Below are positions 1 to 64,000 of a stretch of DNA of 64,000 nt, piece by piece. Position 1 is the stretch's first letter. Each line of letters starts with the position of its first letter. The notes below the pieces were generated by a model. The model had not been told where the DNA came from, ran no database searches, and saw only the letters and a program-made list of their open reading frames with translations. Source of the DNA: Dactylosporangium sp. AC04546 (GTDB lineage: Bacteria; Actinomycetota; Actinomycetes; Mycobacteriales; Micromonosporaceae); assembly GCF_022095675.1 (NCBI RefSeq), contig NZ_JAHYSG010000001.1, forward strand, positions 62,001 to 126,000, written 5' to 3'. A program made the translations under genes and the position numbers.

Positions 1-27
1 CAGGCATTTGACGCCTCGGAACGTGTT

Positions 28-59
28 GCGCCGCCCGGTTCAAGCGGTCCGGGCGGCGC
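28..59. terminator. Hairpin terminator after the epoxide hydrolase gene
   Basis: A perfect 11-bp GC-rich stem (left arm GCGCCGCCCGG at 28-38, right arm CCGGGCGGCGC at 49-59) encloses a 10-nt loop. It lies 23 nt beyond the stop codon of the leftward epoxide hydrolase gene, the expected place for a factor-independent terminator in a high-GC actinomycete. There is no U-tract, which is common in this group. It could also serve a gene entering from the left of the window. Confidence 0.65.
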
Positions 60-82
60 GATGTCGTCGTGTCCAGGTGCCG

Positions 83-1228
83 TTAGCGGAGCTGGCGGAA
101 GAATGTCCGGACGTCGTCGATCAGGAGGTCGGGTGCTTCCAGGGCGGCGAAGTGGCCGCCGCGGTTGAATTCGGTCCAGCGCACCACGTTGTGGTCACGT
201 TCGGCGAAGGGCCGGATGGTGATGTCGTTGGGGAACACCGCCACTCCGGTCGGCACCGATGAGCGTGGCGGTGCCTGGCCCCAGGTGCGAGCGTCTTCGT
301 GGTAGATGCGGGCGGCGGATCCGGCGGCGCCGGTCAGCCAGTAGATCGAGACATCGGTGAGGATCAGGTCGCGGTCGACGGCGTCTTCGGGCAGGCCGGC
401 GCTCGGGTCGGTCCATTCCTTGAACTTCTCGACGATCCAGGCGAGCTGGCCGACCGGTGAATCGGTGAGGGCGTAGGCGATGGTCTGCGGCCGGGTTGAC
501 TGGACGATGGCGTACCCCGACATGTCCCGGCCCCAGGTTGCCATGAGTTCGAGGCGGGCCTGATCGGCTTCGGTGAGGCCGGCCAGCTCGGCCGGATCGC
601 CGGAGGGGAAGGTGCCCAGGTTGTTGACGTGCACGCCGATCACGTGATCGGGGTCGGCGCGGCCGAGTTGCGGGGAGACGATCGCTCCGGTGTCGCCACC
701 TTGGGCGCCGTAGCGGTGGTAGCCGAGGCGGCGCATCAGCTCCGCCCAGGCCCGGGCTACCCGGTCGGTGCCCCACCCGGTCCCGGAGAGCGGGCTGGAG
801 AAGCCGAAGCCGGGCAGCGATGGGGCCACGACGTGGAAGGCGTCGGCGGGGTCGCCACCGTACCGGGCGGGATCGGTCAGCGGCCCGATGATCTTCATGA
901 ACTCCACCACCGAGCCGGGCCAGCCGTGGGTAAGGATCAGCGGCACTGCCTCCGGCTCAGGCGAACGCACGTGCAGGAAATGCACGCTCTGCCCGTCAAG
1001 GACGGTGGTGAACTGGGGAAATTCGTTGAGCCGCGCCTCATGCGCGCGCCAGTCGTACTTGGTGCGCCAGTAGTCAGCGAGGTCTTTCAGGTAGTCCTCC
1101 GGCACCCCGGCCTCCCAGCCGCTGCCGGGCACCTGGCCTGGCCAGCGCGTCTGGGCGAGCCGCTGGTGCAGGTCGTCGAGGCGGTCCTGGGGGATGTTGA
1201 TCTGGAAGGGGGTGATCTCTTCGCTCAT
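83..1228 (-). CDS. Epoxide hydrolase, alpha/beta-hydrolase fold with EHN domain
   Basis: A 381-residue protein with the N-terminal epoxide hydrolase domain (about residues 3-110) followed by an alpha/beta-hydrolase domain. It should open epoxides to vicinal diols in the cytoplasm through an alkyl-enzyme intermediate. Visible motifs are the oxyanion-hole HGWPGS at 101-106, the nucleophile elbow GGDTG with Asp179, and a C-terminal RGGHF with the probable catalytic His near 359. Length is normal for the microsomal-type bacterial family. It is transcribed away from a WYL regulator at 1291, with only 62 bp between the two starts, so that regulator probably controls it. Family assignment is secure; the substrate is not known. 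Confidence 0.93.
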   Translation of the reverse strand: MSEEITPFQINIPQDRLDDLHQRLAQTRWPGQVPGSGWEAGVPEDYLKDLADYWRTKYDWRAHEARLNEFPQFTTVLDGQSVHFLHVRSPEPEAVPLILTHGWPGSVVEFMKIIGPLTDPARYGGDPADAFHVVAPSLPGFGFSSPLSGTGWGTDRVARAWAELMRRLGYHRYGAQGGDTGAIVSPQLGRADPDHVIGVHVNNLGTFPSGDPAELAGLTEADQARLELMATWGRDMSGYAIVQSTRPQTIAYALTDSPVGQLAWIVEKFKEWTDPSAGLPEDAVDRDLILTDVSIYWLTGAAGSAARIYHEDARTWGQAPPRSSVPTGVAVFPNDITIRPFAERDHNVVRWTEFNRGGHFAALEAPDLLIDDVRTFFRQLR

Positions 1229-1245
1229 GGCTACTACGGTAGGAG

Positions 1246-1288
1246 GTACCTAGGACGGCTTCTGCCCTAGGAAAATGGCAAACTTGCC
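1246..1288. promoter_or_regulatory. Divergent promoter with two palindromes, likely WYL regulator operator
   Basis: The 62-bp space between the divergent starts holds two CCTAGG hexamers (1249-1254 and 1266-1271) and, next to the regulator ATG, the near-perfect palindrome GGCAAACTTGCC (1277-1288). Both are plausible operators for the adjacent WYL regulator, which would control both directions. The second palindrome ends two bases before the ATG at 1291, leaving no room for a ribosome binding site, so the regulator is either leaderless or starts further in. Confidence 0.45.
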
Positions 1289-1290
1289 GC

Positions 1291-2241
1291 ATGTTGGAAA
1301 CCTCCGCCCGACTGCTGCGGCTGCTCGGACTGCTGCAAACCCCCCGCGACTGGGCCGGCGCAGAGCTCGCGCAGCGCCTGGAGGTCGACGTGCGGACCGT
1401 GCGCCGCGACATCCAGAAGCTGCGCGACCTCGGCTACCCCGTGCACGCCGTCCCCGGCGCGGCGGGCTACCGGCTCGGCGCCGGAACGAAGCTCCCGCCG
1501 CTGCTGCTCGACGAGGAGGAAGCCGTCGCCGTCGCCATCGGCCTGCGCACCGCCGCCAGCGGCACGGTCACCGGCATCGAGGAAACCTCCCTGCGCGCAC
1601 TGGCCAAGCTCGAACAGGTACTCCCATCGCGCGTTCGGCACCGGGTCAACCTGCTGCACTCGGTCACCGTCACCGTCCCCGCGACCGGCCCCACCGTCGA
1701 CCCGGACGTGCTGACCGTCCTCGCCGCAGCCTGCCGCCAGCACGAGCGGATCCGCTTCGACTACCACAGCCACGACGGCACCGACTCGGTACGCGACATC
1801 GAACCTCACCGGCTGGTTCACACCGGCCGGCGCTGGTATCTGGTTGGCTGGGACACCGACCGGCGCGACTGGCGCACCTACCGGGTCGACCGGACCCGTC
1901 CCCGCATCCCGACCGGTCCTAGATTCACGCCCCGACAGGCACCAGACGTCGACCTCGCCGGCTACCTCGCCCGCGGCGTGTCCACCGCGCCGTACCGCTA
2001 CCAGGCCCGGATCACCCTGTACACACCGGCCGAGACCGCCGCCGAACGAATCCCACCCACCGTCGGCGTCATCGAAGCCATCGACCCGCATACCTGCCTC
2101 CTGCACACGGGATCAAACTCCCTCGACGAAATCGCCGTCTACGTCGCACTGTTCGGCTTCCGCTTCCAGATCCACCAACCACCCGAACTGATCACACACA
2201 TCCGAGACCTCGCCACCCGACTCACCGACGCCGTCCGCTGA
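1291..2241 (+). CDS. WYL-domain HTH transcriptional regulator (YafY/DeoR-like)
   Basis: A 316-residue regulator. Residues about 5-65 form a winged helix-turn-helix of the HTH_11/DeoR type (LAQRLEVDVRTVRRDIQKL). The remainder is a WYL domain, with the eponymous motif in RRWYLVGWD near residue 180, followed by a WCX-type C-terminal region. Such proteins bind DNA as dimers and sense ligands through the WYL domain. It is divergent from an epoxide hydrolase, so local control of that gene is likely. No Shine-Dalgarno sequence is visible upstream of the chosen ATG, which suggests leaderless translation. The family is clear; the ligand is unknown. Confidence 0.9.
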   Translation: MLETSARLLRLLGLLQTPRDWAGAELAQRLEVDVRTVRRDIQKLRDLGYPVHAVPGAAGYRLGAGTKLPPLLLDEEEAVAVAIGLRTAASGTVTGIEETSLRALAKLEQVLPSRVRHRVNLLHSVTVTVPATGPTVDPDVLTVLAAACRQHERIRFDYHSHDGTDSVRDIEPHRLVHTGRRWYLVGWDTDRRDWRTYRVDRTRPRIPTGPRFTPRQAPDVDLAGYLARGVSTAPYRYQARITLYTPAETAAERIPPTVGVIEAIDPHTCLLHTGSNSLDEIAVYVALFGFRFQIHQPPELITHIRDLATRLTDAVR

Positions 2242-2547
2242 CCGCTTCAAACAGCCCCACCGAACGGCAAGCCCCAGCGGCCCCGACCAGCGGCCGGCAA
2301 CGTACGCAATTCGGCTATGAGGACACTGGCTGGGCAACTCCGCGTCACAGTGGGTAGCGAGCGGATCGCGGCTACTTCATAGATCCGGGCGTCTGATCTT
2401 GGCGAGCCGTATGGCAGGCAGGAAGGCACCGCCGATGGCTCGGCATGGCGGCGTTGCGTTCTGGGCCATCAGTCGATCGGATGACCGAAGGCGATGATCG
2501 GCTATTTCCATGTGCGACGGACACCCTGCGACGCATAGGAAGGAGGC
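2242..2547. other. Non-coding interval, no gene recognised
   Basis: The 306 bp between the WYL regulator and the VOC gene hold no ORF with coding character and no strong hairpin. The last 20 bp carry the ribosome binding site AGGAAGGAGG of the VOC gene. Its promoter must lie here but no clear -35/-10 pair could be picked out. Confidence 0.4.
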
Positions 2548-3267
2548 ATGGCCAACGAGGTGACCGTTCCCCTGCTGCCGTGCGCATCCATTGACGACAT
2601 CGAAGCCTTCTACGGAGTTCTCGGTTTCCGCACCACGTACAAGCAACGCAAGCCCAACGCGTGTGTGGGTGTGCAGCGGGAAGACCTGCATCTGCAATTC
2701 TTCGAGATCGCCGGATTCGACCCGGAGCAGTCCTATGGCTCCTGTCTCGTACTCACCGCGGACATCGAGGGACTACACCGGGCATTCGCAGCCGGCATGC
2801 GCGCCGCGTACGGCAAGGTACTCGTGTCCGGAACGCCGCGGATGACCCGGCCCAGGGCGCGGAAGAACGCCGACGGGTTGGGCGGGTTCAGCGTCATCGA
2901 CCCGGGCGGCAACTGGATCCGCGTCTTTCGGGACGCCGCCACCGCGCCCGTGCCGGCCACCACGCCTGCCGGGCGGCTGGCCAAGGCCCTAGCGAATGCT
3001 GTCGTGCAGGCCGATTCCAGGGGAAGCGTCGGACAGGCCGTTCGGATCCTCGACAGCGCGTTGGCCCGCCCGCAAGCCGACGACGACCCGGTCGAGCAGG
3101 TAGAGGTCCTGGTCTACCGCGCCGAACTCGCGATGGTGCTGCACGATCCAAAGACTGCGGCCGAGATGCTGGCCCGCGCCCAGTCCGTCACGCTCACGGA
3201 AGACGAATCCGAACGGGCGGCACCCGCGTTCGACAACGCCGCCGAACTCGCAGCAGCACTGCGGTGA
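2548..3267 (+). CDS. VOC (glyoxalase/bleomycin-resistance fold) protein with C-terminal extension
   Basis: A 239-residue protein. Residues about 5-130 read as a single vicinal-oxygen-chelate domain: the opening PLLPCASIDDIEAFYGVLGF and the closing SVIDPGGNWIRVFRD are typical strand signatures. The remaining 110 residues are an Ala-rich helical tail (AKALANAVVQAD onward) that may form repeats. An excellent ribosome binding site, AGGAAGGAGG, sits just before the ATG. VOC proteins of this size act as antibiotic-binding proteins, dioxygenases or lyases; no metal-ligand set is obvious enough to choose. It appears monocistronic. Confidence 0.8.
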   Translation: MANEVTVPLLPCASIDDIEAFYGVLGFRTTYKQRKPNACVGVQREDLHLQFFEIAGFDPEQSYGSCLVLTADIEGLHRAFAAGMRAAYGKVLVSGTPRMTRPRARKNADGLGGFSVIDPGGNWIRVFRDAATAPVPATTPAGRLAKALANAVVQADSRGSVGQAVRILDSALARPQADDDPVEQVEVLVYRAELAMVLHDPKTAAEMLARAQSVTLTEDESERAAPAFDNAAELAAALR

Positions 3268-3526
3268 CTCACCATACGAACGCCTCCCCCAACTCGGCAC
3301 GAGCGAGCGCCGAAGTCGTGCGTCGATGCGCCTGACCACCGCCACGAAGCGTGACGAGCTGCGGGGCCTCGACGCGTGAGACCTGCGGCATGTTCGTGCA
3401 CCGGATCTTGCCTGTGCAGTGCGCGGGGACGACCTCGCATTGGGCCTCGTGGTGCCGTGAGCGTTCGCTGGTCGCGAACCCCGGCAGCTTCGGTCGATGA
3501 GGCGGGAGTTTCGGGCCTACGGTCCG

Positions 3527-4198
3527 ATGATGACGACGAAGGCCGCCTACGACGCCCACGCCGATTGGTACGAGGACTACGTGACTGGCGCCGCCGCCGA
3601 GTACACGACGCGTCGACAAGCTTTGTTGCGCCGGTTGCTCGGCGCCGGGCGCGGCGTCTGCCTGGATCTGTGCTGCGGCACCGGGGTGCAGGCCGCCGAG
3701 CTGTCCGCGCTGGGATGGCAACCTGTTGGGCTGGACCTGTCCGGCGGCCAGCTGCGCCACGCCGTGCGCCGGCTACCGGTGGTGCGGGCGGACGCGGCTG
3801 TCCTGCCGATCGCCGACAGCACGGTCTCGGCGGTCGATTGCGTCCTCGCGCACACCGACCTGCCGGACTATGGGGCGGTCCTCCGTGAGGTCGCCCGGGT
3901 GCTGCAGCCCGGCGGGCGATTCGTCCACATCGGCGTTCATCCCTGCTATGTAGGTGCGTTCGCCGACTGGAGCGCGAGATCCAGCGTCGTTGTCGATCAG
4001 CGTTATGCCGACCGCTCGCACACCTACGAAGCGTGGTGCCCGGCTGGGGTTCGCGCCCGCGTCGGCGCCTGGCATGTGCCGCTCGCCGACCTGCTGAACG
4101 CGGTCATCGCGGCCGGACTGCGGCTCGATCGTGTGGAGGAGGTCGGCCCGGGCGGCGTTCCTGACGTCTTGGGCCTGGCTGCGGTGAAGCCTGTCTGA
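3527..4198 (+). CDS. Class I SAM-dependent methyltransferase
   Basis: About 223 residues with a Rossmann-type methyltransferase core. Motif I is VCLDLCCGTGVQ, the acidic loop after strand 2 is VGLDLSGGQL, and the Methyltransf_11 strand-4/5 region is DCVLAHTDLPDYGAVLREVARVLQPGG. It should transfer a methyl group from SAM to a small molecule in the cytoplasm; the acceptor cannot be told from the sequence. Tandem ATGs at 3527 and 3530 precede the conserved region; an upstream ATG at 3497 is possible, and none has a strong ribosome binding site. A 6-bp hairpin follows at 4277. Confidence 0.85.
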   Translation: MMTTKAAYDAHADWYEDYVTGAAAEYTTRRQALLRRLLGAGRGVCLDLCCGTGVQAAELSALGWQPVGLDLSGGQLRHAVRRLPVVRADAAVLPIADSTVSAVDCVLAHTDLPDYGAVLREVARVLQPGGRFVHIGVHPCYVGAFADWSARSSVVVDQRYADRSHTYEAWCPAGVRARVGAWHVPLADLLNAVIAAGLRLDRVEEVGPGGVPDVLGLAAVKPV

Positions 4199-4276
4199 GG
4201 CAGCCGTCCGGTCCCGTTCCACGCCCGGCGTCAAGCATCGCCGCGGAGATCACGTTTACGGAATTCGGCAGTACAC

Positions 4277-4302
4277 GAAGCCTCGGGGCCCTTGGGGGCT
4301 TC
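4277..4302. terminator. Possible weak terminator hairpin
   Basis: Arms GAAGCC (4277-4282) and GGCTTC (4297-4302) can pair across a GC-rich loop, 79 nt past the methyltransferase stop. The stem is only six base pairs and there is no T-run, so this is tentative. Confidence 0.3.
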
Positions 4303-4467
4303 ACTCACCGTGACGACGACGGTCCTGCCACCGCGCACCACCCGCGGCATGAGCGCGCACGTGCTCGGGCACCTCGGTTATCGCAACCGCCCCTCGACCT
4401 GCGACAGATCGGATGGCCTACGGCGCGCCGCGCTCTGTGCCCGACGTGATCCTGGCAAGGTGCCCTC

Positions 4468-5153
4468 ATGCTCTCGTTGCCTGCGGATCGGGTCGCCGCG
4501 TTGCCCGTTGATCAGCTTGGGTTTGCGGTGCTTCAAGACTTGATCTCCACCAACCAGTGGAACGAATACAACTACCTGCTAGGTGCATCGCGGGCCTACC
4601 AGGGCAGCGAGGCAGCCGAGGCGATCGCCGAGGCCATGGCATGGCTCCGCGCCAAGGCATTGATCGCCCGCACACCGGGTCAGACGTCGGACGCAGCGAT
4701 CTTCGTGACCCGGACAGGCCGTCGGGTTGCGACTGAGGGGCCTCAGACGTTCTACGCCAACGAGCGGCTGCAGGGCGGCATTCACCAAGCAATTGAAGAG
4801 CAAGTAAGGCCGCAGTTTCTCATCGGTCAGTACGAGCTCGGGGTCTTCGCAGCCATGAGGGCAGTAGAGGTCCGCGTGCGCGAGCTCGGCGGATTCGGTG
4901 ATGAGACCGTTGGCGTGGACCTGATGAATAAGGCGTTTGGACCCACAGGCCCACTTACCGATCGAGGCGCGGTAAAGGGTGAACAGGACGGCACCAGAGC
5001 GCTCTTCGCTGGCGCGTACGCGGTGCTGCGCAACCCGCAGGCCATCGCGAAGTCAACTACGACAACGTAACCGAGGCCGCGGAAGCAGTTCAGACTGCGA
5101 GTCTCCTCATGCGGATTCTCGACCGCACGGAGGCAAGGTTGCCCAAACCGTAG
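4468..5153 (+). pseudogene. TIGR02391/Hypoth_Ymh-like protein, frameshifted near the C-terminus
   Basis: From the ATG at 4468 (ribosome binding site AAGGTG) the frame encodes an N-terminal winged-helix-like region and then the family core: YELGVFAAMRAVEVRVREL, VGVDLMNKAF, and EQDGTRALFAGAYAVLRNP. Directly after RNP the frame turns to a short unrelated tail and stops at 5070. In the -1 frame the expected ending continues as AGHREVNYDNVTEAAEAVQT, then ASLLMRILDRTEARLPKP, to a stop at 5151. The break maps to a run of three C at 5034-5036; one more C would restore a gene of about 228 residues. A genuine lesion, a sequencing error in a C-run or a programmed shift are all possible. Members of this family are common in defence islands; their biochemical role is poorly known. 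Confidence 0.75.
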
Positions 5154-5233
5154 CGGGTTGCAATCGAGCAGGCGCCAATCGTGAGCACGCGAATCGCGGC
5201 AAGGATGAGGCTCTGCTAAGAGCGCATCCTTGG

Positions 5234-5317
5234 ATGAGAATCCAGGTGATTCAAAGTCACCTTGACAACGGGCAGCTCGACATGGAAATAGTTGAGCAGA
5301 TGAGGCGCCGGATTTGA
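5234..5317 (+). CDS. Possible tiny ORF or gene remnant upstream of 5314
   Basis: A 27-codon frame from ATG 5234 to TGA 5317 encodes MRIQVIQSHLDNGQLDMEIV and a few more residues. The same open frame extends upstream with protein-like composition but no start codon for about 60 codons, so it may be the 3' end of a decayed gene. Its stop overlaps the TTG start of the next gene (TTGA), a typical sign of translational coupling. No family is recognised. Confidence 0.3.
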   Translation: MRIQVIQSHLDNGQLDMEIVEQMRRRI

Positions 5318-5754
5318 CCTACGTCATTGATATTTATCTTGAAGCCTCAGAGTCGGCGGAAAGCGTAGTGTCGACACTGATCCAGCACCTCCGTGATAGG
5401 AAACGTTCTATCTCCGCGACTCGTCTGGGTGTGGGCGTGGGTGACGCGTATGAGGATGGCTGGTCTGGGTATATATTCGACAGTGAAGGTGGCAACCCCA
5501 CGGATGGTCTCATGTTGGAGGTATTCCGAGACTCTGGGGTGATGCAAAGAAGATTCGATCTGCTGAGGGGTGAAGCTTCCGATGCAAGATTCTTCGAGAT
5601 GAACACCGTGGCTGTAGTAACGTTATCTGGAGCCGAAGTCGATTGGCCGCTAGTGGGGGCGATATGGCAAATGTTCAATGTCCTGTGGCCATCGATTGTT
5701 TACGATGAAGTGAGTGGATTCGATATAGATATGTCCGATACCCCATCCCTGTGA
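5314..5754 (+). CDS. Hypothetical protein in a low-GC patch, possible immunity-type protein
   Basis: A 146-residue acidic protein starting at TTG 5314, coupled to the upstream frame by a TTGA overlap. It has alternating strands and helices (TYVIDIYLEASESAESVV; later VAVVTLSGAEVDWPLVGAIW) and no signal peptide or membrane segment. I do not recognise the family. Codon use is clearly unlike the neighbours, with many A/T third positions (for example GATATTTATCTTGAAGCC near the start), pointing to recent transfer. Small acidic proteins among SUKH and DUF1851 genes are often immunity proteins, but this is inference only. Confidence 0.6.
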   Translation: MTYVIDIYLEASESAESVVSTLIQHLRDRKRSISATRLGVGVGDAYEDGWSGYIFDSEGGNPTDGLMLEVFRDSGVMQRRFDLLRGEASDARFFEMNTVAVVTLSGAEVDWPLVGAIWQMFNVLWPSIVYDEVSGFDIDMSDTPSL

Positions 5755-6118
5755 CTGCGGCATCGGAAGAGCCATTACATACCGCGATGCCATGCCCGTC
5801 CTCCTGGCGATGCGCGCCGCCGATCCGCCGATCCGGCTACCCCACGCGGCAGACCTTCTCGCGTTCCGCCACAACGCCGGGGTCACCAGCGACACCACAG
5901 TTCGATAGCTTCGGAGCACGCACTGGATTACACCTTCGCTCGACGCGGGAACCCGAAGTGTCCAGGCCTGCTCAGCGCGATGTTGCTGCTGGCCCTTCGA
6001 CCCGTGAGCCGGTACTTCCAATCGGCTCGACCATCTGCTGTCGAGCCGTAACGCGCGCTCAGCGGCAGTAGAGGGCGACGCGCGCCTCGCGAGTCTCAAG
6101 GGCGCGCTGTCGAGAATC
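5755..6118. other. Non-coding interval, no credible gene
   Basis: These 364 bp separate the low-GC gene from a small leftward membrane gene. Only short frames occur. A 38-codon frame starting at ATG 5792 (MPVLLAMRAADPP...) has protein-like composition and could be a transposase scrap, but nothing flanking supports it. No strong hairpin was seen. Confidence 0.35.
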
Positions 6119-6355
6119 TCATGCGCCCGAACGCCACGATCCCCAACGCCGAATCATTCGCAGGACGCCCTGATGTATCAATACGCCGACACCGGCGTTG
6201 GCCATGGCGAGCCCAGATGCGGCCAGCAACCCCGGCTCCACACCCATCACGTCGGTAGCGACGAGCAAGGCCGGCCATCCCACAGCGGCAGCGACGAGTG
6301 GCAACCGCCACCAGCGTCCGAAAACAAGGCCGAACACAATCAGTACCGGGATCAC
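6119..6355 (-). CDS. Small integral membrane protein of unknown function
   Basis: A 78-residue protein if translation starts at the GTG at 6355, which has a good ribosome binding site (GGGGAGGGG six bases upstream). The sequence is mostly hydrophobic: VIPVLIVFGLVFGRWWRLPL, then LVAAAVGWPALLVATDVMGV and LLAASGLAMANAGVGVLIHQ. That gives two or three membrane spans and a short basic C-terminus. An in-frame ATG 14 codons upstream lacks a ribosome binding site. No family recognised. Confidence 0.55.
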   Translation of the reverse strand: MIPVLIVFGLVFGRWWRLPLVAAAVGWPALLVATDVMGVEPGLLAASGLAMANAGVGVLIHQGVLRMIRRWGSWRSGA

Positions 6356-6558
6356 TGCGCGCCCCTCCCCGCTGCTCCAACATACTCTCATCGGCATGAT
6401 GGTGCGGCTCCCATCGCCGACGAGGGATGGGTGGTCGGCTACCGACAGTCACGAACTCGTCAAGGGCCGGCGCGCGCGACCTGCGGCTAGATGAGTGCAC
6501 CTGACCTTGGTCCCGTGTCGGCAGGTCCGTCATGATTCCGAAGAAGGAGGTGTCACGG

Positions 6559-7113
6559 ATGCGGCCTCGCGAGACAGAGTTCTTCCTCCTGCCCGAGGAC
6601 GAGCAAGCCATCCTCGACGCGATCCTGCGGGACATCCCGGGTGCGGCGGTCATCGACTCCCGATGGGAGTCGGTCAACACGCCGCTGGTCCGGGACCGGA
6701 TCGCCGACGCGGGACCGATCGTCGGGATCTGGAACCGGGCGGCACGCCCTATGCTGGCGGGGTGTGTCCGGACGAACGGCAGGGTCGAGACCCCATACAG
6801 CGACTACGTCATCGAGTGGCAACGCAGTCGACCGGCCGCTGCAGGTGTACTCGAGCGTGGGAGATGGTTCACGTCGATGACGGTGGTGGATGTCCCAGAA
6901 ATGGCGGAGTTCGTCCGTTCCATCTGGAGGATCCTCAACCGTATGACGACGAACCGGCTGCGGTGCGCCTCGGCGGCGGACCCGCAGACACCTGAGCGCA
7001 GGTTCCGGGTTGGCCCGGCCGTCTACCGGGCGGCCAGGCAAGGCCGGCTGGTGCTCGCGGCGGACGCGATGCGGCTCGCCCCGGAGGACGGGCACCACTG
7101 GCCGCCTGCCTGA
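6559..7113 (+). CDS. Conserved-looking hypothetical protein, soluble
   Basis: A 184-residue protein. The start at ATG 6559 is preferred over ATG 6532 because GAAGGAGG lies 8 bases before it. The protein begins MRPRETEFFLLPEDEQAILD, is soluble, and has an arginine-rich C-terminal half (GPAVYRAARQGRLVLAADAM). I do not recognise the family. It stands alone within the run of small immunity-like genes and shows no signal peptide or membrane segment. Confidence 0.65.
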   Translation: MRPRETEFFLLPEDEQAILDAILRDIPGAAVIDSRWESVNTPLVRDRIADAGPIVGIWNRAARPMLAGCVRTNGRVETPYSDYVIEWQRSRPAAAGVLERGRWFTSMTVVDVPEMAEFVRSIWRILNRMTTNRLRCASAADPQTPERRFRVGPAVYRAARQGRLVLAADAMRLAPEDGHHWPPA

Positions 7114-7267
7114 CCGCGTTGCCGTCGAGTCGGCACCTCACCGAACTTGCCACACGACGATGCGGTACAACTCGCCATCCCTTGTTTGGCACGACAGGAC
7201 GCCGCGACCGGCACTGCCGCCACCTTCGCTGACGAGCGCTTCGCGACTACTTGAGCGGATGCCTCCG

Positions 7268-7600
7268 TCAGTGCTGTGTCTCGTGCTGGCGGACCCAGGC
7301 CTCAGCTGATTCCCGATTGTGAGCAGGGGGAGAATCGAGCAGGCATGTGGAACACCGTGCGAGGAAGGCCCCGTCCTCTTCCCATGTATGTACCTGTCCG
7401 GGCTTGACCCAGTCGGGCGACCAGTCCACGGCGAAGGCGTACAGCACGCCCGAAGTGATGCCTTCAGCCAATCGTTCGACGATGGCGTTGCCGAGACCCA
7501 ACTCGTACCCGGCGTTCATTACCAGGAGCTCTGTCCTGATGTTGTGCTCCAGCAGCGCGACCACGCGAGCCTCGCGGGCACTGTCAGCCTCGTTGGTCAT
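7268..7600 (-). CDS. Small hypothetical protein
   Basis: About 110 residues from ATG 7600 (GTGGAG immediately upstream); an upstream in-frame ATG at 7693 adds 31 low-complexity residues and is less likely. The core DWSPDWVKPGQVHTWEEDG and CSTCLLDSPPAHNRESAEAW is well ordered, with a CxxC pair that could bind a metal or form a disulfide. No family is recognised and no secretion signal is seen. It lies convergent to the gene at 6559. Confidence 0.55.
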   Translation of the reverse strand: MTNEADSAREARVVALLEHNIRTELLVMNAGYELGLGNAIVERLAEGITSGVLYAFAVDWSPDWVKPGQVHTWEEDGAFLARCSTCLLDSPPAHNRESAEAWVRQHETQH

Positions 7601-7743
7601 CTCCACATTCTGTCGGACAACCGCTCGTCGGCAGTTCCGGGCGCCAGCCACAGGGCGTGACGGCTCCTGGAGGGCGCGCTCGGTCGGCGGCATGACCGGA
7701 TCGTTGGGGACTCATACCGAGCGTTGGGCCCGGGTACGTGCAG

Positions 7744-8271
7744 TTAGCGACGGTGACCAACCTGGCGATGCCAATACCGCGCGTCCTGGCTGCCGATGCG
7801 CAGAACGGCATCTGACCTCGGGGGCGCGGGCCACAACTGGAATAGATAGGAATCGAATAGGCCTTCGGAGAGTTCGTTGTAACGGCCCTGATCTCGGCCA
7901 TTGGCGCCGACTCGCAATCGGTAGCTCCCCGACGGAATGCCGCTCAGCGCTCCGCCGGTCTCACCCGCCCAGGTGCACCACCGCATCTCATGTCCTTCGG
8001 GAAGGGTGAAGGACACCTCGACCACGTCTTCCCAAGGCGCACCATCGCCTCGGGGTGGTGCGTCCATCAGAACGATACGAACGGGCGAGCCGCCTGACCG
8101 GCGGGCAAGGTTGAAGTACACACCATCGGAGTCAGACGCGCCGACCAATCCGTTGACCTGACCGGCGAAAAAACGGTCGAAATCTCCGTCAAAACCGCCA
8201 TTGCCGGTCCAGACGAGATCGAACTGCCCGTAGTCGGTATGGACGACCTGGTCGAACAACACCCGCTCCAT
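7744..8271 (-). CDS. Hypothetical protein of an actinobacterial beta-rich family
   Basis: A 175-residue soluble, acidic protein. The central region (FTLPEGHEMRWCTWAGETGG, then LSGIPSGSYRLRVGANGRDQ) and the ending around YLFQLWPAPPRSDAVLRIGS resemble small beta-sandwich proteins that are frequent and multi-copy in actinomycetes. The GIPSGSYRLRV string is reminiscent of ComJ-like inhibitors, but I cannot confirm homology. The gene is in a cluster with SUKH and DUF1851 genes, so an immunity or antitoxin-like role is a guess. Confidence 0.6.
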   Translation of the reverse strand: MERVLFDQVVHTDYGQFDLVWTGNGGFDGDFDRFFAGQVNGLVGASDSDGVYFNLARRSGGSPVRIVLMDAPPRGDGAPWEDVVEVSFTLPEGHEMRWCTWAGETGGALSGIPSGSYRLRVGANGRDQGRYNELSEGLFDSYLFQLWPAPPRSDAVLRIGSQDARYWHRQVGHRR

Positions 8272-8503
8272 GCGGTCAGGCTACGGGCGCGCGGAACTCG
8301 CCCGCATGCGCTCCCAAGGCGGCTTGGCAACGCGCGCTCATCGGCAGTTCAGCGCACCGACCGGCGTCGGACCCGCGTACGCGGCGTGACGGACGCCGCC
8401 GACCATGCACGCACGGTCGGCGGCAGATGTGCGCACGCAGGTCGGTGCTTGGCGGTGTCGCCCGGCTTGGGGGCCGTCGACCGGGCGGAGCTAGGGTTCG
8501 CAC

Positions 8504-8995
8504 GTGGATTTTGCGGAGTTCGACGCGCTGGCCGAGCCGTTGCAGCGAAGGTGGGCCCAGGAGGAAGCCCAGCACGGTTTTGCGCTGATCGGTAGGCACG
8601 TCTGCACGCCTGAGGTGATCGCGCTCGTTGAGGGCCGGATGGGTGTCATCTTCCCGGACAAGTACAAGGTCTTCATGACGCGGTACGGCGGTGGCGTGTT
8701 CGGCTTCGTCGAGTTGCTCCCACTCGTCGAGCCGGACAAGCCGGCCAGGCGTGGCGATATCTGGTCAGAGAACGAGCGATGGTTCCCTGAGCGTGACTTC
8801 GTCGCCGTGGCAGAGGTGGGCACCGGCGACTACTGGGGTTTCCCGGTTACCGACGGGCGCTGTCACGACCAGGTCTGGTTCCATTTCCACGACCAGGACG
8901 ATCACAAGCCGGTGGCCGTGGACTTCCTGGAATTTATCGCCGAACAAGCGCTGAAGAGCCCCGCCGATCGGGCACTGGAACGCCGCGATCGGTGA
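8504..8995 (+). CDS. SUKH/SMI1-KNR4 family protein
   Basis: A 163-residue protein starting at GTG 8504. It carries the SUKH pattern: CTPEVIALVEGRMGVIFPDK, then YKVFMTRYGGGVFGFVELLP (the conserved LPxxYxxFL..YGGG motif, here FPDKYKVFM..YGGG), and a C-terminal strand region GTGDYWGFPVTDGRCHDQVW ending in FLEFIAEQA. SUKH proteins in bacteria are mostly immunity proteins that neutralise polymorphic toxins by direct binding. No toxin gene is adjacent. The start context GGTTCGCAC-GTG resembles that of the next gene. Confidence 0.85.
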   Translation: MDFAEFDALAEPLQRRWAQEEAQHGFALIGRHVCTPEVIALVEGRMGVIFPDKYKVFMTRYGGGVFGFVELLPLVEPDKPARRGDIWSENERWFPERDFVAVAEVGTGDYWGFPVTDGRCHDQVWFHFHDQDDHKPVAVDFLEFIAEQALKSPADRALERRDR

Positions 8996-9221
8996 ACGAG
9001 GCCCGGGTCAACCCGTGGTCTCGAAGATCGATCTTCTCGAAGGTCAGATGCACTACTTTCGGCAGATCCCACTCAACTCGGCAGAAGCGGATGCCTGGGG
9101 CACCAGCGTCGTGGACGGTCGGCGTTACGGTCCGTGTCCGACAGGCTCAAGGTAGGTGTAACCCGTCAGCTGGAGTGGTCGTGCGCGACCCCCGGCCGGG
9201 CGGTTGTGCTTGGATTCGCGC

Positions 9222-9731
9222 GTGGAGTTGACGCGTCAGTTTCCAGCCCAGGTCTACGCCCGGGCTCTCGAGTCATGGACCTGGCTGGGTGTCGGCGGGA
9301 AGGTGCCGCTCTTTACATCGCCGTTCGGCGACGTGTGCCTACGGGACGAGGCCGGTTTCTGGTGGTTGAGCCTTCTGGACGGCACGCTCGAGCTGGTCTG
9401 GCAGTCTGCCGACCAGCTCCGAGCCGAGCTGGACAGCGAGGACGGCCAGGACCTCTACCTCCTTGGCACCTTGGCATGGGCCGCAGAGCAACGCGGCATC
9501 GTTCCGACCCACGAGCAGGTGTACGCCTTCGCCGTGCCGCCGGTGCTCGGTGGTCCGATCGGTGTCGACCACATCCAAGTCATCGACTTCGTGGCGATCA
9601 TGAGCTTTACCGGTCAGCTTCACGAGCAGATCCGCGATCTGCCACAGGGCGCTCCGGTCAGTGGTTTGACCGTCAGCGACTCGGGAGCGGTGCAGCTGAA
9701 CCGGCATACCGACGGGGCCGGTGGGTCTTGA
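9222..9731 (+). CDS. T6SS immunity protein Tdi1-like (DUF1851) protein
   Basis: A protein of about 169 residues, read from GTG 9222 (a TTG at 9204 is also in frame). The sequence FTSPFGDVCLRDEAGFWWLS, TLELVWQSADQLRAEL and the late PVLGGPIGVDHIQVIDFVAI match the DUF1851 pattern, in which a GAD-like N-terminal part precedes a C-terminal immunity domain. In proteobacteria Tdi1 neutralises a type VI DNase; in actinomycetes the partner is unknown. It is the last of the small genes before the SARP locus. Family call is by eye. Confidence 0.7.
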   Translation: MELTRQFPAQVYARALESWTWLGVGGKVPLFTSPFGDVCLRDEAGFWWLSLLDGTLELVWQSADQLRAELDSEDGQDLYLLGTLAWAAEQRGIVPTHEQVYAFAVPPVLGGPIGVDHIQVIDFVAIMSFTGQLHEQIRDLPQGAPVSGLTVSDSGAVQLNRHTDGAGGS

Positions 9732-9804
9732 GTTGAGCCTCGATCCCGCCGACGTCAGCACGTCACCCCGACCGGCGCGGGAGGGCGGCGGGGAACGCTC
9801 TGCG

Positions 9805-10551
9805 TCACCTCGACTGGCGGGTCAGCAGGCAGTCCCGCAGGCGCAGCAGGTCCGCGCTCGGGTCCACGCCCAACTCGTCGGCGAGATGGCGGTGCAGTCG
9901 CCGGTACGCCGTGTATGCGTCGACCTGGCGCCCGCTGCGGTGCAGCGCGAGGATCAGCTGGCCGTGCAGCCGTTCGCGGGCCGGGAACTCGGCGCAGAGT
10001 TGCAGCAGGTCGCCGACGATCTGCTTGTGCCGGCCCGTGCGCAGCTCCAGGTCGAAGCACTCCTCGGACGCGCTGAGCTGGAGCTCGGCTAGCCACGCCG
10101 TGCTCGCGGCGACGCTCTGGCTGTCGAGGTCCTCGAGGACCGGCCCGCGCCACATCGCGAGCGCGACCCGGTAGTGGACGGTCGCCTCCTCCGCACGGCC
10201 GGCGGTGGTCGCCAGGCGGGCCGTGTTGACCCGTTCGACGAAGACGCGGGCATCGAGCTCGTCGTGGCCGATGCTGAGCTGGTATCCGCCCGGGCGGGTC
10301 TCGAGGATCTCCGGCCGCGCGCCGGCGCGCAGAAATCGGCGACGCAGCCCGGCGACGCAGTTCTGCACCTGCTTGCGTGCCGTGGCTGGAGGGTTGGCGT
10401 CCCATACCGCGCCGACGAGGCGGTCGAGGGAGCTGCGGCCCCCGGCGGCGAGGAGCAGTGCAGCGAGAATCTTGCGTTCCCTGGTGCCTGGCACGTTGAT
10501 GCGCCGACCCGAGGCGGAGACCTCGAGCGGGCCGAGGATGGCGAATTTCAC
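9805..10551 (-). CDS. SARP-family transcriptional activator (DNA-binding plus BTAD)
   Basis: A 248-residue protein from GTG 10551, chosen because GGAGGAGAAGG lies just upstream. Residues about 1-90 are an OmpR-like winged helix (VKFAILGPLEVSASGRRINV, then RLVGAVWDANPPATARKQVQ) and residues 95-245 form the bacterial transcriptional activation domain ending YRRLHRHLADELGVDPSADL. It is the short SARP form without an ATPase domain. SARPs activate antibiotic and peptide clusters by binding heptameric direct repeats; such repeats are present in the promoter of the divergent gene at 10747. It is therefore the likely activator of the disulfide-peptide operon. Confidence 0.93.
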   Translation of the reverse strand: MKFAILGPLEVSASGRRINVPGTRERKILAALLLAAGGRSSLDRLVGAVWDANPPATARKQVQNCVAGLRRRFLRAGARPEILETRPGGYQLSIGHDELDARVFVERVNTARLATTAGRAEEATVHYRVALAMWRGPVLEDLDSQSVAASTAWLAELQLSASEECFDLELRTGRHKQIVGDLLQLCAEFPARERLHGQLILALHRSGRQVDAYTAYRRLHRHLADELGVDPSADLLRLRDCLLTRQSR

Positions 10552-10673
10552 GAACCTTCTCCTCCGGCCACGGAGGCGCCGATCGAGCCCCCGCTCGACC
10601 CCCGTGACACCCTCAATCATCGATCGTGCTGGATCACGGCCGGGACGTCAACGTTCCGCGGCGAGGAGAAGAC

Positions 10674-10716
10674 GATGACAGTGTGATGACAACGTGGTGA
10701 CGCTTCGATTCATGAT
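10674..10716 (+). promoter_or_regulatory. SARP-type promoter: three heptamer direct repeats and a -10 box
   Basis: Three heptamers lie head to tail with 4-bp spacers, giving an exact 11-bp period: GATGACA (10674-10680), GATGACA (10685-10691) and GGTGACG (10696-10702). Exactly 8 bp further is a -10-like CATGAT (10711-10716). This is the established SARP promoter design, in which the activator occupies one helix face next to RNA polymerase. The ribosome binding site GGAAGG (10733-10738) and the ATG at 10747 follow at suitable distances. Confidence 0.75.
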
Positions 10717-10746
10717 GGTCACCACACCTGCCGGAAGGGCCGACCT

Positions 10747-11298
10747 ATGGCGTTGTCGTCGCACGAAGTCCTGCTCCTGGCCGTCAACAGTGTGGTCGCG
10801 GCCAGCCTGGTGCACGCGGGGCTGAGCAAGCTCGCCGTGCCTGGGCCGCTGCGGCAGGCGCTCGCCGAGCTGCGGGTCCCGGCGCCGGCCACGACGGTGA
10901 CCGCAGTCCGAGCGTACGCCGTCGCCGAGTGCCTCGCAGGGTTGGCGCTCCTCGCCGACCCCACCCGGGCGGCCGGCGGTGTGCTCGTCGCGATCGTGGG
11001 CCTCGCGGTCGCCGCACTCGGTGTCCTCGGGACCGTCCGCGGCAGCGTCACCCCGTGCGGCTGCTTCGGCAACCGTGACAGCCGGCCGCTCGGGCTCACG
11101 AACGTCGCGATCGGCCTCGGGTTCGCCGTCGCCGGCGCGCTGAGCCTGGCCGGCGGCGCGGCGGGCCTGACGCCCGGGGCCCCCGTCGGCGCGCCCGCCC
11201 TGCTCGGCGGCGCGGGCGCGATGCTCCTGCTCTGCCTGTACGTCAGCCGCGGCTGGGCCCGGCCGCTCATCCGTCCACGGAGGGGAACGTCACTGTGA
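10747..11298 (+). CDS. MauE/DoxX-like redox membrane protein
   Basis: A 183-residue membrane protein with four or five predicted spans (for example ASLVHAGLSKLA, GVLVAIVGLAVAALGVLGTV, GLGFAVAGALSLAGG). A CxC pair lies in the loop TPCGCFG (Cys104, Cys106), as in MauE proteins that pass reducing or oxidising equivalents to periplasmic thiol proteins during methylamine dehydrogenase maturation. First gene of an operon activated from SARP repeats; its TGA overlaps the GTG of the next gene. No methylamine dehydrogenase subunits are encoded nearby, so the client is probably the Cys-rich protein at 11840. Family is well supported; the client is inference. Confidence 0.85.
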   Translation: MALSSHEVLLLAVNSVVAASLVHAGLSKLAVPGPLRQALAELRVPAPATTVTAVRAYAVAECLAGLALLADPTRAAGGVLVAIVGLAVAALGVLGTVRGSVTPCGCFGNRDSRPLGLTNVAIGLGFAVAGALSLAGGAAGLTPGAPVGAPALLGGAGAMLLLCLYVSRGWARPLIRPRRGTSL

Positions 11299-11843
11299 TC
11301 CTGTTCCTGAGCATCGTCGTGTTCCTGCTCGCGGCCGCCGTCGTCGTGGTGTTCGCGATGCTCGGCGAGCTGGCGTCCCGGGTGCCGGCGCCGGACGACG
11401 ACGGCCGTCGCCGCATCGAGTCGATCGACACCGCCAATACCGGGCACCGCCCCTCGTACTGGCCGGCCGGTCTTACCCACGTGGCCGACCAGGAGTACGC
11501 GCTCGTGTTGGTGCTCAGCTCGACCTGCTCCAGCTGCGAGACGATCGCCGGCCAGGTGAGCAAGATGCTCGACCGCGGACCGGCGAACCTCGCCGTGATC
11601 GTCGCCTGCCCCGCCCGGGAGCGTGGCGAGCACTTCGCCGCTGTGCACGGCATCGATCGCCACGACGCTTTGTTCATCGACGAGGACGGCGTGTGGGTGA
11701 AGGGCGAGTTCGCCGTCGACACGAGCCCCGCAGCGCTGCTGTTCCGCAACGGGACCCTGCAGTCGGCGCTGTTGTTCTGGGATCTGCCCGCCGTGCTGAA
11801 CGCGGTGGGTTCGTTGAGTACCGCCGATCGGGAGGTGGCATGA
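11295..11843 (+). CDS. Membrane-anchored thioredoxin-like protein (MauD/TlpA-like)
   Basis: A 182-residue protein with one N-terminal signal-anchor (LFLSIVVFLLAAAVVVVFAM) and an extracytoplasmic thioredoxin-like domain. The redox motif is CSSC (Cys78, Cys81) in LVLVLSSTCSSCETIAG; the following strand NLAVIVACPAR and the late VDTSPAALLF (a TSP-type cis-proline position) fit the fold. It should catalyse disulfide formation or isomerisation outside the membrane, working with the MauE-like protein. The GTG start overlaps the upstream stop (GTGA), and its own stop overlaps the ATG of the next gene (ATGA): three translationally coupled genes. Confidence 0.82.
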   Translation: MILFLSIVVFLLAAAVVVVFAMLGELASRVPAPDDDGRRRIESIDTANTGHRPSYWPAGLTHVADQEYALVLVLSSTCSSCETIAGQVSKMLDRGPANLAVIVACPARERGEHFAAVHGIDRHDALFIDEDGVWVKGEFAVDTSPAALLFRNGTLQSALLFWDLPAVLNAVGSLSTADREVA

Positions 11844-12160
11844 AACAGACCGTCATGAAGATGCGGACCGGACGCCGCAAGGTGCTCGCGGGCGTTGGGG
11901 CCAGCGGGCTCGCGGCCGCTGCCGCGGTCTTCGGCAGCAGTACGCCGGCGCACGCGGCGAACTGGGCGTGCTGCACGCTCGTGTTCGTCCCGCCGAACGT
12001 CTCGTACTCGAGCTGCACCGCCGGGGCGCACTACGTGTGGCAGTGCACGTTCGGCACGGTCGGTCCGGTGTACCGGTACAACTGCTGCGAGAAGAAGAAC
12101 TCGAGCGGCACGATCATCGGATCGGCCACGAAGTACACCTGTATCTCCAACTGCGGGTGA
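11840..12160 (+). CDS. Tat-exported small protein with eight cysteines
   Basis: A 106-residue precursor from ATG 11840 (GGAGG 5 bases upstream). Residues 1-39 form a twin-arginine signal (TGRRKVLAGVG, then an Ala-rich hydrophobic stretch) with a likely cleavage site AHA-A after residue 39. The 67-residue mature part has eight cysteines: 44, 45, 59, 69, 82, 83, 101 and 105, including two CC pairs, enough for four disulfides. It follows a MauE-like and a CSSC thioredoxin-like gene with an ATGA overlap. In this it echoes the disulfide-rich light chain of methylamine dehydrogenase, but it is shorter and I see no convincing homology. Probably an exported, disulfide-stabilised peptide of unknown activity. 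Confidence 0.8.
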   Translation: MKQTVMKMRTGRRKVLAGVGASGLAAAAAVFGSSTPAHAANWACCTLVFVPPNVSYSSCTAGAHYVWQCTFGTVGPVYRYNCCEKKNSSGTIIGSATKYTCISNCG

Positions 12161-12163
12161 CCT

Positions 12164-12226
12164 GTGAGCACTGCGGTCATAGCGTTCGCGCTGCTCGGCG
12201 CGATCCTGCAGATGCAGAGTCCTTGA
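12164..12226 (+). CDS. Possible 20-residue hydrophobic peptide
   Basis: GTG 12164 to TGA 12226 encodes a short peptide with the hydrophobic core AVIAFALLGAILQMQ. It lies 3 nt after the stop of the Cys-rich protein, and its stop region (TGAGG) forms the ribosome binding site for the next gene. It has no strong ribosome binding site of its own. It may be a leader that couples translation or a small membrane peptide; it may equally be chance. Confidence 0.3.
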   Translation: MSTAVIAFALLGAILQMQSP

Positions 12227-12235
12227 GGCACGTCG

Positions 12236-12814
12236 ATGGCCGGGGTCGCCGGCCCGATGTTGCGGCATGACCGGGCCGGTGCGGTCCGCTTCATGCTGGG
12301 CCTGCTCGTCGGTGGGCTCGTCGGCTCGCTCGTGCTGGCGGTCCCGGTGTACCTGCTCGGCAGGCTCTTCGAGGAACTGCTGTCCGGACCGGTGCGCGCG
12401 GTGGTCTTCGTCGTGGTCGTCCTGACGTTCGGAGTGGTGGATCTGACGTTGCGGACACCGCACGTACAGCGACAGGTGCCGCAGTCGCTCGTGCGGACCA
12501 TGCCGCCCGGCGTGCTCGGGCTGGTGTGGGGCGTCGACCTCGCGATGCTGTTCACGACGCAGAAGACGACCTCGTTCGTCTGGGTCGCCCTCGCCGGTCT
12601 CGTCCTGGTGGCCCCGGGTCTCGCGCCCGTGGTCCTGGTCCTGGCGTGGACGGCGGCGTGGCTCGCGATGGCGTACCTGACGATCCGTAGACCGACCCTG
12701 TCCTCGATCGGTGAGGAGCGACTGCCATGGGAGAAGCTGGTCAGCATCATCCGACGGGTGTCCGGCACCGCACTGATCGGCGCGGCGCTGGTGAGCGGCT
12801 GGCTGATGATCTGA
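12236..12814 (+). CDS. Integral membrane protein of the SARP-controlled operon
   Basis: A 192-residue polytopic membrane protein with four or five spans (MLGLLVGGLVGSLVLAVPVY, VRAVVFVVVVLTFGVVDLTL, WVALAGLVLVAPGLAPVVLV, then a C-terminal VSGTALIGAALVSGWLMI). The ATG at 12236 has GAGG 7 bases upstream. No cysteine pair or known transporter motif is evident and no family is recognised. Position in the operon suggests a part in export, processing or self-protection linked to the Cys-rich protein. Confidence 0.7.
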   Translation: MAGVAGPMLRHDRAGAVRFMLGLLVGGLVGSLVLAVPVYLLGRLFEELLSGPVRAVVFVVVVLTFGVVDLTLRTPHVQRQVPQSLVRTMPPGVLGLVWGVDLAMLFTTQKTTSFVWVALAGLVLVAPGLAPVVLVLAWTAAWLAMAYLTIRRPTLSSIGEERLPWEKLVSIIRRVSGTALIGAALVSGWLMI

Positions 12815-12825
12815 CGGCCGGCCGT

Positions 12826-13206
12826 GTGCTGCATGCCGAACCGGACAGCGGACAGGTGGTCATCACCCGCTTCGAGTGTCCAAACCTCGCCGTTCTGGCG
12901 TACCTGCTGGTGCTGCACGTTCGCATCAAGCGGGCCGTCCACCGCCACGCGCCGGCGCTCATCGCCGCGCGCGTGGTCGTGCAGTGGCGGCGGCGCACCA
13001 TGCTCAGCATCTCGCTCTGGCCGGACCTGGACAGCATCTTCGCGATGGGTTCGGTCCGGCGGCACGTCATCGGCTCACGGGTCCCGGGCCGGCTCGGCGT
13101 ACGCACCAGCAGCGGGATCTTCACGTTCACCGGCGACTGGCGGAGGGTCATGTTCGGCTCGCCGAGCGCCCCGCACGATCCGCTGCAGCCGTTGAATCCG
13201 ACCTGA
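12826..13206 (+). CDS. Small soluble protein, unknown, possibly dimeric alpha/beta-barrel-like
   Basis: About 126 residues from GTG 12826, 11 nt after the membrane protein stop; the start is uncertain because no good ribosome binding site is visible. The protein is basic in the middle (HVRIKRAVHRHAPALIAARV) and has a patterned end (RRTMLSISLWPDLDSIFAMG, then HVIGSRVPGRLGVRTSSGIF). The LSISLWPDLDSIFAM stretch recalls antibiotic-biosynthesis-monooxygenase-like folds, in which a SLW strand precedes a helix, but this is weak. It belongs to the operon by spacing and orientation. Confidence 0.55.
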   Translation: MLHAEPDSGQVVITRFECPNLAVLAYLLVLHVRIKRAVHRHAPALIAARVVVQWRRRTMLSISLWPDLDSIFAMGSVRRHVIGSRVPGRLGVRTSSGIFTFTGDWRRVMFGSPSAPHDPLQPLNPT

Positions 13207-13228
13207 AAGCCTGCTCGGAAGGAGCGTC

Positions 13229-13507
13229 ATGGCAATACCCACCGATCGCGGCCACGTGATCCTCACGAAGGACGCCGCCGGCGCGACCACCGTCATGGTG
13301 GGCACGTCGCTGACGGACGGCGCCGTGCAGAACGTCTACGCCAGCCACGTCGGCGTCGGCAACCTCAAGGTGCACCCTGGCGTGCGCCTCGCCGCCGGCA
13401 AGCACGGCCAGCACAGCCTTGACGTGGTCGAGGTGTTCGTCGGTTCGGACGACAGCGTGCACATCCGGCGTACCGAGGCGAGCGACGACCTGCGCGCCAA
13501 CGGCTGA
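13229..13507 (+). CDS. Small hypothetical protein, last gene of the SARP operon
   Basis: A 92-residue soluble protein with a strong ribosome binding site (GGAAGGAG) before ATG 13229. It is beta-rich and polar (GHVILTKDAAGATTVMVGTS, then VEVFVGSDDSVHIRRTEASD), with no cysteine, signal peptide or membrane span. No family recognised. It is followed 40 bp later by a strong bidirectional terminator, which marks the end of the operon. Confidence 0.6.
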   Translation: MAIPTDRGHVILTKDAAGATTVMVGTSLTDGAVQNVYASHVGVGNLKVHPGVRLAAGKHGQHSLDVVEVFVGSDDSVHIRRTEASDDLRANG

Positions 13508-13547
13508 CCGGCACGGTGCCGCAACGTCGCGGCACCACGCCGATGAT

Positions 13548-13591
13548 GCGGGGTCCCCTGTTCCGCGGTTCGCGACAAGAGGGGACCCCGC
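13548..13591. terminator. Bidirectional terminator between convergent operons
   Basis: A perfect 12-bp stem, GCGGGGTCCCCT (13548-13559) and AGGGGACCCCGC (13580-13591), encloses a 20-nt loop. It lies between the convergent stops at 13507 and 13593, so it can end both the SARP-controlled operon and the sigma factor operon. The right arm ends one base before the sigma factor stop codon. Confidence 0.8.
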
Positions 13592-13592
13592 T

Positions 13593-14798
13593 TCACAGGA
13601 GCCTTGCGGCCCGCGACTCCAGATAGCGTTGCTCGGGCAGGCTGAGGGTGAGCCGCGCCGCCTGTCGGTAGGACGCCCGCGCCCCGTCCAGGTCATCGGC
13701 CATCTCCAGCAGGTGGGCGCGGACCGCGGCGGTCCGGTGATGGCGGGCCAGCACCGGATCCCCGGCCAGCTCGTCCATGGCGGCGAGTCCGGCGGCCGGG
13801 CCGTCGACCATGGCAAGGGCTACGACCCGGTTCAGGGTGACCATCGGGCTGGGCGCGAGCGCGTCCAGCATTTCGTACAGGATCAGGATCTGCGGCCAGT
13901 CGGTGTCCTCGGGCCGCGCCGCCTCGTCGTGCACCGCCGCGATCGCGGCCTGCAGTTGAAAGGGCCCGATCGGGGCCCGCGACAGGGTACGCGTGAGGAT
14001 CGCCACGCCCTCGGTGATCGCTGCCGCGTCCCACCGTCCGCGGTCCTGCTCGGCGAGCGGGATCAGCGCCCCGCCCGGCCCGGTACGCGCGGGCCGGCGT
14101 GCGTCGGTCAGCAGCATCAACGCCAGCAGCCCGGCCACCTCGCCGTCCTCCGGCAACCACCGGTGCAGCTGACGGGTCAGCCGGATCGCCTCCCGGGTCA
14201 GTTCCACCCGGTGCAGCTGCTCGCCGGAGCTCGCGGTGTAGCCCTCGTTGAAGATCAGGTACAGCACGTGGCGCACCGCGCCGAGACGTTCGCCGAGCTC
14301 GCCCGGCGCGGGCATCTCGAACCGCGTGCCGGTGTCGCCGATCCGCTGCTTGGCCCGGCTGATCCGCTGGCCCACCGTAGCCTCCGGCAGCAGCAGGGCC
14401 CGGGCGATCTCCGCGGTGGTGAGCCCGCCGACCGCCCGGATGGTGAGGGTGACCCGCGCCGGCACCGTGAGCGCGGGGTGACAGCAGAGCAGCAGCAGGG
14501 CGAGCTCGTCGTCGCCGCGGACCTCAGGTGTCGGCTCCTGCGATACCGCCTCCTCGCGCCGCCGCCGGGCGGTCTCGTTGCGCAGCAGTTCCACCCGGCG
14601 GCGAGCGGCGACGGTGATCAGCCAGTTCCGCGGCTGCGCGGGGACGCCGGTCTCGGGCCACTGCCGGACGGCCGCCAGCAGTGCCTCCTGGACCGCGTCC
14701 TCGCACGCCTCGAAGTCGCCGTAGCGGCGCACCACCGCGGCCAGGACCTGCGGGGCCAGCTCGCGCAGCAGGTCCGGCAGGCCGTTCAGAACTCCCAT
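13593..14798 (-). CDS. RNA polymerase sigma factor, ECF42 group (DUF6596 C-terminal domain)
   Basis: A 401-residue protein. Region 2 (LAAVVRRYGDFEACEDAVQE, then NWLITVAARRRVELLRNE) and region 4 (GGLTTAEIARALLLPEATVG) are followed by a long C-terminal extension of about 220 residues (LYLIFNEGYTASSG, then ITEGVAILTRTLSRAPIGPF, LILYEMLDALAPSPMVTLNR) that defines the ECF42 group. These factors lack a classical anti-sigma factor and are encoded beside DGPF/YCII proteins; here the DGPF gene overlaps it by 13 nt upstream. The operon is driven by a TGTCGA-N18-CGAC promoter that this sigma should itself recognise. Physiological signal unknown. Confidence 0.93.
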   Translation of the reverse strand: MGVLNGLPDLLRELAPQVLAAVVRRYGDFEACEDAVQEALLAAVRQWPETGVPAQPRNWLITVAARRRVELLRNETARRRREEAVSQEPTPEVRGDDELALLLLCCHPALTVPARVTLTIRAVGGLTTAEIARALLLPEATVGQRISRAKQRIGDTGTRFEMPAPGELGERLGAVRHVLYLIFNEGYTASSGEQLHRVELTREAIRLTRQLHRWLPEDGEVAGLLALMLLTDARRPARTGPGGALIPLAEQDRGRWDAAAITEGVAILTRTLSRAPIGPFQLQAAIAAVHDEAARPEDTDWPQILILYEMLDALAPSPMVTLNRVVALAMVDGPAAGLAAMDELAGDPVLARHHRTAAVRAHLLEMADDLDGARASYRQAARLTLSLPEQRYLESRAARLL

Positions 14799-15157
14799 GT
14801 GCTCATGTCCAGGACCGGCCGCACCTCAACTCTGGTGTAGGCCGCGTCCGGCGCCTTCGCGGCCCAGGCGACCGCCTCGTCGAGATCCGCGACGTCGATC
14901 AGGTAGAAGCCGGCCAGATGCTCCTTGACCTCGGCGTACGGGCCGTCCGAGGTGAACGTCTTGCCATCGCGAACAGAGACCTGAGTGGCCAGCGCCGGAT
15001 CGCCCAGCCCCTCGCTGGCCACCAGCGCGCCGGCATCGCGCATCTGCTCGGTGAGCCGCAGGTGGCCGAGACCGAAGTCGGTGCGCTGCTGCTCGGTCAG
15101 CGTCTCCCAGACCGCGAGGGACTGCGGATTGGACTGGATCAGGATGACGTACTTCAT
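14786..15157 (-). CDS. YCII-related DGPF-domain protein
   Basis: A 123-residue protein from ATG 15157, chosen because GGGGAGAACTC directly precedes it. It contains the motif TSDGPYAEVKEHLAGFYLID near residues 65-85, a variant of the DGPF signature, within a ferredoxin-like YCII fold that starts MKYVILIQSNPQSLAVWETL. DGPF proteins are the conserved partners and targets of ECF42 sigma factors; their biochemical function is not settled. The 13-nt overlap with the sigma gene points to one transcript and coupled translation. Confidence 0.9.
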   Translation of the reverse strand: MKYVILIQSNPQSLAVWETLTEQQRTDFGLGHLRLTEQMRDAGALVASEGLGDPALATQVSVRDGKTFTSDGPYAEVKEHLAGFYLIDVADLDEAVAWAAKAPDAAYTRVEVRPVLDMSTWEF

Positions 15158-15181
15158 GAGTTCTCCCCTTTCACTCACCAA

Positions 15182-15216
15182 GGATGTCGAAACCGGCCGG
15201 CCCGGCTTCGACATCC
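15182..15216. promoter_or_regulatory. Palindromic bidirectional ECF42-type promoter
   Basis: Arms GGATGTCGAA (15182-15191) and TTCGACATCC (15207-15216) are perfect inverted repeats 15 bp apart. Read on either strand this gives a -35 TGTCGA, an 18-bp spacer and a -10 CGAC, which matches the bipartite motif reported for ECF42 promoters (TGTCGA and CG[A/T]C). The -35 of each promoter overlaps the -10 of the other. Rightward it would drive the SnoaL-like gene at 15244, leftward the DGPF-sigma operon from 15157. Confidence 0.7.
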
Positions 15217-15243
15217 CGGCAAAAGAGAAAGGTGGAACCCGTC

Positions 15244-15666
15244 ATGAACGAGATCCGAGAAGTCATCGAACGCAAGGCCGCACTGCTGGAGACCGGCGAC
15301 GCCAAGGCCGTCCTGTCGCACTATGCCGACACGTTCGTCGAGTACAACCTCGCCCCGCCGCTGCGGCAGCCGGGCGACGGACGCGATCCGGCGGCGCTGG
15401 AGGCCTGGATGGCGACGTTCCAGACGCCACCGCGCCGGGAGGTGACCCAGCTGGAGATCACCGCGGACGGCCACGTGACGTTCGCGACCAGCATCGACTG
15501 CCTGTCCGCCACGCCGCGCGGCTCGAACGAGAGCTTCAGTCTCTGGTTCCGGGTGACGCTGGGGCTGCGCCGCATCGACGGGCGCTGGCTGGTGACCCAC
15601 GAGCACGAGTCTGTGCCGTTCGAGATGGACGGTTCGTTCCGGGCCTCGGTCACACTGCTGCCGTGA
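15244..15666 (+). CDS. SnoaL/NTF2-like (ketosteroid-isomerase fold) protein
   Basis: A 140-residue protein starting at ATG 15244 with GAAAGGTGG upstream. The N-terminal helix EIREVIERKAALLETGDAKA followed by VLSHYADTFVEYNLAPPLRQ and a beta-sheet half with LTVTHEHESVPFEMDGSF-like strands (WLVTHEHESVPFEMDGSF) identify the NTF2 fold common to SnoaL proteins linked with ECF41/42 sigma factors. It is divergent from the DGPF gene and shares the palindromic ECF promoter, so it is very likely a member of the sigma regulon. Ligand unknown. Confidence 0.87.
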   Translation: MNEIREVIERKAALLETGDAKAVLSHYADTFVEYNLAPPLRQPGDGRDPAALEAWMATFQTPPRREVTQLEITADGHVTFATSIDCLSATPRGSNESFSLWFRVTLGLRRIDGRWLVTHEHESVPFEMDGSFRASVTLLP

Positions 15667-15793
15667 ACGGGCGCGGGGCCCGCCGCCGACGCCCTCGGCA
15701 GCGGGCCCCAGTGCGCTGATCGAGCGAGTTCCATGGCCCGCGGCGGGCAGCCGGCGGGTAGGGTCGTCGGCAGAAGCCGAGCGGAGGACTACG

Positions 15794-16081
15794 GTGCGAC
15801 GAAAGCGTGCGGCAGTGGCACTGGGATTTGCCCTCGTGTGGGGCGTCATTATGGCCGCCGTGCACTATCTGGTCGAAGGTGGGTCGTTGCTCCGTACCTT
15901 CATCATCTTCGTCACGGCTGGGCTGGTCTTCATGGTTCCGGCGTTCTATTTCAGCCGTCCGGATCGCAGGGTGCAGCAGTTCGTAGCCCGGGGCGCCGGC
16001 ATGTTGCGGAGGTCGCCGCGAACGCCCGTACAGCGGCACAACACCGCAGGCGACGACGCCGGACCGGGGCACACCGGCTGA
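15794..16081 (+). CDS. Small membrane protein
   Basis: A 95-residue protein from GTG 15794 with GGAGGAC upstream. Two clear membrane spans (VALGFALVWGVIMAAVHYLV and LRTFIIFVTAGLVFMVPAFY) are followed by a basic hydrophilic tail (SRPDRRVQQFVARG). Such two-span proteins are common in actinomycetes; no function is assigned. A hairpin terminator follows directly. Confidence 0.65.
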   Translation: MRRKRAAVALGFALVWGVIMAAVHYLVEGGSLLRTFIIFVTAGLVFMVPAFYFSRPDRRVQQFVARGAGMLRRSPRTPVQRHNTAGDDAGPGHTG

Positions 16082-16083
16082 CC

Positions 16084-16100
16084 TCGGAAGGGTCTTCCGA
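16084..16100. terminator. Short hairpin between convergent genes
   Basis: TCGGAAG (16084-16090) and CTTCCGA (16094-16100) form a perfect 7-bp stem with a GGT triloop in the 27 bp between convergent stops at 16081 and 16109. Its position suggests a compact bidirectional terminator. Confidence 0.5.
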
Positions 16101-16108
16101 CCGGGGTG

Positions 16109-17779
16109 TCAGCTGCTGCGGAGTGGCAGTGTGATGGTCATGGTCGTGCCGGCGCCGATCTCACTGGCCGCCTCGATCCGGCCACCCTGGTCGATGACGA
16201 GCCGTCGCGCGATGGCGAGACCGAGCCCGCTGCCGCCGGTGTCCCGGCCCCGCGCGGCGTCGGCGCGCCACAGCCGGTCGAACACGTGGGGCAGGTCGTC
16301 CTCGGCGATCCCGGTTCCGGTGTCGGCGACGGTCACCACCGCGTCCTCGCCGTCGGTCACCGCCCGCAGGGTCACACTCCCGCCGGCCGGGGTGTGCCGG
16401 ATCGCGTTGCTCAGCAGGTTGCCGAGCACCTGACGGATCCGGTCGGCGTCGACCCGGACCGGCACCCGATCGCCCGGCGCGACGACGAGGCGGATGCCGG
16501 CCTGCTCGGCCGCCGCCTGGCTGGCGCGGGCGCTCGCCTCGACCAGATCGGCGAGGTCGAGGTCCGCGGGGTGGTACACCAGCGCACCGGACTCGGCGAG
16601 TGCCAGGTCCTGCAGGTCGTCGACGAGGCGCTGCTGCAGGATCGCCTCCTCGTGCAGCGACGCCAGGACCTCGTCGGTCGGCTCGAACACCCCGTCGCGG
16701 ATGGCTTCGATGTACCCGCGGAGATTGGCCAGCGGGGTACGCAGCTCGTGCGCGAGGTCCGCGACGAGCCGCCGCTGGCGCTCGTCCGCCTCTTCGAGGG
16801 ACGCCGCCATCCGGTTGAACGACGTGGCCAGGCGGACGAGTTCCTCGCTGCCGCCGACCGTGACCCGGGCACCGAACTCGCCGCCGGAGACCCGGGCCGA
16901 CGCGACGGTCAGCGCCCGGACCGGACGGACGATCCGGGTTGCGATCACGGCCGTGCCGAGCAGCGCCACGACGATCACCCCGCCGGCGGCGAACATGACG
17001 GGGCCCTGCACCGACCGCAGCGTCGGCAGGTCGAGCGCACCCAGGTAGAGCTTGACCGGAACGGCCGAGAACTCGCTGATCCGTGTATTGAACGTCTTTT
17101 CGAGGCAGCGGAAGTCGCCGGATATCGGCATCGGGCAGGCGTTGACCATGGCGGTGTCCTGCGCCGACTCGGCCGCGGTGGTGACGCCGGCGTCGCGGCA
17201 TGCGGGAAGGTCCGGATTCTCCGCGTCCACCAGCCGGGGGACCTCTTCCGCGTCCCGCTCGACCGCCGCCGGCTGCGAGGTGGCGCGGGTCTGGCAGGTG
17301 GCGACGCCGACGGTGCGCCGGTACTGCGCGATGGCCTCGACGACCCGGCGCCGCCGCGCCGCATCGTCCGGGTACCGGTTCCAGTTCGCGCTGAGCCAGG
17401 GGCGCGGGTCGATCTCGATCGGCCGTGCGGCAACGGGCCGGGCGGCGCGGCCGGCGAGCACTTCCGTGTCGACGATGACGTGCTCGTCCGTGGTCGTCAG
17501 CCGGATCCGCTGCTGGCGCGGATCCGCGCGGAACCGAGCGTAGATGACCTCGGAGATGCCCTCCCAGATGCCGGTGTTCTGGCCGTACACCCGGATGGTC
17601 TCGGCGAACACCCAGTCCTGCTCGGTCGCGGCGGCCAGCGACCGTTCCAGCCGGCCGGCGGTCAGCCGCACCGACAGCCAGGCCGTCGCGCCGACCGCGC
17701 TCACCGCCACCAGCGTCACGAACAGGAAGATCTGCGTGCGCAGGGTCATCGGGCGGGGCGACTGCGGTAGCGGGCTCAC
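16109..17779 (-). CDS. Sensor histidine kinase with extracytoplasmic sensor domain
   Basis: A 556-residue kinase from GTG 17779, whose GTGA overlaps the stop of the response regulator gene. Order: a membrane span at residues 12-35 (TLRTQIFLFVTLVAVSAVGA), an extracytoplasmic domain of about 230 residues with four cysteines (TCQ, ACR, ACP, RCL), a second span (VMFAAGGVIVVALLGTAVIA), HAMP, HisKA with the H-box DLAHELRTPLANLRG, and HATPase with N-box NLLSNAIRHTP and G-boxes VADTGTGIAEDD and GGSGLGLAIARRL. It should phosphorylate the OmpR-type regulator encoded just upstream. The stimulus is unknown; paired cysteines in the sensor may form disulfides. Confidence 0.93.
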   Translation of the reverse strand: MSPLPQSPRPMTLRTQIFLFVTLVAVSAVGATAWLSVRLTAGRLERSLAAATEQDWVFAETIRVYGQNTGIWEGISEVIYARFRADPRQQRIRLTTTDEHVIVDTEVLAGRAARPVAARPIEIDPRPWLSANWNRYPDDAARRRRVVEAIAQYRRTVGVATCQTRATSQPAAVERDAEEVPRLVDAENPDLPACRDAGVTTAAESAQDTAMVNACPMPISGDFRCLEKTFNTRISEFSAVPVKLYLGALDLPTLRSVQGPVMFAAGGVIVVALLGTAVIATRIVRPVRALTVASARVSGGEFGARVTVGGSEELVRLATSFNRMAASLEEADERQRRLVADLAHELRTPLANLRGYIEAIRDGVFEPTDEVLASLHEEAILQQRLVDDLQDLALAESGALVYHPADLDLADLVEASARASQAAAEQAGIRLVVAPGDRVPVRVDADRIRQVLGNLLSNAIRHTPAGGSVTLRAVTDGEDAVVTVADTGTGIAEDDLPHVFDRLWRADAARGRDTGGSGLGLAIARRLVIDQGGRIEAASEIGAGTTMTITLPLRSS

Positions 17780-18462
17780 TGCGCGGCCATCCGATAACCA
17801 CGTCCGTAGACGGTTTGGATGAACCGCGGTTGCGACGGGTCGGTCTCCAGCTTGCGGCGGAGGTTGACGACGTGCGCGTCGACGGCGCGCTCCAGGACGT
17901 GGTGGTCGAACCCGAAGGCGCGGTCGATGAGCTGCGCCCGGGTGAAGACCCGGCCCGGCTCGGCGGCGAGTACCTCCAGAATGCCGAACTCCTTCGCCGT
18001 CAGCTGCACCGGGGCGCCGTCGACGCGCACCTCGAACCGCCCGGCGTCCACCTCCAGATCGCCCACGCGCAGCACCGGCTGGCCGGTCGTGGCGACCGCG
18101 CCGGAGCGGCGCAGCAGCGCGCGCACCCGGGCGGCCAGCACCCGTGGACTGTACGGCTTGGTCAGGTAGTCGTCGGCGCCCAGATCGAGGCCGAGCAGCT
18201 GGTCGTTCTCGGTCGACCGGGCGGTCAGCATGAGGATCGGCACCCCCGACTCCGCGCGCAGGATCCGGCACACGTCCAGCCCGTCGACGTGCGGCATCAT
18301 CACGTCGAGCACGACGAGGTCGGGCCGGCGGGCCCGGCACTGGTCGATGGCGCTGCGACCGTCGCCGACCGTCAGCACGTCATGGCCGTCGCGTTCGAGG
18401 TAGGCCCGCACGAGACGGGCCTGCTTCGGATCATCCTCCGCGACCAGGATGCGCGTGCTCAT
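17776..18462 (-). CDS. OmpR/PhoB-type response regulator
   Basis: A 228-residue regulator starting at ATG 18462. The receiver domain has the acidic pair AEDD (residues 8-11), phospho-acceptor Asp53 in LVVLDVMMPHVDG, and Lys102 in LTKPYSP. The C-terminal winged helix ends in the usual VDAHVVNLRRKLETDPSQPR and TVYGRGYRM. It forms an operon with the downstream kinase through a 4-bp GTGA overlap. The gene diverges from a large membrane protein gene at 18670; inverted copies of ATGAGTTCC in the shared 207-bp region are candidate binding sites. Confidence 0.93.
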   Translation of the reverse strand: MSTRILVAEDDPKQARLVRAYLERDGHDVLTVGDGRSAIDQCRARRPDLVVLDVMMPHVDGLDVCRILRAESGVPILMLTARSTENDQLLGLDLGADDYLTKPYSPRVLAARVRALLRRSGAVATTGQPVLRVGDLEVDAGRFEVRVDGAPVQLTAKEFGILEVLAAEPGRVFTRAQLIDRAFGFDHHVLERAVDAHVVNLRRKLETDPSQPRFIQTVYGRGYRMAAQ

Positions 18463-18488
18463 GTGCACATTCTGCGACGCGATCGTGC

Positions 18489-18555
18489 GGAACTCATGAG
18501 GAGCCGGCCCAAGACCTGCGATCCCGCCCACCCGTGATGCATCGACATGAGTTCC
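18489..18555. promoter_or_regulatory. Inverted copies of ATGAGTTCC in a divergent promoter
   Basis: GGAACTCATG (18489-18498) and its exact reverse complement CATGAGTTCC (18546-18555) flank the region between the response regulator start and the gene at 18670. They lie upstream of both genes and could be binding sites for the response regulator, or promoter elements. No clear -35/-10 pair was identified. Confidence 0.4.
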
Positions 18556-18669
18556 TCACCGGTTTCGCACAAGCCCCTGCCTAGCCTCTTGCGCACCGGA
18601 CGGTCCGGTATGCAGCGCCCGATGCCGTCATGCGTAAGACCGTACTCAAGACAGGGATGGGGACCACAC

Positions 18670-20298
18670 GTGCAAACGTTGTTGGACGAGCAGCAGGGGA
18701 TACGGCGACGTCGATCAGGTGTACTTCCGACCACCGGGTCGGCGCAGGCATACACGCCGGCTGTCTTCGCCACCGCGTTCCTGACACTGGCGACGCTGCT
18801 GGTGCTCCGCAACCGGGTGCTGTTCTCGGCAGTCGTCAACGAAGGCGGCGACTCGGGCGCCAACTCGATCCTGGTCCTGCGCGCCAAGGATTTCGACCAG
18901 CTCGTGGGCAACTACTCGCGGATCGGCTTCAACCACCCCGGTCCGGCCTTCCTGTACGTCCAGGCCTTCGGCGAGTGGCTCCTGCACGACCTGCTGCACC
19001 TCGTCCCGTCGCCGTGGAACGGCCAAGCCGTGGCGCTGCTGGTGCTCAACGCGGCGCTGCTGGCCGGTACGCTGGCAGTCCTCGCGGGCTGGCTGCGGTC
19101 ATGGGCGGCGATCGGGCTGGCGGGCGCGGTACTGCTCGGTTACGCCGCCACCGTGCCCGATCCGGTCATCGCCGGCACCTGGATGCCGCTGCTGTACTTC
19201 CCGCCGTTCCTGCTCCTGCTCACGGCGGCCGCGTCGGTCGCGGCGGGCCGGACAGATGACGTGTGGGTACTCGGGGTGGCGGGCGGGCTGCTGATGCACG
19301 GGCACGCGGCGTTTCTGTTCTTCGTACCGGTGATCGCGGGCGCCGCCATAGCCGTGCTGATCCGCCACCGGCGGCGCGAGCCGGCCGGCGACGGGCTGTT
19401 TCGCGGGCACCGCCGCGCCTGGCTGCTGCTCGCGGGTGTACTCGCCGTCTTCGCGCTCCCGATCCTGGTCAACCTTGTCCTGCACTGGCCGGGCGAGTTC
19501 GGCAAGTACTTCGGCTACGGCTCGTCGGCACAGGCCGGCGGCCACTCCCCGTGGTCGGCTGCCTGGTACGTGGTGTGCTTCTGGCCGGGCGAGCATCCGG
19601 TGGTACGGCCGATCATGGCGGTGGGGCTGTGGACGGCGGCGGTCGTGCTGACCCGCCGGCTACCGGACGGCCCGAACCGCCGGTACCTGCGCACCGTGCT
19701 CGGCTTCGCCGGCCTCGCTACCGCGCTGTTCGCCGTCTACGCACAGTTCGGCATCGACCACCTGTCGGAGACCTACATCGGCTTCTTCTCGTACGCGCTA
19801 CCGCTGCTCATCATCACGGTCGTGGTGCTGGCCGCAGTCGAGCTGCTTCGGTCCCAGGCGCCGCGCCTCGCCGCGCCGCGAGTCGTCGCAGCGGCCGCCG
19901 CGATCGCGCTCGTGGCCGGCCTGTTCGCAGCCGGCACATCAGCGAGGCTGGGAACGCCGCGCTACGACGACGTGCCTGCGGTGCCGGCCGCGATGGCCTC
20001 CCTCACCAGTAGCGCGGCCGGCCGGCCGGTGGTCCTCGAACTGCGCCGAGACCGTCAACTGCCCGATCCGACGCCGCTGCTCCTCGCCGGCAAGCGCAGC
20101 GCCACCCGCATCTGCATCCTGGACCCGTGGTGGACGTGGATCGTGACCAAAGAGCTGGTCTGTACTGCGGACGAGGTAGCGACCGGGCATCGGGTGCTGC
20201 TCAGCATGGCGGGCGACGTTCCGACCGGATCGGCCGTCATCGCTGATCTCGGCCGAACTGTGCTGTCGCTACCCGCCGAGTCCGCTCCCGCCGGCTGA
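18670..20298 (+). CDS. Large polytopic membrane protein, glycosyltransferase-like architecture
   Basis: A 542-residue protein from GTG 18670 (GGATGGGGA upstream). It has about ten membrane spans from residue 30 to 430 and a C-terminal soluble domain of about 110 residues (VPAVPAAMASLTSSAAGRPV to the end). An early extracytoplasmic loop carries NEGGDSGANSILVLRAKDFD and GFNHPGPAFLYVQAFGEWLL; acidic residues in the first loop are typical of GT-C lipid-linked glycosyltransferases, so that is the best guess, without a family match. Transcribed divergently from a two-component system that may control it. It ends 30 nt inside the convergent gene at 20269. Confidence 0.75.
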   Translation: MQTLLDEQQGIRRRRSGVLPTTGSAQAYTPAVFATAFLTLATLLVLRNRVLFSAVVNEGGDSGANSILVLRAKDFDQLVGNYSRIGFNHPGPAFLYVQAFGEWLLHDLLHLVPSPWNGQAVALLVLNAALLAGTLAVLAGWLRSWAAIGLAGAVLLGYAATVPDPVIAGTWMPLLYFPPFLLLLTAAASVAAGRTDDVWVLGVAGGLLMHGHAAFLFFVPVIAGAAIAVLIRHRRREPAGDGLFRGHRRAWLLLAGVLAVFALPILVNLVLHWPGEFGKYFGYGSSAQAGGHSPWSAAWYVVCFWPGEHPVVRPIMAVGLWTAAVVLTRRLPDGPNRRYLRTVLGFAGLATALFAVYAQFGIDHLSETYIGFFSYALPLLIITVVVLAAVELLRSQAPRLAAPRVVAAAAAIALVAGLFAAGTSARLGTPRYDDVPAVPAAMASLTSSAAGRPVVLELRRDRQLPDPTPLLLAGKRSATRICILDPWWTWIVTKELVCTADEVATGHRVLLSMAGDVPTGSAVIADLGRTVLSLPAESAPAG

Positions 20299-21267
20299 AA
20301 GACCGTGTTTGCTACCAAAGCTCGACCGCGCGGACCGCCGCATGATCCAGGCCGCCGCGAGTCCGGTCAACACACCCGTGAGCGCGTACAGGGTGTCCGT
20401 GTCGGCACCGTTCACCGGGGGGCTTCCGGCAAGCTCGGTCATGATCGCGGGCACCGGCAGCATCATGCCGAGGAGCACCGTGAGCACGACGGCGAACGGG
20501 TAGCCCACCAACGCGGACAACAGCACGGCCGGGCAGCGCCACCAGGACTCCCGCCTGTCCCAGCCCACAGGCGCCGTCACCGTGAGCATCACCGCGCCGA
20601 CGGCGCTCATCGGGCCGAACCGCGCGCCGGGTGCGACCTGTCGCAGGAGCACGACAGCGACGACGGCGACGACTGCCATGGCGATCGCCAGCACCGTCCG
20701 GGGCCGGCTCGGCGCCGCGGCGAGCATCGCGTACAGCCAGGCCACGGCAAGCAGGACGCCGGCACCGATCGCCGCCGGATCGAGGCTCGCCTCGGCGTCG
20801 GTCGGCGACTCGATCGCCGCGGCGAGCGGCATCGCCGCGGCAGCCACCGCCGCGGCCAGGACCGCCGCCCGGGCCGGGCCGGCAGCCCGTGCGGACGGCG
20901 CGGGGCCCGATCGGTTCAGCGCGAGCCAGCCGGCGGTCACCACCACGACGGCGCCGACAGCGAACGGGATCGTCGCGGTCACGTCGAGCCGGTCGCACAC
21001 GAGGTCGGCCGCGACGGCCGCGGCGAACCCGGCGACCAGGCACCAGGCCCGGACACGACCGAGTCCGGCCGCCGAGGACCGTGCCGCCACGACGAAGGCG
21101 ACAGCGATTGCGACGATCGCCATCCAGCGCAGGTCACGGGCCCAGTAGGTGTTGTTGCTCGCGACCTTTCCGCCGACCGGCTCGGTCAACGGCTGCAGCC
21201 TGGTCAGCCCGACCGCCCAGAACACCGCACCGGCCCACGCGATCATCAGGCCGAAGATCCGCGCCAT
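20269..21267 (-). CDS. Polytopic membrane protein of unknown function
   Basis: A 332-residue, very Ala-rich membrane protein with about nine predicted spans (for example IFGLMIAWAGAVFWAVGLTR at the start, WMAIVAIAVAFVVAARSSAA, and LSALVGYPFAVVLTVLLGMM). No transporter or enzyme motif is evident. The first loop contains VGGKVASNNTYWARDLRW, well conserved in look. Its 3' end overlaps the convergent gene by 30 nt. Function not assigned. Confidence 0.65.
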   Translation of the reverse strand: MARIFGLMIAWAGAVFWAVGLTRLQPLTEPVGGKVASNNTYWARDLRWMAIVAIAVAFVVAARSSAAGLGRVRAWCLVAGFAAAVAADLVCDRLDVTATIPFAVGAVVVVTAGWLALNRSGPAPSARAAGPARAAVLAAAVAAAAMPLAAAIESPTDAEASLDPAAIGAGVLLAVAWLYAMLAAAPSRPRTVLAIAMAVVAVVAVVLLRQVAPGARFGPMSAVGAVMLTVTAPVGWDRRESWWRCPAVLLSALVGYPFAVVLTVLLGMMLPVPAIMTELAGSPPVNGADTDTLYALTGVLTGLAAAWIMRRSARSSFGSKHGLSAGGSGLGG

Positions 21268-21352
21268 CCACGGATGCTACATCGAGCACCGCCGACATTC
21301 TGCCCGCTTCCGCGCGAGGCCCGGCGGTGCGCTGGCCGGCGCAGCTGATCGA

Positions 21353-22039
21353 TCAACCGGTTTGCAGGGCGTCCCGGACTTGCGGGCTCGGCGGCGAGGT
21401 GACGGCCGGCGGTCGTTCGCGCACCGCGTCCCAGGCCGCCTTGCCGCTGGCGAAGTAGTCCCGCACCGCCTTGCTGGCCAGCAGGGTGGCGGCGCAGCCG
21501 CCGCAGCGAGCGGTCACGCCGTCGGTGTCGATGCCCACCCGCCGGCACAGCGTCACCGCCCGGGACAGGTGGTAGGCCTGGGTGACCACCAGGGCCCGGG
21601 TGACGCCGTAGACGTCCCGCGCCCGCACGCACGTGTCGTAGGTGTCCAGGCCGTGCGGGTCGGCCACGATGCGGCGCGGATCGATGCCGAGGCCGGTCAG
21701 GTACGCGGTCATCACCGCCGGCTCGTCGCCGGACTCGCCGCCGCCGTCGCCGGATACCAGGATCACCCGGGCGCGGCCACTGTCCACCAGCGCGGCGGCG
21801 GTGTCCAGCCGGCCGGCCAGGCGTGGCGCGGGCGTACGCCGATCCGCCGCGACCTCGCCGCCGAGCACGATGACGACGTCCGCGGCCGGCGCATCCGCCT
21901 CGTCGTGCACATGGCCGCGCGCGGCGATCTGCGTCCACAGCCACGGCGCGCTGGCGAGCAGCAGCGCGACGGCCGCGCCGATCACCACCCGCCGGCGCCA
22001 CCGGCGCACCGGTTTCGTCGTCTCCTGCGCGTCAGTCAT
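21353..22039 (-). CDS. SanA/YdcF-like (DUF218) membrane-anchored protein
   Basis: About 228 residues from ATG 22039; an in-frame start at 22066 adds nine residues. One N-terminal anchor (VVIGAAVALLLASAPWLWTQ) precedes a DUF218 domain: DVVIVLGGEVAADRRTPAPR, then RARVILVSGDGGGESGDEPA, DTYDTCVRARDVYGV and ALVVTQAYHLSRAVTLCRRV. This matches the SanA/YdcF group, in which SanA affects envelope permeability to vancomycin; the molecular activity is not settled. Stands alone between a membrane protein gene and the catabolic operon. Confidence 0.88.
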   Translation of the reverse strand: MTDAQETTKPVRRWRRRVVIGAAVALLLASAPWLWTQIAARGHVHDEADAPAADVVIVLGGEVAADRRTPAPRLAGRLDTAAALVDSGRARVILVSGDGGGESGDEPAVMTAYLTGLGIDPRRIVADPHGLDTYDTCVRARDVYGVTRALVVTQAYHLSRAVTLCRRVGIDTDGVTARCGGCAATLLASKAVRDYFASGKAAWDAVRERPPAVTSPPSPQVRDALQTG

Positions 22040-22099
22040 GCGAAACACCCTATTCGCCGGGCTCAAAGACCCGGCATCCCCAACCAGCGCTGTCGTAGC

Positions 22100-22840
22100 T
22101 CAGGCGGAGAGCAGGCCGCCGTCGACGATCACGGACTGGCCCGTCAGGTAGGCCGAGCCCGGGCCGAGCAGGTACACGATGAGGGCGGCCACCTCCTCCG
22201 GGTCGCCCTGCCGGCCCAGCGGCACCCGCGCGACAATGCCGTTCAGGGCGGCCTCGGTGTCGGCCTGGGCGTTCCAGTACGGGTCGTTGAACGGGGTGTC
22301 GATCCACCCCGGACACACGCTGTTGACGCGAACTCCACGGCCCGCGAGCTCGACCGCCAATGATCGGGTCAGGCTGATGAGCGCGCCCTTGGACGCGGCG
22401 TAGGCGAACGTGCCGGGGCTGCCGCGGTGGGCCGCGGTCGAGCCCGTGAACACGATGCTTCCGCGGGTCTCCGCCAGCGCCGCCGCGGCCGCCTGGGCCA
22501 GCAGGTAGGGCGCCCGCACGTTCACCGCCATGGTCGCCTCCCACGCCTCGAACGCGAAGGTCTCCAGGGGAGCGACGACGTGCAGGCCGGCGGTCACGAC
22601 GACGTGGTCGAGCCGGCCGAATGCCTCCAAGGTTGCGTCCACGGCGGCCTTCGGCGCGTGCCGGTCGGCCAGGTCGTGGTGCCCCACGACGATCCGCCCC
22701 GGGGCCTCCTGCGCCGCCACCTCCCCGGCCGCCGAGTCGTTGACGTCGGCCAGGTAGACGTCGGTACCGGCGGCGCGCAGGGCTCGCACGGTTGCCCGTC
22801 CGATGCCGGTGGCGCCGCCGGCGACCAGCGCGACGGTCAC
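22100..22840 (-). CDS. SDR-family oxidoreductase
   Basis: A 246-residue classical short-chain dehydrogenase. The cofactor motif is GGATGIG (residues 8-14), Asp32 in YLADVND suggests NAD preference, and the catalytic residues are Ser134 (TGSTAAH), Tyr147 and Lys151 (YAASK). The usual NNAG is here VTAG. The ending VNSVCPGWIDTPFNDPYWNA and AYLTGQSVIVDGG is canonical. Its GTG start overlaps the stop of the upstream PfpI-like gene (GTGA), so it is the last gene of a four-gene operon with a phosphotriesterase-like hydrolase. It probably oxidises a hydroxyl group of the same catabolic substrate. Confidence 0.93.
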   Translation of the reverse strand: MTVALVAGGATGIGRATVRALRAAGTDVYLADVNDSAAGEVAAQEAPGRIVVGHHDLADRHAPKAAVDATLEAFGRLDHVVVTAGLHVVAPLETFAFEAWEATMAVNVRAPYLLAQAAAAALAETRGSIVFTGSTAAHRGSPGTFAYAASKGALISLTRSLAVELAGRGVRVNSVCPGWIDTPFNDPYWNAQADTEAALNGIVARVPLGRQGDPEEVAALIVYLLGPGSAYLTGQSVIVDGGLLSA

Positions 22841-23502
22841 TCGCCCGCCACCGCGTACGCCCGGTAGTTGGCCGATCCCGGCCCGGCCGCACGGTTCTTC
22901 ACCACCGCGGCCGCGCGGTAGACCGCCGAGCTCGGCGTGGCGTCACGGACGACGGCCGGGACGTCACCGCCCTTCGCGTCGCTGTTGGCCAGGGCGTCGA
23001 GGATCCGTGCGAGGAACTGGGGGAGGTCGTTGGGCAGTTGCGAGGTGATGAGGTTGCCGTCGACCACGACGGCCTGGTTGCGCCAGTCGCCACCGGCGTG
23101 AATCACGTCGTCCTTGATGACGGGGACCGACGTGACGGCCCGCCCCTTCACGATGTCCGCCGTCGCCAGCAGCCACCCCGCGTGGCAGATCGCCGCGACC
23201 GGGGCGGCCCGGTCGTTCAGGGCGCGGACGAACTCGACGAACCTCGGTTCCCGGCGCAGGTACTCGGGGGAGAAGCCGCCGGGCACGATCACCGCGTCGA
23301 AGTCGTCGGGCGACACATCCGCGATGCCGACCTCGGCCACCGCCGGGTAGCCCAGCTTGCTGGCGTACACCTCGCCCGCGCGGGAGCCCACGATCGTGAC
23401 CCGCACACCGGCCTCACGCAGCCGCAGGACCGGGTACCACAGCTCCAGCTCCTGGTACAGGTTCTCGGCCAGGACAGCGACTCGCGCCTTCTGCAGTTCC
23501 AT
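22837..23502 (-). CDS. DJ-1/PfpI-family protein with intact catalytic cysteine
   Basis: A 221-residue protein from ATG 23502, chosen by the ribosome binding site GGAGGA. It has the DJ-1/PfpI fold (VAVLAENLYQELELWYPVLR, DDFDAVIVPGGFSPEYLR) with the nucleophile elbow AAICHAGW, Cys106. Family members include glyoxalase/deglycase-like enzymes, hydratases and proteases. It lies 11 nt after the phosphotriesterase-like gene and overlaps the SDR. A paralogue at 24589 lacks the cysteine, so the two may form a heteromer. Confidence 0.88.
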   Translation of the reverse strand: MELQKARVAVLAENLYQELELWYPVLRLREAGVRVTIVGSRAGEVYASKLGYPAVAEVGIADVSPDDFDAVIVPGGFSPEYLRREPRFVEFVRALNDRAAPVAAICHAGWLLATADIVKGRAVTSVPVIKDDVIHAGGDWRNQAVVVDGNLITSQLPNDLPQFLARILDALANSDAKGGDVPAVVRDATPSSAVYRAAAVVKNRAAGPGSANYRAYAVAGE

Positions 23503-23513
23503 CCAGTCCTCCG

Positions 23514-24554
23514 TCAGACCGCAATCGACAGGATGCGTCGGGGGTTGTGAATCATGATCTGGTCGAGCTGTTCGTCGGTGACGCCCTTGGACTTCAGGCG
23601 CGGAACCCAGCTGGTGAACATGTAGTTGAGGTTGACCTTCTCGTTCTCCAGCTGCGGGTCGGACTCGGTGACCGTCGCCCGGGGGTTGAAGAACCACCGG
23701 TCGAACGAGAGGACGATGCGATCCAGGTAGCCGTCCTCGATGAGCTCGATGAGGGCATTGGCCATCGCCTCGTCCAGCTCTTCCGCGCTGCCGATGCGCC
23801 AGGGAATGCCGATGTGGTCCAGTTGGACGTTCGCGCCCATCTTGAGGACCTCGCGCATCATGTTGACCTGTGGCGGTACGAAGGCGTGGCCGATGATCAC
23901 CTTGGAGAGGTCCATGCCGACCTCGTCGAGGATCTCGAGCTGCTCGCGTCCCGGGTTCGTGACCTCGAAGTCCATCGGGTCGATGTGGGTGTTGATGCCG
24001 CAGCCGGTCTCCATGGCCGCCTTGCCGGCCGCCCGGATCAGGCGGTCCTCGACCTCGTGGACGTGGCGGCCGTACGCGCCGACCGGGCTCGGCTTGGGGA
24101 AGACGCTCTCCTGACCGGTGGCGATCTTGATGGCGCCGGCCTTGTACGGCGTCTGCTGCCAGGCGAACACCATGCCCTCGGTGAGGTCGCGCACGAAGAA
24201 CTCGGTGAGCTCCTCGATGGTCTGCCGGCGCCAGTAGTACGGCACGCCCATGCGTTCCGGGAAGAACCCGGTGATCGCCACGACGTTGATGCCGGTGCGC
24301 CTGGCGACGTCCACCATGAACTGCGGGTGGCGGCCGACCTCGGCCGGGGTCATGTCGATGAGGGTGTTGTACCCGTTGGGGATCATGCCGTCGACGATTT
24401 GACCGCTGACCCGCTCGACGGCGGCGGGGTGGTCGAACACGGTCCGGTGGTCCAGCTCGGCGCCGGGGTACCCGTAGAGCAGGTGCTCGTGGGTGAGGAT
24501 GCGGCCCGACTCCTCGGCCGGGACGTCACCGAGCACGGTACGGAAGATCTGCAT
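23514..24554 (-). CDS. Phosphotriesterase-like metallohydrolase
   Basis: A 346-residue TIM-barrel hydrolase from ATG 24554 (GAAGGAGCG upstream). All binuclear metal ligands of the phosphotriesterase family are in place: His22 and His24 (THEHL), Lys143 as the carboxylated bridge (GAIKIATG), His190 (INTHID), His223 (IIGHAF) and Asp285 (LSFDRW). Most bacterial relatives are lactonases or esterases, so a lactone or ester from sugar metabolism is more likely than an organophosphate. It sits between two PfpI-like genes in an operon whose promoter carries the GntR-type operator at 25043. Confidence 0.92.
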   Translation of the reverse strand: MQIFRTVLGDVPAEESGRILTHEHLLYGYPGAELDHRTVFDHPAAVERVSGQIVDGMIPNGYNTLIDMTPAEVGRHPQFMVDVARRTGINVVAITGFFPERMGVPYYWRRQTIEELTEFFVRDLTEGMVFAWQQTPYKAGAIKIATGQESVFPKPSPVGAYGRHVHEVEDRLIRAAGKAAMETGCGINTHIDPMDFEVTNPGREQLEILDEVGMDLSKVIIGHAFVPPQVNMMREVLKMGANVQLDHIGIPWRIGSAEELDEAMANALIELIEDGYLDRIVLSFDRWFFNPRATVTESDPQLENEKVNLNYMFTSWVPRLKSKGVTDEQLDQIMIHNPRRILSIAV

Positions 24555-24588
24555 GAGGAACGCTCCTTCGACGTCGGCGAGCGGCGGC

Positions 24589-25017
24589 TCAGCCGGCCAG
24601 CTCGGTCCGCAGCCGGGTGAACAGGGAGGGAAGGGCATCGGCGTCCACCGCGACGCGGTCGGGATCGATGTCGAGGACGAGCTCCCGGACCAGGTGGGCA
24701 CCGGAGCCGCTCGCGAAGATGGGCACCTCCGCGGTGCGCAACCGGCGCAGGAGAGACACCTGCTCGTCGCTGACCGCCGGGCGACCGGCCACCGTTCCCG
24801 GCACTACCAGTGCGTCCACGTCCTCGGACACGACCTCGTCCGGGACCGTGTCCCCGAGCACCGGGTAGCCCAGGTGGCTCTCACACGGACCGTCCCCCGG
24901 ACCGACGACCTTGACCTCCGCCCCCTCCTCCCGGGCGCGCAGGACCGGGTACCAGAACTCGAGCTCCTGGTAGCCGTCGAAGGCGAAGACGACGATCGAA
25001 CGGTTGGACAACGTCAT
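24589..25017 (-). CDS. PfpI-like protein lacking the catalytic cysteine
   Basis: A 142-residue protein from ATG 25017, first gene of its operon. It is clearly related to the protein encoded at 22837 (SIVVFAFDGYQELEFWYPVL against VAVLAENLYQELELWYPVLR) but is 80 residues shorter. Where the paralogue has AAICHAGW this protein reads FASGSGAH, so Gly104 takes the place of the nucleophile. It is therefore likely non-catalytic or regulatory, perhaps a partner subunit. The operator at 25043-25067 lies 26 bp upstream of its start. Confidence 0.82.
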   Translation of the reverse strand: MTLSNRSIVVFAFDGYQELEFWYPVLRAREEGAEVKVVGPGDGPCESHLGYPVLGDTVPDEVVSEDVDALVVPGTVAGRPAVSDEQVSLLRRLRTAEVPIFASGSGAHLVRELVLDIDPDRVAVDADALPSLFTRLRTELAG

Positions 25018-25042
25018 GAGGAGTGACCTGGCCTCTCGAGAG

Positions 25043-25067
25043 AACTGGTCTAATACATGAACCAGTT
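25043..25067. promoter_or_regulatory. GntR/HutC-type operator upstream of the PfpI-PTE-SDR operon
   Basis: Inverted arms AACTGGT (25043-25049) and ACCAGTT (25061-25067) are separated by 11 bp; the left arm extends to AACTGGTCT. The site matches the copy at 26941 at 18 of 25 positions. ACTGGTCT is the half-site known for HutC-type GntR regulators such as DasR, which fits the UTRA-domain regulator at 28144. Confidence 0.7.
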
Positions 25068-25123
25068 GCAGTTTGCCACACGATTGATTGGCTGGGAAGG
25101 TCGTCAGGAGCCGGACCGAGCCG

Positions 25124-26080
25124 CTATGAAGCCGCGGTGAACCTGTCGAGTGCGTGCGACGCGGCCCCGAGCAGTGCCGCGTCCTCGTCGTCGCCCACGT
25201 GGTGCAGCTCCGTCCGGGCCCAGCGCGGCCGGGTGCGGTCCCAGTGCGTTCGCACCGCCCGGCCGAACCACGTGTCCGGGGCCAGGGTCGCGCCGGCCAG
25301 CACGATGCGCTGCGGATCATGCGTCGCGACGATCGTGCGCAGGCCGGCGGACAAGGCGACCGCGGACCGGTCGAGCACGTCGGCCGCCCGGCCGTCGCCG
25401 CTCTCGGCGGCGTCCTGCAGGTCTCCGGCGTGCAGGGCACGCCCGCTGTGTGCGCGCGCGGCGAGCAGGGGGCTCAGCCCGTCCTCCGCGAGTGCGTTCG
25501 CGGCTTCGGCCAGGTGCCGTCCGGAGACCAGCACCTCAAGGCAGCCGGTGCCGCCGCAGGGGCAGCGGGGGCCGTCGACATCGATCACCACGTGGCCGAA
25601 GTCGCCGGCTCCGCCGAGCCCGGAGTCCAGCGAGCCGTTCCTGATCACCGCTCCGCCGATGCCGGTACCCATGGTCAGGACGGCGGTCGTCCCGTGCGGC
25701 CAGCGCGCCGCCACGCCCAGCGCGGTGGCCTGAGCGTCATTGAGCAGATAGGCGGGCAGCGGCAGGTGCGGACGCAGCGCCGCCGCGACGTCGGTCCCGT
25801 CGGTGAAACCGAGGTTGAGGGCGCTACCGACGATGCCTTCCTGCACCACGCCCGCGAGGCCCACGCCCACCGCCGCCGGAGACCGGCCCAGATGCGCGGT
25901 GATGCTCAGGACCATCTCGGCGACGGTGAGGTACTGCTCGGTCAGGCTCGACGGCTTGGCGCGGCGGTCCTTGCGCACGATTCGGCCGCCCGATACGGCG
26001 GCCGCCCGGATCCAGGTCCCACCCCAGTCGACGGCGGCCACGAGGATGTCGTGACCGCCGTCGACCGCGAGGTCATTCAA
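25124..26080 (-). CDS. ROK-family sugar kinase
   Basis: A 318-residue ROK protein. The ATP-binding motif is VAAVDWGGTWIRAAAV near residues 13-28, the catalytic Asp lies in LLNDAQATALG, the phosphate motif is TMGTGIGGAVI, and the zinc motif is GHVVIDVDGPRCPCGGTGCL. There is no N-terminal helix-turn-helix, so it is a kinase rather than an Nag/Xyl repressor. It should phosphorylate a hexose, N-acetylhexosamine or related sugar. Its start overlaps the stop of the upstream bicupin gene by 8 nt, so both come from one transcript under the 26941 operator. Confidence 0.92.
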   Translation of the reverse strand: MNDLAVDGGHDILVAAVDWGGTWIRAAAVSGGRIVRKDRRAKPSSLTEQYLTVAEMVLSITAHLGRSPAAVGVGLAGVVQEGIVGSALNLGFTDGTDVAAALRPHLPLPAYLLNDAQATALGVAARWPHGTTAVLTMGTGIGGAVIRNGSLDSGLGGAGDFGHVVIDVDGPRCPCGGTGCLEVLVSGRHLAEAANALAEDGLSPLLAARAHSGRALHAGDLQDAAESGDGRAADVLDRSAVALSAGLRTIVATHDPQRIVLAGATLAPDTWFGRAVRTHWDRTRPRWARTELHHVGDDEDAALLGAASHALDRFTAAS

Positions 26081-26921
26081 CGCAGCCCGGCCGGTACTCG
26101 CCGGCCACCGAGAAGAGGCACGAGGCGGGCTCGTGGCTCATGTTGTAGAACGAGTGCGGCGTGCCGGCCGGGATTCGCACACCGTCCCAGGCGTCCAGCT
26201 CGACCCACTTCTTCGTGCCGGTGAGCTCGACGTGCAGGTTGCCCGACTCCACGAAGATCACCTTGTCGGCGCCGTGGCTGTACACGTCGCTGCGCTGGCC
26301 GCCCAGGAACGACATCTTCCCGGCGGTGAGGTGCTCGGTACTGGCCAGGATGCCCACGAGGATCTCGCGGCCCCGGGTGAAGCCCTCCATGCGCCAGAGG
26401 ATGTCGGCCTCCCGGATCATCCAGGTGGTCTGCTCGCGCGGCGTGTCGCGGGCCATCGGCCAGTTGCCGAGCAGCTCGTCCTGGCCCTGCTTCGGCGGGC
26501 CGTCGAGCGGAGGCTGGGCGCGGGCGTAGGCGCCGCCCGTTCCGGACTTGGGAGCCGGCTGGAAGAACTCGAGCATCCGCAGCTGCACGTTGCTGTGGTT
26601 CCACTGGTAGTGCCAGGTGTCCTTGCGGAAGAAGATGGCCTCACCGGGGTTGACCACGAAGACCTCGCCGGTGACCGGGTTGCTCTGGACCATACGCCCT
26701 TCGAGCACGTAGAAGAGCTCGTCCGCGCCGAACACGGTCGGGTGGGCGGGGGAGGAGATCGCGGAGCCGTTCGGCGGCATGCCGACGATGTTGAGGTTCA
26801 TCGTCGCGTCGTCGGCGTAGAACCAGTCGCACAGCCGTCCGGTGGTCTCGTCACCCCACGTGCGCCGCTCGAGGTCTCGGTAGCGAAGGACCTGCGGCTC
26901 GCGGATGCTCTCGTCTGTCAT
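26073..26921 (-). CDS. Double cupin-domain protein
   Basis: A 282-residue protein from ATG 26921. Two cupin barrels are visible: the first around FGADELFYVLEGRMVQSNPV with the PGEAIFFRKDTWHYQWNHS histidines, the second around VYSHGADKVIFVESGNLHVE and VRIPAGTPHSFYNMSHE. Bicupins act as dioxygenases, decarboxylases or sugar-acid isomerases; the exact reaction is open. It is the first gene of a bicupin-ROK kinase operon. The HutC-type operator lies 20 bp upstream of its start, consistent with repression. Confidence 0.85.
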   Translation of the reverse strand: MTDESIREPQVLRYRDLERRTWGDETTGRLCDWFYADDATMNLNIVGMPPNGSAISSPAHPTVFGADELFYVLEGRMVQSNPVTGEVFVVNPGEAIFFRKDTWHYQWNHSNVQLRMLEFFQPAPKSGTGGAYARAQPPLDGPPKQGQDELLGNWPMARDTPREQTTWMIREADILWRMEGFTRGREILVGILASTEHLTAGKMSFLGGQRSDVYSHGADKVIFVESGNLHVELTGTKKWVELDAWDGVRIPAGTPHSFYNMSHEPASCLFSVAGEYRPGCVE

Positions 26922-27205
26922 GTCGCCCTCTCGTGACGCCAACTGGTCTGTATTGTGGACCAGTCTGGAGGACCGGGTCGTGCGTGTCAATCGAATCGGC
27001 CCTGCATGGTAAGGGTGCTGGCCTTGGTTAGCGTTCGGGTTTCTGTTGGTCGGCTTGGGTGCGGGCGCGGTGGATGGTTTGGGCGGCGTCGTGGCGGGGT
27101 GCGCGATGTTGGTTGGGACTGTCGGGTGGGCGTCCGGGGCCTGGCCGGATGGAGTTGGTGCCTACATTGGCCGGTTTGTCGTACCTATGTGCTAAACATG
27201 TCGGC
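26922..27205. other. Promoter region and G/T-rich spacer
   Basis: The left 45 bp carry the bicupin promoter and operator. From about 27003 to 27130 the top strand is strikingly G/T-rich and holds no supported gene; it may be the outer part of the decayed TnpB element that follows. No target-site duplication or terminal repeat was found. Confidence 0.35.
26941..26965. promoter_or_regulatory. GntR/HutC-type operator upstream of the bicupin-ROK operon
   Basis: AACTGGT (26941-26947) and ACCAGT (26959-26964) are inverted with 11 bp between them, the same geometry as the site at 25043. It overlaps the space just upstream of the bicupin gene, where a repressor would block transcription. Confidence 0.7.
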
Positions 27206-27975
27206 ATGCCCGCCGTCGTCACCCGGACGCGCCCCGAGTGGTGCACCGCACCGCCCGGATCGGCCTGCGCACCACGCGAGCCCAACGCGACCGCTGCTAC
27301 GGGCTCCTGCGCTCCGCCGGCGACGCCAAACGCCGCAAGGCCGGCGACCTGACGGCCCGGTATCCACGGCGCCGCCGAAGCTTGGTCCCGGTCCGCTACT
27401 ACCACGGCACCTTCACCCTCCAGCACCGCCGGCTCCGGTTGCCCACCGCCGCCGGCCGGGCACCGTGGTGGTTGCGCCTGGACCGGGCCGCGCCCTACCC
27501 GGCGGAGCAGATTCGGTCCGTGTCACTGCTCGCCGACGGCGGCCGCTTGTGGGTCGAGGTCACTGCCGAAGTCCCGGTCGCCACCTACGCCGACTGCCAG
27601 ACCCCCGACCCCGCCCGGGTCGCCGGCGTCGACCTGGGTGTCATCCATCCCTATGCCGTCGCTGGCCCGGACGGTGCCGGGCTTTTGGTGTCGGGGCGGG
27701 CGATCCGCGCCGAACACCGCATGCACCTCGCCGACACCAAACAGCGGTGCCGGGCCACCGCGAAACGCGCCCCAGCACCGGGACAGCGTGGTTCGCGGCG
27801 GTGGCGCAAAACCCGCCGCCGCGCCCGGCTCATCGAAGGACGGCATCGCCGCCGGGTGCGGCAGGCCGGGCATGAGGCGGCGAAGGCGGTGGTCGCGTGG
27901 GCGGTGCGGCACCGGATCGGGACATTGACCGTCGGTGACACCCCCGCCGCCCACCACCAGCAACAAAAGTGGTGA
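27206..27975 (+). pseudogene. Degenerate TnpB (IS200/IS605-type accessory nuclease) gene
   Basis: The start PAVVTRTRPEW at ATG 27206 belongs to an actinobacterial TnpB family, but one base is missing near 27238, after which the frame continues VHRTARIGLRTT in frame +1. After GLLRSAGD the sequence jumps to AKRRKAGDL, leaving out roughly 60 residues of the usual protein. The RuvC-like motif GVDLGVIHPYAVAGPDG survives, but the protein diverges after RIGTLTVGD and stops at 27975, so the later catalytic residues and the zinc ribbon are lost. No TnpA partner or intact right end is present. It cannot be active. It lies between the bicupin operon and its probable regulator gene. Confidence 0.85.
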
Positions 27976-28041
27976 GTGGCAGAGGGTCGGTTGGCCGGCT
28001 GCGGCCCGCCCCTCCACCCACCGTGTTGGGGAGTCGCTCGA

Positions 28042-28089
28042 CCGCATCATGCGGCGAGGAACTATAACGTCACCAAGCCGGTGAACGTT
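28042..28089. promoter_or_regulatory. Palindromes upstream of the GntR-UTRA gene
   Basis: CCGCATCATGCGG (28042-28054) is a perfect 6-bp-arm palindrome. A second imperfect one follows, AACGTCACC (28066-28074) against GGTGAACGTT (28080-28089). Neither resembles the ACTGGTCT operators. They may be autoregulatory sites or remains of the TnpB element end. Confidence 0.35.
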
Positions 28090-28143
28090 GGCGGTCACAG
28101 CACTAGGATGCAGCGCACACGAACACACCGAGGAGTGGTAGCC

Positions 28144-28899
28144 GTGGTGAAGGCACTCGACCTCAAGGTCTCCCCGGCCCGGGTGGACGGCCGCAACAAC
28201 GCGGTCGAGGCCTACCGTGCGCTCCAGGAGGCGCTGACCGTGGGGCAGTTCCCGGCCGGCACCCGGCTGCCCGGTGAGCGCACCCTGGCCGCCGAGCTCG
28301 GGGTCAGCCGGGCGACGCTGCGGCAGGTGCTCAGCGCCCTGGCCGATGCCGGACGGATCGTGCCGTCGCCGCAGCGCGGCTGGTTCGTCGCCGAGAACCG
28401 GCTCGTGCACGAGCCCAACCGGCTGCGCGGGCTCAGCGAGGTCGCGCGCGAGCGCGGCATGGAGGCGACGTCCCGGGTCATGCGGGCCACGGTTCGCCCG
28501 GCCACCCTCGCCGAGGCGGAGGTCCTGGGCATCGACACCTCCCAGCCGGTGGTCGACCTGCGCCGGGTCAGGTTCCTGGACGGCTCGCCGCTCAGCGTCG
28601 ACCACTCGTGCCTCGATGCCGCCCGGGTGCCCGGCATCGAGGACGTCGACTTCACCGGCCAGTCGCTCTACGACGTGCTGCGCGACCGGTACGACATCGC
28701 GGCCAGCCGGTGCGACTACGAGCTCGCGGCGGAGGCGGTCAAGGCGCGCGAGGCCAAGCTGCTCGGCCTCGAGCCCGGCGATCCGGTGCTGGTCGGTTAC
28801 CAGAAGACCTTCGACCAGCACGACCAGTGCTTCGACGTGGGCCGCCAGCTGTACCGCGGTGACGCTTACCGGTTCCAGGCGTCGCTGTTCCGCTTCTAA
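28144..28899 (+). CDS. GntR-family regulator with UTRA domain (HutC subfamily)
   Basis: A 251-residue regulator from GTG 28144 (GAGGAG 8 bases upstream; an adjacent GTG at 28147 is equally possible). The N-terminal winged helix reads AYRALQEALTVGQFPAGTRL, TLAAELGVSRATLRQVLSAL and ADAGRIVPSPQRGWFVAE. The UTRA effector domain follows from about residue 85 (EVARERGMEATSRVMRATVR, then VVDLRRVRFLDGSPLSVDHS). UTRA domains usually bind phosphorylated sugars. It is the best candidate for the protein that reads the ACTGGTCT operators at 25043 and 26941. It is convergent with the ABC permease gene, overlapping it by 4 nt. Confidence 0.92.
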   Translation: MVKALDLKVSPARVDGRNNAVEAYRALQEALTVGQFPAGTRLPGERTLAAELGVSRATLRQVLSALADAGRIVPSPQRGWFVAENRLVHEPNRLRGLSEVARERGMEATSRVMRATVRPATLAEAEVLGIDTSQPVVDLRRVRFLDGSPLSVDHSCLDAARVPGIEDVDFTGQSLYDVLRDRYDIAASRCDYELAAEAVKAREAKLLGLEPGDPVLVGYQKTFDQHDQCFDVGRQLYRGDAYRFQASLFRF

Positions 28900-29720
28900 C
28901 CCTTCATCGCGCCCGATGCCATTCCCTGCATCAGCCGCTTCTGTACGACGAGGAAGAAGATCACCACCGGGATCGTGAAGATCACGCTCGCCGCCATCAC
29001 TCCGCCCCAGTCGGTGTAGTAGCTGGAGAAGTACTGCTGCAGTGCGACGGGGAGCGTTTCGATCTCGGGCCGCTGCATGTACGTCGCCGAGAACATGAGC
29101 TCGTTCCACGACGTGATGAACGCGTAGACGGAGCTCGCGGCCAGCCCCGGCCAGGCCAGCGGAAACACGATCGACCACACGGCGCGCAGCCGGCTCGCCC
29201 CGTCGACCAGCGCGGCCTCTTCGAGCTCGAACGGGATCTCCACGACGAACGAGCGCAGCATGAACGTGCACAGGCCCACGGTCAGGGCCAGGTGGCTCAG
29301 GGTCAGCCCCTGAAACGTGTTGAGCAGGCCGGCGTTGCGGAACAGTGTGAACAGCGGGATGACGAGGATGGTCTGCGGCAACAACTGCGTGACGAGGATG
29401 ACGACCGTGAGGATGTGCCTGGTCCGCAGCCGGTAGCGGGCCAGGGCATAGCCCGCCAGCAGGGCGATCAGGCCGGTCAGCACCGTCGTCGCCACGGCGA
29501 CGATGAGGGAGTTGCGGAACTGGGTGGGGATGTTGCCGTCGAGCAGGTGCGTGTACCGCTCCACGGTCGGCGACGTGACGATGAACCGCGGGGTGCGGGT
29601 GAACAGCTCGCTGTCGGGCTTGAACGACGTGACCAGCATCCAGAAGAACGGGAACAGGCTGCTCACCACGATCACGCCGACGAGCAGGAACAGCGCACCA
29701 CGGCGCAACAGTGACGTCAT
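28896..29720 (-). CDS. Carbohydrate ABC transporter permease, MalG type
   Basis: A 274-residue inner-membrane permease with six spans (first LFLLVGVIVVSSLFPFFWML). The cytoplasmic EAA loop is EEAALVDGASRLRAVWSIVF. It pairs with the MalF-type permease encoded upstream, overlapping by 4 nt (ATGA). With the binding protein at 30681 it forms a CUT1-type sugar importer. No ATPase gene is present in the window; CUT1 systems in actinomycetes commonly share one MsiK-type ATPase, so that is probably the case here. Confidence 0.93.
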   Translation of the reverse strand: MTSLLRRGALFLLVGVIVVSSLFPFFWMLVTSFKPDSELFTRTPRFIVTSPTVERYTHLLDGNIPTQFRNSLIVAVATTVLTGLIALLAGYALARYRLRTRHILTVVILVTQLLPQTILVIPLFTLFRNAGLLNTFQGLTLSHLALTVGLCTFMLRSFVVEIPFELEEAALVDGASRLRAVWSIVFPLAWPGLAASSVYAFITSWNELMFSATYMQRPEIETLPVALQQYFSSYYTDWGGVMAASVIFTIPVVIFFLVVQKRLMQGMASGAMKG

Positions 29721-30688
29721 CGAACGTCCTCTCGGTTCAGCCGGACGTACAGCACGCTCACCGCGGCCAGCATGAGGAACAGGACCACGGCCATGGCCGC
29801 GGCGGTGCCCTGATCGAGCTGGGCGAAGGCCTCGAGCCAGGTCAGCAGGGACAGCACCTCGGTCGAGTGGTCCGGGCCGCCAGGCGGCGTGGTCATCACC
29901 AGGAAGTGGTCGAAGGACTGATACGCCCAGATGGTCGAGATCGTGGTCATCACGACCAGCAGGGGGCGGATCATGGGCAACCGGATGCGTCGCAGGATCT
30001 GCCAGGCGCTGGCGCCGTCGACCCGGGCCGCCTCCACCACTTCACCGTGGGTGCCGCGCAGCCCGGCGAACAGGGAGACCGCCACGAAGGGAACCGAGTG
30101 CCAGACGACGGCGACCGTGATGGCCACCATGGCCGGTGTACCCGTGCTGAACCAGGAGTACCCGTTGAAGGAGTCGAGGCCGAACCAGTTGACCAGCAGC
30201 CAGTTGACCACGCCGTACTGGTCGTCGAACATCCACTTCCAGACGATGCCGGACGCGACCCGCGGCATGGCCCAGGGGAGCAGCACGATGACGCTGAGCA
30301 CCTTGGCCGCGCGGGGTGCGGAGTCGAGGACCAGGGCGATCGCCAGGCTGAGCAGGATCGTGGTGACGACCACCGCGGCCGCGAACAGGGTCGTGCGCAG
30401 CAGCGCGGCGGTGTAATACGGGTCGGCGAAGATGTCGCGATAGTTCTTCAGCCCGACGAACGGTCCACTCTGCAGATACTCGCCGTCGTGGAACGACAGC
30501 CAGATCGTTCGCAGTACGGGATATCCGACCACGCCGGCGATCACCGCGAGCAGTGGCGCCAGAAAGGCCCACGGCAGGAATCGCTTCTCGAAGCCTTGTT
30601 GTCCGCGCACTAAGCGCCGCTCGCGCAGCGCCCTCGGGGTGGCCGAGGACGCTGCGCGACGGATCGTGGTCTTCACATTCTCAACCAA
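29717..30688 (-). CDS. Carbohydrate ABC transporter permease, MalF/UgpA type
   Basis: A 323-residue permease. A cytoplasmic basic N-terminus of about 35 residues precedes six spans (first FLAPLLAVIAGVVGYPVL). The EAA motif is EVVEAARVDGASAWQILRRI. The start is taken as TTG 30688, overlapping the stop of the binding protein gene by 8 nt; GTG 30676 is an alternative. Middle gene of the three-gene transporter operon. Confidence 0.92.
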   Translation of the reverse strand: MVENVKTTIRRAASSATPRALRERRLVRGQQGFEKRFLPWAFLAPLLAVIAGVVGYPVLRTIWLSFHDGEYLQSGPFVGLKNYRDIFADPYYTAALLRTTLFAAAVVVTTILLSLAIALVLDSAPRAAKVLSVIVLLPWAMPRVASGIVWKWMFDDQYGVVNWLLVNWFGLDSFNGYSWFSTGTPAMVAITVAVVWHSVPFVAVSLFAGLRGTHGEVVEAARVDGASAWQILRRIRLPMIRPLLVVMTTISTIWAYQSFDHFLVMTTPPGGPDHSTEVLSLLTWLEAFAQLDQGTAAAMAVVLFLMLAAVSVLYVRLNREDVR

Positions 30689-31982
30689 TTGCCTGGTTCA
30701 CCTGGTCCGCGAGTTCCTTCATGGCGGCGTCGGCGGTCTTCTTGCCGCTCATGATCGATTGCATGGCGTTCACGATGGAGTTGGCCCCCTCGACCTTCCC
30801 CCAACTGGCCACCGGGGGAATGGAGCGGGTGTGGTCGGCCTGGTCGGCGTACGCCTTGAACAGCGGGGCGGAGAAGGACCCGGTGGCCTTCTCCTGGGCC
30901 AGCGCATCGTTCGTCGCCGGGAGCAGACCCAGGTTCGAGGTGACCGGCACGAGGTTTTCCTTGCTCATCATGAACTTCACGAAGTCGTTCGCCACCGCCT
31001 TGTTGTTGCACTCGCGGAACACGGCGAGGTTGCTGCCGCCGGCGAACGTGTCGTTGTTCCCGCCCGGCCCCTTGGGCAGGACGGCCGTGGCCAGCTTGCT
31101 CTCCAGACCGGGGTTCTGCTTGAGGATGGTCCGCAGGTCCCACGACCCGCCGACCATCATCGCCGTCTGGCCCAGGCCCATGGACTTGTCGACGTCGGCG
31201 GCGGTCCAGGCCGAGGCGCCGGCGGGCGACAGTTTGTCCTTGGTCAGCAGGTCGGAGTAGAACTGGAACGCCTGGACGGACTGCGTCGAGCCGGCCTCGG
31301 AGACCCACTTGTCGCCGCTCTGCTTGGCGATCTCGCCGCCCCAGTTCCAGATCAGCGGCAGGTAGTACCAGTGCGCGCCGCCGATGATGCCGAACCCGTT
31401 GACGCCCGGGTTCTTCGCCTGGATGGCCAGGGCGGCCTCGCGCAGCTCGTCCCAGGTGGCGGGGGCCGCGGTCTTGCCGATCCCCTCCAGCATGTCCTTG
31501 CGGTAGATCAGGGCGCGGACACCGGTGTCGTAGGGAACGGCGTACGACTTGCCCTTGAAGATGGTCGACTCGATCATGCCGGGCACGTAGGTGCCCTGCA
31601 GCGTCTTGGGGTCGTCGGCGTATACGTCGAGGGCATTGAGTGCCGCGAATTCGGGAGTCCAGGTGTTGCCGATGAGCGCGACACAGGGAACGCTGCCGCC
31701 GGCGATCGAGGTGAGGTACGTCTGGTGTGCGTCCTTACCGAGGAACCGGAGGTTCACCTTGGTCCCCGGGTGTGCGGCGGCGTAGTCGTCCGCCAGCTTC
31801 TGCATGATCGGCTGTTGGGCGTCCCCGATGGGGTCACCCATCCAGAAGTCGATGGTTCCCTTGATCTCGCCCGAGCTGTTCGCGCCCGAGTCGCTGGCCC
31901 CACCACAGGCCGCGAGGGCGAGGGCCCCCGCCAGCCCGATGGCCACGGCGACACGGCCGCGCCATAAGTTCCTTGCACGCAT
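30681..31982 (-). CDS. ABC transporter solute-binding lipoprotein for carbohydrates
   Basis: A 433-residue protein with a lipoprotein signal (GLAGALALAACGG, lipidated Cys26) followed by a Gly/Ser linker and the family-1 solute-binding fold (TIDFWMGDPIGDAQQPIMQK, then GTKVNLRFLGKDAHQTYLTS and GKTAAPATWDELREAALAIQ). It captures an oligosaccharide or related solute outside the membrane and delivers it to the two permeases. First gene of the transporter operon. The promoter region contains the palindrome GGCTGTCTGACAGCC, a candidate site for the FCD regulator at 37047. Confidence 0.93.
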   Translation of the reverse strand: MRARNLWRGRVAVAIGLAGALALAACGGASDSGANSSGEIKGTIDFWMGDPIGDAQQPIMQKLADDYAAAHPGTKVNLRFLGKDAHQTYLTSIAGGSVPCVALIGNTWTPEFAALNALDVYADDPKTLQGTYVPGMIESTIFKGKSYAVPYDTGVRALIYRKDMLEGIGKTAAPATWDELREAALAIQAKNPGVNGFGIIGGAHWYYLPLIWNWGGEIAKQSGDKWVSEAGSTQSVQAFQFYSDLLTKDKLSPAGASAWTAADVDKSMGLGQTAMMVGGSWDLRTILKQNPGLESKLATAVLPKGPGGNNDTFAGGSNLAVFRECNNKAVANDFVKFMMSKENLVPVTSNLGLLPATNDALAQEKATGSFSAPLFKAYADQADHTRSIPPVASWGKVEGANSIVNAMQSIMSGKKTADAAMKELADQVNQAIG

Positions 31983-32323
31983 CGCTGCTCTCCTCTGCTG
32001 GGGGACCGAAGACCTACCAAGCGCGGGGTACGCGGTGCCTCCGGACCTGTCAACCTGCCCGGCTGTCTGACAGCCCTATAGGTTGTCCCTCAGGGTGCAC
32101 CGTGGTCGGGTGGATCGCAAGGGCCTCCGCTCTGTTCGTTACGAAGTTTCCTTGCGCCCGGGTCCCGCAGTTTGGTACACACGCGGGAGTGATCGGTCTC
32201 GGATTGCCGCTGGTCAGGAGGGTAGCGGCCGGTCGCGAAGCGGCTTCGAAGTCTGAAGTTGTAGTAACACGACTCAGTATCTTGACCTTGTGCTAGCAGG
32301 TCAAGGATGGTTTGGTCGTAGGC
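31983..32323. other. Intergenic region between transporter and transposase-like gene
   Basis: These 341 bp contain the leftward transporter promoter with its operator (32051-32085) and, near the right side, an inverted repeat CTTGACC (32281-32287) and GGTCAAG (32299-32305) 19 bp before the transposase-like gene. No gene is seen. No matching repeat was found beyond the right end of that gene. Confidence 0.4.
32051..32085. promoter_or_regulatory. Nested palindromic operator of the ABC transporter operon
   Basis: A perfect palindrome GGCTGTCTGACAGCC (32061-32075) lies within outer arms CAACCT (32051-32056) and AGGTTG (32080-32085). The core CTGTCTGACAG is shared with the site upstream of the esterase gene (CTGTCCGACAG at 35769) and nearly with that at 37018. 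It is a likely target of the FCD-type GntR regulator at 37047. Confidence 0.65.
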
Positions 32324-33904
32324 ATGTTCCTGCGGTTCACGTCACGGACCAACGCCGACGGCGCGGTGGTGCGCTACGTCGCCCTGGCCCACAACCGGCG
32401 GGTGGACGGGCGGGTCAAGCCGGACGTGCTGATGAGCCTGGGCCGGGTCGACCAGGTTGACGTGGCCGGGCTGCGGCGACTGGCCGCGTCGATCAACCGG
32501 CACTTCGGCGGCGGCGACGAGCTGACCGGCGCCGCGCCGCCGGAGGTCGTCGACGTCCGGACCGTCGGGACCACCTGGCTGCTCGACGGGCTGTGGCACC
32601 GCCTCGACGTGGGCGCGGCGATACGCGCGGCAACCGGCGCGCGGCGGTTCACCGCCAACCTGGAACGGGTGTTGTTCGCGCTGGTCGCCCACCGGGCGGT
32701 GGCCCCGACGAGCGGGCTGTCGGCCGCCGAATGGGTGCGCGAGGAGACCGCCGTGCCCGGACTATCCACGATGGACGATGAGCACACCGGCCGGGTGATG
32801 GATCTGCTCGAGGACGCGGACACGCAGGCGCGGGTGCAGGAGTCGTTGTTGCTCGCCGTGGCCGACCGGCTCGACCTGTTGTTCTTCAACACCATCGAGT
32901 TCGAATGCGACGACGGGGAGCAGGTCGTCATCGGCCTGGCCGTGACCAAGCAAGGCATCCCGGTCCGCTGCTGGCGCTGGGCGGGTGGCGCCGGAGACGA
33001 CTCCGTCCCGGCCGAGGTCCGCGACGCCCTGCTGGACCGGCATCCGGGCCGGGTCATCACCGTGGTCGAGCGCGGCTTCTCCGGCGCGGACGACCTGGCC
33101 GGCCTGCGCCGCGCCGGCGGACACTACATCGCCGGGATGCGCATGCGCGACGGCAACCACCTCGTCGAGGCGGTATTAACCCGCCCGGGCCGCTACCGGC
33201 ACGTCCGCGACAATCTGCGCGTCCGGGAGGTCCGCCTCGACGGTCAGGACGCCCGGTTCGTCGTCTGCCACGACCCGGACCAGGCGCGGCGTGACAGCCG
33301 GCAGCGCGACGAGGCAATCGGCCACGTCCAAGCCGAACTGGCCCGGATCGCCGACCAGTGCGCCCGAGACGAGGCCGCCCGCGAGCGGGCCGAGTGCGCG
33401 CTCCGCGACCACCCCACCCTCGGCCGCTGGCTGATCCGGCCGCCCGACGGACGCCTGAAGGTGAACCCGGCGAAGGTCAAGGCCGAGGCCAGGCTTGACG
33501 GCAAGTACCTCATCGCCACCTCCGACCCGCACATCAGCGCCGAAGACGTCGCCCTGGGCTTCCGGTACCTCCTGGAAGCTCGTGACCTCAAGGCACAGCT
33601 GCTGCCCGGACCGGCCGCCCACCGCTCGGGACACCGCATCCGCGCGCACGTGCCGATCTGGTGGCTGGCCCTGCTGCTGACCCGCGTCGCCGAGTACTCG
33701 AGCGGTCACACCTGGCGAACCATCAACCGGCAGCTCGGGCGGGTGGCCCAGGTGACCCTCGCCGGTCCGGCCGGCACCGTCACGCAGACCACGCCGCTGA
33801 GCCCCGAGCAGACGGCCATCTACCAGGCGCTGTCCATCCAGCCGCCGGCCCGGGTCACCGCGTCCGCCCCCGGTCGCCGAGGAGCTCGCGGGCGTTCTCG
33901 CTGA
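32324..33904 (+). CDS. IS1634-type transposase-derived protein with altered DDE residues
   Basis: A 526-residue ORF from ATG 32324, related end to end to IS1634/IS4-type transposases (MFLRFTSRTNADGAVVRYVA, VVIGLAVTKQGIPVRCWRWA, LDGKYLIATSDPHISAEDVA, RIRAHVPIWWLALLLTRVAE). The catalytic positions are not conserved: the usual DTT reads FNT (Asn189) and about 30 residues are missing after it; the usual AD/VDRGF reads VVERGF (Glu249); and the usual ERxFRxLK stretch is shortened to LLEARDLKAQLL. It is unlikely to transpose. Yet the frame is open throughout. No terminal repeats are visible. Either a fairly young pseudogene without frameshift or a domesticated protein. Its 3' end overlaps the convergent amidohydrolase gene by 50 nt. 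Confidence 0.8.
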   Translation: MFLRFTSRTNADGAVVRYVALAHNRRVDGRVKPDVLMSLGRVDQVDVAGLRRLAASINRHFGGGDELTGAAPPEVVDVRTVGTTWLLDGLWHRLDVGAAIRAATGARRFTANLERVLFALVAHRAVAPTSGLSAAEWVREETAVPGLSTMDDEHTGRVMDLLEDADTQARVQESLLLAVADRLDLLFFNTIEFECDDGEQVVIGLAVTKQGIPVRCWRWAGGAGDDSVPAEVRDALLDRHPGRVITVVERGFSGADDLAGLRRAGGHYIAGMRMRDGNHLVEAVLTRPGRYRHVRDNLRVREVRLDGQDARFVVCHDPDQARRDSRQRDEAIGHVQAELARIADQCARDEAARERAECALRDHPTLGRWLIRPPDGRLKVNPAKVKAEARLDGKYLIATSDPHISAEDVALGFRYLLEARDLKAQLLPGPAAHRSGHRIRAHVPIWWLALLLTRVAEYSSGHTWRTINRQLGRVAQVTLAGPAGTVTQTTPLSPEQTAIYQALSIQPPARVTASAPGRRGARGRSR

Positions 33905-34799
33905 GCACGGCCGACCGGTGCGTGTCGCCGAGGTACTCGCTCAAGAGGGCGAAACGCCCGGCCACCTCGTCGAGCGACGAGAACGGGAAGTCCGTGCCGA
34001 GCACGACCCGCGAGTCGTCGATGAAGGACAGCAGAGCGCCGAGGTCGGCCGCGGTGTGGGACAGGGCGGTGTCATAGCGGAACGCCGCCAGCGCGCGCAG
34101 AACGCCTTGCGGAGCGACGGCCGCGAGCTCCGGCATGCCTTCGGCCAGCACCATGCGCGGAGCGACGGCCGGCATCGCGCCGCCGCAGTGCGAGAAGACC
34201 CACCGGATTCGCGGAAATCGGCGGGGCACATCGGTGAGGAGCAGGTTCGTGATGAGGCGCGTGGAGTCGAAGAGATACTCCAGGACCGACGGCCGGATGG
34301 GGATCTCGCCCTCGGGCCACCACGCGGGCAGCACCGGGTGCACGTGGACGAGCGCACCGCGGTCGTTCAGGGTTTCCAGCAGGCCGTCGAACTTGGGATG
34401 GCCGACATACGACCCGGCGTAGCTGGTGAGCAGGCCGACGCCGACGAACTCCGGCCGGTCGAACACCCGCTCGACCTCGGTGAGCGCGGCCTCGACCGAG
34501 GGCAGCGGCAGGCAGGCAACCGCCGCGAAGCGCCCGTCGCCGTCGCGGACCACTTCGGTCAGCTCGTCGTTGGTGTCCCGGCACAGGGCCGTGGTGAATG
34601 TCTGGTCGCCGAAATAGAACCCGGGTGAGGCGACGGACAGCACGGCCAGGTCGATGCCCAACCGATCCATCATCCGGACCGAGTCCGCCGGCTCCCACAC
34701 CGGGAACGGGGCGCCCGGCTGAGCCTGGATTCCCAGCGCCGTCAACCGGCTGACATAGGACGCCAGGGGCGCGTGGTGGTGAAAGTCGACGATGGTCAT
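33855..34799 (-). CDS. Amidohydrolase-family (amidohydrolase 2, ACMSD-like) enzyme
   Basis: A 314-residue metal-dependent TIM-barrel enzyme from ATG 34799, which overlaps the stop of the upstream esterase gene (ATGA). Metal ligands include His7 and His9 (VDFHHHAP), the motif HVHPVLP near residue 158, FSHCGGAMP near 215 and the C-terminal Asp in VLGTDFPFSS. Family members decarboxylate or hydrolyse small acids, lactones and related compounds. It is co-transcribed with an acetyl-xylan-esterase-like hydrolase and probably acts on a product of it or a linked substrate. Confidence 0.9.
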   Translation of the reverse strand: MTIVDFHHHAPLASYVSRLTALGIQAQPGAPFPVWEPADSVRMMDRLGIDLAVLSVASPGFYFGDQTFTTALCRDTNDELTEVVRDGDGRFAAVACLPLPSVEAALTEVERVFDRPEFVGVGLLTSYAGSYVGHPKFDGLLETLNDRGALVHVHPVLPAWWPEGEIPIRPSVLEYLFDSTRLITNLLLTDVPRRFPRIRWVFSHCGGAMPAVAPRMVLAEGMPELAAVAPQGVLRALAAFRYDTALSHTAADLGALLSFIDDSRVVLGTDFPFSSLDEVAGRFALLSEYLGDTHRSAVLSENARELLGDRGRTR

Positions 34800-35758
34800 G
34801 ACACCAGCTCTCGGACGGCGCGAATGGTTCGCAAGAGATCTTCGGGCCCGCCCGCCTCGTGGCCGTTGAACTGCCACACGGTCATCTCCTTGGGCCCGGC
34901 ATAAGCATTGTATGCGGCAAAAACGGTGGAAGGCGGGCTCACGACGTCGTGCAGGGCGACGCAGAACCGGCCGGGACAGGCGGCTCGCCGGGCGAAGGAC
35001 ACGGCGTCGAAATAGGCCAGCGTCTCGAAGGCGCGCTCCGCCGAACCGCGGTGGGCGGCCAGCCATTTGACGATTTCCCCATGAGGACTGTGGTCCGTCA
35101 CCTGTACCGCGCGCCGGAAGGCGGACAGGAACGGCACATGCGGCATCGCCAGCCGGACATCGTCACGCAGGCCGGCGGCAACGAGCGCCAGGGCACCACC
35201 CTGGCTGCGTCCCGTCACCGCGATCCGGTCGCGCGCCACGGCCTCGTGGGCCGCCACGGCATCGACGAACCGGTACGCGTCGGTGAACAGGCGGCGGTAG
35301 TAGTACCGCTCGGGATCGAGGATGTCCCGGGTCATGAACCCGGGCGCGGACGGGCCAGCGCCATGCGGGTCCGCGGTGTGGCCGGCCCGCACGGAGCTGC
35401 CCTGGCCGCGGGAGTCCATGACGGCGTGCGCGAAGCCCGCACTGGCGTAGGCGAGCGACTCGACCGGGTGTCCGCGACCGCTGCCGTAGCCCAGGTACTC
35501 CACCACGAGCGGCAGGGGACCGGTTCGCTCGTGCGGCAGCAGCAGCCACCCCCGTACCTCGTCCCCGGCATATCCGCCGAAGGTGACGTCGTACACGTCA
35601 ACGGTCCGAACCAGGGCGTCCACCCGCTCAAACCGCGGATCGAGGGGATGAGCGCCCTGTTCGTGCAGCGTTCGGCTCCAGAAGGCGTCGAAGTCCCCGG
35701 GCTCGGGGTGCGGGTAGTCGTACCGCACCAGTTGATCGAGGGGAAGGTCTACCTGCAT
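34796..35758 (-). CDS. Acetyl xylan esterase / cephalosporin-C deacetylase family hydrolase
   Basis: A 320-residue alpha/beta-hydrolase of the AXE1 family (carbohydrate esterase 7). The nucleophile is Ser185 in TGRSQGG, the acid Asp271 in LHDVVSP and the base His300 in FNGHEAGG; MDSRGQGSS supplies the family RGQ motif. Such enzymes remove acetyl groups from short xylo-oligosaccharides or antibiotics and act in the cytoplasm; no signal peptide is present. Its promoter carries the nested palindrome at 35764. It is the first gene of an operon with the amidohydrolase and lies opposite the C45 acyltransferase gene. Confidence 0.93.
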   Translation of the reverse strand: MQVDLPLDQLVRYDYPHPEPGDFDAFWSRTLHEQGAHPLDPRFERVDALVRTVDVYDVTFGGYAGDEVRGWLLLPHERTGPLPLVVEYLGYGSGRGHPVESLAYASAGFAHAVMDSRGQGSSVRAGHTADPHGAGPSAPGFMTRDILDPERYYYRRLFTDAYRFVDAVAAHEAVARDRIAVTGRSQGGALALVAAGLRDDVRLAMPHVPFLSAFRRAVQVTDHSPHGEIVKWLAAHRGSAERAFETLAYFDAVSFARRAACPGRFCVALHDVVSPPSTVFAAYNAYAGPKEMTVWQFNGHEAGGPEDLLRTIRAVRELVS

Positions 35759-35763
35759 TGAGT

Positions 35764-35792
35764 GACTCCTGTCCGACAGCCCGACAGGAGTC
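35764..35792. promoter_or_regulatory. Nested palindromic operator of the esterase-amidohydrolase operon
   Basis: Arms GACTCCTGTC (35764-35773) and GACAGGAGTC (35783-35792) are perfect inverted repeats with 9 bp between. Inside lies a second palindrome CTGTCCGACAG (35769-35779), the motif shared with the ABC transporter operator. The site starts only 5 bp upstream of the esterase ATG, so bound protein would block transcription or initiation. Confidence 0.65.
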
Positions 35793-35875
35793 TAAGCAAT
35801 CGCGCCCTCGCCGGGGAAGGACAACTTGTCATGCAACCTGATAGCCTGCTAGGCGGGCGAAGCCAGGAGGTACAA

Positions 35876-37003
35876 GTGGAAGGTGCGGGCATGGCGCGGA
35901 CAGTCGCCTCCGGGTACGACATCGTGACCGTCACGGGCAACCCCGAAGAGCGGGGATACCAGTACGGCCGCGCTGCGAAGACCCGGATCGAGCACGCGTT
36001 GCGGACCTATGCCGACGTGTTCATGCACTACGCGTCGTGGGACTGGGCAACCGTGCGGCGACATGGGCTCCGGTTCGCCGGTCCCATCGAGGACTTCTCG
36101 CCGGCGTCCGCGCGGGAGATCCGGGCGATCGCCAGCGGGGCCGGCGTCGAGGTGGCCGACATCCTGGCCCTGAACACCCGCAGCGAGATCATGTTCGCCG
36201 CTCCGGGACGGGCCCGGGCTGTGGCATCCACCGAGTGCACGTCGTTCGCGCTGACCCCCGAGCGCACGACCTCCGGTACCGCGCTGATGGGCCAGAACTG
36301 GGACTGGATCGAGGGGGCCCGGGAAACCGCGATCGTGCTCCAGGTGCTCCGGGACGACGGCCCGGACTTCGTCACGGTGGTCGAGGCCGGGATGCTGGCG
36401 AAGGTCGGGATCAACTCGAGCGGGGTCGGCCTGTGCACCAACACCCTCATCTCGGACGGGGACGAGGGCCGGTTCGGCGTTCCTTACCACGTGCTGCTGC
36501 GATCGGTGCTCGACAGCGACAGCGGTGCGGAGGCCGCCCGGCGGATCCAATCCACATCACGGGCGAACTCCGCAAACTATCTCATCGCCGACGCGGGCGG
36601 GTTCTGCGCGGACGTGGAGACCGGACCGGGCGACGGCCCGTGTGGCGTGATCACTCCCGTCGGCGGTGTGGTCACGCACGCCAACCACTTCCTGGTCGAC
36701 GGTCTCACGGGGGTGGACCGCTATCTCGAGCGCAAGGCGCACACGCGCAACCGCCTGCACCACCTGACCGCGCGCGTGGAGCAACACGACACGCACACGA
36801 TCGAGAGCCTGCAGGAGGCGCTGGCCGACCACGAGGACGCGCCGTACAGCGTGTGCCAGCACCCGGACGCGGCCCAGCCCGTGGCCGAGCGCACCTGCAC
36901 CATCGCGGGGATCGTGATGGATCTTTCGGCTCGCTCGCTGGTGTACGCCGCCGGCAGCCCGTGCGAGTCGACCTGGTCAGCGCCGGTGCGCATCGATGCC
37001 TAG
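35876..37003 (+). CDS. C45-family peptidase/acyltransferase (penicillin acyltransferase-like)
   Basis: A 375-residue protein from GTG 35876, fixed by the ribosome binding site AGGAGG 5 bases upstream. It shows the C45/acyl-CoA:6-APA acyltransferase-like Ntn-hydrolase pattern: GNPEERGYQYGRAAKTRI, SAREIRAIASGAGVEVADIL, the probable nucleophile Cys121 in STECTSFAL, then MGQNWDWIEGA and VGINSSGVGLCTNTL. In this fold the Cys becomes the N-terminus after self-cleavage. It likely hydrolyses or transfers an amide-linked acyl group. It is divergent from the esterase operon and 43 nt upstream of the FCD regulator gene, which is probably co-transcribed. Confidence 0.9.
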   Translation: MEGAGMARTVASGYDIVTVTGNPEERGYQYGRAAKTRIEHALRTYADVFMHYASWDWATVRRHGLRFAGPIEDFSPASAREIRAIASGAGVEVADILALNTRSEIMFAAPGRARAVASTECTSFALTPERTTSGTALMGQNWDWIEGARETAIVLQVLRDDGPDFVTVVEAGMLAKVGINSSGVGLCTNTLISDGDEGRFGVPYHVLLRSVLDSDSGAEAARRIQSTSRANSANYLIADAGGFCADVETGPGDGPCGVITPVGGVVTHANHFLVDGLTGVDRYLERKAHTRNRLHHLTARVEQHDTHTIESLQEALADHEDAPYSVCQHPDAAQPVAERTCTIAGIVMDLSARSLVYAAGSPCESTWSAPVRIDA

Positions 37004-37017
37004 TTCTGACCGACCAG

Positions 37018-37028
37018 CTGCCCGACAG
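37018..37028. promoter_or_regulatory. Candidate autoregulatory half-match of the CTGTC-GACAG operator
   Basis: CTGCCCGACAG differs by one base from the CTGTCCGACAG core found upstream of the esterase gene. It lies 19 bp before the GTG of the FCD regulator, a position suited to autoregulation. One-sided mismatch makes this weaker than the other two sites. Confidence 0.4.
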
Positions 37029-37046
37029 GCTGTTAACCTGGCAGCC

Positions 37047-37724
37047 GTGAAGGTGATCCCCGTCGCGCAGCGCACCGCCGCGGAACACGTGCGATCGCAA
37101 CTCGTCGAGCTCATCGAGTCGGGTGAGTTCGCGGTGGGTCAGCGGCTGCCCTCCGAGGCCGAGCTGTCCAAGTCGTTCGCGGTCAGCCGTTCGGTGATCC
37201 GTGAGGCGCTGCACAGCGTGAACGCGCTCGGTCTCACCCGTTCGTATGCCGGCAAGGGCACCTTCGTCGACGCGCAGTTCGCGCCGTCCCAACTGCTGAC
37301 CGGCAAGTATCTCCCGCGCGACCTGCACGAGGTCCGCCGGACGCTGGAGGTGCCCTTGGCCGCCCTGGCGGCCGAGCGCCGTTCGCGGGCGGACCTCAAG
37401 ACGATGACCGCGCTGCTCGTGCGGTTCCGTGAGGAGCAGGACCCCTCCATCCGGGTCGGCATCGATGCCGACTTCCACGTGGCCATCGCCACCGCGACCG
37501 CCAACCCGCTGTTCCCCCGGCTGGTCTCGGAGCTCCGCTCGGTCCTGCAGGAGCAGGCCATAGCCGCGGCCGCCGTGCCGGGCCGGGCGACCCAGGCGGC
37601 CGACGAGCACGACGCCATCCTCGCCGCCATCTCGGAGCGCGACGCCAATGCGGCGGCCAATGCGATGAAGCTGCACCTGGCCGCCGTGGAGGACACCGTG
37701 ACGGCGCCCCGACGCCGGAAATAG
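37047..37724 (+). CDS. GntR-family regulator with FCD domain (FadR subfamily)
   Basis: A 225-residue regulator from GTG 37047. The winged helix is AEHVRSQLVELIESGEFAVG, LPSEAELSKSFAVSRSVIRE and ALHSVNALGLTRSYAGKGTF; an all-helical FCD domain follows (LHEVRRTLEVPLAALAAERR, DADFHVAIATATANPLFPRL, EHDAILAAISERDANAAANA), with Asp and His residues placed for metal-assisted binding of a carboxylic acid. It sits 43 nt after the C45 gene. Its probable operators, CTGTC-N-GACAG, occur before the ABC transporter, the esterase operon and, with one mismatch, its own gene. Confidence 0.93.
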   Translation: MKVIPVAQRTAAEHVRSQLVELIESGEFAVGQRLPSEAELSKSFAVSRSVIREALHSVNALGLTRSYAGKGTFVDAQFAPSQLLTGKYLPRDLHEVRRTLEVPLAALAAERRSRADLKTMTALLVRFREEQDPSIRVGIDADFHVAIATATANPLFPRLVSELRSVLQEQAIAAAAVPGRATQAADEHDAILAAISERDANAAANAMKLHLAAVEDTVTAPRRRK

Positions 37725-37735
37725 CAGCGCGCTCA

Positions 37736-38122
37736 GTGCCCGCCGTGGACAACGTGCCCCACGCCGACCGGGCCGACGTCCGGGAGACCGACGACAGCTC
37801 CACGCTGATCCTGTCCGCGAACGGGTTGCACGTCGTGATGATCCGTCTGCGCTACGGCGGCACCCGGGGCGAGGTGGACGAAGTGATCAACAGCGCCGGT
37901 GAGGTGGCGACCGGGGCGGTGGGCGCCTGGACGCTCATCGGGCAGATGTTGTCGTTGGAGCTGGACCGTCGGGCAGCGGCCAAGCTGGGGTTTCCGCGTG
38001 ACTACTGGGTACGCCTCGACCTGCCGGCCGAGGGGATCTCCCTGGTCCGGGCCAGCCTGCTGGAGATCCTGTACACGGCTTGCTTCGTCGTGGACACGCC
38101 CGAGGGCCGCGTCACCAGCTGA
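37736..38122 (+). CDS. Hypothetical protein downstream of the FCD regulator
   Basis: A 128-residue protein from GTG 37736, 11 nt after the regulator stop, so probably in the same transcript. It has two helix-strand units (STLILSANGLHVVMIRLRYG, then GAVGAWTLIGQMLSLELDRR and LVRASLLEILYTACFVVDTP). No signal peptide, membrane span or known motif. Family not recognised; relation to the catabolic cluster unclear. Confidence 0.55.
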   Translation: MPAVDNVPHADRADVRETDDSSTLILSANGLHVVMIRLRYGGTRGEVDEVINSAGEVATGAVGAWTLIGQMLSLELDRRAAAKLGFPRDYWVRLDLPAEGISLVRASLLEILYTACFVVDTPEGRVTS

Positions 38123-38149
38123 GCGGCGGCTTACGGCGCGAGCATGGCA

Positions 38150-38166
38150 CTGTCCATATCGGACAG
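38150..38166. promoter_or_regulatory. Palindrome upstream of the dioxygenase pair
   Basis: CTGTCC (38150-38155) and GGACAG (38161-38166) form a perfect inverted repeat with a 5-bp spacer, 65 bp before the first dioxygenase gene. The half-site CTGTCC resembles the FCD operator half-site but the spacing differs (5 bp instead of 1 or 0). It may be an operator or a short terminator after the gene at 37736. Confidence 0.4.
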
Positions 38167-38230
38167 CAGTCCCCAATCGGAGGCTCGCGATCGTCTATGT
38201 GTGCTGGCTGTACCGTAAGGGCCAGGGTTC

Positions 38231-39493
38231 GTGTCGCAGACCTCGAATGGCAGGGACGGCTCAGTGCACACAACGGAACGGACAGAAGCTCGCTTCGAGG
38301 ATGCGGGCAACATTCTCGTGGCGCCGTCGACGTTGGAAGATGACGGCCTGCTCAAAGAGTTTTTCGGGTCCGTAGTTACTCCGGACGAACTTTCTTCTGG
38401 TTCGGCCGACATCGCCAAGAAAACTGTCTACCTGTGCGGCGACATATCCAGGATCGGCGGCGACAGTCTCAATGCCGCCGCACGGGTCTTCGTTGTCCGG
38501 GAGTTCGCGTACAACTACGACGAAGGCGACGACAGGCCATGGAAGCTCGTAGCTTCCGGCCAGGTTCCCGTCAGCGTCCACGGTGCCGGCGTGTACTACC
38601 GGCGCTTTTTCGGCTCCGACTCCGATCACTTCAACCGGATCTGTGCGGAGCATGCGTTCCAGTCACTCACGGAGTCCACCAAGCCTGGGGTGGCCCATCG
38701 CACCGGAATCTATCTGACCCCGGTCGCGCGGGACGGTGACGAACTCCATTTCCGCCTGCTCCGGTGCTCGACGAACCTCTCGGGGCCGACCGAGAACTTT
38801 CGCGCGACCGACGCGCGCATCGTCGATGCCCTGAACCACGAGGCCGGCTTCATATTCCGGAACCAGGCGTCACTCAACCACGTCCTCGCACAGGTCTACC
38901 ACAACACCCCCGCCGTTGCCGATCGCAAGCAGTCCAAAGCCAAGATCTCGGCGCACGCCGACAAGACCAAGGACATGCCCGTTGACGGCATCATGGCCTT
39001 CTGCACCTTCTATGACCAACTCGACAAGTTGCGTCCCATGGCCGAAGACACCTTCGACTACGGTTTGAAAGGCATCAGCGGGCTGACGAAGCTCCAATTC
39101 CGTCGCAAAGGGCCGGTCGAAGAACGTGCAGGGTGCATACTCCCGCAGCAGTTCACCGTGACCCTGTATCCCAACTCCGTGTTCTTCATGCCGCTGTCCA
39201 CCAACCGGATGTACACGCACGAGGTCCGGCCCTCGACGCTGGACGCCGAGTCGCTCCCGACCCGCTTGGGATATGTGGTTCGCTGTTCGGGCACCGAAGC
39301 CGTTCACCGCGATGGCCACACATTCCTCAAGACGGGTGGCGGTCTGGTGAAGCTGGAACCGCCCACAGTCGAGGGCACGAACGAGCTGCGCAAGTTGTAC
39401 GCCGAGGAGAACGCGACCCAAGACTTCATTGACTATGGCAACAGGTTTCTCTTCAGCATGAACACGGGAGATTATCTTGCCCCGCGACTCTAG
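38231..39493 (+). CDS. 2OG-Fe(II) oxygenase-superfamily protein with large N-terminal domain
   Basis: A 420-residue protein from GTG 38231 (AGGG upstream; GTG 38261 is also possible). The C-terminal half has the double-stranded beta-helix pattern of 2OG-Fe(II) oxygenases: His242-x-Asp244 in ISAHADKTKD, His330 in TNRMYTHEVRPS, and Arg345 or Arg351 in LPTRLGYVVRCS for 2-oxoglutarate. The N-terminal 200 residues (IAKKTVYLCGDISRIGGDSL, then HGAGVYYRRFFGSDSDHFNR) match nothing I know. Its last 17 nt overlap the next gene, which encodes a smaller protein with the same motif spacing. Substrate unknown; the AlkB-like layout would allow a nucleic acid, protein or small-molecule target. Confidence 0.7.
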   Translation: MSQTSNGRDGSVHTTERTEARFEDAGNILVAPSTLEDDGLLKEFFGSVVTPDELSSGSADIAKKTVYLCGDISRIGGDSLNAAARVFVVREFAYNYDEGDDRPWKLVASGQVPVSVHGAGVYYRRFFGSDSDHFNRICAEHAFQSLTESTKPGVAHRTGIYLTPVARDGDELHFRLLRCSTNLSGPTENFRATDARIVDALNHEAGFIFRNQASLNHVLAQVYHNTPAVADRKQSKAKISAHADKTKDMPVDGIMAFCTFYDQLDKLRPMAEDTFDYGLKGISGLTKLQFRRKGPVEERAGCILPQQFTVTLYPNSVFFMPLSTNRMYTHEVRPSTLDAESLPTRLGYVVRCSGTEAVHRDGHTFLKTGGGLVKLEPPTVEGTNELRKLYAEENATQDFIDYGNRFLFSMNTGDYLAPRL

Positions 39494-40328
39494 GCCGCTG
39501 GATGAGATCCGCCCGTACGCCTTGCTCGCCGACGGGAATCTCTTCGAGGAGCTGTTCGCGTCGGTCCGGTTTGAGGATGCGGGAAAGGGTAGAGCAGGGG
39601 CTGTACTGATCAAGGCTGATGAGGCGGGCAATATACCTCTCGTGCGTACCACCACCCGATACAGCACCCCAGCGCAGCGTTTCCGGGTGGTGCACGAGTG
39701 GCTGGCGCAACAGATCGAGAACCTTGCGGCGCTTCCTGAAGGCTTCAACAACGCTCTTGTCGAAAGCTACACGAACGCTTACACGACCATGGGCAGTCAT
39801 TCCGACCAGGCCCTCGATCTGGTGGATGACTCGTTCATCGCTGTCTTCTCCTGCTATCGGCATCCCGAGGTGAACCCGCCACGGAAGCTGATCGTCGAGC
39901 CGAAGGAGTCCGGCGGTGAAGCTTTCGAGATCCCCTTGACTCACAACAGCGTCGTCGTGTTCTCCGTCGAGACAAATCGGCGATTCAGGCACAAGATCGT
40001 ATTGGACACCTCCGCCCAGACGGCCGAAAACCAATGGCTGGGCGTCACCTTTCGAACGTCAAAGACGCTCGTGCGGTTTCGCGACGGACATCCGTACCTC
40101 CCGGGCGGTGAGCGCCTGACGTTGGCCGACGACGATCAGCGGCGCGAGTTCTACCAACTGCGGCGCCGCGAGAACAACGAAGTGGACTTCACCTACCCCC
40201 AGATGACGTACACCGTCAGCGAGAGCGACCTGATGCCGCCCGAACCAGGCGAGTCCGTCGCGGCGTGTTTTCGCTGCTCAGCTGGCGGGCGCGCTCGAAA
40301 TGTAGGCCGCGGCGACACCTTGGGTTGA
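39477..40328 (+). CDS. 2OG-Fe(II) oxygenase-superfamily protein, paralogue of the upstream gene product
   Basis: A 283-residue protein from TTG 39477 (GGGAGA upstream), overlapping the previous gene by 17 nt. The iron ligands are His108-x-Asp110 (TTMGSHSDQALDL) and His172 (NRRFRHKIVL), with Arg193 (LGVTFRTS) for 2-oxoglutarate. It aligns with the upstream protein over the same elements: HSDQALDL..IAVFSCYR against HADKTKDM..IMAFCTFY, and NSVVVFSVETNRRFRH against NSVFFMPLSTNRMYTH. The two are thus divergent paralogues, likely made together and perhaps forming a complex. The N-terminal part (RPLDEIRPYALLADGNLFEE) is short. Substrate unknown. Confidence 0.72.
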   Translation: MPRDSRPLDEIRPYALLADGNLFEELFASVRFEDAGKGRAGAVLIKADEAGNIPLVRTTTRYSTPAQRFRVVHEWLAQQIENLAALPEGFNNALVESYTNAYTTMGSHSDQALDLVDDSFIAVFSCYRHPEVNPPRKLIVEPKESGGEAFEIPLTHNSVVVFSVETNRRFRHKIVLDTSAQTAENQWLGVTFRTSKTLVRFRDGHPYLPGGERLTLADDDQRREFYQLRRRENNEVDFTYPQMTYTVSESDLMPPEPGESVAACFRCSAGGRARNVGRGDTLG

Positions 40329-40427
40329 GCTTCTGGAGCTGACCGGACGAAGAACATCCAGCAAATTCTCAGGTAACACCGATACCGTCAGCGCCCTCAG
40401 GTCAGCTTTGTGCACCGGGAGGCGACG

Positions 40428-40805
40428 ATGTCGGACCACGCCGCGACGGAACTGACGACCACGCTGGAGGACGACCGGTCACCAGTCGCCCGGCTGCGGC
40501 AGGCCGAGCTGCGAATCGCATACCTGGAGGGCCAGATCGACACCCTGCGGGAACAGGTCGCGGCGCTGGAGTCCGCCGATGAGCACCGCCGGGCCGAGCT
40601 GACCAACGCGCATGCCGAGGCGGCCGAGGCGCAGGCCGCCGGGCGTGAGGCGCAGGCCCGCGCCGAGGAGCGCCGGCACCTCGTGGACGAACTGCGGGCC
40701 CAGCTCGACGAGGCCCGCGCCGCGGCCGCGGAGCCCGACGACGAGGGCGGCAAGGGCTTCGGCTGGCGGTCGCGACGCCGAGAGGCCCGCAAACCGTCGC
40801 GCTGA
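40428..40805 (+). CDS. Coiled-coil protein
   Basis: A 125-residue protein from ATG 40428, chosen because GGGAGGCGACG precedes it. Residues about 25-105 form one long Ala/Glu/Arg-rich coiled coil (QAELRIAYLEGQIDTLREQV, then AEERRHLVDELRAQLDEARA). The tail GGKGFGWRSRRREARKPSR is strongly basic and could touch nucleic acid. It lies 99 bp after the dioxygenase pair on the same strand, probably with its own promoter. Function unknown. Confidence 0.65.
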   Translation: MSDHAATELTTTLEDDRSPVARLRQAELRIAYLEGQIDTLREQVAALESADEHRRAELTNAHAEAAEAQAAGREAQARAEERRHLVDELRAQLDEARAAAAEPDDEGGKGFGWRSRRREARKPSR

Positions 40806-40870
40806 CGTCGCGCGCTCATATCAGGTGCCCGCCGATCTCTCCGTGCCCTAGCCGGACCACCGCGCCTCCG

Positions 40871-42535
40871 TCAGCCTCCCGCCGCCAGGCCACAGCGGCG
40901 GGCGACGTCGACCGCGTCGCGCAGGTCGCCGCGGCGGGCCAGCGCCATCGCGGCACGGCCGGCCGCCAGGCTCGCGCTCTGGGCGTCCGGCGCCGCGTCG
41001 AGCATGGCGCCGAGCAGGTCCAGGTCGCCGGTCCGCTCGGCGAAGCGGGCCACGGCGACGACCACGCGGTCATGGTGTTCACTGGCGGCGGCCACGGCGG
41101 CGGCCGGTACCGCCGCGAGGGCATCGGCGTCGAGCACCGGCAGCACCGCCTCGACGCTCCAGCGGCCTTCCGCGAACACGCCGGTCAGCAGGCCGGCGAA
41201 CAGGTCGCGGTCCCGGGCCGGCAGGCCGGTGCGGACGGCGAGCCTGGCCAGCAGCCGGCTCAGCTGCGGCCCGGGCCGGCCGCCGGCCGCCTCCGCGAAC
41301 AGCCGGTCGGCCGCGGTACGGTCGCCGGCGTCGACGAGCGCGGCGGCGAGGCCGGCGTCGGCCAGCTGCCACCACCGCAGGACGCGCAGGCGGGCCCGCA
41401 GCCGCGGCACACGCACCTCGACGATCTCGGCACGCAGCGGCTCGTCGGCCAGGGCGTGCGCGAGCGGTACCGCGTCGACGACGACCGAGGCCAGTTCCTG
41501 CGGGATGACGCGGTCGCCGGCCAGCACGTCCAGCACGGCGCGGAGCCGCTCCGAGGTGGCCTCCGTGCGCCTGCCGTCGAGCCACCGCAGCACCTCGCGG
41601 GCGAGCGGGGCCGGCCCGTAGCCGGAGATGCGGCAGTCCCGCATACGGCCCAGGACGGCGAGGGCGTCGTCGATCCGGTCCAGCGCCAGGAACAGCCGGG
41701 CGAGCCGGTGCTGGTACACCATCTGGTCGTCACGCTCGCGGCTGCGCTTCGGGCACTTGCGGAACGCGGCCACGAGCGCCTTGGCCCGCGCCGCCGGCAG
41801 GCCGGGCGTCGCCAGCGCCAGCAGCGAGCGCTGCTGCTCAGTCGGGCCGAGCCGGGTCGCGAGCGCGAGCGCGTCGTCGAACCGGTCCGCCCGGGCGAAC
41901 GCGACGACCAGCCGCTCCCCGTCGACATCCTCGACGGCGCCGCAGCGCTGGTCGGTCTCGGCGAGGCCGAGCGGCCCCAGCAGCGCGGCCGCCGCGGCGA
42001 GACGGGGCCGGTCGTTCTCGTCGAGCAGTGCGGCCCAGCCATCGAGGAGTTCGGGCGTTCCGGCGTGCGCCTCGGCCAACGCCGCGAACGCCGCCGAGAT
42101 CCGCGCGGCCCGCAGGTGCGCCGACAGGTGCTCGCCGGGCCGCACCCTCAGTACCGTCCGGAGCAGCGCCTCCTCCGCGTCCGCGTGGCCGGCCACGAGC
42201 CGCGCCAGGGTCCCGGCGACCGCGTACTCAGGGGTGTTGCGCCCGCTGACGAACGGCCGGTACGGGTGGTCGCCGCCGAGCGCGGCCGTCGCGAACTGCA
42301 CGGCACGCTCGCCGGTGAGGATGCGGGGCGCCGCCGTGGCGAACGACTCCGGCAGCCAGCCGTCGAGGAGGGCCGTGAGCTCCTCGGCCGCGCCATCGTG
42401 GTCGCCGCCATCGAATCGGGCCACCGCCCAGGCGACCCGCTCGGCCCGGTCGACCGTGTGCTCGGGTGGCGGCGGACCGAATCGGGCGAGGACGTCCCGG
42501 GCGCGGTCGGCGATGGTGATCGTTTCGGCTGCCAC
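40871..42535 (-). CDS. Alpha-helical repeat (TPR-like solenoid) protein of unknown function
   Basis: A 554-residue soluble protein made almost wholly of Ala/Leu/Arg-rich helices in pairs, for example RFDGGDHDGAAEELTALLDG, ARADRFDDALALATRLGPTE, RLFLALDRIDDALAVLGRMR and DAGDRTAADRLFAEAAGGRP. The spacing of the A-L-A turns suggests degenerate TPR or similar repeats. No catalytic domain, signal or membrane span. Such solenoids are scaffolds or regulatory proteins. It stands alone, divergent from the ABC exporter genes. Confidence 0.65.
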   Translation of the reverse strand: MAAETITIADRARDVLARFGPPPPEHTVDRAERVAWAVARFDGGDHDGAAEELTALLDGWLPESFATAAPRILTGERAVQFATAALGGDHPYRPFVSGRNTPEYAVAGTLARLVAGHADAEEALLRTVLRVRPGEHLSAHLRAARISAAFAALAEAHAGTPELLDGWAALLDENDRPRLAAAAALLGPLGLAETDQRCGAVEDVDGERLVVAFARADRFDDALALATRLGPTEQQRSLLALATPGLPAARAKALVAAFRKCPKRSRERDDQMVYQHRLARLFLALDRIDDALAVLGRMRDCRISGYGPAPLAREVLRWLDGRRTEATSERLRAVLDVLAGDRVIPQELASVVVDAVPLAHALADEPLRAEIVEVRVPRLRARLRVLRWWQLADAGLAAALVDAGDRTAADRLFAEAAGGRPGPQLSRLLARLAVRTGLPARDRDLFAGLLTGVFAEGRWSVEAVLPVLDADALAAVPAAAVAAASEHHDRVVVAVARFAERTGDLDLLGAMLDAAPDAQSASLAAGRAAMALARRGDLRDAVDVARRCGLAAGG

Positions 42536-42713
42536 GCGCCGACTCTACGTGGGCGTCAGCTGCCGATCGCACACAGCGTCGACACGGACGACGTGCGCGC
42601 AAAAGATCGCATCTGACGTCTGTCATGCGCGGGTCCTGACACCGTGCACTACCCGGGCACCGTCCCGTCCCGTCACAGTGCGTCTATCACCGTTGTACGC
42701 CAGGGAGATGACC

Positions 42714-43616
42714 GTGACCGACATCGTGACGATCCGTGGACTGGAACACAGCTACGGGCAGATACACGCGCTGCGTGGTGTCGACCTCAGCGTCGGCGCC
42801 GGCGAGTGCGTCGCGCTGCTCGGCCCCAACGGCGCGGGCAAGACGACGCTCGTCAGCGCGCTGACAGGCGCGCTCGCACCTGCCGCCGGCACCGTTCGAA
42901 TCACCGGCAACGACCCCCGGCGGCCGGCCACGCGCCGACGCCTGGGTGTCGTGCACCAGCACGCCGGGTTCCCGCGCACGCTGAAGGTCCGCGAGCTGGT
43001 CGCGGGGTGGGCGGTCCGTGCAGGCCGATCCGCCTCCGGCGCCGATGCGGTGCTGGCCGAGGTGGGACTGCTCGACCTGACGAAGCGCCGGGTCAACGAG
43101 CTGTCCGGCGGCCAGCAGCAACGGCTCCAGCTGGCGATGGCGCTGGCGGTCGACCCGACGCTGCTCGTCCTCGACGAGCCGACGGTCGGGCTCGACATCG
43201 AGGCCCGGCGTCGCTTCTGGGTCACGCTCGCCGCGCGGCGGGACCGCGGTACCGCCGTGCTGCTCACCACCCATCAGATCGAGGAGGCGGCCGCGGTCGC
43301 CGACCGCGTCGTGGTGCTGCACCAGGGGACCGTGATCGCCAGTGGCAGCCCGGCGGACCTGACCGCGCAGCTGCCCGACCGCACCGTCACGGCGCGGACG
43401 GCACTGCGCGCCAGCGAGCTGCGCGCGTTGCCGGACGTGCTCGACGTCGTGGTCGCCGATGGCCGGATGCGCGCCGTGAGCGCCCGGCCCGAAGCTACTG
43501 TCCGCGCGCTGCTCGCCGCCGACCCGACGCTGGACGACCTGCGGGTCGAGGGCGCCTCGCTCGAGCAGGCCATTGTGTCCATGACCGCCCAGGAATCAAG
43601 GAAGGTAGCCGCATGA
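42714..43616 (+). CDS. ABC exporter ATP-binding protein
   Basis: A 300-residue ATPase. GTG 42714 is preferred because GGGAG lies 6 bases before it; ATG 42708 sits directly on that ribosome binding site. Walker A is GPNGAGKT (residues 37-44), signature LSGGQQQR (about 130-137), Walker B LLVLDEPTVGLD, and the H-loop LLTTHQIEEAA. A C-terminal extension of about 90 residues resembles drug-exporter ATPases (DrrA-like). Its stop overlaps the start of the permease gene (ATGA). It powers the export of a drug, lipid or peptide, under the two-component system encoded downstream. Confidence 0.93.
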   Translation: MTDIVTIRGLEHSYGQIHALRGVDLSVGAGECVALLGPNGAGKTTLVSALTGALAPAAGTVRITGNDPRRPATRRRLGVVHQHAGFPRTLKVRELVAGWAVRAGRSASGADAVLAEVGLLDLTKRRVNELSGGQQQRLQLAMALAVDPTLLVLDEPTVGLDIEARRRFWVTLAARRDRGTAVLLTTHQIEEAAAVADRVVVLHQGTVIASGSPADLTAQLPDRTVTARTALRASELRALPDVLDVVVADGRMRAVSARPEATVRALLAADPTLDDLRVEGASLEQAIVSMTAQESRKVAA

Positions 43617-44347
43617 ACGCTTCAATCCTCGCCGTCGAGATCCGCGACGAGTTGTACGCCATCATCCGTGACCCCATTGCGGCGCTCTTCTCCATCGCGA
43701 TGCCGGTCGGCATGTTCGCGGTGTTCGCCACGCTGTTCGGGGCCGAGGGTGACGGGCCGGTGTCCGGCGCGACGCTCATGCTCGCGACGTTCGGCGCCTT
43801 CGGCGTGATCTCCGTCGCGCTGACGCCGGGCATCGGCATCGCTGAGGATCGTGAGCGGGGCTGGCTGCGGGTCAAGCGGGTCTCGCCGGTACCCGTGCGG
43901 ACGACCCTGGCCGCCAAGGTCGTCGCCAGCCTTCCGGTCGCGTTCGGTGTCTACACCGCGATGAGCCTGACCGCCTTCGCGATGGGACGGTTCGACACCG
44001 ACATCGTTACGTGGCTGCAGATCGCTGGGCTGCTCCTGCTCGGGTCGCTGCCGTTCGCACTGCTGAGCATGGCCGTCGGGTTCGTCGCCCGCGGACGCTC
44101 GGCCCCGGCCATCATCAACGCGGTGTTCCTCCCGATGGCGATCGCCGGCGGACTGTGGATGCCGCTGGAGGTCCTCCCAGCGTTCGTACGGGACCTGGCC
44201 GTGTGGCTGCCGACCTACCACATGTCCCAGCTCGGACTCGGGCTGCTGGTCGGCGACCCGATCATCGACAATATCGCGACACTGCTCGCCGCGACCGGGG
44301 TTACGGCATCGCTGGCAGCGATCGCGTACCGTTCGATGCGGGTGTGA
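43613..44347 (+). CDS. ABC-2 type exporter permease
   Basis: A 244-residue membrane protein with six spans (AALFSIAMPVGMFAVFATLF, LMLATFGAFGVISVALTPGI, then IAGLLLLGSLPFALLSMAVG and IINAVFLPMAIAGGLWMPLE). The DERERGWLRVKRVSPVPVRT loop and the GLWMPLEVLP stretch are typical of ABC-2 permeases linked with DesK/DesR systems. It overlaps the ATPase gene by 4 nt and is 13 nt upstream of the histidine kinase gene. Confidence 0.92.
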   Translation: MNASILAVEIRDELYAIIRDPIAALFSIAMPVGMFAVFATLFGAEGDGPVSGATLMLATFGAFGVISVALTPGIGIAEDRERGWLRVKRVSPVPVRTTLAAKVVASLPVAFGVYTAMSLTAFAMGRFDTDIVTWLQIAGLLLLGSLPFALLSMAVGFVARGRSAPAIINAVFLPMAIAGGLWMPLEVLPAFVRDLAVWLPTYHMSQLGLGLLVGDPIIDNIATLLAATGVTASLAAIAYRSMRV

Positions 44348-44360
44348 GTAGAGGGCTGGT

Positions 44361-45527
44361 ATGACCACCGAGCAGCCGCGTGACACCGCGTCAGCCGACC
44401 ACACCGGTCGGCTGACGGCCGATGGTCTGCGCCGCGGTATCAGCCGCTGGTGGTACGTCGTGTTCCTGAGCTCGCTGGTGTTCGAGCCGATGTCCGCGTC
44501 GGTCGCGGCCCGGACAGGGGTCGCGGACGGTCCCGACGCCGGCGACTGGGTGCTGGCCATCGCGCTCATCGCTGTGGGCGCGGTCCTCGTCGTCGTCGCG
44601 GGGCTGGGCGCGGCCCGTACCACCATGGTCGCCGCGGTGTTGTTGACGTTGCTCGGCGTCGCAACGGTCTGGTTCAACACCGCCGCGACGGTGTTCATGG
44701 TCTATGCCGCCGGGTTCGTCGCCGGAGCCGCGTCGCGCAGGACGGCGCGCCGCTGGTTCGTCGGGTTGACGGTGCTCCTGCTGCTGCTCGCGTCGGCGTC
44801 GCCGATCCCGATACCGTTCCGGCTCGCCGCGTTCGCGGCGCCGATCGTGCTGGTGTGGCTCATGGGCAACTCGGTGATGACCGATGTCGACAGCCAGCGC
44901 GAATCAGCTCGCCTGCGCGTCGACAACGTCCGGATCGAGCGGCTGGCCACCCTGGGCGAGCGCGAGCGGATCGCCCGTGACCTGCACGACCTGCTCGGCC
45001 ACACGCTCACTGGCATCGTCGTGCGTGCTCAGCTGATCCGGAAGGTCGCAGCGTCCGACCCGGCGCGCGTGGCCGCCGAGGCGACCGACGTCGAGCAGCT
45101 CGCCCGCGATGCGCTGACCGAGGTCCGCGCAGCCGTCAGCGGGTGGCGCCACCACGCGCTGGACACCGAGATCGACTTCGCGCGTGATGTGTTGACCGCG
45201 GCGGGCGTTGAACTGTTCGTGCACACCGACACCAACGTCTCGATGTCACCCGCGGTCGAGGCCGCGGTCGCGCTTGCCGTGCGGGAGGCCGTCACGAACG
45301 TCGTGCGCCACGCCGACGCGCGCGTGTGCAGGATCGGGATCATCACGGTCGGCGACGAGGTGCGCCTGACCGTCGCCGACGACGGACGCGGTACCGGCGC
45401 ACCCGACGGGTCGGGGTTGTCGGGCATGCGTGAGCGCATCTCCGCGCTCGGTGGGCACGTCGACCGTCGCATGGACGGCGGCACCACGCTTACGATCAGG
45501 GTGCCCGCGCAGGGCGTGGCGGCATGA
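44361..45527 (+). CDS. DesK/LiaS-type sensor histidine kinase
   Basis: A 388-residue kinase with six N-terminal membrane spans (WWYVVFLSSLVFEPMSASVA onward to IVLVWLMGNSVM), no large external sensor, a HisKA_3 domain with ERIARDLHDLLGHTLTGIVV, and an HATPase domain with VREAVTNVVRHADA and DDGRGTGAPDGSGLSGMRER. This is the intramembrane-sensing design of DesK, often tuned to lipid state or envelope stress. It is co-transcribed with an ABC exporter and the LuxR-type regulator at 45558. Confidence 0.93.
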   Translation: MTTEQPRDTASADHTGRLTADGLRRGISRWWYVVFLSSLVFEPMSASVAARTGVADGPDAGDWVLAIALIAVGAVLVVVAGLGAARTTMVAAVLLTLLGVATVWFNTAATVFMVYAAGFVAGAASRRTARRWFVGLTVLLLLLASASPIPIPFRLAAFAAPIVLVWLMGNSVMTDVDSQRESARLRVDNVRIERLATLGERERIARDLHDLLGHTLTGIVVRAQLIRKVAASDPARVAAEATDVEQLARDALTEVRAAVSGWRHHALDTEIDFARDVLTAAGVELFVHTDTNVSMSPAVEAAVALAVREAVTNVVRHADARVCRIGIITVGDEVRLTVADDGRGTGAPDGSGLSGMRERISALGGHVDRRMDGGTTLTIRVPAQGVAA

Positions 45528-45557
45528 CCTCAAGTAGCGAAGCGGTAGGTCAGTGAC

Positions 45558-46163
45558 ATGACGATCCGTACCGTGCTGGCCGAGGACCAGGGCATGGTGC
45601 TCGGGGCGTTCGCGTCCCTGCTCGCCCTCGAACCCGACATCGAGGTTGTGGCGACCGCGGCAAACGGCGACGAGGCGCTTGCCGCGGCGATGGAGTACCA
45701 GCCCGACGTGCTGCTGACCGACATCGAGATGCCGGGCCGCACCGGCCTCGACGTGGCCGCCGAGCTGGCGCGGCGCGGCGCGCCGACCCGCGTCGTCATC
45801 GTCACGACATTCGCGCGCAGCGGCTACCTGCGCCGGGCGCTCAACGCCGGCGTGGCCGGCTACGTGCTCAAGGACGCCCCGGTCGAGCAGCTCGTCGACA
45901 CGCTGCGGCGGGTGCACAGCGGTCAGCGGGTGATCGCACCCGAGCTCGCCGTGGCGGCATGGGACGGGGAAGACCCGCTCACCGAGCGCGAACGGGACGT
46001 GCTGCGCAACGCCGCCGACGGCAGTCCGAACGCCGAGATCGCCGCCCGCCTGCACCTCGCCGAGGGCACGGTGCGCAACTACCTCTCGTCAGCGATTGCC
46101 AAGTTGGGCGCCCGCAACCGTACCGAGGCCGCGGCGAAGGCGCGCGAACGCGGGTGGCTGTGA
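45558..46163 (+). CDS. NarL/LuxR-type response regulator (DesR-like)
   Basis: A 201-residue regulator. Receiver: acidic AEDQ at residues 8-11, phospho-acceptor Asp55 in VLLTDIEMPGRTG, and Lys in YVLKDAPVEQL. The C-terminal LuxR helix-turn-helix is LTERERDVLRNAADGSPNAE, IAARLHLAEGTVRNYLSSAI. It is the cognate partner of the kinase at 44361 and probably activates the upstream ABC exporter genes. Its TGA overlaps an in-frame GTG at the head of the DUF4240 remnant. Confidence 0.93.
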   Translation: MTIRTVLAEDQGMVLGAFASLLALEPDIEVVATAANGDEALAAAMEYQPDVLLTDIEMPGRTGLDVAAELARRGAPTRVVIVTTFARSGYLRRALNAGVAGYVLKDAPVEQLVDTLRRVHSGQRVIAPELAVAAWDGEDPLTERERDVLRNAADGSPNAEIAARLHLAEGTVRNYLSSAIAKLGARNRTEAAAKARERGWL

Positions 46164-46174
46164 ACTGGACTGAG

Positions 46175-46527
46175 ATGAACGAAGCGCGGTTCTGGAACCT
46201 GATCGACGCCACCTTGCAGGGGTCCCCGGGGACGGATTCACCGACTTTCGTACATGGATCGTCGCCACTGGCCATGAGTCATTCACCGCGTTCCGCGACG
46301 ACCCTGACACATTGGCCGACATCCTCGACCGGCTCGGCTGGGATTCCGCAGAGGTGTTCGGTGCGGTATCCGCCGAGGTATATCGCGAAGCGACCGGCCG
46401 CGAAATCTGGGACGACGGTGCGACTCCGATCGAACCTGGCTCCCCACCAATCGGATCCGCGGAGATCGTTCACGATCGGGTCCTGCAACAACAACGGTTT
46501 CCACGCTTGACGGCTCGCCATAGCTGA
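46175..46527 (+). pseudogene. DUF4240-family gene remnant (internal deletion with frameshift)
   Basis: ATG 46175 opens MNEARFWNLIDATLQGS, the usual start of DUF4240 proteins. From 46234 the family continues in another frame as GFTDFRTWIVATGHESFTAF, RDDPDTLADILDRLGWDSAE and EVYREATGREIWDDG to a stop at 46527. The middle of the domain, about 40-50 residues, is absent and the two parts are out of frame. The gene directly follows the LuxR-type regulator, whose stop nearly coincides with it. It is most likely non-functional. Confidence 0.7.
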
Positions 46528-46532
46528 ATGCA

Positions 46533-48680
46533 TCAGCCGCCGAACGCCTTGGCGTGGCTCGGTGCGGTGAAGTTCACCGCGGGCACGCCGGCGAGGGCGC
46601 CCTTGAGCGTGTACGCGACGGCGTTGTTGATGACCGGGTGTGACATCGTCTTGTTGGTCTGCGGGTTGTCGGGGTCGGTGACGATGCCGGCGACCGCGAG
46701 CTGCTTGGCCATCACGACGAACGTCGCGCTCTTCTCGCTGTCGGTGGTGCCGGTCTTGCCGGCGACGGGCCGGTCGACCTGGCCGTGGACGCCGGCGGCC
46801 GTGCCGCCCTCGGGGCAGGCGTTGAACGCGGACTGGTCGCCGACCGGGCAGCGGGCCATGTCCACGGCGGCGCGGGCCACGTCCGGGTCGACGACCTGCT
46901 TGCACTGCGGGCTCCCGGCGTCGATCTTGTTGCCGTCGAGGTCCCGGATCTCGACGATCGGGGTCGGGGCGCAGTACTTGCCGTCGGCGGCCAGGGTGGC
47001 ATAGGCGTTGGCGAGGTCCAGCGGGGTCGTGTCCGACACGCCCAGCGTGAAGGCGCCCCACTGGTGCGCGTCGGCGGCCAGCTTGGCGTCGCTCGGCGAC
47101 CGGAACTGGATGCCCAGCCGCTGCGCCACGTCGACCACGTTCTCGGCGCCGACCCTCTGCTGCAGCGGCACGAAGTACGTGTTCAGCGACATGCCGAAGC
47201 TCTGCCACATGTTGAAGTCGCCGGCCTGGTCACCGGAGTTCTTCGGGCAGTAGTGCGCCCCGTTGCAGGCGGTGGGGCTGCTGGGCTCGACCGGATAGTC
47301 GGACACGAACTGTTTCTGGACGTTCTCGGTGTGTGACAGCGGCAGGCCCGCCTCCAGCGCGGCGACCGCGGAGAAGATCTTGAACGACGATCCGGCCTGG
47401 TAGCCGGGGATCTCCGGGCCGCCGGTGATGAGCGGGACCGTTGTGTTGGGATAGTTCCCCTTCTGCCCCTTCTTCGACGGGTTAGTGCTGGTCCCGTTGT
47501 GGGTCTGGTCGTTGCTGAAGTTGCGGTTCGTCGCGAGCGCCTGCACCCGCCCGGTGCCCGGCTCGATCGCGGCGATCATGACCGCCTCGGAGTCGCCGAT
47601 CTTGACCGAGTTGCCGGCACCCGGCTGGTCCTGGGCGTACTTGAACGCGGCCGCCTGGGCCTGCACGCTCATCGAGCTGACGATGGTGTAGCCGCCGGAG
47701 CGCAGTTTGTTCTGCCGCTCGTACGCGTCGGCGCCGAACGCGGGCTGTTCGAGCCACCAGCGGCGCAGGTAGTCGCACATGAAGCCGGCGCCGAGTTCGG
47801 GGCGCTGGACGGCCTCGCAGCCCTCGGGGGTCCGCTTGCCGACGATCGTGAGCTTGGTGGCCGCCGCCTCGTCGGCCTGCTGCCTGGTGATGGAGCCCAT
47901 CGTCACCATCTGGTTGAGCACGTACTTCTGCCGGTCCAGCGCGCGTGGCAGGCCCTCGGCCGTGGCCGGGTCGTTGGTCGTCGGCGCCTTCACCAGGCCG
48001 GCGATCAGCGCGGCCTCCGGCAGCGTCAGGTCCTTCGGGTCCTTGTCGAAGTAGACGTGCGACGCGGCGAAGATGCCGTATGCGCCATGGCCGAATGACG
48101 AGATGTTGAGGTACCGCTCAAGGATCTGCTCCTTGGAGAGCTTTTTCTCCAGCGCGACCGCGAGCTTCATCTCCCGCACCTTGCGGGCCGGCGTCTTGTC
48201 GGTGGCCTCAACGACCTCCTGCGGCGTGCGCGCGGAGTAGGCGGCGACCTGCCGCACGTACTGCATCGTCAGCGTCGAGGCGCCCTGCTGGTCGCCGCCG
48301 TTCTGGTTGTTCACGAACGCGCGGGCCACACCCTTCAGGTCCACGCCGTTGTGCTGGTAGAACCGCGTGTCCTCGGCGGCCACGATCGCCTGCGCCATGA
48401 CCGGCGCGACGTCGGTGATCGGCACGTCCCGCCGGTTCTCGTCGTACATCATCGCCAGCAGCGTCTTGCCGTCGCTGGCGTAGACGTACGAGATCTGCGG
48501 CGACGGCAGCGCGTCGAACGTGGTCGGCAGGCCCTCGAAGTGGTCGGCGCCGGCCTTGGCGGCCAGGCCCGACACGGCCAGCGCCGGGAACGTCGCGGCG
48601 GCCACCACCACGCCGGCGAGCAGTCCGCAGAGCAGCAGGGACGGAACGGCGACCAGCACGCCGTGGCCACGCAAACGCAT
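46533..48680 (-). CDS. Bifunctional class A penicillin-binding protein
   Basis: A 715-residue peptidoglycan synthase. One N-terminal anchor (GVLVAVPSLLLCGLLAGVVV) is followed by a GT51 glycosyltransferase domain with catalytic Glu103 in AAEDTRFYQHNGVD, GASTLTMQYVRQ and LEKKLSKEQILERYLNI. The transpeptidase domain has SSFK (nucleophile Ser431), SLN (498-500) and KTG (642-644). It polymerises and cross-links peptidoglycan outside the membrane. The C-terminal part has extra cysteines (for example ACNGAHYCPK, RCPVGDQ, ACPEGG), which may form disulfides. Single gene, convergent with the DUF4240 remnant. Confidence 0.95.
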   Translation of the reverse strand: MRLRGHGVLVAVPSLLLCGLLAGVVVAAATFPALAVSGLAAKAGADHFEGLPTTFDALPSPQISYVYASDGKTLLAMMYDENRRDVPITDVAPVMAQAIVAAEDTRFYQHNGVDLKGVARAFVNNQNGGDQQGASTLTMQYVRQVAAYSARTPQEVVEATDKTPARKVREMKLAVALEKKLSKEQILERYLNISSFGHGAYGIFAASHVYFDKDPKDLTLPEAALIAGLVKAPTTNDPATAEGLPRALDRQKYVLNQMVTMGSITRQQADEAAATKLTIVGKRTPEGCEAVQRPELGAGFMCDYLRRWWLEQPAFGADAYERQNKLRSGGYTIVSSMSVQAQAAAFKYAQDQPGAGNSVKIGDSEAVMIAAIEPGTGRVQALATNRNFSNDQTHNGTSTNPSKKGQKGNYPNTTVPLITGGPEIPGYQAGSSFKIFSAVAALEAGLPLSHTENVQKQFVSDYPVEPSSPTACNGAHYCPKNSGDQAGDFNMWQSFGMSLNTYFVPLQQRVGAENVVDVAQRLGIQFRSPSDAKLAADAHQWGAFTLGVSDTTPLDLANAYATLAADGKYCAPTPIVEIRDLDGNKIDAGSPQCKQVVDPDVARAAVDMARCPVGDQSAFNACPEGGTAAGVHGQVDRPVAGKTGTTDSEKSATFVVMAKQLAVAGIVTDPDNPQTNKTMSHPVINNAVAYTLKGALAGVPAVNFTAPSHAKAFGG

Positions 48681-49062
48681 ACAGGTACCCCAGGGTTTCG
48701 CCGGCTACGCAGTCTCAAACCCTTCTAGTCGTACCCAACCTGACGCTTTACGACACGTGACACTTTGCACATGCAGTGGCGGCAACCGTCCATTGTGGAC
48801 TGGATTCTCTGTCTCCGGTGCTGTTGGCGGTGTACCTATCCTCGGCGGGATGCGCCGCTTCGACGCCCGGGACCGCGGTCAGACCTGTCATGCGATGAAT
48901 TTGCCGACATCAACAGCGGCGCTGCACGATCGAATCGGCGCAGATAGGTCCGACGCGTGCAGCCGGATGCCGCGCCTGAAGAACAACACGATGTCGCCAC
49001 CCCTGGGCAATCCGCTCACGGACCCAGGACGAATATGGGGTGCCGGTCCCATTCAGGAAAGG
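48681..49062. other. Divergent intergenic region, no gene recognised
   Basis: The 382 bp between the penicillin-binding protein start and the small secreted protein hold no ORF with coding character. Promoters for both directions must lie here, but no confident -35/-10 boxes, operators or hairpins were identified. Confidence 0.35.
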
Positions 49063-49242
49063 ATGCGCCGACTCATTCCCCTGCTCGCCGTCCCCGCGCT
49101 CGTCCTGGGCTTCACCCTCGCGCCGTCGGGCACCCCGGAGGTGAAGGCCATAGACCCCGGCATGGGCATGCAGGTCTATTGCAGCGTCTGGGTGTATCGC
49201 CTCCTCCTGTTTGAGGCGTTTTCCCGGCTCGACTCCCATTAG
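49063..49242 (+). CDS. Small secreted protein of unknown function
   Basis: A 59-residue protein from ATG 49063 with AGGAAAGG just upstream. The first 27 residues are a Sec-type signal peptide ([20 protein letters not shown]) and the mature part is about 35 residues, containing one cysteine ([20 protein letters not shown]). The stop overlaps the end of the convergent cytochrome b gene by 4 nt. No family is recognised. Confidence 0.5.
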
Positions 49243-50843
49243 CGGTCCGTAGTGATCTCCTCGTGCTTTTCGGGCTCGCGCTCGGCCGGCTTCGGTGGTG
49301 GGGCGGCTTTCTCGATCGGGACCCAGAAGCCCCTCACCGGCGGGGCCAGGGCGCCCAGGCGGTTCATCTTCCTCGGGACCACCCAGCCCGCGTAGTCCGG
49401 GCCGTGCCCTTCCTCGTCGCCGCCCGGCAGCGGCTGGTGGATCTCGACGAAGCGGCCGTCCGGCAGACGCCGGATGATGCCGGTCTCCACGCCGTGGGCC
49501 AGGACCTCGCGGTCGTGCTGCTGGAGGCTGAGCGCGAGCCGGTACGCCACATAGAAGGCCAGCGGCGGTAGCACGAGGATGCCGATGCGGCCTCCCCAGA
49601 TCATCGCGTTGAGGCTGATGTGGAACTTGTCGGCCACCACGTCGTTGCCGCCGGAGATGAGCAGCACCACGTAGAAGGTGATCGCCATCGCGCCGAGCCC
49701 GGTGCGGGACGGGTTGTCCCGCGGGCGCTGCAGCAGGTTGTGGATGGCACTGTCCTTGTGGAACCTGGCCTCGATGAATGGGTACAGCATCGGCAGCACC
49801 GTCAGGAGGCCGGGCAGGACCACCGTGGGCCAGAAGATGGGCGGGATGGTGTACCCGTTGCCGAACAGGTGGAACCGGATCTCCCAGGCCGGGAAGAGGC
49901 GGGTCGAGCCGTCGAGGAACATGACGTACCAGTCGGGCTGGCTGGCCGCCGACACGACCGCGGCCTTGTAGGGGCCGAACAGCCAGATCGGGTTGATCTG
50001 GAAGAGGCCCGCGAGGGCGGCGATCATGGCGAACACGATCATGAAGAAGCCGCCGGCCTTGGCCGCGAAGCCCGGGAACATGCGGATGCCGACCACGTTG
50101 TTGTTGGTCCGGCCGGGGCCGGGCCACTGCGTGTGCTTCTGCTTCACCAGCAGGCCCATGTGGATGCTGATGAGCGCGACCAGCGCGCCGGGGATGAGCA
50201 GCACATGCGCGATGTAGAGGCGGCCCAGGATGACCTCACCCGGGAACTCACCACCGAAGAGCGAGGTGGTCAGCCAGGTACCGATCAACGGGATCGACAG
50301 CATGATGGCGCTCGCGATGCGCAGGCCGGTGCCGGACAGCGCGTCGTCGGGCAGCGAGTAGCCCGTGAAACCCTCGAGGAAGGCCATCCAGAACAGCAGC
50401 AGGCCGACGATCCAGTTGGCCTCGCGCGGTTTGCGGAACGCGCCGGTGAAGAAGATGCGGAACATGTGGACCACGATCGCGGCCGTGAACAGCAGCGCCG
50501 CCCAGTGGTGCATCTGCCGCATGAACAGGCCACCGCGCACGTCGAACGAGATGTCCAGCGCGCTGCTGTACGCCTGCGACATCACGACACCGCGCAGCGG
50601 GGTGTAGCTGCCGTCGTAGACCGTCTCGATCATCGACGGGTCGAAGAACAGCGCGATGAAGGTACCGCTCAGGAGCAGGACGATGAACGAGTAGAGCGCG
50701 ATCTCGCCCAGCAGGAACGACCAGTGGTCGGGGAAGACCTTGTTGAGCAGGCGCCGCAGCGGCGTGGCCGCCTGGAACCGCTCGTCGAGCGCCTTGGCCG
50801 AGTTGGCCGGAACAGCCCGACGGTCGAACTTACGTCGTTTCAC
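49239..50843 (-). CDS. qcrB: Cytochrome bc1 complex cytochrome b subunit, solitary copy
   Basis: A 534-residue membrane protein of the actinobacterial QcrB type. Haem ligands are His113 and His126 in helix B ([19 protein letters not shown]) and His213 and His228 in helix D ([20 protein letters not shown]). The Qo-site motif is PDWY. The long cytoplasmic C-terminus is usual for actinomycetes. It should oxidise menaquinol as part of a bc1-aa3 supercomplex. Normally the gene sits in qcrCAB beside ctaE; here neither qcrA, qcrC nor oxidase genes are near, so it is probably a second copy. GTG start at 50843. Confidence 0.93.
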
Positions 50844-51003
50844 GGCCGCTCCCAGCGTGCTGATGACTTGTCCTGCTCACCGCGCAGGAACTGCGGGGTG
50901 AGCGCCCCGCCGATACGAGCCGCCGCTGCCCGCTTCCTGTAGGCCCGAAACGACAGCGGATGGCGACCATGCGGGTGATCGTCGAACTGCCCGGTCGTCG
51001 CGG

Positions 51004-54000
51004 CTAGTCGACGGCCTCGTCGTCCACGAGCAGCACACGTGCCAGACGGTTCACCGCCGCCGGGTCCAGATCCCGGCCCGCCGCGAAGGCCCGGTCGAAC
51101 ACGTCGCCCAGCGCCGCACGAACGGCCGCCGTGGTGCGCTCGATATCAGCCTGATCCGCGACGGCCGGAGTGCTGCCTGTCGAGGCGCGGCTTCGCTGCG
51201 CGGCGCCCAGCAGCGAGGCGGCTGCGTGGTGCTCGCCGGCGGCTGCCGCGGTACCGGCCAGGCCGGCGAGGGCGAGGGCGACGTCCCGTTCGGCGCCGAG
51301 TTCCCGAGCGGCCTTCAGGGCCTCGCGGTGCTGGCCGGCGGCGGTGGCCAGGTCACCCCGGTGCTGCGCCACGTGCCCGAGCTCGACCAGCACGCTGGGG
51401 ACGTAGAGCGGACGACCCGCCCGGGTCGACTGGGACGCCGCATCCCGCAGCAGCGTCCGCAGATGCAGCATGGCGGTGTCGAGGTCGCCGGCGCGTCGTG
51501 CTGCCCAGGCCAGTCCCATGCGCGCGAACGTGACGGTCAGCGGCGCGTTCTGCTCCTGGGCGAGGGCGAGCGCCTGGGTGCACTGCCGGATGGCGGTCTC
51601 CTGGTCGCCGTGTTCCATGGCGAGCCAGCCCAGCCATCCGCGCCGGCCGGCGACGTCCGCCCACAGGCCCAGCTCCTGGGCCAGCTCGAGCCCCTCTCGA
51701 TGCAACCGGGTGGCGAGCGCGTGGTCGCCGGTCAGGCCCGCGTGCGCGCCGAGCCACTCGGTCGCCTGCAGCAGGCCCCACCGGTCGCCGAGCTGCCGGA
51801 AGATACCGGCGGCACGCTCGCCGTCGCGGACCAGGCGGGTCGTGTCACCGCGGATGTAGGCCAGCTTGGCGGTGAGGGTGAGTGTTGCCGCCGTACCCCA
51901 GGTGTCGCCCGTGGCGTCAAACGCGGAGAGCAGTTCCGATACGAACGCCTCGGTGACGGCCACGTCCCCGAGGTCGACCTCCGCGTGTGCCAGGAACCAG
52001 GCGGCGCGGGCGTGACCGGGGTCGGCGGTCAGATCGTCCAGGGCCTCCCGAACCGCCTTGTGCCGGATCGGCCAGTCGCTGACGTCGCCGAGCAGGAACG
52101 CAAAACCGGCTTCCCAGGCCGCCACGCGGGCCCGTTCCGGGACCGCCGGTGCACCGGCGGAGGCGGCCAGCGCGGCCTGCATCCAGCGGCGGCCCTCGCC
52201 CAGGCGCCCGCGGAGGAACCAGTACCAGGCCAGCGCGTCGACGAGCCGCAGCGCGGTGCGGTGGTGGCCGCCGGACACCGCCTGATCGGCGGCGGCACGC
52301 AGGTTCGCCGCCTCACCGTCGAGGACGCGCAGCCATCGTGCCTGCAGCGGCCCGCGGAGCTCGGCCTCGGCTCCGGTTGCCAACGCCAGGTAGTACCGCA
52401 GCCAGCGGGCGCGGGTGGCGTCCAGGTCGCCGGCCTCGTCGAGCCGATCGAGGCAGAACGCGGCGATGGACTCCAGCAACCGGTAGCGTGGCGGCTCACC
52501 GTCGCGCTCCACGCGAACCACCAGCGACCGGTCCACCAGGCCGGCGAGGAGATCCGGCACGTCGGGCGCCCGCACGTCGCCGGCGGCGCAGATGGCCTGC
52601 GCGGTGTCCAGGCTGCTGCCGTCGGGGTTGACGGCCAGCCGGCGCAGCACGATCCGCTCGGGCGCCGTGAGCAGCCGCCAGCTCCAGTCGATCGTGGCGC
52701 TCAGCGTCTGCTGGCGGGCCGGCGCTGTCCGGTCACCCACCGAGAGCAGCCGGAACCGGTCGTCGAGCCCGGCCACGAGCCGCTCGATCCCGAGCCCGCG
52801 CAGCCGGGTCGCGGCGAGCTCCAGCGCCAGCGGGATCCCGTCCAGCCGGCGGCACAGGTCGGCGATCAGGGCGGCGTTGGCGGGCTGCAGCTCGAAGCCC
52901 CGGTACGCCGCGGCGGCTCGCGCCAGGAACAGCCGCACCGCTGCGGCGGCGGCCGGGTCGCCGCCGTCGGTGGGCAGGTCCAGCGGCGGCACGGGCCAGA
53001 CCAGTTCGGCGGCGATGCGCAGCGGTTCCCGGCTGGTGGCGAGGATCCGCAGCTCGGGCGCGGCCGCGAGCAGCCGGCCGGCCAGGGTGGCGGCCGCGTC
53101 GATGACGTGCTCGCAGTTGTCCAGCACCAGCAGCAGCCGACGGGGGCGCAGCGCGGCGGCGAGCCGGTCAACGGTCGTCGCGTTGCCACCCGCGGCGTCC
53201 CGGATGCCCAGTGCCCCCGCGACCGCGTCGGTGACCGCCTCCACACCCCCGTCGACAGCGGCGAGCTCGACGAGCCAGGCGCCGTCGCGGAACTCGCCGT
53301 GGACGGCGCGGGCCACCTCGAGCGCCAACCGTGTCTTGCCGACGCCGCCCACACCGGTCAGCGAGATCAGCCGTTGGGCGCTGACCAGGGCGGCGAGCTC
53401 GGTGAGCGCGGCCTCCCGGCCGAACATCTCACCCATCGCGGCGGGGAGGTTGCTGACCGGCTTGGGCGGGGCGGGCGTGGTCGCGGGCGGGTCCAGCGCC
53501 GGGTCCTGCACCAGGATCGCCCGGTGCAGGGCCGCGACGTCCGGGCCGGGGTCGATGCCCAACTCGTCCTCGAGGCGGGCGCGCAGCTCAGCGAAGGCGT
53601 CGAGGGCCTCGGACTGCCGGCCGGCGCGGTAGAGCGCCAGCATCCGCAGGGACCGGGCACGCTCCCGCAGCGGATGGCGCCGCACCACGTCCGCCAGCGA
53701 ATCCGCGACCGCGGCGGCCTCGCCGAGCGCGAGCCGGGCCTCGGCGCGGTCCTCCACCGCGCTCAGCCGCTGCTCCTCGAGGCGGGCGACCACGGCCTCG
53801 ACGAACGGCTCGTCCCGGTACTCCGCGTAGGCGTCCCCGCGCCACAGCTCCAGCGCCTCGCCGAGCAACGCCGCGCGAGCCTCCGGCGACCGCTCACCGG
53901 CGGCCCGGGCGACCAGGGAACCGAACTCCGCGGCGTCGACGATGGTGGCCCGCAGCGCGAACCCGGCCGGCCCCGACTCGACCAGCGCACGACTGCCCGG

Positions 54001-54234
54001 CTCCGCATTCTCGATCGCCCGGCGCAGCTGCGACACCTTGACCGCGAGCGCTGCCGGCGGGTTGCCGGGCGCCTGCCCCGTCCAGAGCTCCTCGACGAGG
54101 CGGTCGGCGGACACCGGCCGGCCGTCGCGCGCGAGGAGCGCGGCGAGCAACGTCCGCACCTTGGCGCCCGGGATCGGCACGGGCCGGCCGTCGCGGTCCC
54201 ACACCGCAAGCGGCCCGAGCACCCCAAAACGCAT
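51004..54234 (-). CDS. Large AfsR-type regulator: SARP domain, NB-ARC ATPase and TPR
   Basis: A protein of about 1076 residues from ATG 54234 (AGGA 8 bases upstream; GTG 54240 also in frame). Residues 1-95 are the winged helix (MRFGVLGPLAVWDRDGRPVP), 95-245 the BTAD ending RARLEDELGIDPGPDVAALH, 275-640 an NB-ARC/AAA ATPase with Walker A SLTGVGGVGKTRLA and LLLVLDNCEHVID, and the rest TPR-like repeats (GDHALATRLHREGLELAQEL, DLATAAGQHREALKAARELG). It would act as an ATP-dependent transcriptional activator. The gene lies 10 nt after the RibD-like reductase gene, as the last member of a four-gene operon. Confidence 0.92.
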   Translation of the reverse strand: MRFGVLGPLAVWDRDGRPVPIPGAKVRTLLAALLARDGRPVSADRLVEELWTGQAPGNPPAALAVKVSQLRRAIENAEPGSRALVESGPAGFALRATIVDAAEFGSLVARAAGERSPEARAALLGEALELWRGDAYAEYRDEPFVEAVVARLEEQRLSAVEDRAEARLALGEAAAVADSLADVVRRHPLRERARSLRMLALYRAGRQSEALDAFAELRARLEDELGIDPGPDVAALHRAILVQDPALDPPATTPAPPKPVSNLPAAMGEMFGREAALTELAALVSAQRLISLTGVGGVGKTRLALEVARAVHGEFRDGAWLVELAAVDGGVEAVTDAVAGALGIRDAAGGNATTVDRLAAALRPRRLLLVLDNCEHVIDAAATLAGRLLAAAPELRILATSREPLRIAAELVWPVPPLDLPTDGGDPAAAAAVRLFLARAAAAYRGFELQPANAALIADLCRRLDGIPLALELAATRLRGLGIERLVAGLDDRFRLLSVGDRTAPARQQTLSATIDWSWRLLTAPERIVLRRLAVNPDGSSLDTAQAICAAGDVRAPDVPDLLAGLVDRSLVVRVERDGEPPRYRLLESIAAFCLDRLDEAGDLDATRARWLRYYLALATGAEAELRGPLQARWLRVLDGEAANLRAAADQAVSGGHHRTALRLVDALAWYWFLRGRLGEGRRWMQAALAASAGAPAVPERARVAAWEAGFAFLLGDVSDWPIRHKAVREALDDLTADPGHARAAWFLAHAEVDLGDVAVTEAFVSELLSAFDATGDTWGTAATLTLTAKLAYIRGDTTRLVRDGERAAGIFRQLGDRWGLLQATEWLGAHAGLTGDHALATRLHREGLELAQELGLWADVAGRRGWLGWLAMEHGDQETAIRQCTQALALAQEQNAPLTVTFARMGLAWAARRAGDLDTAMLHLRTLLRDAASQSTRAGRPLYVPSVLVELGHVAQHRGDLATAAGQHREALKAARELGAERDVALALAGLAGTAAAAGEHHAAASLLGAAQRSRASTGSTPAVADQADIERTTAAVRAALGDVFDRAFAAGRDLDPAAVNRLARVLLVDDEAVD

Positions 54235-54244
54235 GCTCACGATC

Positions 54245-54808
54245 CTAGGTATCAGATTCCTCAGGTCGGTAGGAAAGCACGACGACGCCGTGGGGGAGTT
54301 GGGTCTGCGAGATCAGCGTCAACCGGGTCCGTAGCCAATCCCGGAAGACGGTCGTGCCGCCGCCGACCACGACCGGATGCACCCAGAGCCGGAACTCGTC
54401 CACCAGACCCGCGGCGGCCAGCGAGCGGGCCAGCCGGCCGGATCCGTAGAGCAGGACGGCGCCGTCCGTGCTGTTCCTGAGCTCCCGCACGAACGCCGCG
54501 ACGTCGCCCGGCACGATGTGCGCGTTCGTCCATTCGAGCCGGTTCAGGGTGCGGGTGACGACGTACTTCCGGATGCTGTTCATCCGGTCGGCGAAGCCCT
54601 CGGTCGCGGTGCCCGTGTCGTCGACCGCCGGCCACGTCGCGGCGAAGGCCTCGTAGCTGACCCGGCCCATGACGACGGCGTCGGCCGCGAGCAGCTGGAC
54701 CCGCGCGTGACGCCCGTACTCGTCGCTCCAGAACGCGAACGACCAGTCCTGGGGATCATCCTGTACCCCGTCGAGCGTGATGAACGTCGACACAATCACC
54801 GTTCCCAC
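54245..54808 (-). CDS. Dihydrofolate-reductase-like (RibD C-terminal domain) protein
   Basis: A 187-residue protein with the RibD C-terminal/YwjB pattern: VIVSTFITLDGVQDDPQDWS, AADAVVMGRVSYEAFAATWP, KYVVTRTLNRLEWTNAHIVP, AVLLYGSGRLARSLAAAGLV and the ending WVHPVVVGGGTTVF. These cytoplasmic NADPH-binding proteins are rarely characterised. It starts at GTG 54808, 1 nt after the DUF1801 stop, and is followed 10 nt later by the AfsR-type gene. Confidence 0.9.
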   Translation of the reverse strand: MGTVIVSTFITLDGVQDDPQDWSFAFWSDEYGRHARVQLLAADAVVMGRVSYEAFAATWPAVDDTGTATEGFADRMNSIRKYVVTRTLNRLEWTNAHIVPGDVAAFVRELRNSTDGAVLLYGSGRLARSLAAAGLVDEFRLWVHPVVVGGGTTVFRDWLRTRLTLISQTQLPHGVVVLSYRPEESDT

Positions 54809-54809
54809 G

Positions 54810-55178
54810 TCAGCTCAGCCCCGTCCCGGCTCGGTCGAGTTGCACGGCCTGCCGCACGTAGCCGGACAGCAGCGCGTCGTCCACGTCCGCGGCGGCCTTG
54901 AGCTTGAGGTGCCGGGTTGTCTTGCCGACCCCCTCCAGCCGGTGGTCGGGGTCGGAGAACTCCGCGCCGCGTGCGAACGCGAGGGTGATGTGCGTCCTGC
55001 TGCGGCTCACAATGGCGATGAGTTGACGCCCTTTCCAGGCCGGCGAGCCACGGCTGATGACTTCTCGGGCACCGGGCGCGTGGAGCGCCATGTACGCACG
55101 GAGCGCCTGGACTATGGCTGCCTGCCCCTCGTCGAGATGGGCGGCGACGTACTCGTCCATGTCGGTCACGGCGTTCAT
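54810..55178 (-). CDS. DUF1801-family protein
   Basis: A 122-residue protein from ATG 55178 (GAGGGG immediately upstream, overlapping the stop region of the previous gene). Pattern: YVAAHLDEGQAAIVQALRAY, APGAREVISRGSPAWKGRQL, IVSRSRTHITLAFARGAEFS and GVGKTTRHLKLKAAADVDDA. This fits DUF1801/YdhG-like proteins, some of which are called iron-chaperone-like. Soluble, no signal. It sits between the serine hydrolase and RibD-like genes with near-zero spacing. Confidence 0.87.
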   Translation of the reverse strand: MNAVTDMDEYVAAHLDEGQAAIVQALRAYMALHAPGAREVISRGSPAWKGRQLIAIVSRSRTHITLAFARGAEFSDPDHRLEGVGKTTRHLKLKAAADVDDALLSGYVRQAVQLDRAGTGLS

Positions 55179-55182
55179 CCCC

Positions 55183-56304
55183 TCAGAGGCTCTTCGCCAC
55201 GACAGCGCTGATCGTCGTGAAGGTGGAGTAGTCGCCCGCCGTGATGCGGTTCTTCGCGACCGCGATCGCGACGCCGGTCTCCGGGTCGGCGTAGGCGGCC
55301 GTGCCGCCGCTGCCGGCCATGCCGAACAGCGTCGGACTGTCCAGCGGCCCCTGGAATCCGATGTCGTACCCAAGCCCTCGTTTCGCGGGAAATCCGAGCA
55401 CCGCGTCCTGGCCGCTCACCACGACCGAGGCGGCGTCGCGCAGCCGCTGCGCGGACAGCAGCCGGACACCGTCGACCGGACCCATCAACGCGGCGTACGT
55501 GCGGGCGATCGCGCGCGCCGACATCACGCCCCCCGCGGGGATCTCCGCGGTCAGCACGTCGACCCGGTTGCAGTAGTCGGCATCGGGCAGAGCGCCCAGC
55601 GGCGCCGCGGTCCAGCCGTCGAGGACCCGGAAGAACGGTACGGTCTCGGCCATCTGCGCCGCCATCTCCGCGGTCAGGTGCATCGCGTCCGGCTGCTCGT
55701 GCCGGGCCACCCTGCCGAGCGCCTCCCGCGGCACGGCGAAGAAGAGTTCGTCCTCGACTCCCAGCGGTGCTGCGATCCGGCGGCGCGATTCCTCGGAGAT
55801 CGTGTGACCGGTGGCGCGGCGCACGATCTCCCCGACCAGGTAGCCGTAGGTCTGCGGGTGATATCCGGTGCGGGTCCCCGGTTCCCACCACGGGGTGGCG
55901 CCGGCGATCAGCTCGCACATCTTGTCCCAGTCGCAGAGGTCCTCCGGGGTGGTTCCGGCCGGTACCGCCGGGACGCCGGCGCTGTGCGTCAACACGTCCC
56001 GGACGGTGGTCCGTTCCTTGCCGTTGGCCCCGAACTCCGGCCACAGATCGACCACCGGGGTGTCGTACTCCAGGATGCCGTCGGCCGCGAGCCGGTGCAG
56101 CACCGTCGAGGCCACCCCCTTGGCCGTCGAGGTCACGTGGAACAACGAGTCCGCGGTGACGGGCCGCCCGTCGGCCGCGAACCCGCCCACCGCCTCCACG
56201 ATCTGATCGCCGTGCCGATAGACGGCGACCTGAAGCCCTCGCTCCTCCTCACGCTCGATCAGCTGATCGACCGCCAGTTGCACGTTCCGCTGAACATCAC
56301 TCAT
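55183..56304 (-). CDS. Serine hydrolase, beta-lactamase/class C PBP-like
   Basis: A 373-residue protein of the beta-lactamase-like esterase family. The SxxK motif is Ser59-Thr-Ala-Lys62 in HVTSTAKGVAS, the tyrosine motif is in TGYHPQTYGYLVG (YxP/N position), and the C-terminal triad is in GMAGSGGTAAYADPETG (HGG replaced by SGG). No signal peptide, so probably a cytoplasmic esterase such as EstB or LovD-like, not a cell-wall enzyme. First gene of the four-gene operon that ends with the AfsR-type regulator. Confidence 0.9.
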   Translation of the reverse strand: MSDVQRNVQLAVDQLIEREEERGLQVAVYRHGDQIVEAVGGFAADGRPVTADSLFHVTSTAKGVASTVLHRLAADGILEYDTPVVDLWPEFGANGKERTTVRDVLTHSAGVPAVPAGTTPEDLCDWDKMCELIAGATPWWEPGTRTGYHPQTYGYLVGEIVRRATGHTISEESRRRIAAPLGVEDELFFAVPREALGRVARHEQPDAMHLTAEMAAQMAETVPFFRVLDGWTAAPLGALPDADYCNRVDVLTAEIPAGGVMSARAIARTYAALMGPVDGVRLLSAQRLRDAASVVVSGQDAVLGFPAKRGLGYDIGFQGPLDSPTLFGMAGSGGTAAYADPETGVAIAVAKNRITAGDYSTFTTISAVVAKSL

Positions 56305-56519
56305 CGGTGGCCCTCACGGGTTCGTTCGGGCGCTGTTCGCCCGGCCACGACCGATGATCCGGCGACCTCTTACGCTTTCTTTACCGTCGCCCCGAAAGGC
56401 CTCGGCGCGGACCACGGGGCCGGCGTTCAGACGCCACTCGCCGTACTGCCGCGTCGATCGCCGCCGACGTGGCCGGTAGGCAAGTCGCCCGACGTCCATC
56501 TGGTGGGTTGGCCTTCGCT

Positions 56520-58376
56520 TCAGCGCTTGGCCGGAGCGGAGGGAGCGAACGGGTCGGTGTGCTGGATCGGAATGGCGGCCGACAATGAGGTCCCGCCGTC
56601 CGTAGGACTCGTGATGGTCATGTGCCCGCCGAGTGCCACCACCCGGTCGGCCAGGCCGGTGAGTCCGGATCCCTTTTCGGGGTTGGCTCCCCCGACTCCG
56701 TTGTCGTGGATCGAGAGCTGCAGCGTCTCGCCTTGCAGCTTTGCGGCGATGTGCACGAGCGATGCGTGTGCGTGCTTTGCCGCGTTCGTCAGTGACTCCG
56801 ACACGACATAGTAGGCGGCCACTTCGACGCTCGAGGACAATCGTTGACCGAGCTGGATGTCGAGCTCCACCGGGACCGCGGAACGGCGGGCGAGCGATCT
56901 GAGCGCCGGTACCAGTCCACCTGTGGTCAGGATCGTGGGGTGAATGCCTCGCGAGATCTCCCGCAGATTCTCATGCATGCTTTTGAGTTCTGTCGCGACA
57001 TCCGACACCTGTGCCTTGACCTGCTCAAGCGTCGTGCAATTCTCGGCCGCGCGCAGCTCGAGCCCGATGGAGATGAGCTGTTGCTGAGCGCCATCGTGCA
57101 GATCGCGTTCAATGCGCCGACGGGCCTCGTCGGCGGCGGCGACGATACGGGCACGGGACGCGACGAGTTCGGCCCGGTTGTCGGCGTTCGCGATGGCGGT
57201 GGCGGCAAGCTCCGTGAAGTCCTTGATGCGTTCCTCAGCGTCGGGCGGCAGGGGCTCGGTGCTCCTTGACGAGACGACGACAACGCCCCACAGCCGGTCC
57301 TCGACGTGGATCGGCAAACCGATCGCCGCGCGGATGTCCAGGTCGCGGTCGTGGACGCCGGGGCTGGCGCTGCCGTCGTCGTTGTCCACCCGGGCGGCCT
57401 GACCGGTTCGGCGCACCAGTCCTGCGATGTTGCCGTCGCTGGCCGGCCAGTGGCTGTGCACCAACGACATCAGCGTGGGCTGGTTGGTCGAGACGATGGT
57501 GACCGTGGCGTCGGGCTCGTAGCGCAACAGCGTCGTGTAACCGGCGCCCAGGAGTTGGCTGACCTCTGCCGTCACCGTGGCGAAGACCTCGGTCGGACTG
57601 GCGCCACGAGCGACGAGTGTCGCCACCCGCCGCAACGCGGCCTGCTGATGGGCGAGTAGCCGTAGCTCGTCGCGCCCTATTCTCAGGGAGTCAAGTATGG
57701 CCGCACGCTCGCGGGCAGCGCGGAGCAACGACTCGAGCGACGGGATGACCTTGTCCTGCAGGCGCCGCAGCGACACCTCAGGTATGTCGGGCGGGACCCG
57801 CAGGGTCCCGAGCGAGGTCGCGCCGTCGTGGAGCGGAAATGCAGAATGCTGGCCGACGCCGTCGGGGATGGATTCGAGCTCGATCGCCACACCCGGCAGA
57901 TCGAGCGCGTGTGCGATCCGTTGTGCGGCTGCGGGCAGCGCGGCGGCAACATCGTCCGTGTTGAGCAGCAGACCGGCCAACTCGGCGGTGAGGTCGGATT
58001 CCTGGGCCTGTGCGGCCCGCAATCGGGACAGGTCCGCCAGGGCGCCGGTCACCGAAGCGACTCCGGCGAAGACGGCGAGCATGGCCCAGTCCCGAGTATC
58101 GGCGATCGCGAACCCGAAAATCGGTGGGACGTGGAAGTAGTCGTATGCCAGGACGCTTGCCAGTGATGTGGCGAATCCCAGCGCCAGTCCCCACACCATC
58201 GACACCAGGACGACGCCGAGCAGGTAGATCATGGCAAGGGACGACCCTCTCGTGATCGTCTTGAGTGGATAGATCAAAAGGGTTTCCGCGGCGACCAGGA
58301 CGACAGCGACCGCGATCCCCACTACGACCGGCGGGGGCGTCGGACGCACCATGCGCAACAGGAACTCCGGGCGCAT
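56520..58376 (-). CDS. Histidine kinase with DUF4118, GAF and HisKA_3 domains
   Basis: A 618-residue kinase. An N-terminal DUF4118 membrane domain with four spans (VVVGIAVAVVLVAAETLLIY to WAMLAVFAGVASVTGALADL) resembles that of KdpD. A linker and a GAF domain (ATLVARGASPTEVFATVTAE to AIGLPIHVEDRLWGVVVVSS) precede the HisKA_3 box RRRIERDLHDGAQQQLISIG and an HATPase with SESLTNAAKHAHAS and DNGVGGANPEKGSGLTGL. No response regulator gene is adjacent, so it is an orphan in this window. The GAF domain may bind haem or a nucleotide; no ligand residue could be picked. Confidence 0.92.
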   Translation of the reverse strand: MRPEFLLRMVRPTPPPVVVGIAVAVVLVAAETLLIYPLKTITRGSSLAMIYLLGVVLVSMVWGLALGFATSLASVLAYDYFHVPPIFGFAIADTRDWAMLAVFAGVASVTGALADLSRLRAAQAQESDLTAELAGLLLNTDDVAAALPAAAQRIAHALDLPGVAIELESIPDGVGQHSAFPLHDGATSLGTLRVPPDIPEVSLRRLQDKVIPSLESLLRAARERAAILDSLRIGRDELRLLAHQQAALRRVATLVARGASPTEVFATVTAEVSQLLGAGYTTLLRYEPDATVTIVSTNQPTLMSLVHSHWPASDGNIAGLVRRTGQAARVDNDDGSASPGVHDRDLDIRAAIGLPIHVEDRLWGVVVVSSRSTEPLPPDAEERIKDFTELAATAIANADNRAELVASRARIVAAADEARRRIERDLHDGAQQQLISIGLELRAAENCTTLEQVKAQVSDVATELKSMHENLREISRGIHPTILTTGGLVPALRSLARRSAVPVELDIQLGQRLSSSVEVAAYYVVSESLTNAAKHAHASLVHIAAKLQGETLQLSIHDNGVGGANPEKGSGLTGLADRVVALGGHMTITSPTDGGTSLSAAIPIQHTDPFAPSAPAKR

Positions 58377-58440
58377 ACTTCGAGCTTATCCAGGTTGTGC
58401 TGGATCGCCCGTAAGATCACCTTTTCGTGTCGTGGCGTTG

Positions 58441-59697
58441 TCAGCCGGCCTCCGGCAGGGGAAGTTCCCGGCCGAGACGGGCGAGCGGGGACATGCTCAT
58501 GAGCAGGGGCGACAGCATCATGCCGGCGCCAGCCACGAGGATGGTGGTGCGCAGGCCCAGCCCGCCCGCGAGGAAGCCGCCGAGCAGTGAGCCGAGCGGG
58601 GTCAGGCCCATGCCGACGAACGTGATCGTCGCGGAGGCCCGGCCCTGCATCCGGTCCGGAGTCGCGGCCTGCCGGACGGCCATGACCGTGACGTTGACCA
58701 GCTGCCCGAAGGTGCCGAAGACGAAGTTGACCCCGATGAGCAGTGGGATTGTCGCCGCCGGGGGACCGTGCAGTGCGGGCACGAACAGCAGCGAGCCGTT
58801 GCCGACCACCGCTGCGGATACCAGCACCGGGCCGTAACCGAACCGCCTTGGCAGGTGGGCGGCGAGCAGCGAGCCGACGAGTGCCCCCGGTCCGGTTGCC
58901 GCGAGGGCGACCCCGACGGCGCTGCCTGACAGGTGCAGCTCCCGGGTAAGGAAGATCAGGTAGGTGGTCATCAGGGCGGCGAAGGAGAACTGGAACGCGG
59001 CCGAGGCGAGGCAGATGACCCGCAGCGAGGTGTGGCCGACGACGAAGCGGAGGCCCTCGTGGATCTGCCGCCACATCCGAACGGGCGGGCCCACGTGCTC
59101 AGGGATCGCCTCGCGGTGCCGGATCCGCGCGGTCGACACGAACGACAGCGCGAACAGCAGCGCGTTGGACGCGGCCGCGATCGGCGCCGACAGCAGGGAC
59201 ACCAGCGCCCCGGCGAGCGCGGGGCCGCCGAACTGGGCCGCGGACCGGCTCCCCTCGATCGCGCTGTTGGCGCGCAGCAGCTGCTCGCGTCGCAGCATCC
59301 GTACCGGAAAGGCTTGATAGGCGACGTCGAAGAACACGGACAGCGTCCCGACGGCGAAGGCCACGACGAGCAGCGTCGGCAGGCCGGGGCCGCCGACGGC
59401 GGCGGCCGCGGCGGCTCCGCCGAGCGCCAGGGCCCGGCCGAGGTCCGCCAGCGCCATGACGGTCCGGCCGCGCCATCGGTCCACCCACGCGCCGACGAGG
59501 AGTGACAGCAGCAGCAGCGGCGCCTGCCCGACCGCGCGCAGGACGCCGAGCTGGCCCGGGTCGACGTGGAGCGTCAGGACGGCGATCAGCGGCAGGATCA
59601 CCAGGCTCACGTGCTCGCCCAGTTGTGAGGTCGTCTGACCGACCCAGAGTCTGCGGAAGTCGGCGTTGCGCCACAGGGTCGACGGAACGGACGGCAC
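58441..59697 (-). CDS. MFS transporter, enterobactin-exporter-like (MFS_3)
   Basis: About 418 residues with 12 membrane spans. GTG 59697 is preferred because AAGGGG lies 6 bases upstream; the open frame extends nine codons further. The start ADFRRLWVGQTTSQLGEHVS and the loop motif GAWVDRWRGRTVMALADLGR are typical of the MFS_3 group that exports siderophores and macrolide-like drugs by proton antiport. It is a single gene, 65 bp upstream of the kinase gene in the same direction, so they may be co-transcribed in part. Confidence 0.92.
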   Translation of the reverse strand: MPSVPSTLWRNADFRRLWVGQTTSQLGEHVSLVILPLIAVLTLHVDPGQLGVLRAVGQAPLLLLSLLVGAWVDRWRGRTVMALADLGRALALGGAAAAAAVGGPGLPTLLVVAFAVGTLSVFFDVAYQAFPVRMLRREQLLRANSAIEGSRSAAQFGGPALAGALVSLLSAPIAAASNALLFALSFVSTARIRHREAIPEHVGPPVRMWRQIHEGLRFVVGHTSLRVICLASAAFQFSFAALMTTYLIFLTRELHLSGSAVGVALAATGPGALVGSLLAAHLPRRFGYGPVLVSAAVVGNGSLLFVPALHGPPAATIPLLIGVNFVFGTFGQLVNVTVMAVRQAATPDRMQGRASATITFVGMGLTPLGSLLGGFLAGGLGLRTTILVAGAGMMLSPLLMSMSPLARLGRELPLPEAG

Positions 59698-59985
59698 AGG
59701 AACCCCTTCGGGGTAGCCGAACACAAGGGCCCACCCGACCGCTCTGCGACAGACGCAGTGGCGGTGGAGGTGGGAGCACTCGCTGTGCCGCGCGATTCGG
59801 GCAGCACGCGATGACCAGGCCGACGGACGGCCGATGCGTCAACGCGTGCGCGGACGACCGGGCATGTTCAGCTCCTTGCGGGGGTCATTCGGCTACCCGA
59901 ACCTACCCATCGACGACCAGGCGCACAAGGCGACCTGTCGACGACGCGCATGGCCGCGGACGGTCGGTTCGTTTGGTCCCGACGC

Positions 59986-60015
59986 TTGACATGATCCGGA
60001 ACTGGTGCGTAACGT
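59986..60015 (+). promoter_or_regulatory. Sigma-70-type promoter of the LacI-controlled operon
   Basis: A consensus -35 TTGACA (59986-59991), an 18-bp spacer and a -10 TAACGT (60010-60015) stand about 140 bp before the first gene. Transcription should begin near 60022, right at the first operator, so repression by a LacI-type protein is expected. Confidence 0.6.
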
Positions 60016-60023
60016 GCCCGACA

Positions 60024-60128
60024 CATGAACGTTAATGGCCAACGGCACGAGGCTCCGGCGGCTTGAGCACATGAACGTTAATGCGCTCACCGTCGGGTTT
60101 TTTTGAGCCAGCCACATGAACGTTCATG
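60024..60128. promoter_or_regulatory. Three LacI-type operators, evenly spaced
   Basis: The 14-bp motif CATGAACGTT(A/C)ATG occurs at 60024-60037, 60070-60083 and 60115-60128. The third, CATGAACGTTCATG, is a perfect palindrome; the first two differ from it by one base. Start-to-start distances are 46 and 45 bp. A central CG in a short A/T-flanked palindrome is the normal LacI-family operator form, and a LacI regulator gene lies in the same operon at 63152. Confidence 0.8.
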
Positions 60129-60151
60129 GCGTACCTCCTGGAAAGACCCGG

Positions 60152-61123
60152 ATGAAGGGCGGCCCTGTGCCTGAGCTCTCCGTGTCCGCCGACGAGATCC
60201 GGCGGGCATTTCTGTCGACCGACACGCGACTTTCGCGGTTCAATCCGCTGCCGCGGATCCTGTGCTACGACGATTTCAACACCGGCACGCACGGCTGGAC
60301 CGAGCTGATCGGCAACCACGACGAGAAGGGCGACCTGTCGGTGGTGCAGCCGCACTTCCTGGACATGCGCCCGCCGCAGCTGAGCGCCTGCAGCTTCTTC
60401 GACATCGGCACGCACGGCGCGATGTCGGGCACCTACGCCCTCAAGGTGGCCAGCAAGCCGATCAAGGGTCACACCGGCGTCGCCATCCGGCGCCTGACCA
60501 TGTCCGGGCGGGGAAAGCTGCAGTTCGAGACCTACTTCTCCTACAAGGCGGAGGCCGCCTCGGCCGAGAACCGGGTCTGGGAGCAGGCCGGCAGCAGCGG
60601 CTGGGACGCCAACTTCCACCCCTCCGAGACCCAGTTCGGCGCGTTCACCATCGCCACCGACCTGTGCGACGGCACCCGGTACCACACCGTGATGCGGTAC
60701 CAGAACACCGACCTGGACAACAAGCTGACCCGCCAGTGGGTGTACCCCACGGTGGCCGAGCCGACGCCGCGGGAGCGCTTCGAGGGCAAGCTCGAGGTGC
60801 TGCCCCGCACCGCGGACTTCACCGCACCGAACCCGGCGGACTGGCAGCCGGTCGGCGAGCCGCAGGAATTCTGCTACAACGAGGTCCCGACGAAGGTCAA
60901 CTGGCATTATCTGCGGTGGGTGATCGATACCTCCACGCGCAAGAACGTCGAGCTCCAGGTGAACGACCACGTGATGGACCTGTCGGCGGTTCCCGTGCCG
61001 CCCTACGACGAGGAATACGGGTCGTTGCGGAATCTGCTCAACTTCTACGTGAGTGTTCGCACGCACACGAATGTTCGTAATTTTCTCTATCTCGATTCCG
61101 TCCTGATTTCGACGGACTGGTAG
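60152..61123 (+). CDS. DUF6772-like protein of a LacI-controlled operon
   Basis: About 323 residues from ATG 60152; an in-frame ATG at 60116 lies inside the third operator and is less likely. The protein is beta-rich and soluble: LPRILCYDDFNTGTHGWTEL, GTYALKVASKPIKGHTGVAI, RLTMSGRGKLQFETYFSYKA, and NWHYLRWVIDTSTRKNVELQ. The jelly-roll-like look suggests a carbohydrate-binding or hydrolase-like role, and I associate it with the DUF6772 family found beside sugar transport genes. No signal peptide. First gene of the operon. Confidence 0.6.
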   Translation: MKGGPVPELSVSADEIRRAFLSTDTRLSRFNPLPRILCYDDFNTGTHGWTELIGNHDEKGDLSVVQPHFLDMRPPQLSACSFFDIGTHGAMSGTYALKVASKPIKGHTGVAIRRLTMSGRGKLQFETYFSYKAEAASAENRVWEQAGSSGWDANFHPSETQFGAFTIATDLCDGTRYHTVMRYQNTDLDNKLTRQWVYPTVAEPTPRERFEGKLEVLPRTADFTAPNPADWQPVGEPQEFCYNEVPTKVNWHYLRWVIDTSTRKNVELQVNDHVMDLSAVPVPPYDEEYGSLRNLLNFYVSVRTHTNVRNFLYLDSVLISTDW

Positions 61124-61133
61124 GAGCCGGACG

Positions 61134-61478
61134 ATGCGCAATTCGATGACTGCCGTCCTGGAACGCAACGGCATCACCGGACCGGTCTTCACGACCGAGC
61201 CGTACGAGGTGGCCTGGGCCGGCGAGGCCCGCTGGTTCATCCGCACGCTCGAACTGCCCGCGCCCGCTCAGCGCGTCGACGTCACGGTGCAGGTCTCGCC
61301 GGACGGGCTGCACTGGACCGACGCCGACGGCGAGGTGCGCAGCATCGCCGAACCCGGCCTGACCACCTGGACCAGCCACGAGTTCGGCGGCTGGCTGCGA
61401 CTGCGCGCGACCGTGGTGGCCGAGGACGCCGCCGACGTCACGATCCCAGCCCTGGTGTACCTCGCACTCAAAGCCTGA
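61134..61478 (+). CDS. Small beta-rich hypothetical protein
   Basis: A 114-residue soluble protein 10 nt after the DUF6772-like gene (GGAGCCGGACG before ATG 61134). It alternates short strands (YEVAWAGEARWFIRTLELPA, VDVTVQVSPDGLHWTDADGE, GWLRLRATVVAEDAADVTIP), much like a small beta-sandwich such as a discoidin- or Ig-like module. Likely partner of the upstream protein. Family not recognised. Confidence 0.6.
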   Translation: MRNSMTAVLERNGITGPVFTTEPYEVAWAGEARWFIRTLELPAPAQRVDVTVQVSPDGLHWTDADGEVRSIAEPGLTTWTSHEFGGWLRLRATVVAEDAADVTIPALVYLALKA

Positions 61479-61542
61479 CCCCCACCGCATGCCGGCCGGT
61501 GACCCGCCACCGGCCGGCGGCGCCCCCGAAAGAGGAGAAGCC

Positions 61543-63072
61543 ATGAAAGACGAATTGAGGTTGCAGCGGCGCACATTCCTGTCCCTGGCGGGCGTGGGCG
61601 CGGCGAGCGCCTTCCTCGCCGCGTGCGGCGTCGGCGGCGGTGACCCGAAGGCGGCCCGCTCCGCGCTCAACGCCTGCTTCGCCCAGCCCATCACCGACCT
61701 CGACCCGCTCAGCCCGACCACCACCGTCGACGAGGGCGCGCTGATGGTCCGCCGGCTCATCTTCGACACCCTGGTGCACCGCGACGGCGAGACGTTCGTG
61801 CCGGCGCTGGCCACCAAGTGGACCCAGCCCGACCCCAACACGTGGCTGTTCACCCTGCGTGGCGACGTGAAGTTCCACGACGGCACCCCGCTCACCGCCA
61901 AGGACGTCGCCGCCTCGGTCAACAAGGTCGCCAAGGACACCACCAACCTCAAGGCGCTGTGGACCGCCGTCACGGGCGCCGAGGCCGTCGACGACACGAC
62001 GGTGAAGATCACCACGAGCAGCCCGCTCGGCACGATGCTGGTCAACCTGACGCTGCTGTTCATCGCCCCGGCCGACAAGCTCGGCAACGCCGACTTCTTC
62101 CGCAAGCCGGTCGGCAGCGGGCCCTACCGGGTCGAGTCGTTCACGCCGTCGCTCAAGCTCAGCCTGGTCAAGGCCGACAACTACTGGGGCACGCCCGCCG
62201 CCAACACCGCCATCACGGTGCCCTACATCGCCGAGACCTCCACCGCCATCACCTCCGTGCTCAACGGCGACGTCGACGCGTTCTGGCCGGTACCGCCGGA
62301 CCAGGTCGCCGACGTGACCGGCAAGAAGGGCGTCAAGGTCGAGCGGCTGCCCAGCTACGTGTACTTCCTCAACTGGTTCAACTCGAGCCGCGCACCGTTC
62401 ACCGACCCGCGGGTCCGCCGCGCCCTGTGGCACGCCGTGGACGTCGCCGGCATCGTGAAGAACCTCTACGGCGAGGCCGCCACGGTGATGGACGCGCCGA
62501 TCCCGTCCGCCGTGTTCGGCTCGGCGGCCCAGACGCCGTACGCCTACGACCCGGACAAGGCGAAGGCCCTGCTCACCGAGGCCGGCCTGGGCGGCGGGTT
62601 CAACAGCTCGATGATGTGGTTCGCCACCAACGGCCCGCTCATCACCGAGCTGGCCCAGGCACTCATTTCCGGCTGGGCGAAGGTCGGCGTCAAGGTGGAG
62701 CCTCAGCAGATCGAGAAGGCGACCTGGCTGGACCGGCTGAACAAGCTCGACTGGGACATGGACCTGCAGACCAACACGGTCACCACCGGCGACGCCGACT
62801 TCACCCTCGGCCGGCTCTACGCCTCGACCGCGAACCGGATGGGCTACAAGAACCTCGCGCTCGACAAGGTACTCGCCGACGCCCGCGCGTCACTCGACCA
62901 GGCCGAGCGCAAGCGGCTCTACGCCCAGGCGTGCAAGACGATCTGGGACGACGCCGTCGGCATCTTCCCGGCGACGATCACCACGGCGTACGCCGTGAGC
63001 ACCTCGATGCAGGGGTTCACGCCGGTGCCGAGCAACCAGCCCGACCTCTCCGTCGTGACCGTGGCAGGCTGA
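61543..63072 (+). CDS. ABC transporter solute-binding lipoprotein, family 5 (peptide/opine type)
   Basis: A 509-residue protein from ATG 61543 (AGAGGAGAAG upstream). The signal combines a twin-arginine motif (QRRTFLSLAG) with a lipobox (FLAACG, Cys28). The SBP_bac_5 fold is clear: PITDLDPLSPTTTVDEGALM, RLIFDTLVHRDGETFVPALA, TKWTQPDPNTWLFTLRGDVK and FHDGTPLTAKDVAASVNKVA. This family binds peptides, nickel, opines or oligosaccharides. With the operon context a sugar-derived ligand is likely. The permease and ATPase genes are expected beyond the LacI gene, outside the window. Confidence 0.93.
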   Translation: MKDELRLQRRTFLSLAGVGAASAFLAACGVGGGDPKAARSALNACFAQPITDLDPLSPTTTVDEGALMVRRLIFDTLVHRDGETFVPALATKWTQPDPNTWLFTLRGDVKFHDGTPLTAKDVAASVNKVAKDTTNLKALWTAVTGAEAVDDTTVKITTSSPLGTMLVNLTLLFIAPADKLGNADFFRKPVGSGPYRVESFTPSLKLSLVKADNYWGTPAANTAITVPYIAETSTAITSVLNGDVDAFWPVPPDQVADVTGKKGVKVERLPSYVYFLNWFNSSRAPFTDPRVRRALWHAVDVAGIVKNLYGEAATVMDAPIPSAVFGSAAQTPYAYDPDKAKALLTEAGLGGGFNSSMMWFATNGPLITELAQALISGWAKVGVKVEPQQIEKATWLDRLNKLDWDMDLQTNTVTTGDADFTLGRLYASTANRMGYKNLALDKVLADARASLDQAERKRLYAQACKTIWDDAVGIFPATITTAYAVSTSMQGFTPVPSNQPDLSVVTVAG

Positions 63073-63151
63073 CCGGGTTCACCGGGTTCACCTGCCGGCA
63101 GCGCCGCCCCCGCGCCGCCGGTGCCGCGACCACACAACGAAAAGGAACGCC

Positions 63152-64000
63152 ATGGCTCATGCCCGACGGGTGACGCTGCAGGACATCGCGGCGGCGGTCG
63201 GCCTCTCCGTCAACACGGTCTCCCGCGCGCTCACCGGGAAGGACCAGGTGAGCGAGGAGACCCGCGCGATGATCAAGGCCGTCGCCGACCGGCTCGGCTA
63301 CGTGCCCAACACGATGGCCCGGTCGCTGGTCCTGGGACAGGTGATGACGATCGGCGTCGTCATCACCAACCCGTCCAACCCGTTCTACGCCCGGCTGATC
63401 AGCGCGATCGAGCAGCGCGGGCGGGTGCACGGCTACTCGATGCTGCTGATGGTCTCCGAGGAGAACCCGGACAACGAGCGCCGTGCGGTGGAGTCGATGA
63501 TGCGGTGGGGGGTGGACGGGGCGATCGTCGTCCCCGTCCAGGCCGGTGACGACCACTGGCGCCGCCTCATCGACTCCGGCACCCGGGTCGTGCTCGTCAA
63601 CCGTGATCTGTCCGATGTGGACTGCGACTTCGCGGGCATCGACTACGAGCGCAGCGCCTACGAGGCGAGCCTGCACCTGCTCGACACCGGCGTGGACAGC
63701 ATGTACCTCTTCGAGGAGGACCTGCGCATCTCCACGGTGGCCGCGCGGATCGACGGCTTCACCCGGGCGGTCACCGAGCGCGGCCTGCCGGCCGACGCGG
63801 TGCGGGTCCTGCGGGTGCCGACCCGCCGGCACGAGGCGAGCACGCTGCCCTGGGAGGCCGCCGAGTCCTACGACCTGGCCCGCTCCGTCGTGGCGGGCCT
63901 GCCGGACAACTGCGGGATCCTCCTCGGCAACGACTACTTCGCGCTCGGCCTCTACCGGGCCCTGCGCGAGGCCGGCCGGCGGATCCCCGACGACGTGCGG
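63152..64000 (+). CDS. LacI-family transcriptional regulator (runs off the window)
   Basis: The first 283 codons of a LacI-type repressor from ATG 63152 (AAAAGGAACG upstream); the stop lies outside the window. The N-terminal helix-turn-helix and hinge read VTLQDIAAAVGLSVNTVSRA, LTGKDQVSEETRAMIKAVAD and RLGYVPNTMARSLVLG. The sugar-binding domain starts TIGVVITNPSNPFYARLISA. It sits 79 bp after the binding protein gene and should bind the three CATGAACGTT-type operators at the operon promoter. Confidence 0.92.
   Translation, partial: MAHARRVTLQDIAAAVGLSVNTVSRALTGKDQVSEETRAMIKAVADRLGYVPNTMARSLVLGQVMTIGVVITNPSNPFYARLISAIEQRGRVHGYSMLLMVSEENPDNERRAVESMMRWGVDGAIVVPVQAGDDHWRRLIDSGTRVVLVNRDLSDVDCDFAGIDYERSAYEASLHLLDTGVDSMYLFEEDLRISTVAARIDGFTRAVTERGLPADAVRVLRVPTRRHEASTLPWEAAESYDLARSVVAGLPDNCGILLGNDYFALGLYRALREAGRRIPDDVR

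Follow-up and report, generated by a model that had tools for sequence, protein, structure and literature searches.

A Mau-Type Thiol-Disulfide Gene Module with a Probable MauF-Like Selenoprotein in Dactylosporangium sp. AC04546

Gene Content of the Locus

The window, by which we mean the whole 64,000-nucleotide stretch of the Dactylosporangium sp. AC04546 genome analysed here, carries at positions 9805..13507 a regulator gene and, divergent from it, a run of forward-strand genes, with the coordinates and gene content that a preliminary description had correctly assigned to them. The regulator (9805..10620, reverse strand) is a SARP-type protein as described before, since both a winged helix (Trans_reg_C, PF00486, E = 1.4e-6) and a BTAD domain (PF03704, E = 1.4e-39) are present; its start is probably GTG 10551. 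Using a SARP profile on the loci examined, we found such a gene upstream in the window, in L004 to L007 and in L094. L085 has one at a greater distance upstream and L093 has one downstream; the remaining loci, most of them covered with ∼5 kb per side, gave no match. The association of a SARP with this gene set is thus not general.

The first forward gene (10747..11298) encodes a MauE homologue (PF07291, E = 3.6e-15), a membrane protein whose CxC, recognised earlier, reads CGC within the motif TPCGCFG. It is followed by a gene for a membrane-anchored thioredoxin-like protein (11295..11843) in which the reported CSSC is present and which matches no Pfam family. We regard this protein as MauD-like: aligned directly with MauD, it gives a weak match (8%, E = 0.004) in which the CxxC motifs coincide, and an iterated profile relates it to proteins of the type found at locus L077, where the thioredoxin-like protein is plainly a MauD (E = 8.3e-26). 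The third gene (11840..12160) encodes a Tat-type exported protein of 106 aa. As had been noted, these three genes overlap by 4 nt each (11295-11298 and 11840-11843). MauE and MauD are required for the disulfide-rich light chain of methylamine dehydrogenase (MADH); none of the mau structural genes, already thought to be missing here, was detected when the stretch was compared with Pfam and NCBIfam. Screening the entire genome for the MADH heavy chain gave no match and is uninformative, the control having been silent too.

At the other end of the operon lie two conserved forward-strand ORFs, one called at 159 aa (12727..13206), whose true start may be internal (GTG 12856), and one of 92 aa (13229..13507). 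Neither matches a family in Pfam or NCBIfam, and a profile search of the loci examined confines both genes to the loci that we refer to as group 1.

A Conserved Frame Across an In-Frame TGA

The region downstream of the exported protein differs from its first description. In the window and four relatives, a conserved coding stretch starts at GTG 12164, between the gene for the exported protein and a presumed membrane protein gene; it ends in SP-TGA-G-x-S, after which the same frame continues into the membrane protein. What had been taken for a gene of its own (12236-12814) is only the post-TGA part of a gene starting near 12164. Read through, this gene (12164..12814, forward strand) would encode a protein of 216 aa, with the TGA (12224..12226) at residue 21 as its probable selenocysteine (Sec) codon.

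Across 300 genomes of the family, the membrane protein was recovered in 20 genomes and 22 loci, all 22 with TGA at this site. Six of these loci (group 2) encode proteins just 25-29% identical to that of the window and still keep the TGA, followed by GQSF or GVSF. A profile search across the phylum matched 19 of 396 genomes. Among the 16 readable loci outside our own genome, a set that excludes L055 (site masked) and L065, the codon is TGA in 14 and TGC in two (L053 and L058), which read WSP-C-G; L054 was scored as TGA, though it falls outside the length filter of the codon tally. L065 was rejected as a family member, being an ordinary CcdA. Together with L004 (Micromonospora qiuiae), and counting once those loci that had been collected twice (L005, L006 and L007 are the same as L024, L028 and L026), this amounts to 37 distinct TGA loci (22 from the family, L004 and 14 from the phylum) and two TGC loci, with TAA or TAG in none. 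All 37 preserve the frame and the motif P-TGA-G-x-[S/A].

The codons on both sides of the TGA evolve as protein-coding sequence. Upstream, pN/pS stands at 0.64 for group 1 and 0.23 for group 2, whereas the two alternative frames give 1.0-2.6; the three codons that follow the TGA have values of 0.48 and 0.00, respectively (15 group-1 and 5 group-2 loci, L084 left out; values uncorrected for relatedness, with L006 and L007 close relatives).

TGA is the commonest stop codon in such genomes, and the arrangement could also be read as a real stop that ends a hydrophobic leader peptide of 20 residues, followed by a 192-aa membrane protein coupled to it via TGAGG...ATG. Group 1 indeed has an ATG (12236) exactly 9 nt past the TGA, with GAGG as a possible ribosome-binding site, and the group-2 locus L041 has a GTG at codon +2. 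Public clusters are annotated short as well, with 54 of 55 at 184-198 aa, lengths that fit a post-TGA start, and one at 152 aa. Yet the three codons between the TGA and the ATG are themselves coding-like by the values above, and in the other five group-2 loci no start-type codon appears before +12 (GTG, four loci) or +7 (ATG, one locus), past a conserved GQSFIG. The two TGC homologues, moreover, read straight through this position and match MauF and DsbD in the same helix. We therefore consider a real stop very improbable, and retain the reading of one continuous gene.

Homology to MauF and to DsbD/CcdA

Compared by hhalign, the family profile matches a MauF profile over 179 columns (99.5%, E = 4.1e-22) with the MauF Cys aligned on the Sec position, and the window protein alone already matches MauF (E = 4.2e-8). 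The MauF reference was drawn from mau clusters in plasmid records (Paracoccus, Methylobacterium, Indioceanicola), with the motif STWSPCGYSS. Against 16 DsbD_TM sequences, the family profile gives E = 5.4e-11, the Sec being aligned to the cysteine of the SPC motif; PF13386 matches 3 of 14 relatives (best E = 1.5e-10), the window protein itself being unmatched. By these comparisons, the protein is a MauF homologue with its predicted Sec at the WSPCG cysteine, closer to MauF than to DsbD/CcdA.

Profile comparison nevertheless assigns it the same fold as DsbD/CcdA, whose first-helix SPC falls on the Sec. The difference lies in the second redox residue: DsbD_TM proteins have two invariant cysteines, in helices 1 and 4, whereas the window protein has no Cys besides residue 21, and the Sec site is the sole conserved Cys-type column of the whole family. 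A two-Cys electron carrier of the DsbD/CcdA kind, which we considered as an identity for this protein, does not agree with a single conserved Sec/Cys.

Selenocysteine Machinery and a Candidate SECIS

We found in the Dactylosporangium genome a tRNA-Sec with anticodon TCA together with SelA, SelB above cut-off, and SelD, on contigs other than that of the window and in an assembly listed at 11.5% contamination; our set includes six further genomes of the genus, and SelA was also found in four of them. For other genomes, we judged the presence of the Sec machinery by SelA, the genome of L004 standing outside these counts. Across the phylum set, SelA occurs in 14/14 genomes with TGA and 0/2 with TGC, at a base rate of 230/396, so that the TGC pair are the sole SelA-less genomes among the 16 readable matches other than our own (Fisher p = 2.4e-4 including our own genome, uncorrected for phylogeny). 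This distribution too argues against a stop codon. Within the family, 19 of the 20 carriers have SelA, compared with 210 of 300 genomes overall (p = 0.006, likewise uncorrected for phylogeny). The exception, G025, has only a fragment of SelA, located at the edge of a contig, and its assembly is 80% complete.

A candidate SECIS element (12238..12254, forward strand), a 6-bp hairpin with a GGUCG loop, begins 11 nt past the TGA. It is fully paired in 16/16 sequences of an alignment made up of group 1 (96/96 cells), and two of its pairs show changes on both sides, the one being C-G in 11 sequences and U-A in 5, the other C-G in 14, U-A in 1 and U-G in 1. The hairpin would thus back the case for Sec without deciding it, because its energy is unexceptional against shuffles and its columns are also coding.

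With an in-frame UGA, a candidate SECIS hairpin downstream, Sec genes in the genome and Cys-containing homologues, the gene resembles known prokaryotic selenoproteins. The conserved frame and motif, the coding flanks, the hairpin, the Sec genes and the TGC homologues in genomes devoid of SelA lead us to the view that TGA 12224 most likely encodes selenocysteine, and we infer that Sec is inserted in vivo. The gene appears cut short because its UGA is read as a stop, and ordinary annotation would consequently miss the module.

The Exported Cysteine-Rich Protein

The 106-aa Tat-type protein has eight Cys within residues 40-106, that is, in a mature part of about 67 aa, as stated previously. We found 29 relatives, and all eight Cys are kept in the 12 close homologues (12/12). 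In the wider set (n = 30), the cysteines do not vary freely: positions 80/99 and 101/105 carry Cys only pairwise, with 101+105 typical of the window, 80+99 of distant sequences, and both pairs occurring in three. Such paired gain and loss is the behaviour expected of disulfide partners. The number of Cys is even in 27/30 sequences; the three odd ones (P0015, P0028 and P0029, with 3, 5 and 11 Cys) were retained in this analysis, and P0015 and P0028 appear frame-shifted.

The protein falls into no Pfam family and has no match to a known enzyme subunit. Its family shows a moderate link (88%, E = 3e-6) to the exported proteins of group 2. Against MauA, the window family matches in the twin-arginine leader stretch only (2%), the mature domain being unmatched, and the exported proteins of groups 2 and 3 likewise match MauA in the leader and not in the mature part. 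The leader of the group-3 proteins is of the MauA type: TIGR02659 is found in 7/8 of them, far below the family cut-off (best E = 7e-6), and hhalign gives E = 9e-9 against MauA. We considered the window protein as a MauA and rejected this assignment, homology being limited to the leader.

Recurrence of the Module

We examined 36 loci, all chosen for carrying a MauF-like gene, using profiles iterated on these same loci, and found a MauE-type gene in 35, in each case with its CxC, a thioredoxin-like gene in 35, and both in 34. The locus without MauE, L074, is a 4-kb contig. At both Cys-type loci (L053 and L058), MauE and thioredoxin occupy a single ORF. Groups 1 and 2, as well as many loci of the phylum, have a Tat-type Cys-rich ORF adjoining the module; its conservation beside MauE, proposed as a check in the preliminary description, is found in other genomes. 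Micromonospora lupini and Plantactinospora soyae are two soil actinomycetes with the operon. MauE, a MauD-like protein, the putative Sec-MauF and an exported Cys-rich protein thus recur together across the phylum.

Like the mau operon, this gene set places MauF, MauE and a MauD-like protein next to a Cys-rich protein exported by Tat, and the group-3 exported proteins share the MauA-type leader. It differs from it in several respects: the WSPCG Cys of MauF appears to be replaced by Sec, the exported protein shows no detectable match to MauA in its mature part, mauB and mauG are not recognised beside the module, and the gene order is mauF-B-E-D-A in the mau records versus E, D-like, substrate, F here.

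Based on this gene neighbourhood, we propose that the 106-aa protein is the substrate of the module. Alternatively, the membrane protein could be a selenoprotein of the MauF kind that serves general envelope redox balance, the exported peptide then being either a bystander under common regulation or a protein that binds metal. The sequence of the putative substrate is indeed strongly divergent between groups, its CC pairs might bind metal, and it has no fold match. Such a reading would leave several observations aside, namely the Cys-rich ORF adjoining the module from group to group, the joint gain and loss of the Cys pairs 80/99 and 101/105, and the MauA-type leader on the group-3 proteins; mau genes, moreover, mature a disulfide-rich subunit. 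We hold the bystander explanation to be improbable, if less so than the real stop discussed above.

The picture of a dedicated disulfide system that had been drawn for this locus stands in part. A Mau-type thiol-disulfide set does lie beside an exported protein with paired Cys, and the two are conserved together; that picture was incomplete in overlooking a MauF homologue with a probable Sec.

A Putative Selenium-Dependent Relay

Our favoured explanation, which we consider highly probable, is that the locus encodes a Mau-type thiol-disulfide module of the cell envelope that includes a selenoprotein and acts on a Tat-exported Cys-rich protein. It draws on gene structure, conservation, homology, the Sec machinery and the Sec/Cys swap, all of them read from sequence. 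According to this explanation, UGA 12224 would be read as Sec, probably directed by the hairpin downstream, to yield a full-length MauF homologue. The Sec would lie where the first membrane helix ends, at the position of the SPC cysteine in MauF and DsbD/CcdA. The MauE protein with its CGC, the MauD-like CSSC protein and the MauF homologue would then cooperate outside the cytoplasm on the exported protein. Since the MauF homologue has no second conserved Cys, the likely exchange partner of its Sec is the CGC of MauE, the CSSC protein or both, whereby disulfides of the substrate would be formed or reshuffled.

As for the partners and the direction of electron flow, we infer a more specific scheme, to which we give about even chances. 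In this selenium-dependent transmembrane disulfide relay, the two redox centres of DsbD/CcdA would be split between two proteins, as Sec-MauF on one side and the CGC of MauE on the other, and would pass oxidising or isomerising equivalents to the MauD-like thioredoxin for the maturation of a family of exported Cys-rich proteins, phylum-wide and apart from methylamine use.

We rate the finding as a known maturation module with a probable new selenoprotein in it. Table 1 of an inventory from 2026 that covers 119 families and subfamilies of prokaryotic selenoproteins (PMC13188914) contains no MauF or CcdA-only family, the nearest by name being the rhodanese/DsbD fusion TsoB. A term search of PMC12013277 and PMC9312934 had no match, and the NCBIfam selenoprotein models gave no credible match. 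Literature searches, which covered open-licence PMC, showed no paper on a MauF or CcdA selenoprotein.

The locus would thus add a membrane selenoprotein family for which we found no description in the literature covered, and it gives an identity to the membrane gene of the operon, a MauF-like gene that public records hold in truncated form. The Sec/Cys swap marks the single residue likely to carry out the chemistry. The MauF/MauE/MauD machinery, which is poorly understood, gains a setting that seems to lack methylamine dehydrogenase and in which it may act on a protein of 67 residues.

Module variants and neighbouring genes

The assembly from which the window is taken consists of 348 contigs and has a listed contamination of 11.5%, and genes of this assembly lying on contigs other than that of the window may therefore be of foreign origin. 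Among the loci surrounding the MauF-like gene in relatives, the corresponding ORF extends well past the membrane domain, reaching about 400-475 codons, in L071 (4937-6364), L072 (4201-5628), L075 (1317-2525) and L076 (4998-6233), an extra length that may be merely open frame.

The module itself is duplicated or rearranged at other loci, with a second match to the CSSC thioredoxin-like protein in each of L089 and L090, and two matches to the eight-cysteine exported protein in each of L091 and L096. Inspection by eye revealed a ROK-type regulator-like ORF 3' of the operon in both L007 (9908-11086) and L004 of Micromonospora qiuiae, where it is accompanied by an ABC sugar-transport ATPase-like ORF (9915-12702 for the two). 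At L083 (G148:C71), a module of group 2, the group whose MauF-like proteins are 25-29% identical to that of the window, is adjoined by LanC-like and lantibiotic dehydratase-like ORFs, likewise judged by eye, on the minus strand about 1.2-4.1 kb past the in-frame TGA, the probable selenocysteine codon.
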